Source of the DNA: a virus
Length of the DNA stretch: 38,829 nucleotides
Strand: one strand, 5' to 3'
Virus record (IMG/VR): IMGVR_UViG_3300028883_000086
Location: 1-38,829 of that record
Shown here: piece by piece, positions 1 to 38,829 of the stretch
Position numbering within the stretch: position 1 is the first letter of the stretch
Layout: every line of letters begins with the position of its first letter
The notes under the pieces: generated by a model
Told to the model about the DNA's origin: nothing
Database searches by the model: none
What the model saw: the letters and a program-made list of their open reading frames with translations, nothing else
Position numbers and translations under genes: made by a program

Positions 1-118
1 GCGGACCTCTGCCGACGTTCTGACCATCACCACGGCCGACGTGCAAGGCACCAGCCTGGCAGACGCCCTGATGACGGACACCCCGGTGGAGATCCTGGTC
101 TACCCGGCTGACGAATAG
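1..118. repeat. Terminal block identical to 36947-37064
   Basis: The first 118 bases match 36947-37064 exactly and diverge at base 119. The block is the 3' end of the small fibre-like gene that is complete at 36609-37064. Together with the 1690-1816/38703-38829 repeat it shows that the contig wraps round a circular map and passes twice through one locus that carries two different inserts. It is not a terminal repeat in the usual sense, because the two ends of the window do not match each other. Confidence 0.95.
2..118 (+). CDS. 3' end of small fibre-like protein (partial second copy)
   Basis: These are the last 38 codons plus stop of the gene found complete at 36609-37064, cut off by the window start. 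The reading frame ends in VEILVYPADE and is identical to the other copy. It probably represents the same physical gene seen twice because the contig wraps. See the 36609 entry for domain remarks. Confidence 0.85.
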   Translation, partial: RTSADVLTITTADVQGTSLADALMTDTPVEILVYPADE

Positions 119-148
119 CGGGGGGCCACCCAGGCACCAGTAATAACC

Positions 149-184
149 AGCCTCCCCAGAGCAATCCGCTCAAGGGGAGGCTTT
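149..184 (+). terminator. Hairpin before fibre gene, cassette A
   Basis: AGCCTCCCC (149-157) pairs with GGGGAGGCT (174-182), followed by a short T run, so it is terminator-like. An equivalent hairpin sits at the same place in cassette B (37083-37114), with almost the same stem but a different loop. It lies 3' of the small fibre gene and 5' of the variable fibre gene, so it may be an intercistronic terminator or attenuator. It is also a conserved island where recombination between cassettes could start. Confidence 0.6.
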
Positions 185-205
185 CGCCAATAGGAGAGCA
201 GTATC

Positions 206-895
206 ATGAGCGACCTGACGAAACAAGAACTCATATCAGCGCCGGAGGCCATCGAGGTTCCCGCCCTGACCCCGCCAGAGGACAAGCGGGGGAACATCAT
301 ATCCGCCAGCGAGATCCAGGACCTCTACCAGGCCACGAACCAGCAGCTGGCCGCAGTGGTCGAAGCCGTGAACACCCAGGTGGCCTCGCTGATTTCCGCT
401 GCGAACACCCAGCTGCGGAACGTTATCGACGCCATCACCGGAGGGGCCGGATTCGACAACCAGCTGATGCAGATGACCGTTATGGAAATCACCGGAGGTG
501 CCGACGGGAGCCCCGAAAATACTGTGGTCGACTACATCGTTGACCAGATCGGGATTGAATCTGCGGTCAGTGGTTTAAGCTGGTCGGACGACGACGACGA
601 ACATCATTATTTGGAGCTGACCCAAGCCCTCTCCGATAAGCTCAGTCGGGTGTCAACGATGGGATGGGTGAACAACTCGGAGCCATCGGGACCACAACTG
701 CAAATGGCAGGGTCAGCGCTTCAAATGGTTTCGGGGGAGCAGGGGGCTCCCAGCCAAATTTCTATCGGCTACGAGGAGGTCGGATTGCTGACCCTGATCC
801 ATTTTCCTGCTGTCCATGACTGGATGGAAGCAAGCGGCGACAACGATGGGGTTGCCCCTCCCACTATGGCAATGTCTGCTCCAAGCCAGGAATAG
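206..895 (+). CDS. Tail-fibre / receptor-binding candidate, cassette A
   Basis: 229 aa, start preceded by AGGAGAGCAG. The first ~45 residues share a pattern with the cassette B protein at 37139 (GNIISA, EI, DLY), so the two are alternative proteins joined to the same attachment-like N-terminus. After it comes a helical stretch with repeated Q/A/N residues (about 46-80), an acidic patch SDDDDEHH near 125, and a C-terminus unrelated to cassette B. No enzyme motif is visible. Position downstream of connector and tail-tube candidates, plus the sharply variable C-terminal part, suggest a host-recognition or tail-decoration protein. This role is inferred; the family itself was not recognised. Confidence 0.6.
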   Translation: MSDLTKQELISAPEAIEVPALTPPEDKRGNIISASEIQDLYQATNQQLAAVVEAVNTQVASLISAANTQLRNVIDAITGGAGFDNQLMQMTVMEITGGADGSPENTVVDYIVDQIGIESAVSGLSWSDDDDEHHYLELTQALSDKLSRVSTMGWVNNSEPSGPQLQMAGSALQMVSGEQGAPSQISIGYEEVGLLTLIHFPAVHDWMEASGDNDGVAPPTMAMSAPSQE

Positions 896-904
896 GGCTT
901 TCCG

Positions 905-1681
905 ATGCGTCTGGCGGAGCTAGCAGAACGGGGAGCCATCCCTTCATTTCTTGAGATCGCTCTCCGGGGATCAGAACGGTGGCGTGTGGAGCGGATCAGT
1001 CGCCCATACCCTTACGTCTACCAGCTTCGCCAGTACGACCTATTCTACGCCAGAGACATCGAACCGCAGCAGGGGCCAACGAAATACCTACATTCGGCAA
1101 GGGTCATTAATCACGCCGCGAGAAAAACATCAAAAACCGTCGTATCGAAGGCATATGAGCGGGTATTTCAACGCCCGCTCCTCGTCTACTATGACAGGGA
1201 CCCAGACCCCGGCCTCGTGGTTTCCAAAAGCGAAAAACAGACCATCGGGGTGGCCAGGATCGAGGAGCCCACGTGGAGGGGCCGCTGCTACAATCGCATA
1301 GCGGGCAAGCTGAACGAGACCTACGGGGCATACATCATCGACGGCGAACTGGTCTACCTTTACAAATTCACAGCGCCAGAAGGGACGCCCGCAAAACTGA
1401 AATCGGTCATCGAGCGAACCTACTACACCCCAGAGGAAAGCCACCGGATGCTGGACCCGCACATGGACCAGATCCGGACCATGCTGGACCTCCTGTGGGT
1501 GGACCTTTGCCGCATCGACATGGGATTCGACCCGGACGGGACCCCCGTCATCTACGACGTCAACTCGTCACCCTTCGAGGAGAACCACAAGGACCCGATG
1601 TACCAGAAAACAGGGCTTCAGGAGTATGCCAGATCCGTGGTGGAGAAGGCCCTGGACGCAAGGATGGAGATGGCCAGATGA
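905..1681 (+). CDS. ATP-grasp-like enzyme, cassette A only
   Basis: 258 aa. The C-terminal half carries an ATP-grasp-like metal-binding pattern, with VDLCRIDMGFDPDG (about residues 199-212) followed by VIYDVNSSPF. The Asp and Asn of DVNSSP fit the Mg-ATP ligands of that superfamily, and upstream basic and beta-rich segments fit the nucleotide-binding lobe. ATP-grasp enzymes usually ligate a carboxylate to an amine or thiol. The substrate cannot be read here. The gene starts 9 bases after the fibre gene with a weak RBS, and its stop overlaps the next start (ATGA). Cassette B lacks it. Possible roles are modification of the fibre, the cell surface or a small peptide. Fold assignment is moderately sure, function unknown. 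Confidence 0.6.
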   Translation: MRLAELAERGAIPSFLEIALRGSERWRVERISRPYPYVYQLRQYDLFYARDIEPQQGPTKYLHSARVINHAARKTSKTVVSKAYERVFQRPLLVYYDRDPDPGLVVSKSEKQTIGVARIEEPTWRGRCYNRIAGKLNETYGAYIIDGELVYLYKFTAPEGTPAKLKSVIERTYYTPEESHRMLDPHMDQIRTMLDLLWVDLCRIDMGFDPDGTPVIYDVNSSPFEENHKDPMYQKTGLQEYARSVVEKALDARMEMAR

Positions 1682-1986
1682 AGGACCTCTACCCGCTCCA
1701 CATGCCGCCAGGTTTCCACCATTGGTACGTCGGGACGGCCATGAAGGCCCTGGCCTGGGTCCTGGTTTTCCTGGGGCATTTCTGGAGCGGGATAGCGCTG
1801 CACATTGCCGGCCAGGCCCTCCGGGACGATGACTTCTACCAGCACACCAGGCAGCTGGCAGATCCGGACTACCACAGCCCGCTGCACAAGCTCTACGGCC
1901 GGACCCTTTACAGGTGGGAGCCGATCAGGAAGCTGAATGAGGCAGCAGACGAAATCATAAAGGGATTCCAAGCATGGAAAAGCTGA
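1678..1986 (+). CDS. Small membrane protein, lysis-region candidate
   Basis: 102 aa. The ATG at 1678 overlaps the stop of the ATP-grasp gene (ATGA), so translation is probably coupled. A hydrophobic stretch at about residues 22-44 (ALAWVLVFLGHFWSGIALHI) looks like one membrane helix, followed by a charged soluble tail. It heads a run of three membrane-associated genes before an NlpC/P60 hydrolase. A holin or accessory lysis role is possible by context only. Cassette B joins this same gene through a GTG start at 38691, with the first few residues changed (LRLYPLHMPPG instead of KDLYPLHMPPG). Confidence 0.6.
   Translation: MKDLYPLHMPPGFHHWYVGTAMKALAWVLVFLGHFWSGIALHIAGQALRDDDFYQHTRQLADPDYHSPLHKLYGRTLYRWEPIRKLNEAADEIIKGFQAWKS
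1690..1816. repeat. Block identical to window end 38703-38829
   Basis: 127 bases match the last 127 bases of the window exactly. Upstream of 1690 the two versions diverge apart from a few scattered bases. This is the right-hand border of the alternative cassettes A and B. The match is cut off only by the end of the contig. Confidence 0.95.
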
Positions 1987-2357
1987 GACAGGCATTTGAT
2001 ATCCGCCTCGGCATTCAGATCGTCGTGATGGTTTTCGCCGCCGGCGTTGCCTGGGGAGCAGCAACCCTGGGCATCGAGGACAACAGCCGCCAGATCGCCA
2101 GCCTGGCCAGGGACGTGGACAGCCTGGCCATCATTACGCAACGGATGACGCCGGACGTCAAGGAGAACACCGCACACCGGAACGATGAGAACGTCCACAT
2201 GCCGCTCCAGGAGAAGCTGGAGATCTTTGTGGCCAAGCAGGTTTACGAGGAGAACAACCTGGCCCTGCAGCGCCAGCTTGCATCCATTGAAACCCAGATA
2301 ACTGAGCTACGCAGGGAGGTCCTGCGGGCCATCGGGAACAGACCAGAGGGAGGATGA
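1974..2357 (+). CDS. Membrane-anchored coiled-coil protein
   Basis: 127 aa, overlapping the previous gene by 13 bases. One N-terminal membrane helix (about residues 14-33, IQIVVMVFAAGVAWGAATL) is followed by a long heptad-like helical region with regular L/I/V spacing (DNSRQIASLARDVDSL and, later, LQRQLASIETQITELRREV). This one-helix-plus-coiled-coil layout is common for phage holin-like, spanin-like or tail-associated small proteins. Location just upstream of the NlpC/P60 gene favours the lysis module. No lipobox is seen, so it is not a typical o-spanin. Confidence 0.55.
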   Translation: MEKLRQAFDIRLGIQIVVMVFAAGVAWGAATLGIEDNSRQIASLARDVDSLAIITQRMTPDVKENTAHRNDENVHMPLQEKLEIFVAKQVYEENNLALQRQLASIETQITELRREVLRAIGNRPEGG

Positions 2358-2358
2358 G

Positions 2359-2727
2359 ATGAAACGAACAACCATGATCATGGCCTTGCTTTTGGCTTTC
2401 TCTATTGTCGGGATTGCCGTCGATGCCATTGGTGCCCCGGCCGAACCGGAGAGCCGGGACGTTGAGGTCCCTTATATCCTGGATGAGGTCCCCGGAGTCG
2501 GAGATTTGACCCAGGAGGAGGAGAATATCGTCCTCCATGACATTCTCGAACTCATTTCAATTTTGCCCTGGTTTCAAAAGGCCGTTTCCTGGTTGGTGAT
2601 CGCTCTCGCTGTTTTGGCCGTTTTAAACTATATCGCCCTTCTGACACCCGTCCCGTGGGATGATGCGATAATCGGGCCGCTCTACACCCTTGTTACCCGA
2701 CTTTATTTATTGATGAGGCGACGATGA
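2359..2727 (+). CDS. Signal-peptide membrane protein, holin candidate
   Basis: 122 aa, starting one base after the previous stop. The N-terminus (MKRTTMIMALLLAFSIVGIAVDAIGA) looks like a signal peptide with an Ala-X-Gly-Ala type end. An acidic middle (about 28-62) precedes a second hydrophobic segment at about 76-96 (SWLVIALAVLAVLNYIALL), and the tail is basic (LYLLMRRR). The two hydrophobic segments and position just before the hydrolase suggest a holin or hydrolase-export partner. Its codon use looks more AT-rich than the neighbouring tail genes, hinting at separate acquisition. Confidence 0.5.
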   Translation: MKRTTMIMALLLAFSIVGIAVDAIGAPAEPESRDVEVPYILDEVPGVGDLTQEEENIVLHDILELISILPWFQKAVSWLVIALAVLAVLNYIALLTPVPWDDAIIGPLYTLVTRLYLLMRRR

Positions 2728-3167
2728 TCAACATCGAATCGCTCCGAACCCTGGCTGTCCGGTATGCCTGGCAGTTTATAGGAACGCCATACGAATGGAG
2801 CGGGGACAATGCCCAGGGGGCCGACTGTTCCGGTTTCGTGGGAATGGTCCTCCGGGCCGCCGGTCTCATGCGTAACCGTGAGGATCTCAATTCAAAAGGT
2901 CTGCATGAGAGATTTATGGAAGGCTCAACGACTGAGACCCGACCGGGGAACCTTGTGTTTTATGGGGAACTTGACAGAGGCGGGATTTCCCATGTCGGAA
3001 TCTTCATTGAGGACGGAATTATCCTGGAGGCCGCCGGCGGCAATTCGAAAACAAAAACAAAAGCCGACGCCGACCGGGATAACGCATTTGTGAGAATGCG
3101 GCCATATACCTACAGGAAAGACCTGCTCGCAATCGTTGACCCATTCAAGGCCAGCAAGAAGCACTAG
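2724..3167 (+). CDS. NlpC/P60 peptidoglycan hydrolase (endolysin candidate)
   Basis: 147 aa, ATGA overlap with the upstream gene. The NlpC/P60 catalytic pattern is clear: GTPYEWSG, then ADCSGFV with the nucleophile Cys near residue 35, RPGNLVFYG, and SHVGIFI with the catalytic His near residue 89. The family cleaves peptide stems of peptidoglycan. No signal peptide is present, so a holin or other carrier would be needed. It may be the lysin, although NlpC/P60 domains also serve in tail tips for DNA entry. Placement between membrane-protein genes and a fibre gene leaves both options open, with lysis preferred. Confidence 0.85.
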   Translation: MINIESLRTLAVRYAWQFIGTPYEWSGDNAQGADCSGFVGMVLRAAGLMRNREDLNSKGLHERFMEGSTTETRPGNLVFYGELDRGGISHVGIFIEDGIILEAAGGNSKTKTKADADRDNAFVRMRPYTYRKDLLAIVDPFKASKKH

Positions 3168-3188
3168 GCCAAGCGGAGGCCGTCCAGG

Positions 3189-4046
3189 ATGATGTACCAA
3201 TGGGGAACTACGACATTGAGCATCCCCGACCAAGTCGAGGCAGATCCGGCTGGCCAGGCCGGGTACCTGGGCGGCCTTCGCCTCGAACAGATCCTGCGAA
3301 TCGTGCAGGAGAACTTCAGCGATATCGACCACGACCACGATGGCGACTACGCCGCTGCGGGGCACGACCACGATGGCGACTACCTCCGCACCGACGGGGA
3401 CGGTACCATCGAGGACGCCGGGGACAATACAATCCTACATCTGAAGCCGGGAAGCGGGAACAAGTACACCGCTTTGATGCTAGGTGAAGCAACTCAGAAC
3501 ACACAGTACATTATCGCCTACGGTCCATCTTATTCAACAGCGAACCCTACCTCGTCCTACCCGTACCGCCTGGCATTAAAAACAAACCACGCCGACGGAA
3601 CCGTCGCTATTCACACGGGAGTACAAGCTCTAGCAATCCTCGTAGACGCCTCACAAATCGCCATGTTCATGAACACCCCGACGGTGCAGGGGGAGGACAT
3701 CTACCATGAGGGAAACCTTACGATCAACGAGGTCCCTGCGGTGAACCAGATCAACCACCGGACCATGAAGATCGACATCAATGCAAGCACCGGGGCAAAC
3801 ATCGACATCCCAACGAATTGTGGCGGCCAGATCACCATCCTGGAGGATGGAGCGAATCATCAAGCATTCGGGCTATTCAACAATGAAGGCGGGACCCTGG
3901 ACTACCAGGAGCTACGGGACACGGGCGGCCACGTTTCAATGAGCGGCAATAGCATAAGGATCTACAACAACCACGGGGGAGTCGCCAGTTACTACGTCTA
4001 CATCGCAGGGCGCAACCTTTCAGGAATCACCGTGACGCCAGATTAA
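3189..4046 (+). CDS. Tail fibre-like protein with HDHDGDY repeats
   Basis: 285 aa. Two copies of a His/Asp-rich unit (DHDHDGDYAAAG, then HDHDGDYLRTDG, about residues 46-72) resemble the metal-binding HxH repeats of fibre shafts. The rest is beta-rich, with Asn/Gly/Thr-rich segments typical of fibre tips. The repeat is also visible in DNA as a 20-base direct repeat at 3331-3350 and 3364-3383. ATG 3192 is an equally possible start. It precedes the tail chaperone, so it is inserted in the tail operon. A role as fibre or receptor-binding protein is inferred. Confidence 0.6.
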   Translation: MMYQWGTTTLSIPDQVEADPAGQAGYLGGLRLEQILRIVQENFSDIDHDHDGDYAAAGHDHDGDYLRTDGDGTIEDAGDNTILHLKPGSGNKYTALMLGEATQNTQYIIAYGPSYSTANPTSSYPYRLALKTNHADGTVAIHTGVQALAILVDASQIAMFMNTPTVQGEDIYHEGNLTINEVPAVNQINHRTMKIDINASTGANIDIPTNCGGQITILEDGANHQAFGLFNNEGGTLDYQELRDTGGHVSMSGNSIRIYNNHGGVASYYVYIAGRNLSGITVTPD

Positions 4047-4057
4047 GGGAGGACGGC

Positions 4058-4528
4058 ATGAAGAAAATAGAGCGATACAAGATCGAGGGGCTCCACCCGG
4101 TCACCAAGAAGAAGGTGACCGTGAAGGCAACCCAGAAGGAGCTAACCCTGGGCCAGGACCTGGCCCTACTGGACCTCCTGGACGGATTCAGCCTGGAGGC
4201 GCTGATGCTAGAGGGGCGGAACGCCCTGCTGCGCTTCCTTTTCGACGGCGGGATCTTCGGCGAATTCATGGACATCATCATCCAGACTGAGAGCGGCGAA
4301 CGCCTCACAAGCCAGGTGGACCTGAACACCACCGGAAACAGCTTCATCGTCCCGGCGGTGGCGCATTTTTTCAGCTTAAACGGTCCAGCAATGAGGCCGT
4401 TAACAGGCTTTTTCCAGAAAAAAGACCTGCAGGAGGTGACGATGGAATTCTTCAGCAACTTGATCGTCTCTCTGCGGAAAACAGCCGCAATTCAGCAGAG
4501 CCGGGAGAGCGGGAAAGAGAGTCCATAG
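4058..4528 (+). CDS. Tail assembly chaperone (short form)
   Basis: 156 aa, directly upstream of the tape measure gene, where siphophages encode the G-type tail chaperone. The N-terminus is a small beta segment (IERYKIEGLHPVTKKKVTVKA) followed by helices. Inside the gene is a T TTT TTC heptamer in the correct frame (4366-4372), and a second frame (-1) stays open from there through 4650. This is the layout of lambda gpG and gpGT. The assignment rests on position, size and frameshift geometry. The sequence itself is not clearly recognised. Confidence 0.65.
   Translation: MKKIERYKIEGLHPVTKKKVTVKATQKELTLGQDLALLDLLDGFSLEALMLEGRNALLRFLFDGGIFGEFMDIIIQTESGERLTSQVDLNTTGNSFIVPAVAHFFSLNGPAMRPLTGFFQKKDLQEVTMEFFSNLIVSLRKTAAIQQSRESGKESP
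4366..4372 (+). promoter_or_regulatory. Candidate -1 ribosomal slippery site T TTT TTC
   Basis: Codons read CAT TTT TTC AGC, so the six T's plus C form a perfect X XXY YYZ heptamer in zero frame. A near-match C TTA AAC follows at 4375-4381. Slippage by -1 here would join 105 chaperone codons to 92 codons of the open -1 frame. Later runs (C TTT TTC at 4408-4414, GAAAAAAG at 4417-4424) are imperfect alternatives. Confidence 0.55.
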
Positions 4529-4650
4529 AGGACCTGCTCCATACGCTATCCGGCGGGGATCTGTGGAAAGCCCAAGAGATCGCCAAAAGGACAACCCTGA
4601 CAGAAGCAGCGAAATGGATTAAACAATGGGAACGCAGCAAGTCGGCATAG
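4366..4650 (+). CDS. -1 frame extension of tail chaperone (gpT-like part)
   Basis: In the -1 frame there is no stop from 4366 to TAG at 4648. The frame has no ATG, GTG or TTG between 4372 and 4650, so it could not begin independently with a usual start. After the short form ends, this frame reads ESIEDLLHTLSGGDLWKAQ and then a basic amphipathic helix ending KQWERSKSA, which looks protein-like, while the zero frame is closed. Fused at the slippery site, the product would be about 197 aa. It overlaps the tape measure start by 25 bases. By analogy the extension would recruit the tail tube or bind the tape measure. Confidence 0.6.
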   Translation, partial: FFQLKRSSNEAVNRLFPEKRPAGGDDGILQQLDRLSAENSRNSAEPGERERESIEDLLHTLSGGDLWKAQEIAKRTTLTEAAKWIKQWERSKSA

Positions 4651-6836
4651 AGATGTTTCTGGACGATGCCCGGTGGAAACGGGAATCGGGCCAATTTGAC
4701 AACCAGGTGAAGTCCTGGGCCGGCGGGCTTACAACCCAGATCAACCGGGTAACCCAGACAGGCCAGAGCCTATTCTTCATCATCAACGGATTCCAGGCCG
4801 GATTCAGGATTCTGGAAGCAGCGATGATGGGGCCGGTCAACGCCAGCAGCGACCTGGATGAGATTATAAACAAGTTTAACGTCGTCATGGGGCCGCATGC
4901 AGAAGCCGTCGAGGCATGGGCTGCCGCATACGGCGACGCTTCAATCGGGATCGGCCGCTCCAAGAGATCCCTGCTCGAAATGCTTTCCACCCTTCAGGAC
5001 ACATTCGTGCCATTGGGATACGCCAGGGGTGAAGCCGCCGAAATGAGCAAGACCCTGACGCAGCTAATCATCGACACCGCCAGCTTCAACAATAAGCTGG
5101 ATACGGAAGTCCTGGCGGATTTCCAGAGCGCCATCGTGGGCAATCATGAGACCGTAAGGAAATACGGGATCATCATCACAGAGGCCAGGCTGAAGCAGGA
5201 AGCCTACAGGGCCGGCATCATCGACACCAAGCGAGACCTGACTGCCCAGGAGAAGGTCCAGGCCCGGCTGAACCTTATCATGGATGGAACAAAGGATGCC
5301 CAGGGCGACGCCGCCAGGACAGCAAACAGCTACGCCAACGTTTCTAAGCGCCTGGACGCCATCACAGAGGACCTGGTGGGAACCCTGGGGCAAAGGTTCA
5401 TCCCAAAGGCTACCGGGGCCAAGCTGGCCATTATTGGCCTCTTCAAGTCGCTGCAGGACCTGATCGAGATCCCGGTCACAGAGCAGCTGGAGGCACAGCG
5501 CACGGAGATGGCCGACCTCTTCACCGTCGCAAAGGACCTGAACGCAACAGAGGAGATCCGCAAGGCAGCCCTGGATGAGATTAACACCAAGTACGGGGAC
5601 TACCTGCCGGCGCTGCTCACAGAGAAGACCAGCCTGCGGGACATCCGGAGAGCCCAAGAATCCGTGAACACAGCCCTCCTGGACCGCATCGCCATCGAGA
5701 TCCAGGGGGAGAAGATCCGGGCCAAGATGAAGGAGTACGACCAGCTGCTGGACAAGGAGGAGTCGTTAATCCACCAGGTAGCGGCTGCAGAGGCCAAGCT
5801 GACCCAGGAAAGGACGGATGCAGCGGAAGCGGCCAAACGGGTCAAGGACACAATTGAGAAGACAGATGGAGTGGACCCACGGGTGGCATCGGCCAACCAG
5901 GACCTCGCTGGATCGATGCAGGCCGTCGCTACCGGGGCGGACATGGCCGGCACGGGGATAATTGCTGCAGAGGCGAACCTGGCAAGCCTAAAGCAGCGCT
6001 TGGTGGACGTCCGCAAGGAACAATCTGGCCTGGTGGATGAGACAAAGGCCCTGAAGGATCGTCAGAAGGAACTAGCTGATGCTTTCGACCTGGGCCACGG
6101 CGGTGAAGGTGGGGGGAATGACCAGGAAGCCGCCAGGGAGGAGGCCGCACAAAAGGCCAGCGAAAACATCAAGCTCAACCGCCGCAAGGAAGCAGACTGG
6201 ATCACGAAGGAGAGCCAGCGGGCTGAGAAGGAGGAGGCCGCCAGGCTGGCCAAGATCGCAGAGCTTCGGCGCAAGGAGGCCAGAGAGACCGCACAGATTG
6301 AGATGGAGGAGCGGGAAAAGGTCCGGGATGCATACAGGCGGGACTTTGAGACCGCAGCGCAAGTGGCAATGCAGATCGGGGAGGCATTCTCTGGAGCCAT
6401 CAACGAGCATGGGATCAAGGGAGCCCTGAAACAGGCCCTGTACGTTTACCTGGATTACCTGCAGAAGCTGGTCCTGGCATCCCAGGTGGAGGCCGGGGTC
6501 CGGACCATGAGCGGCGATATGACGGCGCTTCTGAAGATCGCCGGGATAACAGCCGCCTTCCAGGTCGCAAAGGCCGCTATTCATGAATTCGCAGAAGGAG
6601 CAATCGTCACGGGTGGGACCGGCGGGGTGATAGCCCGGGTGGGAGAAGGCAAGCACGACGAACTGGTGGCTCCGCTGGACGGGCCAAAGTCGCCTTTTGG
6701 GCCAATGATCACAGCAATCGAGCGCCTGGAGAAGGCCGTCAGGGAAACACCTCCCACGCTGATCAACTCAAGGATCTCCGGCAAGGACCTCCTCCTGGTC
6801 ACAGAACGAGAGCAGCGGACAAGGATAGGCAACTAG
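4626..6836 (+). CDS. Tail tape measure protein
   Basis: 736 aa, short for the family, predicting a short tail. Hydrophobic helical segments in the first 250 residues (FFIINGFQAGFRILEAAMMG) are followed by a long charged coiled coil (about 290-590, rich in K/E/A/R). The C-terminus carries the pattern seen in many tape measures: FAEGAIVTGGTGGVIARVGEGKHDELVAPL (about 658-687), split here by family-typical glycine-rich turns. It sets tail length and may assist DNA entry. ATG 4653 is an in-frame alternative start. Upstream is the frameshifting chaperone and downstream are tail-tip genes. Confidence 0.85.
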   Translation: MGTQQVGIEMFLDDARWKRESGQFDNQVKSWAGGLTTQINRVTQTGQSLFFIINGFQAGFRILEAAMMGPVNASSDLDEIINKFNVVMGPHAEAVEAWAAAYGDASIGIGRSKRSLLEMLSTLQDTFVPLGYARGEAAEMSKTLTQLIIDTASFNNKLDTEVLADFQSAIVGNHETVRKYGIIITEARLKQEAYRAGIIDTKRDLTAQEKVQARLNLIMDGTKDAQGDAARTANSYANVSKRLDAITEDLVGTLGQRFIPKATGAKLAIIGLFKSLQDLIEIPVTEQLEAQRTEMADLFTVAKDLNATEEIRKAALDEINTKYGDYLPALLTEKTSLRDIRRAQESVNTALLDRIAIEIQGEKIRAKMKEYDQLLDKEESLIHQVAAAEAKLTQERTDAAEAAKRVKDTIEKTDGVDPRVASANQDLAGSMQAVATGADMAGTGIIAAEANLASLKQRLVDVRKEQSGLVDETKALKDRQKELADAFDLGHGGEGGGNDQEAAREEAAQKASENIKLNRRKEADWITKESQRAEKEEAARLAKIAELRRKEARETAQIEMEEREKVRDAYRRDFETAAQVAMQIGEAFSGAINEHGIKGALKQALYVYLDYLQKLVLASQVEAGVRTMSGDMTALLKIAGITAAFQVAKAAIHEFAEGAIVTGGTGGVIARVGEGKHDELVAPLDGPKSPFGPMITAIERLEKAVRETPPTLINSRISGKDLLLVTEREQRTRIGN

Positions 6837-6837
6837 G

Positions 6838-8436
6838 ATGGGAGCATTCAGGCTACAGATCCAGCCAGCAGATACCCTGCTGGATTTCAGCGAATCGGTC
6901 CCAATGGATGCAATGCCAGGGGTGAACCTTCGCTCGGAGGGGGAGATGCTCTGGGATTTCAGGGCGGACAGCATCACCATCGAAGCCACCCGGCGCTTTC
7001 TGGACATTACAGGCAAGCAGCCAAGCACCCTCCATGAGCTACGGAAGAAAAACGTGGAGATCCATTACTACGGCACCCGGGTCTTTGTCGGGGCGGTAGA
7101 GGAAATCGAATACAACTATGACACCAGGCGGACGGCCATCCGGGTGGATTCAGCCGGCCTGATCGTTAGCCGCATCCAGGTGGAGGAATTCAGCACCGTC
7201 CAGAATACGATGGTTGCACCCCTCACGAACGAACAGATCCTGGAGCAGATCCAGACCCTGGCCAACCAGGCCCTGGAGGAGAAGGAATACGACTTCAGAG
7301 TCACCGGATACAGCGATGATGCAAGCAACTTCGCAGCCAATACCACCATCGTCTGGGCGAACGCCGGGCTGTTTAACCTGGAGCCGCTCCTGGACAGATA
7401 CCAGCTGCAGGCCATCGCCCAACAGGATGACAACGAAACGCCCTTCCTGCTTTTTAGCCGCCAGGAACCCGTGACCGTGGACGGCGGGATCTACGTGCCG
7501 AACGCCACAGTCTACTACCGGGCTCCTTTCGACGGGAGCATAGAGAGCGACCTGGAAGACAACCTCGAGAGAATAGGGAGCGATGCATCGGCAACCACAT
7601 CCTCCGGGGATGACTTCGTGGAAGCATGGGCATACCTGAACGGCCAATGGGTGGAAGACCTGGGCAATGGCCAGATCAACATCCATGACATGGAGAGCAC
7701 CGGCCAGAGCGCCGGGATCGCCAACCGATATCGCTACTACCCAAGCGGATACCCGTACACCATGGACCCGGCGAACCCGATACACCTGATCACATCCTTT
7801 TTGATCCAGACCTACGGTGCAAGCGGGGATTTCAGGGGAGGAGTAAGCATCGGGGATCGGGTCTATTTCGACGGCACGGGATCTGAGCATGAAAGCGTAC
7901 CAGGCACCCCTGGCCACCGGACCATCTACGGGGTGGAACTGACAGAGGATGATCGCCACAACTACCACTACGCAAGCGGCACAACCCTGGGTCAGGTGAT
8001 GAAGGACCTGGCCATCATGACGGACAGCATGGTGGGCTTCCGATACGACGAAGGGGTCATCGTTTACCTGGAGGGGAGGGATTCAGGGCCAGAAATTACC
8101 ACGGGGCCGCTTCGGAGATTGAGAGCGGTGAGCCGCAACCAGGAGGAATACGAATTCGAGATCCCTGCAGCATACGCAGACTACGTGCACAGCTTCAACC
8201 GCCAGCAGATCGCAGACTATTACGAGGCAATAAAGAACGGGGGGAGCGTGCTCTTTGAAGGAGAGATCCCGATAGCTGCCCTGGAATTCACGCCGCTATT
8301 GCCGGGTCACAAGATCATCACGCCGGCCGGGAGCCTGGGGAAAGCCAGGGACATCGAACTCAAGGAGCGGACGGTCACGTTTAAAGCAGAGAAGCGGGGG
8401 GACCCAGATCCGGGGACCCTGCCACCCATGAGGTAA
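6838..8436 (+). CDS. Tail-tip / distal-tail protein
   Basis: 532 aa, starting one base after the tape measure stop. The composition is beta-rich, with many short charged turns and aromatic pairs, and there is no signal peptide. In siphophages the gene after the tape measure encodes distal tail or tip-hub proteins, and the length fits a hub or Dit-like component. An acidic, Ser/Thr-rich segment (SDASATTSSGDDF, about 247-259) could be a linker between domains. No catalytic motif is visible. The name follows from position. Confidence 0.55.
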   Translation: MGAFRLQIQPADTLLDFSESVPMDAMPGVNLRSEGEMLWDFRADSITIEATRRFLDITGKQPSTLHELRKKNVEIHYYGTRVFVGAVEEIEYNYDTRRTAIRVDSAGLIVSRIQVEEFSTVQNTMVAPLTNEQILEQIQTLANQALEEKEYDFRVTGYSDDASNFAANTTIVWANAGLFNLEPLLDRYQLQAIAQQDDNETPFLLFSRQEPVTVDGGIYVPNATVYYRAPFDGSIESDLEDNLERIGSDASATTSSGDDFVEAWAYLNGQWVEDLGNGQINIHDMESTGQSAGIANRYRYYPSGYPYTMDPANPIHLITSFLIQTYGASGDFRGGVSIGDRVYFDGTGSEHESVPGTPGHRTIYGVELTEDDRHNYHYASGTTLGQVMKDLAIMTDSMVGFRYDEGVIVYLEGRDSGPEITTGPLRRLRAVSRNQEEYEFEIPAAYADYVHSFNRQQIADYYEAIKNGGSVLFEGEIPIAALEFTPLLPGHKIITPAGSLGKARDIELKERTVTFKAEKRGDPDPGTLPPMR

Positions 8437-8440
8437 ACCA

Positions 8441-8887
8441 ATGCCAATATTCGGAACAGACATGCCTATCCTGGTCGTCAACGGCCGCCAAACCCAGATG
8501 CCAAACACCATCCAGGGAGGCCGCTACGAGGATTTCATAAAGGAATCAGACATCTACACAGACGTAAACGGGGACCTGCAGGAGGACATCTACGGGTGGC
8601 GGCTGCGGGCCGAATACGAGTGGCACAAAGTGACCAATGATTTTCTGGAAGAATTGGCGGATGCCGCCGGCCGGACGTCCGGCGTGGGGATCCTTTTAGG
8701 GCCATTCCCGGTGGTGATGAAGACCAGGGTGGTGGAATTCAAGAAGGGTCTGCGGGATGGCCTGAATTACGAGGACGCCGCAAGCATTCGCTTAAAAGGG
8801 GTCCGCTTATTCCAGCAATATCCGAACCCGGACCTATTGACAACGGCAATGACCAGCCTGCCGCCGGCAATGGCGGTGGTCTCATAG
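8441..8887 (+). CDS. Small tail-tip protein of unknown family
   Basis: 148 aa, four bases after the previous gene. Mixed alpha/beta sequence with YGWRLRAEYEWHKVTNDFLEEL in the middle (two short helices) and a C-terminus ending in a Pro/Ala/Val stretch. It lies between the large tail-tip gene and the repeat-rich fibre gene, so it is probably a tip adaptor linking hub to fibre. The family was not recognised. Confidence 0.5.
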   Translation: MPIFGTDMPILVVNGRQTQMPNTIQGGRYEDFIKESDIYTDVNGDLQEDIYGWRLRAEYEWHKVTNDFLEELADAAGRTSGVGILLGPFPVVMKTRVVEFKKGLRDGLNYEDAASIRLKGVRLFQQYPNPDLLTTAMTSLPPAMAVVS

Positions 8888-8900
8888 GAGGAGCAGCAAG

Positions 8901-10259
8901 ATGAGCGCCAGATTCACGTTTTTTCTAACCCATGAGGACGGCGATGGCGACGTCGTCTACACCAAAGACAAGATCGAAGCCACCGGGGCGGGAGCCCTGG
9001 GGGATTTCCACGTATACAAGGACGGGGTCCTGGACACCAGCCTGCACGTAAAGAACAACCTGGACGGGTCCTACTACTTCGAGTACACGGCAACGGCCAA
9101 GTACACCATCCACATCGGTAGCTCGGGAATTGGCCACACGGAACAGGACGAACTGAAGGACCTCTACCTACCCGGGGAGGACCTTCTGGCCACCAGCGAC
9201 ATCGTCAATAACCTGACCAGTACGGACACGGACAAGCCGCTATCTGCAGCACAAGGAAAGATCCTGGAGGACGGCAAGGAAGATGCCGACGCCACCATCC
9301 TGAAGGAAGCGGACGTGGTCAACGACCTGACCAGCACAGACACAGACAAGCCGCTGTCCGCTGCGATGGGAAAAAGCCTGGAGGACGGCAAGGAGGATGC
9401 CGACGCCACCATTCTCAAGCAGGCGGACATCGTGGATGACCTGGTAACCGCCGATGCTACTGCGCCGCTTTCCGCCAAGCAGGGAAAGAACCTGGAGGAC
9501 GGCAAGGAAGATGCCGACGCCACCATCCTGAAGGAAGCGGACGTGGTGGATAGCCTCTCCAGCACGGTAACCACCAAGCCTCTCTCGGCGGCCAAAGGGA
9601 AAGCCCTCAATGACCTGATCGATGCCCTGGGGGACCTAGCAGACCTGGGGTACGATGCGGATGACTTCGAGGAGAGCGGCTCCGACCTGAAGATCAAGAT
9701 CGATCTGAGCAGCGAGGAGTACATCACCAACGAAATGAGCCTAAGCCAGATCCTGAGCGTTCTGGATAACCGGATGCGGGAGGCTTTGACCGGCATCGCT
9801 GCCGGCGGTGGCGGGAGCTACAAGGAAGCAATCCTCTGGGCCGGATTCAACGAGGATGACACACCATCGTCCGGGAGCCTGAACCCGAACATTTCCGTTA
9901 CAGACAGCACCTACGTGAACAGGGTGGCAATCCCATTCATCCGAAAGCCGTGGATGCGCCAGGCGGTCCTTTACTTCGAGGGAGCCGTCAGCAGCGACAC
10001 ATACGATGCCAGAGCACGAATCCGGATCGACGGGGACACCATCAAGGAAAGCGCCCTAATGAACAACGAGACGGAACAGGTCCATGCGATCTACGCCAAC
10101 CTGACCGGCCTGGCACCCTGGACATTCCACACCATCTACATCGACTACAAGATCAGCGGTGGGATTTTCACCATCAGCGGCGAAACCCTGATGGCCAGGG
10201 AGTCGATCTCCAGCCTCGCAGGAGAGAGCGACTACACCATCGAATACCCAACGACATAG
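8901..10259 (+). CDS. Tail fibre with 38-residue tandem repeats
   Basis: 452 aa with a good RBS (AGGAGGAGCAG). An N-terminal beta domain (1-~95) is followed by a run of 38-residue repeats at about 102-235, each with a core like TKPLSAAxGKxLEDGK. The xKPLSAxxGKxL core is common in phage tail fibre shafts. After a coiled, acidic segment comes a C-terminal domain (about 305-452) rich in Tyr, Thr and Asp, a plausible receptor-binding head. It is the last gene of the tail operon, and a strong terminator follows. Repeat number could vary by slippage. Confidence 0.75.
   Translation: MSARFTFFLTHEDGDGDVVYTKDKIEATGAGALGDFHVYKDGVLDTSLHVKNNLDGSYYFEYTATAKYTIHIGSSGIGHTEQDELKDLYLPGEDLLATSDIVNNLTSTDTDKPLSAAQGKILEDGKEDADATILKEADVVNDLTSTDTDKPLSAAMGKSLEDGKEDADATILKQADIVDDLVTADATAPLSAKQGKNLEDGKEDADATILKEADVVDSLSSTVTTKPLSAAKGKALNDLIDALGDLADLGYDADDFEESGSDLKIKIDLSSEEYITNEMSLSQILSVLDNRMREALTGIAAGGGGSYKEAILWAGFNEDDTPSSGSLNPNISVTDSTYVNRVAIPFIRKPWMRQAVLYFEGAVSSDTYDARARIRIDGDTIKESALMNNETEQVHAIYANLTGLAPWTFHTIYIDYKISGGIFTISGETLMARESISSLAGESDYTIEYPTT
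9205..9590 (+). repeat. 114-bp tandem repeats inside fibre gene
   Basis: The sequence CTGGAGGACGGCAAGGA begins at 9264, 9378 and 9492, an exact 114-base (38-codon) period. A degenerate fourth unit ends near 9600. Two neighbouring units are nearly identical at the DNA level, with scattered silent changes. Confidence 0.85.
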
Positions 10260-10299
10260 GCTGCGGCACCTCCGTCCTCCCCTACGCCAGCCGTGGCCA

Positions 10300-10333
10300 G
10301 GCCCCAGGTATCGCCCTGGGGCCGCTTTTTTTT
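10300..10333 (+). terminator. Rho-independent terminator of tail operon
   Basis: GGCCCCAGG (10300-10308) pairs with CCTGGGGCC (10315-10323) around a 6-base loop, followed by GC and eight T's (10326-10333). This is a textbook intrinsic terminator for the late rightward transcript. It separates tail genes from the early promoter. Confidence 0.92.
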
Positions 10334-10400
10334 AGCACCAACAGAGTAGGCCCTCCGGCCAGCTGCTACCAGGAACAGCCTAACCCGTTGAAAAACAAGC

Positions 10401-10431
10401 GGATTATTCCGTTATTTTCTGGATTGTTTCG
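10401..10431. promoter_or_regulatory. Operator-like sequence upstream of early promoter
   Basis: GGATTATTCCGT (10401-10412) is nearly the same as GGATCATTCCGT at 16306-16317 beside the repressor gene. AAACAAGC also occurs just upstream at both sites, and GTTTCG downstream of each. The element sits immediately upstream of a -35 box, where a repressor could act. Repressor binding is inferred. Confidence 0.45.
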
Positions 10432-10460
10432 TTGACTTTACCCCTACGCTGTAGCATATT
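10432..10460 (+). promoter_or_regulatory. Sigma70-like promoter for the 10.5-13.7 kb block
   Basis: TTGACT (10432-10437) and CATATT (10455-10460) are separated by 17 bases, a good match to a housekeeping promoter. Transcription would begin near 10467, upstream of the first ATG at 10519. The rest of 10334-10518 shows no gene. Confidence 0.7.
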
Positions 10461-10518
10461 CACCAGTGAGATGAGACAGAAGAACACAGAACGAAACAAC
10501 GACCAGGGGAGCAAGACC

Positions 10519-10713
10519 ATGAGCAAGCCTAGCGAAACCATCAAAAGCCACCCGATGTACAGCGAGAGCGACTACGCCTACCTCACCGAGAAGGGCTACA
10601 ACGAGAATGAGATCATGACCATTTGGGATCGGGACCACGCCAGCGGCTGCGACCCGGTCCACCACCAGCCCGCCTTCGACCTGGTCGGCTACCTGAACAA
10701 CAACAACAGCTAA
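10519..10713 (+). CDS. Small protein of unknown function, first early gene
   Basis: 64 aa. The start at 10519 has AGGGGAGCAAG before it; an upstream in-frame ATG at 10432 lies in the promoter and is discarded. The sequence is acidic and rich in Tyr, His and Asp (MYSESDYAYLTEKGYNENEI), with a helix that resembles small adaptor domains and a polar NNNNS end. As the first gene behind the early promoter it could be a host-takeover or anti-defence protein, but nothing in it proves that. Confidence 0.6.
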   Translation: MSKPSETIKSHPMYSESDYAYLTEKGYNENEIMTIWDRDHASGCDPVHHQPAFDLVGYLNNNNS

Positions 10714-10725
10714 GAGAGCAGAACC

Positions 10726-10989
10726 ATGACAACGAAGACAAAAGACTATTACGAGAGCGTCAGACAGGAAACCATAACCATGATGCTCGTCAGCCTGGCT
10801 CAGAAGGCATCGGAATTGGACGGGGCCGCCAGGGGAACGAAACGATACAACCAGGACGTTAAGCCCTTCAGCATTAACACCGCAGCTGAGATCAGCCACC
10901 ACATCAGAACAGCCCTGGATGCCATCGGAAAGGCGATGGAGCACCTGGACAAAGCAGAGGCAGTCGCCAGGCTGGCAAGCAGGAAGTGA
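10726..10989 (+). CDS. Small helical protein, unknown function
   Basis: 87 aa, mostly alpha-helical, with AAEISHHIRTALDAIGKAMEHLDKAE as an amphipathic helix and a basic end. RBS is AGAGAGCAG. It follows the first early gene by 12 bases. No known family was recognised. Confidence 0.6.
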   Translation: MTTKTKDYYESVRQETITMMLVSLAQKASELDGAARGTKRYNQDVKPFSINTAAEISHHIRTALDAIGKAMEHLDKAEAVARLASRK

Positions 10990-11009
10990 CAGACTTTCCC
11001 GTCGGTGCG

Positions 11010-11032
11010 GGCCGGCCTGCGGGCCGGCCTTT
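11010..11032 (+). terminator. GC-rich hairpin between early genes (attenuator-like)
   Basis: GGCCGGCC (11010-11017) pairs with its own copy at 11022-11029 around TGCG, then TTT. The stem is strong but the T run is short, so partial termination or RNA processing is more likely than full stop. Confidence 0.5.
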
Positions 11033-11073
11033 GGCAGTAGATGGACTCGAACAACAACAAAAGGAGAGACCCC

Positions 11074-11265
11074 ATGAAACAACAGATCGACGCCACCCTG
11101 GTGGAACGAGAAAAGGCCCGGCTCCTGGCAGAGGCCAGCAGCGACAGGGAAAAATGGATGATCCTCGCACGGAGCCCGCTACACCGCAAGCAGGCCATCG
11201 TCCGGCTGGCGATCATCAGCGAGATCGAAAAGGCCATCAACGAGGTGAAGGTGGAGGTCGCATGA
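11074..11265 (+). CDS. Small helical protein, unknown function
   Basis: 63 aa. Start 11074 has a strong RBS (AAAGGAGAG); the in-frame ATG at 11041 lacks one. It is fully helical and charged (VEREKARLLAEASSDREKW) and ends in an ATGA overlap with the next gene. Unknown function. Confidence 0.6.
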   Translation: MKQQIDATLVEREKARLLAEASSDREKWMILARSPLHRKQAIVRLAIISEIEKAINEVKVEVA

Positions 11266-11624
11266 AGGAACTAAGCCTGAGCGAACGGGCCGCCGAATTG
11301 GCCGGCGAAATGGAGTGGGGACCTGAGATTACCAGCGACCACATGCCCTACCGTCAGAAGGTCAGCCGGACGGGTGGGATCATCAACAAACAGCTGCAAT
11401 GCATTGCGACCATCCTGAACGAGATCGAATTCTCCGCTCCGGACGGACACCCGGAACCATTGAGCGTGAAAGCAATCGCAAGCATCACCCTGGCGGACCA
11501 GAGCATGGGAGTGGTCACGACCACCAGGTCAGCGAGCACCACCCGCATGGCCATCGAGAAGGCCCTCCAGGCTGCAGAAGAAGAATACGCAGAACGCAAA
11601 CGAAAGGCATCACCGTGGAAATGA
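11262..11624 (+). CDS. Phage protein of unknown function
   Basis: 120 aa. The start at 11262 overlaps the previous stop (ATGA). A middle segment (ASITLADQSMGVVTTTRSASTTRMAIEKAL) reads as a short beta hairpin and helix, resembling small nucleotide- or dsRNA-binding-like folds, but no family is certain. It ends in another ATGA overlap. Confidence 0.55.
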   Translation: MKELSLSERAAELAGEMEWGPEITSDHMPYRQKVSRTGGIINKQLQCIATILNEIEFSAPDGHPEPLSVKAIASITLADQSMGVVTTTRSASTTRMAIEKALQAAEEEYAERKRKASPWK

Positions 11625-12043
11625 CAACATACCTGAAGATGGAAGGCGACAACCGCCTGACCCTGGACGAAGCCAGCCAGATCATGCGCCTAATCGAGAG
11701 CTACGACGAGCAGATCACCTGGAAAGGCCCGGTAAAGCTGCGCAAGGCCATCGAAGCGGCCGTGGATGAGCACAACCGGAAAGCGCTGCTCCTCGACCTC
11801 GCAGACAGCCTGGACAAAGCGCTGCAGAAGGCAGGGTATCGGGCCGGGATGGTCACAAAGACCACCGGAATCATCGTCAAGGATTCAGCAGCAGAAATGC
11901 CAGGGGCCGCCATTGCCCGATGGCTGGTCGAAAAAGCCCGGCCGGACCTGCTGCTCGAAGTGGCATTCGATGAATACAGCGAGACCCTGAACCTTCCGAA
12001 CGGGGCGGGATTCTACACCATCTACGTGAAGGAGGTGAAGTGA
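11621..12043 (+). CDS. Phage protein of unknown function
   Basis: 140 aa. ATG 11621 overlaps the upstream stop; GTG 11615 is an alternative. Helical N-terminal half (LTLDEASQIMRLIESYDEQI), then a beta-containing C-terminal half ending FYTIYVKEVK. No motif recognised. Translation appears coupled both ways. Confidence 0.55.
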   Translation: MTTYLKMEGDNRLTLDEASQIMRLIESYDEQITWKGPVKLRKAIEAAVDEHNRKALLLDLADSLDKALQKAGYRAGMVTKTTGIIVKDSAAEMPGAAIARWLVEKARPDLLLEVAFDEYSETLNLPNGAGFYTIYVKEVK

Positions 12044-12228
12044 CCAGGGCAAAGATCAGACGGATGGATAACAAAGCCATTCGCCAGTACATCGACAACC
12101 TCGGTGAAGAACGGGCGGCCAGGTTCATGGCTGCCCAGGGCATCGAGGAGGAGGAAGCACGAAAAGTGGTCCACCGGATAATGCAGCGACGGACCAGCTA
12201 CCAGAGGAGAAAGCGCCGTGGACAGTAG
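12040..12228 (+). CDS. Small basic helical protein
   Basis: 62 aa. GTG start at 12040 overlaps the preceding TGA (GTGA) and has AAGGAGG upstream; ATG 12064 is an alternative. The C-terminus is strongly basic (RRTSYQRRKRRGQ), suggesting nucleic-acid contact. Unknown function. Confidence 0.55.
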   Translation: MTRAKIRRMDNKAIRQYIDNLGEERAARFMAAQGIEEEEARKVVHRIMQRRTSYQRRKRRGQ

Positions 12229-12577
12229 AGAATCAATCGAAGCCCTGAAACGTATCGAGGACGTCCTGGGAGAGATGAACGTCAGCACCGGGGCCGTCCA
12301 GGCCAGGGGAACCATTGCAGAGGTCCGGGACCTGATAAACAAGGCCGTCCTCGAGATCCAGGTCGGCATGGTGCCAGAGATGCCGGCGGGCCAATTCAAG
12401 CAGCTTCGAGCAGAGGCCGGGATCACCCAGGATGCCCTGGCGGAATTGATCGGCGTCTCGGTCCAGGCGGTCCAGCATTGGGAGCAAGGGATCAGGGAGA
12501 TACCCAGGTACGCAATCAGGAGCCTGCTGCGATGCCACAATGAATACGAACGGATGAAAGGGAGGATAGGATCGTGA
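12218..12577 (+). CDS. XRE-family helix-turn-helix regulator
   Basis: 119 aa, GTG start after AGAGGAGAAAG. A helix-turn-helix of Cro/cI type lies near residues 66-100: FKQLRAEAGITQDALAELIG, then SVQAVQHWEQG. The N-terminal half is an extra helical region (1-60) that could dimerise or bind a partner. As a DNA-binding protein in the early block it may control that block or the lysogeny switch. It ends in a GTGA overlap with the next gene. Confidence 0.75.
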   Translation: MDSRESIEALKRIEDVLGEMNVSTGAVQARGTIAEVRDLINKAVLEIQVGMVPEMPAGQFKQLRAEAGITQDALAELIGVSVQAVQHWEQGIREIPRYAIRSLLRCHNEYERMKGRIGS

Positions 12578-12789
12578 CCAAGAAGATCCGGGAACACAAG
12601 CGGGATGCCCTGCGCCACCTGAAAGCCGCCAGGAAGGAACTGGCAGCGGCCACCAGGAAGGCCAGAGCCGGGACCCGGGAATACAAGGCGGTGAGCAACC
12701 AGGACCTGGCAGACCAGCTGGATATCGCAGACACCGGAATATGGACTGCAATCGAGGACCTACAGGAAGCCGGGACGAAGACCTGGTAG
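12574..12789 (+). CDS. Small basic helical protein next to XRE regulator
   Basis: 71 aa, GTG start overlapping the regulator stop, RBS GGGAGG. N-terminal Lys/Arg/Ala-rich helix (LKAARKELAAATRKARAG), then a region (SNQDLADQLDIADTGIWTAI) that could be a degenerate helix-turn-helix. It may bind DNA or partner the upstream regulator. Unknown family. Confidence 0.5.
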   Translation: MTKKIREHKRDALRHLKAARKELAAATRKARAGTREYKAVSNQDLADQLDIADTGIWTAIEDLQEAGTKTW

Positions 12790-12798
12790 GAGGAATTT

Positions 12799-13437
12799 AT
12801 GTGGATATTCACAAGCAACGCATTCGTCAGCATCGTCGCACACAGAAGCTACCCGGGCCACCTCCTGGTGCGGGCAAGGAAGAAGGAGCACCTGCAGGCT
12901 TTTCTCGTCAGCGGCCAGGAGGCAATCCAGGAGAACCCACGGGCGGACTACAGGTGGCGGATCACGGTCCACCGGGACAGGGTCAAGGCCATACTTGAGA
13001 GCCAGATCCAGACCCTGGGCTATGACAATTTCAAGAACAGCATCAAGGACAGCGAATACCATAGCGCCTGCCACCGGGTCTGGGCCGACATGCTCCCGCT
13101 GCAGGAAGGAGCAGAGGACATGTGGGACCTTTTCAGTTACACGGCGGATGCAACGCCAGAGACAACCATCGATGGCGGGCTGCTGATTATGGGGATTCCC
13201 TGGCCGGTGGTCGAGGAGGAGATCCGGGACAGGCACATCCAGAACCAGTATAAACCGGAAGGATTCGACGGCGCATACCTGGCGGTGCTACGTTTGAAAG
13301 ATTACCTCGAGGACCACGGCACGCTGCCGCCGGCTCTGGACCCGGACACCCTGGCGGATTTAATCACCCTAGAGGAATTCGTGATAGAGAACCTGACATA
13401 CGACCCGGGTACCGGGGAGGCCTTCTGGCTGAATTGA
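12799..13437 (+). CDS. Conserved phage/bacterial protein, MWIFT N-terminal type
   Basis: 212 aa with RBS AGGAGGAATTT. The N-terminus MWIFTSNAFVSIVAHR, then LLVRARKK, DYRWRITVHRD and YDNFKNSIKD matches a widespread family of unknown function in phages and bacterial mobile DNA. It is a beta-rich domain with basic residues. The C-terminal half (about 120-212) is helical. Role unknown. Confidence 0.65.
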   Translation: MWIFTSNAFVSIVAHRSYPGHLLVRARKKEHLQAFLVSGQEAIQENPRADYRWRITVHRDRVKAILESQIQTLGYDNFKNSIKDSEYHSACHRVWADMLPLQEGAEDMWDLFSYTADATPETTIDGGLLIMGIPWPVVEEEIRDRHIQNQYKPEGFDGAYLAVLRLKDYLEDHGTLPPALDPDTLADLITLEEFVIENLTYDPGTGEAFWLN

Positions 13438-13448
13438 AGGAGGAGGAG

Positions 13449-13736
13449 ATGAGAGTACAAATCAACGACCTGAGCTATGACCCGACGCTCTGCTATTGGA
13501 TGGAGAGCCAGGAGGACGCCAGGGAGAGCCTGCACCTGGAGGTATTCGACCTGGTCCGGGAGCACGGGAACACCATCACCCTGGGCAAGGTTATCGGATG
13601 CCCGGAACACCTGGTGGACCAGGAGCAGGGAGGGATCAGGAACCGGCTGCATGGCCACGACGCTGAATTCATCGATGACGAATACATGATGGGTCCAGAC
13701 CCGAGCCCTTACGACGGGACATACAGCGAGGAGTAG
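13449..13736 (+). CDS. Acidic protein of unknown function, end of early block
   Basis: 95 aa, start at 13449 with a strong AAGGAGGAGG. Asp- and Glu-rich throughout (FIDDEYMMGPDPSPYDG). Acidic phage proteins of this size often mimic DNA or bind basic host proteins, but no specific match can be made. It is the last gene before the convergent terminator. Confidence 0.55.
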   Translation: MRVQINDLSYDPTLCYWMESQEDARESLHLEVFDLVREHGNTITLGKVIGCPEHLVDQEQGGIRNRLHGHDAEFIDDEYMMGPDPSPYDGTYSEE

Positions 13737-13757
13737 ATAGAGATCCAACCAACAAAG

Positions 13758-13784
13758 AAAAGGCCCCTGCAGCGGGGCCTTTTT
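13758..13784. terminator. Bidirectional terminator between convergent operons
   Basis: AAAAGGCCCC (13758-13767) pairs with GGGGCCTTTTT (13774-13784). The A run on one side and T run on the other make it work for the rightward early block and the leftward integrase block. Confidence 0.9.
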
Positions 13785-13787
13785 CAA

Positions 13788-14027
13788 TCAGTACGGGATC
13801 GGATCACCAGGCGGTGGCGGGCCACCAGGACCACCAGGGTCAGATCCTCCGGAATCCCGGCTTTCCTTTTCACCGACGTACATCACGAAATCGGGCTGAT
13901 TGTCGGCGGATTTTCGGTTATTTGGGAGGATGACAAGTCGAGCGCCTCGGCCAAGATCGCCTGAGAGCATCTCCTCGCCCTTTTTGGTGCGGGATTTCCA
14001 GAGCCCGCCTAGTGGGATGAGAGCCAT
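13788..14027 (-). CDS. Small conserved phage protein with Pro/Gly tail
   Basis: 79 aa on the minus strand, start at 14027 with AAAGGAGG. The body (LWKSRTKKGEEMLSGDLG, then LVILPNNRKS and PDFVMYVGEKE) resembles small phage proteins that share a K-G-x-x-x-L-S-G pattern followed by P-N-x-R-K and P-D-x-x-x-Y. The tail is PGGPGGPPPPGDP, low complexity. A small ssDNA- or host-factor-binding role is possible but unproved. It is last in the leftward operon. Confidence 0.55.
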   Translation of the reverse strand: MALIPLGGLWKSRTKKGEEMLSGDLGRGARLVILPNNRKSADNQPDFVMYVGEKESRDSGGSDPGGPGGPPPPGDPIPY

Positions 14028-14076
14028 GTGGCCTCCTTTCGCTTTTAACTTCAAACAAAACAGCAACCTAAGCAAA

Positions 14077-14122
14077 GGACCATCGGTGCGCCCAATCGGT
14101 CTACCGACTGAGCTACCTGACC
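14077..14122 (-). other. tRNA 5'-half relic, possible attP region
   Basis: On the minus strand 14100-14115 reads TAGCTCAGTCGGTAGA, the D-arm of many bacterial tRNAs, preceded by a 7-base acceptor-like stretch and followed by an anticodon-arm-like stretch that fails the conserved T33. No T-arm (GTTCGAA) follows, so this is not a functional tRNA. It sits 46 bases 3' of the integrase stop, where attP sites often lie. The attP call is inferred. Confidence 0.5.
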
Positions 14123-14163
14123 TGATACATCCGGGGACAAGCCAGGACGAATCAACGACTTAG

Positions 14164-14180
14164 GCCGTTATTTTAACGGC
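14164..14180. repeat. Perfect 7-bp inverted repeat at integrase end
   Basis: GCCGTTA (14164-14170), TTT, TAACGGC (14174-14180). It overlaps the integrase stop codon. It could stabilise the mRNA or be a recombinase contact. No T run for a terminator in the leftward direction. Confidence 0.5.
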
Positions 14181-15550
14181 AAATTGTAGCGCTTTTCAAA
14201 AGGCGGACGCAGTATAACCTTCACCCGCCTGGGTGACAACAGGATTTCAGAGACCACCAGGGAGATCACCTCCCGCATTTCCGGCTGATTGCGCCAATCC
14301 AGATCCAGATCCATGACCCATTCCAGGGAACCAGCCTCCAGCGGCTTTGTGGCCTCGGCAATCGAGACCTCTACCTGCTGCTTTTCAGCCCTGAGCGCCC
14401 GCAATTGGGAACGACCTTCGGATTCAGATACCAGATCGTCCAGGATGAGACCCAGGACCCGCTGGATTTTACCGTCAACCAGGTCCAGCCGCCGGGACAG
14501 ATCGTCCAGGACACCAGATCGACCACCATCCAGGTCAACGCCCTTAAGCCCACGAACCACAGCCCGGGACACGGCCTCGTCTACAATGTCGCACGGGACG
14601 TACCTGCGGGAATTGCACGGCACGCCGGATTGGATCGATGAGCAGGCATAATACTGCAGACGGGTCCCATCCTTCCGCTTCCGACCAGGAAAGGATTTGA
14701 CCGTGGAGCCACAAGACAGGCACCTGAAGACGCCCAAGCCGGTCAGGAGATGAGTAGACACCCCGACAACCTGTCGAGCACGTCGGGCGGATTTCGCAGC
14801 GAGAACAGCATCACAGAGAGAGCCGTCCAGTATTGCCGGCCATTCAGCTGGCACAATTTCACCTTCATAGGTTTCTACCCGTCCAGAATAGAAAAGGATC
14901 TTCCGACGCTCGAGCATCCGCCGGATCTGGCGGGCCGAAAGCTGGTGGTCCAGGACCCGCTCTATTTTCGCCGGCGACGATTTCAGGGCCAATTCATACA
15001 CCCGGGTCACCACCGGGACCGCCTCCGGATCTGGGAGAAGTGACCGGGACGCCGGATCGAAACGATATCCGAACGGGGCATGGCCACCAAGCCACCCGCC
15101 GCCGGCACGTTTCTCCACCCGGCCAGCCTGGCACCGCTCGAGAATTCGCTTTCTCTCATAGTCGGCAATTGAACCAAAGAGATTCTGGGTCAGATCGTGT
15201 TCGGAGGAGGAGGGATCGAAGTCCTGGGCCGGGGTGGCAATCCGGACCCCGGCATTTTTCAGGGATTCACGGATGAACAGGTTGTCGGCCAGATTTCGAG
15301 ACAGCCGGTCCAGGGCAACGACCAGGACCACCCGGAAAAGGCCAGAATCGGCATCGTCCAGGAGATCCTGCATCTTTGGGCGGCCGGCAAGGGACTCACC
15401 AGACACCCCTCCCTCGTTGTATTCACGAATTACATGGAGATCCCGGGAAGCGGCCAGGTCACGAAGGGCACGGACCTGGGCATCCAGGGAGAACTTCTCC
15501 GCCTGGTCGGCCGTGGATACCCGGACATATATGGCTGCCGGAACAGCCAC
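14168..15550 (-). CDS. Large serine integrase
   Basis: 460 aa, minus strand, GTG start with GGGAGGTG upstream. The resolvase N-terminal domain has YVRVST (catalytic Ser near residue 12), GGVSGESLAGRP, and VVALDRLSR with the conserved Arg. The recombinase domain follows (GGHAPFGYR), then a zinc ribbon (CLSCGS, later YACSS and CNSRRY) and a coiled-coil region. It catalyses attP x attB integration. Length is normal for the family (450-600). It begins 9 bases after the repressor stop, so the two are cotranscribed. The nearby tRNA relic could be part of attP. Confidence 0.93.
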   Translation of the reverse strand: MAVPAAIYVRVSTADQAEKFSLDAQVRALRDLAASRDLHVIREYNEGGVSGESLAGRPKMQDLLDDADSGLFRVVLVVALDRLSRNLADNLFIRESLKNAGVRIATPAQDFDPSSSEHDLTQNLFGSIADYERKRILERCQAGRVEKRAGGGWLGGHAPFGYRFDPASRSLLPDPEAVPVVTRVYELALKSSPAKIERVLDHQLSARQIRRMLERRKILFYSGRVETYEGEIVPAEWPAILDGSLCDAVLAAKSARRARQVVGVSTHLLTGLGVFRCLSCGSTVKSFPGRKRKDGTRLQYYACSSIQSGVPCNSRRYVPCDIVDEAVSRAVVRGLKGVDLDGGRSGVLDDLSRRLDLVDGKIQRVLGLILDDLVSESEGRSQLRALRAEKQQVEVSIAEATKPLEAGSLEWVMDLDLDWRNQPEMREVISLVVSEILLSPRRVKVILRPPFEKRYNLPLK

Positions 15551-15559
15551 GGCACCTCC

Positions 15560-16249
15560 CTACTGTTTCCCGATATAAACGACCTTATGGTAAAACACCA
15601 GATTCTCGAAGCTGACCTTAAATTCTGCGTTTGGCCGGCGGATCTCCAGACCGTCACCCGAAAAGGTCACCTGCCCAAGCAGCAGAGCGCCATCAATGCG
15701 CTTTGCGAGCACCAGGTCTCCACTTTTCACAGCTGCAACCGGCGACACGACGATGTGATCTCCTGGGGTCAAATACCCGCCTGGAGGGGCCAGCTTTGAG
15801 CACAACGTCAATGCATAAGCATGAATATCGGAAAGGCCATGCGGCCGTGGAATTTCGCCGGATATGCAATCCGGATTAGGCATTCCCATTTCAGTCAATA
15901 CCTCCCCACCATAGGAATTCATATCAAGAAGCGGAATCCCTGGTACGCCAGTATTTTGTAGAGCCCTCGACCCTTCAGGCAAGTAGCCGGGGAGCGGATT
16001 CAGGGAATCATCGCCAGGCCCCACATCCAAGAATTCAACTTCACCATTCTGGCCAAAGCGGGCATGCTTCCCGAGAGCAGACGCAAGCGCTTTCAGATTT
16101 GAGCGTCTGATAAAGGATACCTCACAGCGACGCCACCGCCTGATGTTGGAACGACCAATCCCGGTCAGCTTCTCCAATTCGTAATCGGAAAGCCCTGACC
16201 GTTCAATTTCAAGAGCGACCATTTCAACAACCTGACTGGTCTCCACCAT
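15560..16249 (-). CDS. LexA/S24-type phage repressor
   Basis: 229 aa, minus strand. The start at 16249 has GGAGGAGG before it; longer in-frame ORF upstream is ignored. Helix-turn-helix near residues 20-45 (LSDYELEKLTGIGRSNIRRW). The C-terminal half matches the LexA/CI-like S24 fold (AYALTLCSKL, LTPGDHIVV, SGDLVLAKRI, LLLGQVTF). Ser151 is at the nucleophile position, but Gln193 stands where the catalytic Lys usually is. Self-cleavage may be lost, with induction by another signal. It should bind the operator-like sites at 10401 and 16306. Confidence 0.85.
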   Translation of the reverse strand: MVETSQVVEMVALEIERSGLSDYELEKLTGIGRSNIRRWRRCEVSFIRRSNLKALASALGKHARFGQNGEVEFLDVGPGDDSLNPLPGYLPEGSRALQNTGVPGIPLLDMNSYGGEVLTEMGMPNPDCISGEIPRPHGLSDIHAYALTLCSKLAPPGGYLTPGDHIVVSPVAAVKSGDLVLAKRIDGALLLGQVTFSGDGLEIRRPNAEFKVSFENLVFYHKVVYIGKQ

Positions 16250-16290
16250 AGGGCCCTCCTCCCATGCCAGGGGGAAATATAGAATACAAA

Positions 16291-16333
16291 ACAAGCAATA
16301 GTACTGGATCATTCCGTATCGTTTCGGTATGTT
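16291..16333. promoter_or_regulatory. Divergent control region with operator-like site
   Basis: GGATCATTCCGT at 16306-16317 repeats the element at 10401, with AACAAGC upstream and GTTTCG downstream at both. A weak rightward -10 (TATGTT, 16328-16333) is visible; the -35 is poor. The leftward repressor promoter must also lie here but is not clear by eye. Region 16250-16343 otherwise holds no gene. Confidence 0.5.
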
Positions 16334-16343
16334 AGCCCACGAA

Positions 16344-16466
16344 ATGGACGAAAAAGCACAAAGCAGCGAGACGATGACCAGGGCGGAAAGGGACCGGCTG
16401 GCTCGGCTGCTGGCGTCCATGAAAGCAAGAATCGCTGAACAACACAGCAAAAGGAGAAGCGCATGA
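16344..16466 (+). CDS. Small basic protein, first gene of replication operon
   Basis: 40 aa: starts MDEKAQSSETMTRAERDRL and ends in a basic helix (ARIAEQHSKRRSA). ATG 16374 is an alternative start. It overlaps the next gene by ATGA, arguing for real translation. Position opposite the repressor is where cro-like or excision factors often lie, but it is too short for a usual HTH. Function unknown. Confidence 0.45.
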   Translation: MDEKAQSSETMTRAERDRLARLLASMKARIAEQHSKRRSA

Positions 16467-17038
16467 GCGAAACCACCATGCAGGCTCCCATCGAGGAGGC
16501 TATCCCGGCCTTTGCAATGGAAGTAGAGCAGCCTGAAAAACAGGACCTGCTCCCAACAGCCATGAACCCTCTAACAGGGGAGGAGATCGACCTGACAAAC
16601 CCGGATGAGGTCGTGGAATCCTGGCGGGACATCAAGGACCAGATCCGCCTATTGGTAGACGTCCAGGATGAACTCGAGCGGGTGATCCTGGCAATGGCAC
16701 CATTCCAGGGCGATGCAAAGACAACCCGCCTGGAGGCATCCACGGCAACCCTGAAGCTCACGAAGGGCACCCGCCTGGTCTACGATAAGAAGGTCCTGGA
16801 GGAGGCAAGCGAGAACCTGCAGGCTGAGATCCGGGACACCATCATGGAGCGCCAGGAGAGTTACAAGATCAAGGCGGCTCCAATGAAAAAGTTTCTGGCA
16901 TCATGCCATACGGACCCACAGACGGAGGCGATGCGACTGAAGATCCTCGAGACCAGGACGGAGGTTGAGAACAAGACCCGGATCGAGGTCGAGAAGGTCA
17001 AGCTGCATCAGAGGATGAAGGAGGAATTGGAGCGGTGA
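16463..17038 (+). CDS. Helical phage protein, recombination-operon candidate
   Basis: 191 aa, start preceded by AAAAGGAGAAG. Mostly alpha-helical, with a long charged C-terminal coiled coil (EVENKTRIEVEKVKLHQRM). The middle has short beta pieces (TATLKLTKGTRLVYDKK). It precedes an annealing-protein candidate, so a nuclease-partner or Gam-like host-nuclease inhibitor role is conceivable. Not recognised as a known family. Confidence 0.55.
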   Translation: MSETTMQAPIEEAIPAFAMEVEQPEKQDLLPTAMNPLTGEEIDLTNPDEVVESWRDIKDQIRLLVDVQDELERVILAMAPFQGDAKTTRLEASTATLKLTKGTRLVYDKKVLEEASENLQAEIRDTIMERQESYKIKAAPMKKFLASCHTDPQTEAMRLKILETRTEVENKTRIEVEKVKLHQRMKEELER

Positions 17039-17057
17039 CGGGAGGATCACCAAAGCA

Positions 17058-17080
17058 AAAGGGCCTGGAAACAGGCCCTT
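17058..17080 (+). terminator. Intercistronic hairpin (weak terminator)
   Basis: GGGCCTG (17061-17067), GAAA loop, CAGGCCC (17072-17078), flanked by AAA and TT. The GNRA tetraloop makes it very stable, but the T run is only two bases, so it is probably an mRNA-processing or attenuation hairpin. Confidence 0.45.
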
Positions 17081-17115
17081 CATACAGAACTGAACAACAA
17101 CAGGAGCAAGATACC

Positions 17116-18405
17116 ATGACAACAGTATCTGAGCAATTAAAAACCGGGAACGGCGACCACCGGGACCTCCATGAGGAAACCCTGCTCACCACCCTGGAAG
17201 AAACCACCAACCAGCAAACATACTCACCATTCAACCAGAAACCAGAAGACCTCCTCGCCGGGATGACTCAGCGGCATACGGCATGGGGAGCCTTCAAGGA
17301 TTGGGTCATGGAGAACCTGAAGGACGGCAAGGACTACGGCTCCATTACCGGAAAGACCAAGAAGGGCCGGGAATACACAACCAAGCCATTCCTCCAGAAG
17401 CCGGGATCTGAGAAGATCCTGAACGCCCTGGGCGGCATGCCGGAATTCCCGAACCTGGGCAAATACGAACAAATGGCCATCGAAGGCCACATGCCAAGCA
17501 GCGTCGTCCTTATTTGCGAGATCCGGGACCACCTCGGACGCAAGATGGCCGTCGGCGCTGCGGGGCGAACCCTGCTCCAGGACGATGATGACCTAAACAA
17601 GTGCATCAAGATGACGCTGAAAAGCGCACAAATCGATGCCACCCTGCGCCTGGGCGGCCTTTCGGAGCTATTCACCCAGGACGAAGACAGCGTCACCCCG
17701 GGAGGCGGAAACAGCCAGGAGCGAACCTTCAGCCGGGACTTCGTGATGCCATTCGGCAAGCACCAGGACACAGCCATGAAGGACCTGCCGATGGGTTACC
17801 TAGAATACATGGCCGGGAGCGCCAGGGAGGCATGGCTAAAGAATTTCTGCAAGACAGAGATCCAGATCCGCCAGGGCGACCTGCAGGACCGCTCGGATTT
17901 CCAGCAGGGTGAATTCGACAAGATGGCCAGCCACACCAACCAGGTGAACGGGCCAAAGGAAGGACATGACTCGCAGGCCAAGCCAGAGCAAAAGCCCGCC
18001 TTTGAAGTGGCCAGCCAGGAACAGCGGGACCTGATCGAGAAGATCCTCAAGAGTCATCATTTCACAGACGATGAGCGCCACCAGGGGCTCGCCTTCGCAC
18101 GCAGCCAAACAGCCTCCAAAGCAGGGGCAACCCAATTCATCGACCGCCTCACATCCATGCAGGCAGAACGACGGGCTCGTGAAAAGGCAGAACAGGAGCA
18201 GAGCGGCACATACAACCAGCAGACAGAGGAGCTAATCCAGGCGGTCCTCGACACCTTTCCAGCAATAAAGACCAGGAATGAGGCAGAGGAATGGGTGGCC
18301 AACCGGGCGATGGAGCTACACGGGGTCACCTTAAGCAGCCTGCGGCAAACAGACGCCGCCGCTTTGAAGATCAGCGTCCTCAACGAGCAGGAACTGCCCT
18401 TCTAA
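17116..18405 (+). CDS. Single-strand annealing protein candidate
   Basis: 429 aa from ATG 17116 (RBS AGGAGC). An upstream in-frame start at 17035 has no RBS and crosses a hairpin. Residues about 65-95 read LKDGKDYGSITG and FLQKPGSEKILNALGG, and about 170-200 read IKMTLKSAQIDATLR and LSELFTQD. This pattern occurs in phage and plasmid Rad52/RecT-like annealing proteins. A second module at about 210-250 (VMPFGKHQDTAMKDLPMGYL) resembles the DUF3820 type. The C-terminal third is charged and helical. It likely binds ssDNA during recombination or replication. Confidence 0.6.
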   Translation: MTTVSEQLKTGNGDHRDLHEETLLTTLEETTNQQTYSPFNQKPEDLLAGMTQRHTAWGAFKDWVMENLKDGKDYGSITGKTKKGREYTTKPFLQKPGSEKILNALGGMPEFPNLGKYEQMAIEGHMPSSVVLICEIRDHLGRKMAVGAAGRTLLQDDDDLNKCIKMTLKSAQIDATLRLGGLSELFTQDEDSVTPGGGNSQERTFSRDFVMPFGKHQDTAMKDLPMGYLEYMAGSAREAWLKNFCKTEIQIRQGDLQDRSDFQQGEFDKMASHTNQVNGPKEGHDSQAKPEQKPAFEVASQEQRDLIEKILKSHHFTDDERHQGLAFARSQTASKAGATQFIDRLTSMQAERRAREKAEQEQSGTYNQQTEELIQAVLDTFPAIKTRNEAEEWVANRAMELHGVTLSSLRQTDAAALKISVLNEQELPF

Positions 18406-18418
18406 GGGGAGAGCGACC

Positions 18419-18565
18419 ATGAAAGCATACGGATTCAAGAGCAAGCCCAAAGCGACCAGGCTGCGGGCATTTCTGAGCGGGGACCACTTCCGAGTGGTCC
18501 TCGTGCTTTTGCTGATGGCCCTGGCGGCTCTGGCAGCGATCTGGCTGGAGGGGAGGCCGATATGA
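18419..18565 (+). CDS. 48-aa single-span membrane protein
   Basis: A short gene absent from length-filtered predictions. Basic N-terminus (MKAYGFKSKPKATRLRAF) then a membrane helix (VVLVLLLMALAALAAIWL) and a short tail, a positive-inside layout. RBS GGGGAGAG. Its stop overlaps the ATG of the replication gene (ATGA), which supports translation. Function unknown; early phage membrane peptides can act in superinfection exclusion. Confidence 0.6.
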   Translation: MKAYGFKSKPKATRLRAFLSGDHFRVVLVLLLMALAALAAIWLEGRPI

Positions 18566-19683
18566 GCGACGTTTTCAGCCCTCCCGCCTTCCTGCTTTAC
18601 ACCGCTGACTTCAAGGAGGCAACCCAGGAGTGGACAGACGATGAAGTCGGCCGATACATCCGGCTCATGATGGCGGAATGGGAGCTAGGGAGCATCAGCC
18701 CGGACCCTCGACGACACAGCGCCGGGAACCTGGAAGCCTGGGAAACCGTCAAGGGCAAATTCAAGCCAACAGGGCCAGGTGGCCGGCTCCAGAACGCCAA
18801 ACTGGAGGAGGTCAGGGAGGAAGCCAGGCAGAAATACCTGAAACGCAGCAATGCAGGGAAGAAGGGAGCAGAGGCCAGGTACGGTAGCGATGACGATAGC
18901 GACGCCAGTAGCAATGCCAGTAGCGACGCCAGTAGCAATGCCAGTAGCGACGCCAATAGCCCGGCCACCCTAAACCATAAACCTATAAACCATAAACCTA
19001 AAGAAGAAACCATAACCCCTAAACCAGAACCCGCCGATGGCGGTGGGGTGGACCTTTCCGGCGTAAACGCCGCTCTGGAAGGAAGACCCCTGGTGATCAC
19101 GAAAACAGCGGTCCTGCGAATCCTGAAGAACCAGGTCCTGGACAAGCACGGGCCGAAAGCCCTGGCATACATCCTGGACCAGATGGAGAACTACCAGGAC
19201 AGCAAGAAGGTGAACCACGCCGGATACGTCCGGGCCACCATCGAGAACGCTCCCCTGGCAGAGATCCAGAGGGGTGAACGTGACAGCAGCGGAAACCCGC
19301 ACAGAGTCTACACATACCAGGAAGCCTCGCAGAAGGCAGAGAAGATGCGGGTGGTTTTCAGCCGCTACTTCGCAGCCCGGCTGGATTCAGAAGGCAAGAA
19401 GCTGCAGCGAGATGACCAGGGCGGCCTGCTTTACTTCTTCTACCCGGACGGTGATGCCGACAAGGACCCGCTCCGGATGAAGATCAAGAAAAACAGAAAA
19501 GAGCGGACCTGCGCCGTTTCCCGGTACATCGCAGATCACCTGATCAACTACCACGGGGCCACAAAAGAGACCTTCCTGCCAGCACCGGAGTCGGAATACG
19601 GGAACAGCTGGTTCCTCGCAGATCCGGACTTCGTGGACAAGAACAAGCTGGCCGATACGATAGCAGAACTGAAACGAGGATGA
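18562..19683 (+). CDS. Replication initiation protein, DUF1376-type N-terminus
   Basis: 373 aa. The N-terminal ~100 residues (AFLLYTADFKEATQEWTDDEVGRYIRL, WELGSISPD) match the DUF1376 domain of phage and prophage replisome organisers. A low-complexity linker at about 110-155 is coded by tandem 12-bp DNA units and an AT-rich tract, listed separately as a candidate origin. The C-terminal part is helical and charged. As in lambda O, an origin inside the initiator gene is likely. A helicase loader was not seen in the following genes. Confidence 0.7.
   Translation: MSDVFSPPAFLLYTADFKEATQEWTDDEVGRYIRLMMAEWELGSISPDPRRHSAGNLEAWETVKGKFKPTGPGGRLQNAKLEEVREEARQKYLKRSNAGKKGAEARYGSDDDSDASSNASSDASSNASSDANSPATLNHKPINHKPKEETITPKPEPADGGGVDLSGVNAALEGRPLVITKTAVLRILKNQVLDKHGPKALAYILDQMENYQDSKKVNHAGYVRATIENAPLAEIQRGERDSSGNPHRVYTYQEASQKAEKMRVVFSRYFAARLDSEGKKLQRDDQGGLLYFFYPDGDADKDPLRMKIKKNRKERTCAVSRYIADHLINYHGATKETFLPAPESEYGNSWFLADPDFVDKNKLADTIAELKRG
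18895..19026 (+). other. Candidate replication origin: iterons plus AT-rich repeats
   Basis: Six tandem 12-bp units (consensus AGTAGCRAYGCC) run from 18895 to 18966, then an AT-rich stretch to about 19026 with two copies of TAAACCATAAACC at 18971-18983 and 18986-18998. Iterons next to an AT-rich unwinding-like tract, inside an initiator gene, is the lambda-type origin plan. A protein-level explanation (low-complexity linker) is also possible. Confidence 0.6.
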
Positions 19684-19684
19684 G

Positions 19685-20080
19685 ATGGACAGAACAACAA
19701 AGCTCAAGCTGAAAAGCCACGGGACCATATACGACCAGGTACTGAAGACCCTGGTCGAGCACCCGGAAACCCGCAATGACGATGACAAGCTACTCTGGCA
19801 GATCTGGTCGGACCAGGGGCTGGCACAAGCGGTCTTTGGGGCCGACGGCCGGCTGGTGAAATACATCACAGCAGAGGACTTCCTGAGAGCACCTCGCACG
19901 GAATCGATACGCAGAGCCCGCCAGAAGGTCCAGGAGGAATACCAGGGCCAGGACGAAAAGCACCCGGACCTGGGGCCAACATCGAAGAAGGTGGCCGAAC
20001 GTCGAGGCCGCAAGCAGGCCACCCGGGGCGAATTCATCCACGAAGAACCGGCGCATGGACGCCAGGCGGCATACGCATGA
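19685..20080 (+). CDS. Conserved phage protein after replication gene
   Basis: 131 aa. HPETRNDDDKLLWQIWSDQG is followed later by SIRRARQKVQEEY, a pattern seen in small proteins of many phage replication regions. The C-terminus is basic (SKKVAERRGRKQAT). It probably binds nucleic acid or the replisome. It ends in an ATGA overlap. Confidence 0.6.
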   Translation: MDRTTKLKLKSHGTIYDQVLKTLVEHPETRNDDDKLLWQIWSDQGLAQAVFGADGRLVKYITAEDFLRAPRTESIRRARQKVQEEYQGQDEKHPDLGPTSKKVAERRGRKQATRGEFIHEEPAHGRQAAYA

Positions 20081-20361
20081 GCGGGGAAAAATACGGCCAG
20101 GTAATCGAACTGCTGTGGGAAGGGGAGCCACCCTGGGAGGTCATAAAGGGCCATACGGGGAGCATCGAAGCCATCAATGAAGCATGCAGAAGCACCGGGC
20201 TGGATAAAAGCGCATTTGGCCGGGTCAAGCATCGATATGCCGGATACAGGATGGACGGATCGGTCGAATACGACTACGTCATGAGGATCTACATGAAGCC
20301 AGACAGGGGACGGTTCCCGGTCACCCTGGTCGAATACAAGCGGGAGGATGTATGCAGATGA
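20077..20361 (+). CDS. Small protein, unknown function
   Basis: 94 aa, ATGA overlap with the upstream gene and a 10-base overlap with the RuvC-like gene. The sequence GYRMDGSVEYDYVMRIYM reads as a beta hairpin. The N-terminal half is helical (SIEAINEACRSTGLDK). No family recognised. Confidence 0.55.
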   Translation: MSGEKYGQVIELLWEGEPPWEVIKGHTGSIEAINEACRSTGLDKSAFGRVKHRYAGYRMDGSVEYDYVMRIYMKPDRGRFPVTLVEYKREDVCR

Positions 20362-20798
20362 GATACCGGATCGGGATAGACCCAGGTTGGAACACCCTGG
20401 GATTCGCCATATGGGACCGGGAGAAGCGGGAACTGAGCGGCCTAAGACAGACAACCTTCTGGGACGCCATCGGCATGATCACCGCATTTTACCAGGAACA
20501 CCAGGATGACATGGCGGTCCACATCGAGGACCCGAACAAGAATAAGCCCGTATTTCACAGACCAGGTGAATCTCCCAGGGAGAAGCTGAAGCGAGCGCAG
20601 GACGTCGGGCGGAACAAGCAGACGGCGACCTACCTGCTGGAATACTGCAAGCGCCAGGGCATCAAGGCATATGGGCACCGTCCAGGAGCGGGGAGCCTGA
20701 CCAAGCTGAACGCCGACGAATTCAACCGGATAACCAGATACCAGGGCCGGTCTAACCAGCACAGCCGGGACGCCGCCATGTTGGTGTTTGACAGATGA
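20352..20798 (+). CDS. RuvC-like Holliday junction resolvase
   Basis: 148 aa, RBS GGGAGGATG; ATG 20358 is also possible. RNase H-fold signature: IGIDPGWNTLGFAIWD (first Asp), VHIEDPN (Glu), and near the end NQHSRDAAMLVF (last Asp). These acidic residues bind the metals that cut branched DNA. In phages such nucleases resolve recombination or replication junctions before packaging. It sits among replication genes, and its stop overlaps the next start. Confidence 0.8.
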   Translation: MQMRYRIGIDPGWNTLGFAIWDREKRELSGLRQTTFWDAIGMITAFYQEHQDDMAVHIEDPNKNKPVFHRPGESPREKLKRAQDVGRNKQTATYLLEYCKRQGIKAYGHRPGAGSLTKLNADEFNRITRYQGRSNQHSRDAAMLVFDR

Positions 20799-21004
20799 CG
20801 CACATCGAGAGAGAGAAATCAGCATACCTGGACGGCATGGGAGCCGCCAGGCTCGGGCTGAAGAAGGACAACCCATGCATCGATGGGACTATCGAGCACA
20901 GCCGGTGGGAGGCAGGCTACAGACACTACATGGAGCGACTGGAACTGATAGCACAACTGGAGCAGCGAGAGAAGGCCGCACGGGAAAGGAGAGCCGGTGC
21001 ATGA
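20795..21004 (+). CDS. Ribosome-modulation-factor-like small protein
   Basis: 69 aa. A G-x-x-A-x-x-G motif followed by NPCIDGTIEHSRWEAGYRHY resembles the small RMF-like family found in many phages (G..A...G...NP......W..G). In bacteria RMF binds and dimerises ribosomes. Whether the phage protein does so is inferred from similarity. ATGA overlap at its start, and an overlap with the next ATG. Confidence 0.5.
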   Translation: MTHIEREKSAYLDGMGAARLGLKKDNPCIDGTIEHSRWEAGYRHYMERLELIAQLEQREKAARERRAGA

Positions 21005-21324
21005 GCAAGGGCTGGCTGGCAAAGGAGATGGACCTGGCCCTCCAGGACTTGAGCACGGCACGCCGGAATCCTACCCGCTGCATGCGATGCGGCCGGCCGA
21101 TCTACGCTCCAGAGAGCCAGAGAACCGGCCTGGGGGAGAAATGCCGCCGGCGGACCCTGGCAGAAGGCCGGGACGTTTCGGAATTCAACCCTGCACAGAT
21201 GGCCCTGAGCCTACCAGATCCGCCGCTGCAGATCCGCTTCGAGGGATCATGCGACAACATCATAACCGACATGCAGACAGCAGGACCGTCAAGATTTACT
21301 GAGATACAGGAGGACGAAAAGTGA
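21001..21324 (+). CDS. Zinc-finger protein, DUF6011-like
   Basis: 107 aa. The start at 21001 fits the overlap pattern. Residues about 27-50 read CMRCGRPIYAPESQRTGLG, then EKCRRR, the C-x2-C...C pattern of the DUF6011 zinc motif. The remainder is low-information. It probably binds nucleic acid or partner proteins. Confidence 0.6.
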   Translation: MSKGWLAKEMDLALQDLSTARRNPTRCMRCGRPIYAPESQRTGLGEKCRRRTLAEGRDVSEFNPAQMALSLPDPPLQIRFEGSCDNIITDMQTAGPSRFTEIQEDEK

Positions 21325-21800
21325 AAGAAGCACAGATGACCCTGAGAACCCTAATCAACCAGAGCGGGAGATCAGACACAGATCTAGCAAAGGCCACCGG
21401 GATCAGCCGGCACACCATCGCCAGGATTCGAGATCCAAAGAACAAGGCGGACATCCGCAAGGGCACCGTGAACAAGCTGGCCGCTGCCCTGAACGTCGAA
21501 CCCGTCTATCACCCGGACACCGGGGAGCTTTCTGGATTCCTGGCCATGCAGGAACAACCGGAAAAGCAGGACGTCCAGGAGATGCAGATCCTCACCCTGG
21601 TGTTTTCAGGCGAAAACATCGTCAAGAAGACCACCAAGATCACCATCCCGGTCCCGGCATTCACGAATCAGATCGGCGGCAAAAACATCAGGCTCGAGAA
21701 CCTGCACATCGGCAAGCCACAGCCGGTGCCGTCGGGGATCGAATTTGAAAGCCTGGCGGTCCACGAAGAAGATCCAATCACGGGGAGAGCGACGGCATGA
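21321..21800 (+). CDS. XRE-type helix-turn-helix protein
   Basis: 159 aa, GTG start at 21321 with AGGAGG seven bases upstream. HTH near residues 8-55: LINQSGRSDTDLAKATGIS, then RHTIARIRDP and NKLAAALNV. A linker precedes a C-terminal beta-rich segment (ILTLVFSGENIVKKTTKITI) of unknown role. It could be a second regulator controlling the middle or late genes downstream. Confidence 0.75.
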   Translation: MKEAQMTLRTLINQSGRSDTDLAKATGISRHTIARIRDPKNKADIRKGTVNKLAAALNVEPVYHPDTGELSGFLAMQEQPEKQDVQEMQILTLVFSGENIVKKTTKITIPVPAFTNQIGGKNIRLENLHIGKPQPVPSGIEFESLAVHEEDPITGRATA

Positions 21801-21997
21801 GCCCATACGACAAGGTCCAGCTGCTGAAGAAGCAGATCCTGGAGGGGCCGCTGCCGATCACCATAGGGCCAAGCTACTGCCTGACCAGGAAGGAGCAGCG
21901 ACGCCTGATGGCATGGCTAAAGACCAAGAAGGGTCTGCGGGTGGACGTGAAGACAAATGAGCGAGCGATCACCATAGGACAGGACGGCACCCTGTGA
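21797..21997 (+). CDS. Small protein, unknown function
   Basis: 66 aa, ATGA overlap with the HTH gene and GTGA overlap with the next. Sequence includes TRKEQRRLMAWLKTKKG, a basic helix, followed by a beta end (VDVKTNERAITIG). No family recognised. Confidence 0.55.
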   Translation: MSPYDKVQLLKKQILEGPLPITIGPSYCLTRKEQRRLMAWLKTKKGLRVDVKTNERAITIGQDGTL

Positions 21998-22305
21998 AAA
22001 AGCGAAAGCCGTACACCGCTCTGTGGTGGCTGATCTCGAAGGCGATCTGGTGGATGATCACCGGACGGGGAGGCTGGCTATTTATGCGAATCCTGGACCA
22101 TAAGGAGGATGAAGCGGGGGACACCATCTACCAGGAAATGCACGTTAAGCGGCTGACAGCCAAAGAGTTATGGCTGATAAGCGAACATTTAGATCAGGTC
22201 CTGGAGCCTGACGCCGGCGGGCGGGTCCTTTTGGCCCACGCCAGGAAGATCGCTGCAGAACCAAAAGTAGAGACAAGACAACAGGAAGGAGGCGGCATAG
22301 AGTAG
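21994..22305 (+). CDS. Small Trp-rich protein, unknown function
   Basis: 103 aa, GTG start. The first third has a Trp-rich hydrophobic patch (ALWWLISKAIWWMITG) that could insert into or lie on a membrane. The rest is helical (TAKELWLISEHLDQV). No homologue recognised by eye. Confidence 0.5.
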   Translation: MKKRKPYTALWWLISKAIWWMITGRGGWLFMRILDHKEDEAGDTIYQEMHVKRLTAKELWLISEHLDQVLEPDAGGRVLLAHARKIAAEPKVETRQQEGGGIE

Positions 22306-22328
22306 GAATTCGGATCAATAGCACAAGC

Positions 22329-22362
22329 GAGAGCGGCCGGGGCACCACCCTGGCCTTCTCTC
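22329..22362 (+). terminator. Intergenic hairpin
   Basis: GAGAG (22329-22333) pairs with CTCTC (22358-22362), and inside GGCC pairs with GGCC. It occupies the 70-base gap 22306-22375. No T run, so an attenuator or processing site rather than a classical terminator. Confidence 0.4.
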
Positions 22363-22375
22363 TCGAGCCGAATCT

Positions 22376-22591
22376 ATGCAAAAGCGTATGGGACCAGGAC
22401 CAAGAACAGGACAGTGGATGGTGATATCGGACAAGGATCACCCGGAATACACGCAGGCCGGGCCGCTTCAATACATAACCCAGGGTGGAGAGTACGTGAT
22501 CAAGCTAGACACCACGCCGGCCAGGCAGGTTGTCCAGGTGCGGGCCAACCAGGCCATGACCACCCGGGAATGGGGGGAAAGGGGCAAATGA
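22376..22591 (+). CDS. Small protein, unknown function
   Basis: 71 aa. Starts with weak RBS after a hairpin. Beta-rich (QYITQGGEYVIKLDTT, then VVQVRANQAM). Overlaps the next start (ATGA), supporting translation. Unknown family. Confidence 0.45.
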   Translation: MQKRMGPGPRTGQWMVISDKDHPEYTQAGPLQYITQGGEYVIKLDTTPARQVVQVRANQAMTTREWGERGK

Positions 22592-22851
22592 GCGACAAAC
22601 TGACAAGGCTGATGCAGGCAAAGGAGGTCCTGGAGGCATTCGCCAGGGCCGGCCTTTTAACGCATACCGGGGTCCGGGACCTGGAGGTCATAACAGACCA
22701 CGAACTGATAAACACCAACTACCCAGGGACGAAATACAAAGAGCGCATGGCCTTTCTGGCAGAGCGCCATCACACGTCAGAGAAAACAATTGAGCGCATC
22801 CTGCAGAAAAGCAAGGACATCGAGAGCGCCCTGAACCCTCAAAACAACTAG
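22588..22851 (+). CDS. Small helical protein, possible HTH
   Basis: 87 aa from ATG 22588, overlapping the previous stop. A longer in-frame ORF starts earlier but overlaps a real gene. The C-terminal LAERHHTSEKTIERIL resembles a helix-turn-helix. The last codons and stop are part of a 22-base repeat shared with 33379-33400. It could be a regulator of the late genes that begin right after it. Confidence 0.5.
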   Translation: MSDKLTRLMQAKEVLEAFARAGLLTHTGVRDLEVITDHELINTNYPGTKYKERMAFLAERHHTSEKTIERILQKSKDIESALNPQNN

Positions 22852-22855
22852 GTAA
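22834..22855 (+). repeat. 22-bp repeat, left copy
   Basis: Same 22 bases as 33379-33400 with one mismatch (both contain CAACTAGGTAA). Here it spans the end of the 87-aa gene. A short GC-rich inverted repeat (CCGGG/CCCGG) follows, and 33401-33425 has a related sequence. Confidence 0.8.
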
Positions 22856-22896
22856 TTCAGGCCGGGACAGCCCGGTAATTTGACAAAGGAGCCAGA

Positions 22897-24198
22897 ATGA
22901 AGACCCTCGACACCATATTAAGAGAGCCATCCAGTATCAAGCCATACGAGAACAACCCACGCCACAACGATGACTCCGTGGACACCGTCGCCGCATCCAT
23001 TCAAGAATTCGGATTCAGGCAACCCATCGTAGTGGACAAGGACAGCGTGATCGTTATCGGCCACACCCGCTGGAAAGCATCCCTGCGCCTGGGCCTGGAG
23101 GCGGTCCCGGTCCACATTGCAGAAGACCTGACACCGGAACAGATCGCTGCCCTCCGCATTATGGACAACAAATCGCATGACAGCAGCGAGTGGGACCTCA
23201 CCAAGCTGGCCATCGAGCTACAGGCCCTGGCCGACATGGACATCGACCTGGAGTTAACCGGATTTGACATGGACGATATAGACCGGATTACCGGGCGGCA
23301 CGAACAGATCATCGAAGGCCAGGCAGATCCGGACAAGGTCCCGCCATTGAATGAGATCCCGGAACGAGTGAAGGCCGGCGACGTCTGGATCATGGGGGAC
23401 CACGCCCTTATCTGCGGCGATGCACGGGACGAAAAGGCATACCGCCGCCTGCTGAACCTGGGGAAATCAGCAGCCCTCTCCAGCGCTTCTGTTGGAATCC
23501 TCCTGACAGATCCACCATATAACGTGGACTACGAAGGAGCAGCGGGGAAAATAGCCAATGACAAGCAGGCCGGGCCGGCATTCCGACGCTTTCTGACAGA
23601 TGCCCTCCGGCTTTCGAGCGCCACCATGAAGCCAGGAGCATGCGCCTACGTCTTCCACGCCGACACAGAAGGCCTGAATTTCCGCCAGGCATTCATCGAA
23701 AGCGGCTTTGAGCAGAAACAGACCCTGATCTGGAACAAACAGGCCGCCGTCCTGGGCCGCCAGGACTACAACTGGAAGCATGAACCCATCCTCTACGGAT
23801 GGAAGCCAGGTGGGCCGCATTACTTCTCGGAGGATTTTACCCAAACCACCGTCTGGACAGAACCAGACAACCTGGACGAACTGGACGAAGACCAGCTAAG
23901 GGCCCTGGTAAGCGAAATGCGGGCACAGATCCCGGTGACGGTCATAGACCAGGACCGGCCGACAAACAACGCCCTGCACCCAACCATGAAGCCCGTGGAC
24001 CTTCTGGTGCAGCTGCTAAAGAACAGCAGCAGGCCCGGGGACCTGGTCCTGGACAACTTCGCCGGATCGGGATCGACCCTGATGGCCGGCGCAATGCTCA
24101 AGCGAAACGTAAGGCTTATCGAGCTAGAGCCTCGGAACTGCGATGTGATCATCCACAGATGGGAGGAGTGGAGTGGCGACAAGGCCAGGAAGGGGTAA
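22897..24198 (+). CDS. ParB-like nuclease domain fused to DNA methyltransferase
   Basis: 433 aa, RBS AAAGGAG. The N-terminus (about 12-100) is ParB/Sulfiredoxin-like: ENNPRHNDDSVDTVAASI, GFRQPIVVD, VIGHTRWKA. The C-terminal methyltransferase has DPPY at 205-208 and FAGSGST at 388-394; motif IV before motif I is the beta class (N6-adenine or N4-cytosine). The enzyme could methylate phage DNA against restriction or mark packaging sites. It starts the late block directly upstream of the terminase genes, a common phage arrangement. Confidence 0.88.
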   Translation: MKTLDTILREPSSIKPYENNPRHNDDSVDTVAASIQEFGFRQPIVVDKDSVIVIGHTRWKASLRLGLEAVPVHIAEDLTPEQIAALRIMDNKSHDSSEWDLTKLAIELQALADMDIDLELTGFDMDDIDRITGRHEQIIEGQADPDKVPPLNEIPERVKAGDVWIMGDHALICGDARDEKAYRRLLNLGKSAALSSASVGILLTDPPYNVDYEGAAGKIANDKQAGPAFRRFLTDALRLSSATMKPGACAYVFHADTEGLNFRQAFIESGFEQKQTLIWNKQAAVLGRQDYNWKHEPILYGWKPGGPHYFSEDFTQTTVWTEPDNLDELDEDQLRALVSEMRAQIPVTVIDQDRPTNNALHPTMKPVDLLVQLLKNSSRPGDLVLDNFAGSGSTLMAGAMLKRNVRLIELEPRNCDVIIHRWEEWSGDKARKG

Positions 24199-24201
24199 CC
24201 G

Positions 24202-24678
24202 ATGGCTGCCAGAGGGAAATACACCCCTGAACGGGTGGACCGGATCTTCCGGGCAATCGCACAGACCGGAAAGGACAAGGAAGGCTATGAAGCCGGCGGG
24301 ATCACCCCTGAGACGTTTTACAGGTGGATCAAGGATAAACCTGAATTTTCTGAACGGGTCACGCACGCAAAGGATCTATTCAGGCAGAACGCATACCAGG
24401 ATGACCCTGAACGCTTCAACCGGGCCGTGAAGGCCCTGGACCGGATGATCGAAGGGAACAACGAAGTGTGGCAGAAAACAAAGGTCGTCGAGGAGGCTGG
24501 AAAGGCCGTGAAGACAGAAACAACGCAGCATGTGGTCAAGCGGAACCCGAACCCGTGGGCTGTGGCGCTGATTCTGGGCGTCCCGGGGCCGGGATCACAA
24601 GGACGGACCACCGGGAGCAACGGAGCGGACGCCGGCATCACCACCGTCGACTTTGAATTCGAGGTAGTGGGCCAATGA
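24202..24678 (+). CDS. Terminase small subunit candidate
   Basis: 158 aa, RBS AGGAAGGGG. N-terminal helix-turn-helix-like region (AIAQTGKDKEGYEAGGITPETFYRWIKDKP) as in DNA-recognising small terminases, followed by a long helix (FNRAVKALDRMIEGN) and a beta-rich C-terminus with a Gly-rich linker. It lies one small gene upstream of the large subunit, the usual location. Recognises the packaging site. Confidence 0.65.
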   Translation: MAARGKYTPERVDRIFRAIAQTGKDKEGYEAGGITPETFYRWIKDKPEFSERVTHAKDLFRQNAYQDDPERFNRAVKALDRMIEGNNEVWQKTKVVEEAGKAVKTETTQHVVKRNPNPWAVALILGVPGPGSQGRTTGSNGADAGITTVDFEFEVVGQ

Positions 24679-24908
24679 GCCAGGCAACAACAGCAGGGGC
24701 TGCAGACCGGATGACCAGGGAGCAGTTAATGAAGGCCAATGAGGTCCTGGAGAGAGCGGAACGAGGGGAAACCAACCCGTTTCTTCCTTTCGATGCACCG
24801 GGCCAGCAATGGATAGACAGCGTCCTTAAGGCATACACCGAAGGGATAGACAGGGAAATAACCGGGATGCTGGAACAGCGTCCAGGGCGGGAGCAGGGTG
24901 CTCGTTAA
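24675..24908 (+). CDS. Small protein between terminase genes
   Basis: 77 aa, helical (MTREQLMKANEVLERAERGE), ATGA overlap with the small terminase and an 11-base overlap with the large. Perhaps an assembly or packaging accessory. No recognised family. Confidence 0.55.
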   Translation: MSQATTAGAADRMTREQLMKANEVLERAERGETNPFLPFDAPGQQWIDSVLKAYTEGIDREITGMLEQRPGREQGAR

Positions 24909-26178
24909 AGCCAAGATAACAGCCCTGCCATACCAGGCGGACTTTGCAGTATCGGGCATCGAGACCGATGACAGGTACACCCTCCTGTTGGGCGGATACG
25001 GCTCCGGCAAGAGCAAGGCCATTCCCATGAGAGTGATCAGCATCATGAAATGGCGGACAGGCCGGGGAGAGCGGGCCGATATCCTGGTCATTGCGCCGAC
25101 ATACGACCTGCTGCAGGGCATTACGGTCCCGGACATGGAGGAATTCCTAGACCGCTACTGCATCCCGTACCGATACCACAAGCAGAAGCGCATCATGCAG
25201 ATCATGGGGCCAGGATTCAGCGGGATCGTGCGCTTCAAGACAGCACAGAACCCAGAGCGGATCGTCGGATTTAACTGCTCGGACTTCATCATCGAGGAAT
25301 ACGACATCATCCGGTACGCAGACCAGGAGATCGTCTGGAACAAGGCCCTGGCCAGAATCCGCCTCTACCACGACGCCACCGGGGCCGTGGTCACCACCCC
25401 TGAAGGCTTCAAGTACACTTACGAGCTATTCGAGGACGGGATCGGAGAAGGCGACAAGAAGAAGATCGTGGGGAGGACCATCAGGGCAAGGACATACGAC
25501 AACATTTTTCTGCCAGATGACTACGTGGACAGCCTATACGGCATGTACGACCCACAGCTGGTGAAGCAATACATCGAGGCCCAATACGTCAACATTAACG
25601 GCCGGGCCGCATACTACAGCTTTGACCGGACCAGCACCAGCCAGGTGATCCCATTCGAGCCCATGCAGCCGTCGGCCTTCGCCCTGTCGGTGGATTTCAA
25701 CGTGGACCCCATGACAGCAACGGCCTGGATTCGGAACGGGACCACCAGCATCGCATTTGATGAATTTTTCCTGCGGAATTCGAACACAGAGCGCCTGGTC
25801 GAGGTCGTGAAGGACAAATACCCAGGCAGCGAGATCACAGCATACCCGGACATGACCGGAATCCGGCGACAAACCAGCTACGGTGTCAGCATCAGCGACA
25901 TCAAGCTGCTGAAAAACGCAGGGTTTCGGATACGGGGGAGCAGGAACCCAAAGGTACGGGACCGCCTGGCCAGCGTAAACAACGCTTTGAGCAAGGGATG
26001 GGTCCAGGTCATGGACAACTGCCACCATTTGATCAAGGATTTTGAACAGGTCATCATCGATGACCACGGGGAATTGGACAAGGGCGGCAACAAGCTGCTC
26101 ACCCACCCAAGCGACAACGCCGGTTACTACATCAGCAAGGAATATCCCATCAGACAACCCAGGAGTAGACAGAAATGA
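24898..26178 (+). CDS. Terminase large subunit
   Basis: 426 aa, GTG start. Walker A GGYGSGKSKA near residues 32-41, Walker B-type DFIIEEYD near residue 130, then the RNase H-like nuclease domain with LSVDFNVDP (first catalytic Asp) and YPDMTG. It powers DNA packaging into the prohead and cuts the concatemer. Slightly shorter than many but complete in motifs. The next gene is the portal. Confidence 0.93.
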   Translation: MLVKAKITALPYQADFAVSGIETDDRYTLLLGGYGSGKSKAIPMRVISIMKWRTGRGERADILVIAPTYDLLQGITVPDMEEFLDRYCIPYRYHKQKRIMQIMGPGFSGIVRFKTAQNPERIVGFNCSDFIIEEYDIIRYADQEIVWNKALARIRLYHDATGAVVTTPEGFKYTYELFEDGIGEGDKKKIVGRTIRARTYDNIFLPDDYVDSLYGMYDPQLVKQYIEAQYVNINGRAAYYSFDRTSTSQVIPFEPMQPSAFALSVDFNVDPMTATAWIRNGTTSIAFDEFFLRNSNTERLVEVVKDKYPGSEITAYPDMTGIRRQTSYGVSISDIKLLKNAGFRIRGSRNPKVRDRLASVNNALSKGWVQVMDNCHHLIKDFEQVIIDDHGELDKGGNKLLTHPSDNAGYYISKEYPIRQPRSRQK

Positions 26179-27602
26179 CCACATACGCAGAGCAGGAAGT
26201 AGTCAAGAGCTACCTCATTGCAAAAGGCTTGGCCGCAAAGGCCCGGATGCAGAGCGCCCAGGTGGCGCAAGATTTCATGGAGAAGGACAGCACCAGAATC
26301 CTCGGGTACCTGGAGGAAGACCTGAATAAGACATTTCAGGCAGAGGACGTCGCAGAATTCCAGCTGTCATACACCAACATCATCCCAAAGATCGTGCGAA
26401 AGCTGGCCCTGTTGAAGAAGGCACCGGCCTCCATTTCGATCCCGGACCACGATAGCGAAACAGAAGCCATAAACAAGCTGCTGCGGGGCGTCGGGTACCA
26501 CCAATTCATGACAGAGGTCCACCAGGCAGCGACGCTGCATAACACAGTCATGCCCGGGGCCGTGCCAGATCCGACAAACGAATACGGGGTCCGGCTGGTC
26601 CTGCTGCGGCCATCGGTTACCTACGTCCAGCCAAAGCAGAACTGGTACGAAGCGGAATGGCTGAAATACCCGACCATCCGCCGGGTGGATTTCAGGGAGC
26701 AGATCGTCTGGGAGTATTGGTCGGATGAGGAGCACAAATACCTGCAGGACAACGGCGCTGTGGTCACCGGGGAAGGGGTCAAGGACCCCATGAAGGGCCA
26801 CCCCGGGGAGAACCCGTTTATTCCCTACCGGCTGGAGCAACACAATGACTTCTGGGGAGAAGGCATGTCGGACCTCGTGAACGCCAACCGCATCCTGAAC
26901 TTCGTGCTCACCGCCGGATTGGTCGAAAACATCATCATGGCCGGATTCGGCCAGCTTTTAGGGGTAAACCTGAATCTCGAAAGCCTGCGCCTGGGGCCGA
27001 AACACCCGGTCCTGGTGGACGATGTAGGGGTGGATGACAAGGAGCCCAAGCTGGAAAGCATCGATTTGAGCACCCATGCCGATGAGATCCAGGGCTTTGT
27101 CGATTGGTTCCACAAGCTGAACGGGACCCTGCAGGGACTACCAGCCTCTTCATTCGCCAGCGCAGAGGTGGCCATGTCCGGATACGCCAAGATGCTAGAC
27201 AGCATGGAGCTTCTGGAGCGCCGTGAATCGGAGATCCCGGTGATTGAGCCGCAAGAGCGCCGGTTTCTGAGGAAGATCCTGACCGTCGCCAACAAAAAGC
27301 GCCAGGTGCTAGATCCCAAATGGGCCGATGACCTGGACATCGAATACGCTCCCGTGACCTTCCCAGAGATGCACAAGGAGAAGGCAGAGAAGTGGGAGAG
27401 CCGGATACGAAACAAGATCGCAACGCCGGTGGACTGGATCATGGACATTCACAAGGGAATGACCAGGGATGAGGCAAAGGAACATTACACCATGATCCAG
27501 GAGGAGGCTGCAGAACTTCGGATGACCCTGGGGAACGAGGAAGTGCCGCCTTTCCAGCCCGGTGACAGCGGAAATGGCGATAACGAGGAGGACCAGGAAT
27601 GA
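26175..27602 (+). CDS. Portal protein
   Basis: 475 aa, ATGA overlap with the large terminase. The sequence has the mixed alpha/beta body and long C-terminal helical stem expected for portals, with NRILNFVLTAGLVENIIMAG and MSGYAKMLDSMELLERRESE as helices. Position between terminase and MuF gene, and length, fit the family. It forms the 12-mer channel for DNA. Confidence 0.85.
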   Translation: MTTYAEQEVVKSYLIAKGLAAKARMQSAQVAQDFMEKDSTRILGYLEEDLNKTFQAEDVAEFQLSYTNIIPKIVRKLALLKKAPASISIPDHDSETEAINKLLRGVGYHQFMTEVHQAATLHNTVMPGAVPDPTNEYGVRLVLLRPSVTYVQPKQNWYEAEWLKYPTIRRVDFREQIVWEYWSDEEHKYLQDNGAVVTGEGVKDPMKGHPGENPFIPYRLEQHNDFWGEGMSDLVNANRILNFVLTAGLVENIIMAGFGQLLGVNLNLESLRLGPKHPVLVDDVGVDDKEPKLESIDLSTHADEIQGFVDWFHKLNGTLQGLPASSFASAEVAMSGYAKMLDSMELLERRESEIPVIEPQERRFLRKILTVANKKRQVLDPKWADDLDIEYAPVTFPEMHKEKAEKWESRIRNKIATPVDWIMDIHKGMTRDEAKEHYTMIQEEAAELRMTLGNEEVPPFQPGDSGNGDNEEDQE

Positions 27603-27838
27603 CCAGGCCAAGCAAGGACATCCTGCTGACCCTGCCGGACTGCCCAAAGTGCGGGGAGGCCGACAACGATGAATTCAGGTGGGGAGGCTGGCGCAAGCTC
27701 GGCATGTTCTACCTGAAGTGCACCGCATGCGGCTACACAACAGCGGCATATCGGGACCCAGAGCAAGCCGTCCAGGAGTGGGAGGATGCGTCCGTGGAAG
27801 CAGAACAGAAAGGACTTGATGATGACAGCGATGAATGA
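27599..27838 (+). CDS. Zinc-ribbon protein (Lar-like)
   Basis: 79 aa. CPKCGEAD near residue 15 and CTACGYTTAAYRDPEQAVQEW near residue 40 give two C-x2-C pairs, the pattern of Lar-type restriction-alleviation proteins. Acidic tail. It sits inside the head operon between portal and MuF. Function as restriction alleviation is inferred; it could also be a head accessory. Confidence 0.6.
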   Translation: MTRPSKDILLTLPDCPKCGEADNDEFRWGGWRKLGMFYLKCTACGYTTAAYRDPEQAVQEWEDASVEAEQKGLDDDSDE

Positions 27839-28127
27839 GGAAGCCATGTGGCAGGCTGAGAACGATGCCAGGACCCTGGCGAACGCAGAGGCCATCAAGG
27901 CGGACAAGGGCCGCCTGGAGCGTGCCCGGGCTGCAGCCAAGCGTATGGCACAGCAGGAGCGGGAGCAGGCAAATGCCATGAACAAGGTCGCCGGCGGAAA
28001 GGCCCTGAAGGAGGACCGGGAGGAAACCACCCCGAAAAAGCAGGCCAAAAAGCCGCACGTCGAACGCAGCAGCGACGGTGGGCACAAAGTGACCCTACCA
28101 CCCACCTACCGACGCCGGAACCGTTAA
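27819..28127 (+). CDS. Charged helical protein
   Basis: 102 aa from ATG 27819 (RBS AGAAAGGA). Overlaps the zinc-ribbon gene. Helical and rich in K/E/A/R (RARAAAKRMAQQEREQANAM), with a basic C-terminus ending TYRRRNR. Perhaps a head accessory, minor scaffold or DNA-binding protein. Confidence 0.5.
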   Translation: MMTAMNEEAMWQAENDARTLANAEAIKADKGRLERARAAAKRMAQQEREQANAMNKVAGGKALKEDREETTPKKQAKKPHVERSSDGGHKVTLPPTYRRRNR

Positions 28128-28158
28128 ACGCCAAATCTGAGCCCGCCAGGGAGAAGCC

Positions 28159-31100
28159 ATGCCGACACCAAAAGCAGAGAACCACTACAGCCTGACCAAC
28201 GAGCAGAAGTGGGCCATCAAGGCAAAGGACGAACTGTTTGCAGCCAAGCAGGCGACCTTCGAAGCCGACATGATCGCCGTCCAGAACAACCTCATGGGAC
28301 GGATCAAGCACCTGGTGCAAGGCATAAAGACCTCCCCGGCGGGCAAGATCCTGGAGAGCGACCAGGCTAACCTGGCATTTGCACAGAGCAGCCTGGCTGC
28401 GCTGCAGACATCCCTCAAACAGGCCAAGTACCAGGACGCCATAGCGGGCTACATCAACGGATTCGATGAGACGGTCTGGGAGCAGGCCAAAAACATGGCT
28501 GACGCATTCGGCACAGAGATCACGCCGGCGGCCGTGGACACCCAGGAACTGAAGCGCATGAAAGCCGGATTCATGCAGGAATTCGACCAGATCGGCGAAC
28601 AGGCCGTGATGGAGGTTTTCAGGGGCATATCGGCAAGCATCTTCGGCGGGGCACCAATCTCACACCTGGAGAAGGTCCTGAGAGAGACCATCACCGGGAC
28701 AGACGTCAAGGGCGGGAGCCTGAAACGCTACACGAAGACCTACGCCCGCAGCTATTTGATGGGATATGACCGGAAAATAGGCCAGATGCAGGCAGATGCG
28801 GCGGGATATACCAGGTTCTTGTACCTGGGACCAGAGGACAGCGAGACCAGGTCCTGGTGTAGCAGCCATATCCGCAAGGTTTACACCAAGAAACAGATCG
28901 AGGAGATGAACAACGGCCAGGGAATCCCGGTAAAAACCTACGGTGGCGGCTGGAATTGCCGGCATTTCTGGTACGGGGTCCCGGATGATTTCGAGCAGAA
29001 GGCAGAGAAGGAGCCCCAGAAGGCCGCTCCTCCAGCACCACCAAAGGACCAGGTGGCCATCAAGAACGTCCACGGCATGATCGCACAGATCCCAACAGAC
29101 ACCATCAAGAACCCGGCCGGTTACCAGGCCCTGCTGCAGGCAACCCAGAACGCCATGAAGAAGGCCGGCGACCATTTCACCGCCGGCGACATCGATGAGC
29201 AGCAATTCAAGGCCCTGTTGGGCCATGTGGAGAAGCCGCTGAACAATTGGCGGGAATATTTGAAGGGCCAGAAGGCCGCCGACCTGAAGACCATCGCCAA
29301 GAACGCCAAGCTGCACCATTGGCAATGGGCTCCGAAAAGTGAGATGATCACCCTCCTCTCGCAGCAGCCAGGATCGGAGAAGGTCACCATGGCGCTAGAG
29401 ACCGTCGAGCAGAAGTGGATGGCCTGGAAGGGAGTCACGAAGGCAACCAAGCAGGCGAAAAAAGCCGCTGTGAAGCCGCCGACCCCTGAGAAGGGACAAG
29501 TAGAGCCTCAACCCGTTAAAACGCCGCCAGCGGCGACGTCGAAAGCCGTCACCCCAAAATTAGAGTACCAGGGGAAAGCCCACGTGGGTGGAGCGCATGC
29601 CAAGCACTTCTACATGGACAAAGAGACCGGGGATCAATACCTATTCAAACCGAACGACCTGCACGTCGCTGAAGCGGAGGCATCCGCCAGCAAGATCGCA
29701 AGGATGATCGACCCATCCAGCGTCGAGGTGAACACCGCCAAGCTCACCCTACAGGGCAAAAAGCAGACGGGGTCCCTGCAAAGGATGGTACCGGCGAACC
29801 AGATCCGTGAAGATGGGATCAACCAGGACAGCCTGGGCAAGCTCTCGAAGGAGCAGATCCGCCAGATCCAGCGGGAGCACGTGGTCGATTGGCTCACCGG
29901 GAACCACGATGGGCACGGAAAGCAATTCCTGGTGCTCAAGGACGGCAATATCAAGGGATTGGACAAGGGCCAGGCCTGGAAATACAGCCAGAAGGAAAAG
30001 CTCGCCTGGGATTACCACCCGAACAGCCAATACGGGGAGCAGGAGCCCATCTATAACCGCCTGCTGAAGGATTACATCGCCGGCAACATCGACCTGGACT
30101 TCGACCACATCGAGACCGCCATCCGCCGGGTGGAGGGGATAAGCGACGCTGAATACACGGCCGCCATCAAGCCATACGCAGACGCCAGGTTCGGCAAGGG
30201 GAGCAATGAGGCGCAAGCCTTCACAAAGCAGCAGCTGGATAAAAAGCACACTATCCGGGCCGATTTCGAGGAGCTAATCAGCCAGGCACAGAGCAAGAAG
30301 ACCGGCAAGGCTGTCCGTTTTCGCTTTTCAGATCCGCCAAAGGAGGTCGCTGCGGCCGCAACTGCCGTGGAGGCAGAGGACCTGGACGGCACAGATAGCC
30401 TTTTTGCACAGAGGGAGATCCAGAAGGCCGCCAAGAAGGCCGGTGCCAATGGCGGCCAGGGGTACGAATTGGACTTTGATGGGGACCAGGTCGAGGACCA
30501 GGCGGCTCTATTTTACACCAGAAAAACGCCAATAGGTGAGATCCAGATAGTGGCCGAAATGAAGGTCCTCCCGCACGCCCAAGATGCCATTGTGAGCCGC
30601 CTGGACCAGGGTGGCGTCAAAGCCGGCGGGAGCAAGAAGGGGGACGTCCTCGCAGAGGATGAATACTGGCCAACCATCCAGGGCTACGCAAAGACCGTCG
30701 GATACCACAAAAATGATGGGGCATTCAACAGCGGCAAGGTCAAGGCCGCCAAAGAAGTGCAGAAGAAGATCGCTGCAGCCCTGAAGAAGAAAAACCTGGA
30801 CCCTGAACAGGAAACAATGCTCAAGGCTTACATGAGCGCCCTGGATGCCATCGACCTGGCTGCAGAATTCGGCGATACACCAGACAACGTGCTCTACCTG
30901 GCAATGGAAGATGACGAGATAGCGCCAGGAATCAGCTACCCAGAACACCTAAAGAAGATCGCCGGGGAGGGGGGGAGGCTTAAGCAGTACACCCGCCAGG
31001 CAGACGAACAGACAAAAAGCAAAAAGCGGACAAAGAGCAAGCTATCCTACCAGGTGGAAGGCGAGACGGATTGGGATTTAAGCCGCAAAAGCGACGGAAC

Positions 31101-32190
31101 GATTGTGATGAAGGGCAAAAACAGCAGCTTTGGAACCGGGCAACAGGTCGTGATCGACCTGGGCGATGGATACGAGGCTATCTGGAAGCCGTCGGTGGAG
31201 GGAACGGTACCAAAAGGATCCTCACCGGGCCGGTGGGCATGGCAGCGGACGCTCGAAATCACGGGTCCGGTGACAGACAAAGCACCAACCCAGGCACAGA
31301 TCAAGAAGATGATGGCCAAGATCCAGAAGCTCGGGATCGATACCCGGGTCCCGACGGCAAAAGACCGGGAGATTGTGTACCTTTCCCGCCAGGCATACCT
31401 TACCAACGATGACGCCACCCCGCAATGGAGGAAGATCCTCGAGACGAAGGACCAGGCCACCAAGATCAAGAAGATGCAAGCCTATCTCTCCACGAAATAC
31501 GGGCACGATATCACCAAGCACCCCGATTACAACCCGGACGGCCAGCGGGAAATGGAATACGCCAGGGGGAAATACAGCCAGAAGGCAGGCCGCAAACATT
31601 ACAAGCGCCTGGACATCCGCAAGGAGGACGTGGAAGACCTAGCGCTGTACCATTCAACCAGGTTCGGCGGGTACACAGAATCACAAGCCCTGAGAAACAT
31701 CCTACTCGGGAACGGCATATTCTCGACCACCGCAGAGAAGATCCGTAATGGGATTGCAGACATGGGAGGATCGGCAGGCTCAGACATGCATACGGGAGGA
31801 GCGACCTACGCATTCACCCGGATCACCTTCAAGGACGAAGCGAAGCGGAGATATTACCACAAATACGGTCTAATTCTCAACAACGACCTTCTTATGCGCC
31901 AGGACGCTATCTCATACAACAGCGACAAATACGGCGATACCGGGGGAAGGCGGGGGAAGGACGTCGTCAGGAAACAAAGGCTCCGGACGGTATCGGACTA
32001 CAAGAACGCAGCCAGGCTGGACGGAAACGAGACCAATCTCAAGCACGGATGCAACCTGCTGGAGTACCTGGAGGAGGTCCTGGTACCGGACCAGGATGAG
32101 CGGAAAAGGGTCCTGCAGGTATTCAAGGAGGCTGGAATCAAAAAGCTGCCGAACGGGCGGACGCCAGCACAAATAGTAAGGGTGAAATGA
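28159..32190 (+). CDS. Giant MuF fusion: head protein, kinase-like and ART-like domains
   Basis: 1343 aa, far above the ~300-500 of usual MuF proteins. Residues about 100-275 are MuF-type: SETRSWCSSH near 228-237 and GGGWNCRHFW near 262-271. A Pro/Ala linker and helical region follow. At about 475-640 a kinase-like fold of the PI3/4K-HipA class appears: YLFKPN (Lys497), HVVDWLTGNHDGHGKQFLV (Asp584) and GLDKGQAW (Asp602). At about 1160-1225 LALYHSTRFGG and TGGATYAFTRI resemble ADP-ribosyltransferase toxins attached to MuF. The upstream part (985-1080) has VVIDLGDGYEAIWKP. Likely packaged and injected as a polyvalent effector; enzymatic roles are inferred. Confidence 0.7.
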   Translation: MPTPKAENHYSLTNEQKWAIKAKDELFAAKQATFEADMIAVQNNLMGRIKHLVQGIKTSPAGKILESDQANLAFAQSSLAALQTSLKQAKYQDAIAGYINGFDETVWEQAKNMADAFGTEITPAAVDTQELKRMKAGFMQEFDQIGEQAVMEVFRGISASIFGGAPISHLEKVLRETITGTDVKGGSLKRYTKTYARSYLMGYDRKIGQMQADAAGYTRFLYLGPEDSETRSWCSSHIRKVYTKKQIEEMNNGQGIPVKTYGGGWNCRHFWYGVPDDFEQKAEKEPQKAAPPAPPKDQVAIKNVHGMIAQIPTDTIKNPAGYQALLQATQNAMKKAGDHFTAGDIDEQQFKALLGHVEKPLNNWREYLKGQKAADLKTIAKNAKLHHWQWAPKSEMITLLSQQPGSEKVTMALETVEQKWMAWKGVTKATKQAKKAAVKPPTPEKGQVEPQPVKTPPAATSKAVTPKLEYQGKAHVGGAHAKHFYMDKETGDQYLFKPNDLHVAEAEASASKIARMIDPSSVEVNTAKLTLQGKKQTGSLQRMVPANQIREDGINQDSLGKLSKEQIRQIQREHVVDWLTGNHDGHGKQFLVLKDGNIKGLDKGQAWKYSQKEKLAWDYHPNSQYGEQEPIYNRLLKDYIAGNIDLDFDHIETAIRRVEGISDAEYTAAIKPYADARFGKGSNEAQAFTKQQLDKKHTIRADFEELISQAQSKKTGKAVRFRFSDPPKEVAAAATAVEAEDLDGTDSLFAQREIQKAAKKAGANGGQGYELDFDGDQVEDQAALFYTRKTPIGEIQIVAEMKVLPHAQDAIVSRLDQGGVKAGGSKKGDVLAEDEYWPTIQGYAKTVGYHKNDGAFNSGKVKAAKEVQKKIAAALKKKNLDPEQETMLKAYMSALDAIDLAAEFGDTPDNVLYLAMEDDEIAPGISYPEHLKKIAGEGGRLKQYTRQADEQTKSKKRTKSKLSYQVEGETDWDLSRKSDGTIVMKGKNSSFGTGQQVVIDLGDGYEAIWKPSVEGTVPKGSSPGRWAWQRTLEITGPVTDKAPTQAQIKKMMAKIQKLGIDTRVPTAKDREIVYLSRQAYLTNDDATPQWRKILETKDQATKIKKMQAYLSTKYGHDITKHPDYNPDGQREMEYARGKYSQKAGRKHYKRLDIRKEDVEDLALYHSTRFGGYTESQALRNILLGNGIFSTTAEKIRNGIADMGGSAGSDMHTGGATYAFTRITFKDEAKRRYYHKYGLILNNDLLMRQDAISYNSDKYGDTGGRRGKDVVRKQRLRTVSDYKNAARLDGNETNLKHGCNLLEYLEEVLVPDQDERKRVLQVFKEAGIKKLPNGRTPAQIVRVK

Positions 32191-32648
32191 TGAACGAGAA
32201 GATCCAGGCAGAGATAGACAGAGCGAACCAGGCCATCCAGGCCGTAAGGAGCAACGGGACCAGCAAGGTGGTGGATGCGTCCCTGGAGTGGGAGGACGGC
32301 GGGGTCCTCTATTTGACGTTTTTGGTCCTGGAGATCGCCGCTGCCAGGCCGATTATCACCGGGGACGGGGAGATCGCAGGCTACAAATACGGGGTGATCG
32401 CAGCAGAGCCAGGCTTCCGGGGGAACTCACACAGCACGCATGTATTCCCGGCAAAGGAAATCAAGATCGTGAAAGAAGGACAGGCCGTCACCATCCTCCC
32501 ATGGAGAGATGATGATTTCACCATCTACCTGCGGCCAGGAGAAAGCGACAAAGCCAAGCGGGACCAGGAGCAGATCCCGGATAACCCACCCGGCCTGGAG
32601 GTTATGCTCGAAGCAGCCCGGGATGCAGCGAAAGGGGTGGCGGAATGA
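32187..32648 (+). CDS. Small protein coupled to MuF fusion, immunity candidate
   Basis: 153 aa, start overlaps the MuF stop (ATGATGA). Beta-rich middle (VVDASLEWEDGGVLYLTFLV) and an acidic, helical tail. It immediately follows the C-terminal ART-like domain, where toxin immunity genes lie in polymorphic-toxin loci. Alternatively a head or neck accessory. No family recognised, so the immunity role is only a suggestion. Confidence 0.5.
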   Translation: MMNEKIQAEIDRANQAIQAVRSNGTSKVVDASLEWEDGGVLYLTFLVLEIAAARPIITGDGEIAGYKYGVIAAEPGFRGNSHSTHVFPAKEIKIVKEGQAVTILPWRDDDFTIYLRPGESDKAKRDQEQIPDNPPGLEVMLEAARDAAKGVAE

Positions 32649-33229
32649 CAGCCATCGGGGCAAAGGTCACAAAGACCCCGAACCTGACAGCCAGCCACCT
32701 GATACCGCTCTCCCTGGGGAACAAGATCGGCCAGGACGTGCGCCGGGAGATCGTGACCAGGACCAACCGGGGCCGTGGGGTGAAGAAGGTCGGACCCGGC
32801 AAGTACAAGGAAGCCAAGCATACAGATGGATACAGCACCGCCGGCGCATTGGTCCCGATCACAAGCTCGAAGCTGCGGACCTACTACCGTAAGCACGGGC
32901 TGAAGGGGCTGAACAACGGCGGCCTGGTGGCCAAGAGCGCATCGAAGGCCCGGTACGTCTACCTGCAGGACGGATACCGGCAATTCCGTCAGATCCACGG
33001 CCGGCGGGTGGACATCATAACGCACAGCTTCACCGGCCAGATGCTCGCCGGGATCAGAGTCAACGCAACCAGGAAGCGGATACGGCTGACATTCACCGCC
33101 AGCCAGATGAAGAAGGCATACTATACGGACAAGCGACGCCGATGGTTCCGGATGACCATGCAGCAGACAGACCGGCATAGCCAGCGGGTGGTGGACCACA
33201 TCGTGGCCAACATCAAGAAGGGCAAATAA
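32645..33229 (+). CDS. Virion morphogenesis / tail-completion-like protein
   Basis: 194 aa, ATGA overlap. Very basic. The region GYRQFRQIHGRRVDIITHSFTG, then IRLTFTASQMKKAYYTDKRRRW, resembles proteins of phage virion morphogenesis (gpS/gp10-like), which join tail and head. Position between the MuF gene and scaffold fits the head-building block. Ends before a 240-base gap. Confidence 0.55.
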   Translation: MTAIGAKVTKTPNLTASHLIPLSLGNKIGQDVRREIVTRTNRGRGVKKVGPGKYKEAKHTDGYSTAGALVPITSSKLRTYYRKHGLKGLNNGGLVAKSASKARYVYLQDGYRQFRQIHGRRVDIITHSFTGQMLAGIRVNATRKRIRLTFTASQMKKAYYTDKRRRWFRMTMQQTDRHSQRVVDHIVANIKKGK

Positions 33230-33469
33230 CCCAGGCCAGATAAGGCATAACAGGGTAGGACCCGGATCTTCAACCAGGTCAGCTGCGCCGGCAGAACCTA
33301 ACTCCAACAAAAACAACAAAGGCACCAGAGCACCCCGCATAGGTGGCACCACTACAGGGTAGCACAAGCACGCCCTGTAACCCTCAAATCAACTAGGTAA
33401 ACCCGGACCTGGACAGGCCCGCAAATTCCCTGCATGAGAACCAGGAACCATACAGGGAGGATTTAATCG
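33230..33469 (+). other. Intergenic region with inverted repeat and 22-bp repeat
   Basis: No gene in 240 bases. TACAGGG (33353-33359) and CCCTGTA (33373-33379) form a 7-bp stem. The 22-bp repeat follows at 33379-33400. No -35/-10 pair stands out; a late promoter or processing site for capsid expression is possible. Confidence 0.5.
33379..33400 (+). repeat. 22-bp repeat, right copy
   Basis: Matches 22834-22855 with one mismatch in 22. Here it is intergenic, while the left copy is the end of a gene. The block between the copies carries the methyltransferase, terminase, portal and MuF genes. Confidence 0.8.
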
Positions 33470-34105
33470 ATGGGTCTCTCAAAGGAGGAGCAAGCCAGGC
33501 TCCAAGAACTGGCAGGAAAAGACGCCGGGAGTTTAACCGACGAAGAAAAGGCCGAACTGGCCGATCTGAAGAAGAAGGACAAACCCCTGACGCAGGAAGC
33601 CTTCGACAAGCTGTGGCGTGAATTGCAGGTAGAGCGGGATGCAGCCGCTGAGATGAAGCGGGACCTCGACACCATGAAGCGCAAGCAGAAGGAAGAAGCA
33701 AAGGAATTCAAGCCGCTGTACGAGGAGGAAGTCAAGGCCCATGAGGCCACAAAGGCCCTCCTGGAACAGTACCAGAAAGCTACCACCGCACAATTCAAGG
33801 CCACCATTTCAGATCTGCCAGAGCGGGTCCAGGAAAAGCTCGGCCAGGTGGACGAAGCCAAGCCTGATGAAGTCCTCGCCGCCATGAGCAAGGTGGCGGA
33901 ATGGAAGGAAATGGGCTTTCTGGATCAAAAGCAGGACGGCGATGGCCAGCAGAACGGCGATGACGGCTCCGGGATTCCCGGAGGTGTCGCCAACCTCTCC
34001 TGGGCCGACCTGATCAAAGACACAGCCCTCATGAAGCAGGTACGGGACAAGCATCCGGCCGTTTATGAGCGCCTCCGTAAAGAAGGATTGCGCAAAAAGC
34101 GCTGA
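33470..34105 (+). CDS. Capsid scaffolding protein
   Basis: 211 aa, RBS GGGAGG. Highly charged helical sequence with heptads (LQVERDAAAEMKRDLDTMK), a Gly/Asp/Gln-rich linker (GDGQQNGDDGSGIPGG) and a basic C-terminal helix (RDKHPAVYERLRKEGLRKKR), as in phage scaffolds that contact capsid through the tail end. Directly upstream of the capsid gene. Removed or leaves after prohead assembly. Confidence 0.8.
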   Translation: MGLSKEEQARLQELAGKDAGSLTDEEKAELADLKKKDKPLTQEAFDKLWRELQVERDAAAEMKRDLDTMKRKQKEEAKEFKPLYEEEVKAHEATKALLEQYQKATTAQFKATISDLPERVQEKLGQVDEAKPDEVLAAMSKVAEWKEMGFLDQKQDGDGQQNGDDGSGIPGGVANLSWADLIKDTALMKQVRDKHPAVYERLRKEGLRKKR

Positions 34106-34120
34106 TAAGGAGAACCAATC

Positions 34121-35053
34121 ATGGCAAAGACCAAAATCGCTGACATCCTCGACCCTGAGATCCTCTCCGACAAGGCCGCTACCTACTTTCCCGGCAAGGT
34201 TGCCTTCGTGGGGACCGGCGTCGCCGATGTTGGCGGGAGCAAGATCGACCAGGGCGGCACCCGCCTGACCGTGCCCAAATTCAAGAAGGCCGCTGACGAA
34301 TTCGATGACCTGAGTGAAGACACCGGCCTGACGCCCAAGAAGCTCGAGCAGTACAAGGAAGAAACGCCTGTGATCCGCCGGGGCATCGCATACGAGATCG
34401 GTGACATTGCCGACCTGGTCATGCTGGATGACCCGAACGAGGAGGTCGCCGTTCAGATCTCCACGCAGGCCGGCCGGACCATCGACCGCAGCTTCATCAA
34501 CGTCACCATCGGTGCCACCCCTGCCGCAAATACCTACGACGTTTCCGCTGACAGCGGGGCAAAGGTATTGATCGAAGGAACCCACGTGATCAACGCCCTG
34601 CTCAAGGTGGGCGACGAACTCGAGAACCTGCGAGCGATCATCATGCACAGCAAGGTCTACGGCGACCTGCTGCAGAACAACCTGATCGACTACGTCCAGG
34701 AGAGCGAAGTGGACCGCATCCCGACCTACATGGGACGCCGGGTCTTCGTTTCTGACCGGACGCCTGTGGACACCAGCAACGACAACAACATCTACAGCAC
34801 CTACCTGGTCGGAAACGGTGCATTTTTCCATGACTTCCAGGCCGAACTCGACGTCGAATTCGACCGGGATATCCTGGACAAGAGCGACCTGATCGCCGCC
34901 GACGTGCACTACTGCGTCCACCTTCGTGGGACCAACTGGAAGACCTCCAGCCCGGACAAGCCCACAAAGGCCCAGGTGAAGGATACGGCGAACTGGGAGC
35001 AGGCCGCTGAATCCAACAAGGAGATCAAGCTCGTCGCATTGCTGACCAACTAG
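34121..35053 (+). CDS. Major capsid protein, HK97-fold
   Basis: 310 aa, strong RBS AAGGAG. Sequence runs from an N-arm (ILDPEILSDKAATYFPGK) through beta/alpha core segments, including IIMHSKVYGDLLQNNLIDYV and PTYMGRRVFVSDRTP, a pattern common in the P-domain/A-domain of HK97-type coat proteins (main strand IPTYMGR-like before the beta hairpin). Size and position after scaffold agree. Forms the icosahedral shell. Confidence 0.85.
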   Translation: MAKTKIADILDPEILSDKAATYFPGKVAFVGTGVADVGGSKIDQGGTRLTVPKFKKAADEFDDLSEDTGLTPKKLEQYKEETPVIRRGIAYEIGDIADLVMLDDPNEEVAVQISTQAGRTIDRSFINVTIGATPAANTYDVSADSGAKVLIEGTHVINALLKVGDELENLRAIIMHSKVYGDLLQNNLIDYVQESEVDRIPTYMGRRVFVSDRTPVDTSNDNNIYSTYLVGNGAFFHDFQAELDVEFDRDILDKSDLIAADVHYCVHLRGTNWKTSSPDKPTKAQVKDTANWEQAAESNKEIKLVALLTN

Positions 35054-35083
35054 GCCAGCACCGCCGGCGACAAGGGAGGTCGC

Positions 35084-35362
35084 ATGTTGTACTCACGAAA
35101 GCGGGCCAGGAAGCTGGCCGCACAGAAGGCCGCTGAAGAAGCCGCCGCACAGAAGGTGGAAACCTTCGACCCTGAAACCTTCGAGGATTTCAACCAGGAG
35201 GCCCTCGAAGCCCTCAAGGTCGGTGCGGAACTCAAGCCTCTGGCAGCCCATCTGGGCATCGAGGGAGCAGAAAAGATGACAGGGGCCAAGCTGGTCGCTG
35301 CCATCCTGGAAGCCAAGCAGGACCCGGACCCGGACCCGGACCCGGAATCGGTCCAGGGGTAA
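35084..35362 (+). CDS. Small head accessory with HeH/SAP-like end
   Basis: 92 aa. N-terminus rich in K/R/A (RKLAAQKAAEEAAAQK), acidic middle, then LKPLAAHLGIEGAEKMTG plus AKLVAAILEAK, matching the short HeH/SAP-like helix-extended-helix found at ends of phage proteins near the capsid gene. It ends in a PDPDPDP run coded by a simple repeat (about 35321-35344). Confidence 0.6.
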   Translation: MLYSRKRARKLAAQKAAEEAAAQKVETFDPETFEDFNQEALEALKVGAELKPLAAHLGIEGAEKMTGAKLVAAILEAKQDPDPDPDPESVQG

Positions 35363-35365
35363 ACC

Positions 35366-35746
35366 GTGGCTCTGACCCTCACCATAACGGACGATGATAT
35401 CAGAGAGGCCGCTGGATTTCTCGGCGGCCTCGATGATCACCTGCCATCAGGGGAAACCGATTACAGCAAGTACATCGATGAAGCCCTGGACCAGGTCAAG
35501 GATGACCTGCAGAACGATGGCCTAGATCCGGACGATATCGACGCTTCGGATACGACCCTCAAGTACGCCGTGATCTGGAAGGCGACCGCAATCCTTTTCT
35601 ACGGGATGATGCGAGCGCCAGGTGACGTCTGGGAGGCCCACGCCAAGCGGGCCGATGACCGCTACGCAAGCAAGTATCGCAGAGCGACCATCACCCTCGA
35701 GGACGAAAGCCAGGTCAAGGTCGGCCAGGGACGGGCAACCAGATGA
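35366..35746 (+). CDS. Head-tail connector protein (gp6-like)
   Basis: 126 aa, GTG start. Helical: TLKYAVIWKATAILFYGMMRA and DDRYASKYRRATITL match the small adaptor proteins that sit under the portal. Position after the capsid block fits. Overlaps the next start. Confidence 0.6.
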   Translation: MALTLTITDDDIREAAGFLGGLDDHLPSGETDYSKYIDEALDQVKDDLQNDGLDPDDIDASDTTLKYAVIWKATAILFYGMMRAPGDVWEAHAKRADDRYASKYRRATITLEDESQVKVGQGRATR

Positions 35747-36120
35747 GCAACTACTCGGACCAGAAGGACCGGATCGACACCGTGATGGACGGCCTGGGAT
35801 ACGAGGAGGCTCCAACCCTGGTGCACAACGAGACAGCGCCCAGGACCGGGATACACAAGGAATACAGCGTCCTGGTGGCCGGAATGGCAGAACAGAAGCT
35901 GACGCAATCGCTTATGGTAGAGGTCCCGTGGGACCTGGCCGTGATCGTGACCTACAGCACGCCAAACCCGGCAAAGTACAAGGAAGCCATCGAGAACCTG
36001 GAGGCCGCCATTACAGGCCTCGCCGCCATTGGGGAGGTTGAACCACCCCTGGAGCCAGAACTGGACCAAGAGCAAGGAATCCTCACGGCGGAAATACCAA
36101 TTAGATCAAGGAGGCAATAA
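35743..36120 (+). CDS. Tail terminator candidate
   Basis: 125 aa, ATGA overlap. Alpha/beta sequence (SVLVAGMAEQKLTQSLMVEV, then ITGLAAIGEVE). Order capsid, connector, terminator, tube is common. No direct motif; call by position. Confidence 0.5.
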   Translation: MSNYSDQKDRIDTVMDGLGYEEAPTLVHNETAPRTGIHKEYSVLVAGMAEQKLTQSLMVEVPWDLAVIVTYSTPNPAKYKEAIENLEAAITGLAAIGEVEPPLEPELDQEQGILTAEIPIRSRRQ

Positions 36121-36542
36121 TGCCCGGCATCGACAAAACCAAACTTCTGAAAGGACCCATCGAGGTCATCCTGGGCGACGATAGCGATATCACCATCAGC
36201 CCGGTGCCAGAGGTCCAGCTGCGGGTCACGGCCAACGAAAGTGAAGAAACCCTGTCGGACGGGTCCGGCGATACCCACGTGACCGGCCGCAAGGTTGAAC
36301 TGATCGTGCCCCTGGATGAATTCGACCCTGCAGGAGCAGACGCAGCAGAGGCCCTGAAGGGAGAAAAGGTCACCCTCGAATTCCTCGACGTTTCGGCACC
36401 AAACAGCCTGGTCACCATCGACGATGTGGACCAGATCGTTGTGGATCTCGAAGGGACCCGCCAGCAGATCAAGATCACCAAATACGGCCATGCAGCCAGC
36501 ACCCTCGCCAGCCTGCTGACCGTCGGTGCACCGCCTGCCTAG
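36120..36542 (+). CDS. Major tail tube protein candidate
   Basis: 140 aa, start overlaps the previous stop, strong AGGAGG upstream. Beta-rich (VQLRVTANESEETLS, KVELIVPLDEF, KVTLEFLDV) with alternating polar/hydrophobic strands as in tail tubes. Usually the tail chaperone follows; here the fibre and lysis genes stand between. Confidence 0.5.
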   Translation: MPGIDKTKLLKGPIEVILGDDSDITISPVPEVQLRVTANESEETLSDGSGDTHVTGRKVELIVPLDEFDPAGADAAEALKGEKVTLEFLDVSAPNSLVTIDDVDQIVVDLEGTRQQIKITKYGHAASTLASLLTVGAPPA

Positions 36543-36608
36543 CGGGGCCAACCAACAAGACAACCTCAACGGGGGATGACACCCCTGACCTTTTGAAAGG
36601 ATGAAACA

Positions 36609-37064
36609 ATGGATACAGTAGCATTAGAGGCACCAACCTCCCGACGGGGCAACCTGACCAACCAGCTGCAGGACCTTTTCTCCGTGATCATGGGGACGAA
36701 GATCGCCAGCAACTGGAAGCCGAACGGCGTGAAGGTTTATCGAGCCTTGCTTACCCAGGCCAGCACCGATGACCCGACGGCAAAAGTCCTGGAGAACACC
36801 CTGGGCGGCACCGTGGTCCTCGCCCGCTCTGGAGCCGGCACCTACACCCTGACCCTGGAAGGTGCCTTTACAGCGGACAAGACCTTTGCGATCATCGGGA
36901 ACCTGGATGGAGCAGTCGGATCGGTCGCCGAAATGGCAAAGATCGAGCGGACCTCTGCCGACGTTCTGACCATCACCACGGCCGACGTGCAAGGCACCAG
37001 CCTGGCAGACGCCCTGATGACGGACACCCCGGTGGAGATCCTGGTCTACCCGGCTGACGAATAG
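36609..37064 (+). CDS. Small fibre-like protein related to cassette B C-terminus
   Basis: 151 aa, RBS GAAAGG. Residues about 38-151 line up with the last ~115 residues of the 493-aa cassette B protein: NGVKVYRA, VLENTLGG/VLENSLGG, EGAF-type turns, VEILVYP. So one module is used as a free small protein and as the C-terminal domain of a larger fibre. It is likely a trimeric fibre tip or particle-decoration domain. Shared by cassettes A and B because it lies upstream of both. Confidence 0.6.
   Translation: MDTVALEAPTSRRGNLTNQLQDLFSVIMGTKIASNWKPNGVKVYRALLTQASTDDPTAKVLENTLGGTVVLARSGAGTYTLTLEGAFTADKTFAIIGNLDGAVGSVAEMAKIERTSADVLTITTADVQGTSLADALMTDTPVEILVYPADE
36947..37064. repeat. Internal copy of window start
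   Basis: Identical to 1-118. Divergence begins exactly after the stop codon of the small fibre gene. Confidence 0.95.
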
Positions 37065-37082
37065 TTGCCACCAAGCGCCCAT

Positions 37083-37114
37083 GCCTCCCCGGAGTGACCC
37101 ACTCACGGGGAGGC
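37083..37114 (+). terminator. Hairpin before fibre gene, cassette B
   Basis: GCCTCCCCG (37083-37091) pairs with CGGGGAGGC (37106-37114) and an inner GAGTG/CACTC extends it. The T run is weak (CTTCACC). Counterpart of 149-182 in cassette A. Confidence 0.6.
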
Positions 37115-37138
37115 CTTCACCAATAAGGAGATAGTCAA

Positions 37139-38620
37139 ATGAGAGATTTAACAAAACTGGCAATCATCGTTTTCTTTGTTTTTACCGCCTTTCTGATCGC
37201 CGCCGACCTGGACCAGCCGGAAAATCGACACGGCAATATCATTTCGGCCGACGAAATCGCCGACCTGTATCACATGATCCTGGGAGATTCGACTTTCGAC
37301 AATATCAACATTAACGGAGTGATCGACGTCGGGAGTGATTCGGTTTCGATTGACGCCCTTTTAACCATTGCCGATATCGATGCCGACTCCGCCTCAATCG
37401 ACGAATTTACCTCTGTCTACCTGGTCGCCGATTCCGTCCTAGTTGATAGTTTTCTGACGGCTGAGTACCTGGTCGCCGATTCCGCCGCCATTAGCTATGT
37501 CGATGCCGATTCCGTTTTTGCCGACACCCTGGCCCTTACAGGTGGGGCGACTATCGCCGGTGATTTAACTGTTTCTGGAGCAGAGGCTGGAGCGGTTGCC
37601 ATAAACCTTTATGCCGATGAAGGTGATGACAATGCCGATAAGTGGCGTCATGCGGTTGCTGATGGCGGGGCATATTCTCTTGAAAATTATGTTTACGGAT
37701 CATGGAAACAGTTTTACGGCCTCGGAAGGAAAGAGTTTGTACTTGGTGAATGGGGTCTAGCATCCGGCTTTGCTGCATTCAATTCAGATTGGTATGAAAT
37801 CAATCTGAATGGACCGGCTACAATTTTTGCGAAGAACGGCCCTACTAATATTTCGCACCCATTCATATTGCTTAACAATGTTAAACTGGACGGCGGGATC
37901 AAATACGCAACCACAAACATGGGAGCTTCTTCGAGTGCCCAGTGGTTAGAAATGGACCCCGACGATGGGAATGGTGGCTTCATTTTCAAGACTGCACCGG
38001 CTGGTACAGATGGCGACGCCATTACCTTCACTACTTCATTTGAGATCAGGCAGGGATATGCCCAGATTGCCGGAACTGAAAGCAATTCTGCTGTCTTAAA
38101 TCTTTATGCCGATGAAGGCGACGACAATTCAGATAAGTGGCGGCATTCAGTTGCTGATGGTGGAGTTTATACAATCGAAACCTATGCCGGTGGAAGCTGG
38201 CAAGCTGCGGCTGAATTTTCCGGCGACTCTTTATCAGTCACCGACCTGGGCGTATCCGGGACAATCAACGGGGTGAAAGTTTACCGGGCCATTGTAAACC
38301 TGTCAGGCACAGACGACCCCGTCGCAACTGTTCTAGAAAACAGTCTGGGTGGCATACCTGTATGGGATAGACAGAGCAACGGGTATTACAACATCGATCT
38401 TGCCGGTGCGTTCTCGGTCGAAAAGACCTTCGTCTCGGCACTAGCGCATTTCGATGGCGCTGAAGGTATTGGCTTTAAGGTTGCAGAAGTCTCCAGCGCC
38501 AGAACCAGCAACCACCTCGAATTGGTCGTTGCAGAATGGGGTGCCACCGCCCCAAGCGACCCGAACCCAGAAGAAGAAAGTGAGATGTTTATCCAGGTCG
38601 AGATCCTGGTCTACCCCTGA
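37139..38620 (+). CDS. Large tail fibre / receptor-binding protein, cassette B
   Basis: 493 aa, RBS AAGGAG. The N-terminus resembles the cassette A protein (GNIISADEIADLY) but carries an extra hydrophobic stretch (LAIIVFFVFTAFLIAADL) that could be a signal peptide. A Ser/Val/Asp repeat zone (about 60-130, VADSVLVDS, ADSVFADT) is shaft-like. Two ~35-residue units (LYADEGDDNADKWRH and LYADEGDDNSDKWRH) recur. The C-terminal ~115 residues match the small gene at 36609. Codon use is more AT-rich and unlike its neighbours, hinting at recent transfer. Probably binds the host surface. Confidence 0.65.
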   Translation: MRDLTKLAIIVFFVFTAFLIAADLDQPENRHGNIISADEIADLYHMILGDSTFDNININGVIDVGSDSVSIDALLTIADIDADSASIDEFTSVYLVADSVLVDSFLTAEYLVADSAAISYVDADSVFADTLALTGGATIAGDLTVSGAEAGAVAINLYADEGDDNADKWRHAVADGGAYSLENYVYGSWKQFYGLGRKEFVLGEWGLASGFAAFNSDWYEINLNGPATIFAKNGPTNISHPFILLNNVKLDGGIKYATTNMGASSSAQWLEMDPDDGNGGFIFKTAPAGTDGDAITFTTSFEIRQGYAQIAGTESNSAVLNLYADEGDDNSDKWRHSVADGGVYTIETYAGGSWQAAAEFSGDSLSVTDLGVSGTINGVKVYRAIVNLSGTDDPVATVLENSLGGIPVWDRQSNGYYNIDLAGAFSVEKTFVSALAHFDGAEGIGFKVAEVSSARTSNHLELVVAEWGATAPSDPNPEEESEMFIQVEILVYP

Positions 38621-38650
38621 TCCAATCCATTTGACCTTTAAGGAGCAACC

Positions 38651-38686
38651 ATGCGACTGAATGCAACCAATCTGAAATGGGCTTGA
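38651..38686 (+). CDS. 11-codon ORF at the place of the ATP-grasp gene
   Basis: MRLNATNLKWA then stop, with a strong AAGGAG before it. Cassette A's ATP-grasp protein also starts MRL. It may be a leftover of that gene after deletion, or a leader peptide. The next start (GTG 38691) follows 5 bases after the stop. Confidence 0.4.
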   Translation: MRLNATNLKWA

Positions 38687-38690
38687 GCAG

Positions 38691-38829
38691 GTGCTCCGCC
38701 TTTACCCGCTCCACATGCCGCCAGGTTTCCACCATTGGTACGTCGGGACGGCCATGAAGGCCCTGGCCTGGGTCCTGGTTTTCCTGGGGCATTTCTGGAG
38801 CGGGATAGCGCTGCACATTGCCGGCCAGG
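38691..38829 (+). CDS. 5' part of the small membrane protein (second copy, cut off)
   Basis: GTG start giving LRLYPLHMPPGFHHWYVG, then identical to the gene at 1678 from about residue 4. The window ends inside it. Likely the same physical gene seen at the end of a wrapped contig. Confidence 0.7.
   Translation, partial: MLRLYPLHMPPGFHHWYVGTAMKALAWVLVFLGHFWSGIALHIAGQ
38703..38829. repeat. Window end identical to 1690-1816
   Basis: 127 exact bases. It closes the cassette B path back into the lysis genes. Confidence 0.95.

Follow-up and report, generated by a model that had tools for sequence, protein, structure and literature searches.

In phage lambda, a single gene lying before the tape measure yields two products through a -1 slip on a heptamer, G GGA AAG, into a T frame that has no start of its own. 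The role of gpG and gpGT has been reviewed, and the shift takes place near the 3' end of g (PMC5009743). Phage P2 uses a T6G site for its frameshift, and E' extends 37 nt back into E (PMC3931495). Mean distances between slip and stop in the PRFect work are 26 nt for SEA-PHAGES and 36 nt for the set of Xu et al. (PMC10885494).

The locus described here lies in a 38.8-kb virus record with 57.6% GC, the whole of which we call the window. Its sequence leads us to conclude that positions 4058-4650 very probably hold a -1 programmed frameshift of the lambda G/GT type, in a long-overlap, dual-coding variant. As in lambda, two products would come from one gene before the tape measure, by a -1 heptamer slip into a T frame lacking its own start; unlike in lambda, the heptamer is T TTT TTC, and 156 nt, or 51 sense codons, separate the slip from the zero-frame stop, a stretch over which both frames are conserved. 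G/GT systems typically, though not by definition, slip close to the 3' end of G; the window departs from this. The earlier note had likened the arrangement to lambda G/GT, which holds for the place just before the tape measure but not for the slip-to-stop distance, which it missed, or for the constraint on both frames. With P2 E/E+E', the locus shares a slippery run of six Ts, in phase and situated in the tail chaperone gene that precedes the tape measure, and a -1 frame without a ribosome-binding site; it differs in ending the run in C rather than G and in the length of the overlap, and P2 is contractile-tailed. Comparison of the window with lambda G/GT and with P2 E/E' found no sequence similarity. 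The mechanism would be one already known, and the long, doubly selected overlap is a variant when measured against the published mean distances. The features of the locus are as follows.

4047..4053, + strand: Shine-Dalgarno-like GGGAGGA ahead of the G start codon (read from sequence).
4058..4528, + strand: zero-frame ORF of 156 aa, putative G-type tail assembly chaperone (identity to L031, position before the tape measure).
4354..4361, + strand: GGCGGTGG, Shine-Dalgarno-like with 1 mismatch to GGAGGTG, candidate stimulator (read from sequence).
4366..4372, + strand: slippery heptamer T TTT TTC, phased for a -1 tandem slip (aligned T9 in L031).
4372..4650, + strand: predicted T-type extension of 92 aa in the -1 frame, read after the slip (identity to L031, conservation above the null).
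4373..4525, + strand: dual-coding overlap, comprising the 51-codon unshifted G C-terminus and the fusion linker in the -1 frame (two-frame conservation).
4379..4401, + strand: candidate stimulatory hairpin, beginning 6 nt past the heptamer (folding z-scores).
4626..6836, + strand: tape-measure protein ORF of 736 aa, starting within the -1 ORF (tape-measure family matches, 43% identity to L031).

What the earlier note had read from this locus is borne out. The codons at 4364-4372 are CAT TTT TTC, so that the X of the heptamer occupies codon position 3, the correct phase for a tandem slip in the zero frame. An open -1 frame runs from 4291 to a stop at 4648-4650, its end being the one that had been claimed, and over 4291-4650 it contains no ATG, GTG or TTG, only ATT, ATA, CTG and ATC codons. 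The fusion length of about 197 aa also agrees (105 + 92 = 197 aa). The peptides diagnostic of the -1 frame, which had been placed downstream of 4528, should instead start at 4372; the predicted junction peptide of the fusion is VAHFFQLK, and zero-frame peptides past the slip, such as DLQEVTMEFFSNLIVSLR, would mark the G-only C-terminus. Within the G ORF, no canonical slippery heptamer apart from T TTT TTC is in phase; 4040-4660 holds just two further XXXYYYZ strings (Y = A or T), AAAAAAG (4418) and GGGAAAG (4511), and both are out of phase. In the 24 other genes of the window, in-phase heptamers number 8 per 8318 codons, for a chance expectation of 0.08 in the 79-codon overlap, and none of those 8318 codons contributes an in-phase T TTT TTC.

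Under this reading, the gene at 4058 would give rise to two tail-assembly chaperones. The majority of ribosomes would stay in frame 0 and make the 156-aa G-type protein; a minority would slip by -1 on T TTT TTC at 4366-4372, the two Phe-tRNAs re-pairing on TTT TTT, and would end at 4650 with the 197-aa G-T fusion. If they act as their lambda counterparts do, G and G-T would coat the product of the adjoining tape-measure gene, the T part would recruit the tail-tube protein, and both chaperones would depart before the tail is completed. We infer slippage at 4366-4372, its efficiency and the chaperone role alike. The GGCGGTG stretch before the heptamer is a possible slip stimulator to judge by its sequence, and the hairpin at 4379..4401 (z -1.67 over 80 nt, -2.32 over 128 nt) is only suggestive as one. 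No downstream RNA structure is common to the window and L031, the hairpin being weak in the former and absent from the latter.

Family matches identify a Gp13-like capsid protein, a terminase, a tape-measure protein and a serine recombinase among the window's genes. The recombinase (14168-15550, - strand) is of the large serine type, with Resolvase and zinc ribbon domains, and suggests a temperate phage. A separate ORF at 22897-24198 joins a ParB N-terminal domain to an N6/N4 DNA methylase.

L031, part of a 33.6-kb IMG/VR contig, is syntenic with the window, and homologue evidence for the window G rests on this single pair: HMMs of G and T searched against the other loci gave L031 as their only significant match. 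The two tape measures share 43% identity, the G frames 37% (residues 26-155 of 156) and the -1 frames about 40-42%. Aligned with TTT TTC of the window are the L031 codons TTT TTT TTT, nine Ts in frame at 11014-11022, preceded by GGAGGT where the window has its GGCGGTG stretch. The -1 frame of L031 is closed by stops 5' of the aligned site, and a shift in L031 must therefore come after ~10968. The earlier note had called for alignment with homologues to reveal a conserved slippery run; L031 provides it, the run lying in frame where the codons align, and its -1 frame is open and conserved above the level forced by the zero frame. The outcome named there as refuting, homologues lacking an open -1 frame or a slippery sequence, did not arise in L031. 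The slip run and both reading frames are conserved within the anatomy listed above. Since the T9 of L031 is aligned and the -1 conservation exceeds that forced level, the two-frame layout is not a product of chance.

Two ORFs at 2359-3167 of the window, of which the second encodes an NlpC/P60 peptidase, share 88-89% identity with L031, versus ~40% for the adjoining G, T and tape measure; this sharp mosaic boundary suggests a recent exchange. Between the NlpC/P60 gene and G the window carries a 285-aa ORF (3189-4046) that L031 lacks, G following directly after the peptidase there. L031 7173-7985 holds two tandem homologues of the window ORF at 36120-36542, which suggests a gene duplication.

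Selection on the -1 frame was assessed with a resampling null in which the zero-frame proteins of the window and L031 were held fixed, synonymous codons were redrawn from each phage's own usage, and the -1 frame was rescored by BLOSUM62 over 38 codons 3' of the slip. The observed score of 65 was reached in 0/20,000 draws (null mean -4, sd 15). A permutation null that shuffled the existing synonymous codons gave 18 +/- 12, and 65 was reached in 2/20,000. In the converse test, with the -1 frame fixed, the zero frame proved conserved (p=0.00075). On this one pair of sequences, positions 4373-4525 thus look translated in two frames, both of them apparently under selection. Sliding windows showed no -1 excess immediately 5' of the heptamer and a strong one between 4384 and ~4494 (z 2.4-3.8). 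Three far-upstream windows, at 4132-4170 and 4180-4230, showed a milder excess (p 0.015-0.024); these are closed by -1 stops and were used as the noise level.

Tape-measure relatives were gathered from viral and genome contigs, and the DNA 5' of each tape measure was searched for a matching arrangement. This revealed a large group, with tape measures homologous to that of the window, whose members (L042, L078, L105, L116 and others) resemble the window in carrying T TTT TTC or T TTT TTT at about residue 100 of G, tens of zero-frame codons before its end, and in having a -1 ORF that reaches the tape measure. L042 is a provirus on a Planctomycetaceae MAG contig. The group differs from the window in that the slip mostly follows a conserved Asp (DFFP) and that most members have a low-complexity -1 linker. 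Profile-profile comparison detected no homology between the window G and the G proteins of this group, and such homology was dropped for want of that support, though a multiple alignment can put the FF codons in one column. The group's T partner shows a resemblance to Phage_tail_T of Pfam (E 7e-5, slightly short of the curated cut-off), and among the G proteins of the T TTT TTC survey loci, that of L048 matches Phage_TAC_15 and that of L019 matches tail chaperone PHROGs.

In 22 loci, none of 43 other Phe-Phe pairs was spelled T TTT TTC, a count for which the loci had been picked because they carry the heptamer. The unbiased test was a profile built solely from sequence 5' of the slip site, with the motif excluded, which retrieved 40 chaperone ORFs at E<1e-3, upstream of related tape measures. 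Where these ORFs have FF at the slip point, its codons nearly always read T TTT TTC or T TTT TTT, 114-264 nt ahead of the zero-frame stop; L121 has TTC TTC, and six members (L072, L083, L111, L113, L043 and L106) have no FF there. An alternative in-phase heptamer opens a long -1 frame in L072 (GGGTTTT) and L106 (AAAAAAA), and L122 has TTTTTTT/TTTTTTG beside its own CTTTTTT; an in-phase heptamer was sought in L111, L083, L043, L113 and L121 and none was found. Third-codon-position differences were lower 3' than 5' of the slip in 12/12 close pairs compared. Four pairs gave 136/380 before versus 40/277 after (Fisher p=5e-10, an optimistic value because the pairs are not independent and these four were picked by hand). 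We give roughly even chances to a broader proposition, that throughout a wide range of phages, a planctomycete-associated provirus among them, the slip occurs 35-88 codons short of the G terminus, the fusion linker and the unshifted G tail are different protein segments encoded by the same DNA and separately selected, and the G tail has a function of its own that is absent from the fusion.

These data also bear on other ways of producing the same layout. A frame change later in the overlap, for instance on G AAA AAA G at 4417-4424, would make the heptamer at 4366 incidental, and it draws on the A6 run at 4418-4423 and on codon statistics, which favour frame 0 up to ~4480. Dual coding explains that codon signal equally well, however; the phase of the A6 run does not suit a canonical tandem slip, no such run stands at the corresponding place in L031, and the -1 conservation starts at ~4384, ahead of the run in the window. 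We regard this as very unlikely. The T part might instead be a separate protein made by re-initiation at a rare start such as the ATA at 4525, which falls exactly on the G stop codon (ATAG) and would give a 41-aa product including the best conserved part of T. Yet ATA starts are very rare, L031 has no ATG, GTG or TTG at the corresponding place, and the -1 conservation over 4384-4494 would be left unexplained, all of which makes re-initiation highly improbable. Because the -1 excess begins just 3' of the heptamer in the pair of window and L031, the T run is where we locate the slip, in preference to the A6 run and to a re-initiation site.

A T run invites the thought that it is RNA polymerase that slips, yielding mRNAs of mixed length, and with nine consecutive Ts, as in L031, slippage by the polymerase is plausible. 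The run in the window has six Ts only, however, and most of the larger group hold exactly T6C in phase, a tandem-slip heptamer rather than a long run, so that we give transcriptional slippage a very small probability, between those of a later slip and of re-initiation. The least probable of these readings by our estimate, and nearly negligible, is a single gene split by sequencing or assembly error or by mutation. The record is indeed a single metagenomic contig, but L031, at ~40% protein identity, keeps both frames in the same register and both conserved, which contradicts this reading unless L031 happens to carry an identical error. Ribosomal slippage at T TTT TTC is the reading retained here.

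Neither the window G and T nor those of L031 matched a Pfam or PHROG family. Chaperone families of this kind diverge beyond recognition (PMC5009743), and a missing family match therefore does not rule out G/GT membership. Relatives were likewise not found for the window G by tblastn against the annotated phage collection, for G by single-protein scans of viral and genome contigs, or for T by such a scan of viral contigs, and capsid-protein relatives yielded no G homologues. L130, an NlpC/P60 relative, was rejected because the tail module is absent. The structure models (pLDDT 60) were too weak to use; Foldseek gave named tail assembly chaperones only at E 0.1-0.3 and nothing in the PDB.

One frameshift caller, which relies on how far the slip is from the in-frame stop, is reported to miss cases in which this distance is large (PMC10885494), and members of the long-overlap group are therefore likely to be missed or annotated as lone hypothetical proteins. 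In the record of the archaeal Methanoculleus virus Blf4, annotation ahead of the tape measure is limited to a 53-aa ORF; at 4547-4831 it has a 94-aa -1 frame that overlaps the preceding ORF, with an in-phase A AAA AAC at 4565, and its sequence makes this a probable unannotated chaperone frameshift.

A dual-coding region of this natural kind would make a G-only C-terminus separable from the T domain for testing. If the broader proposition is true, the G tail would do something that the fusion does not; lambda GT, by contrast, is approximately G plus T.
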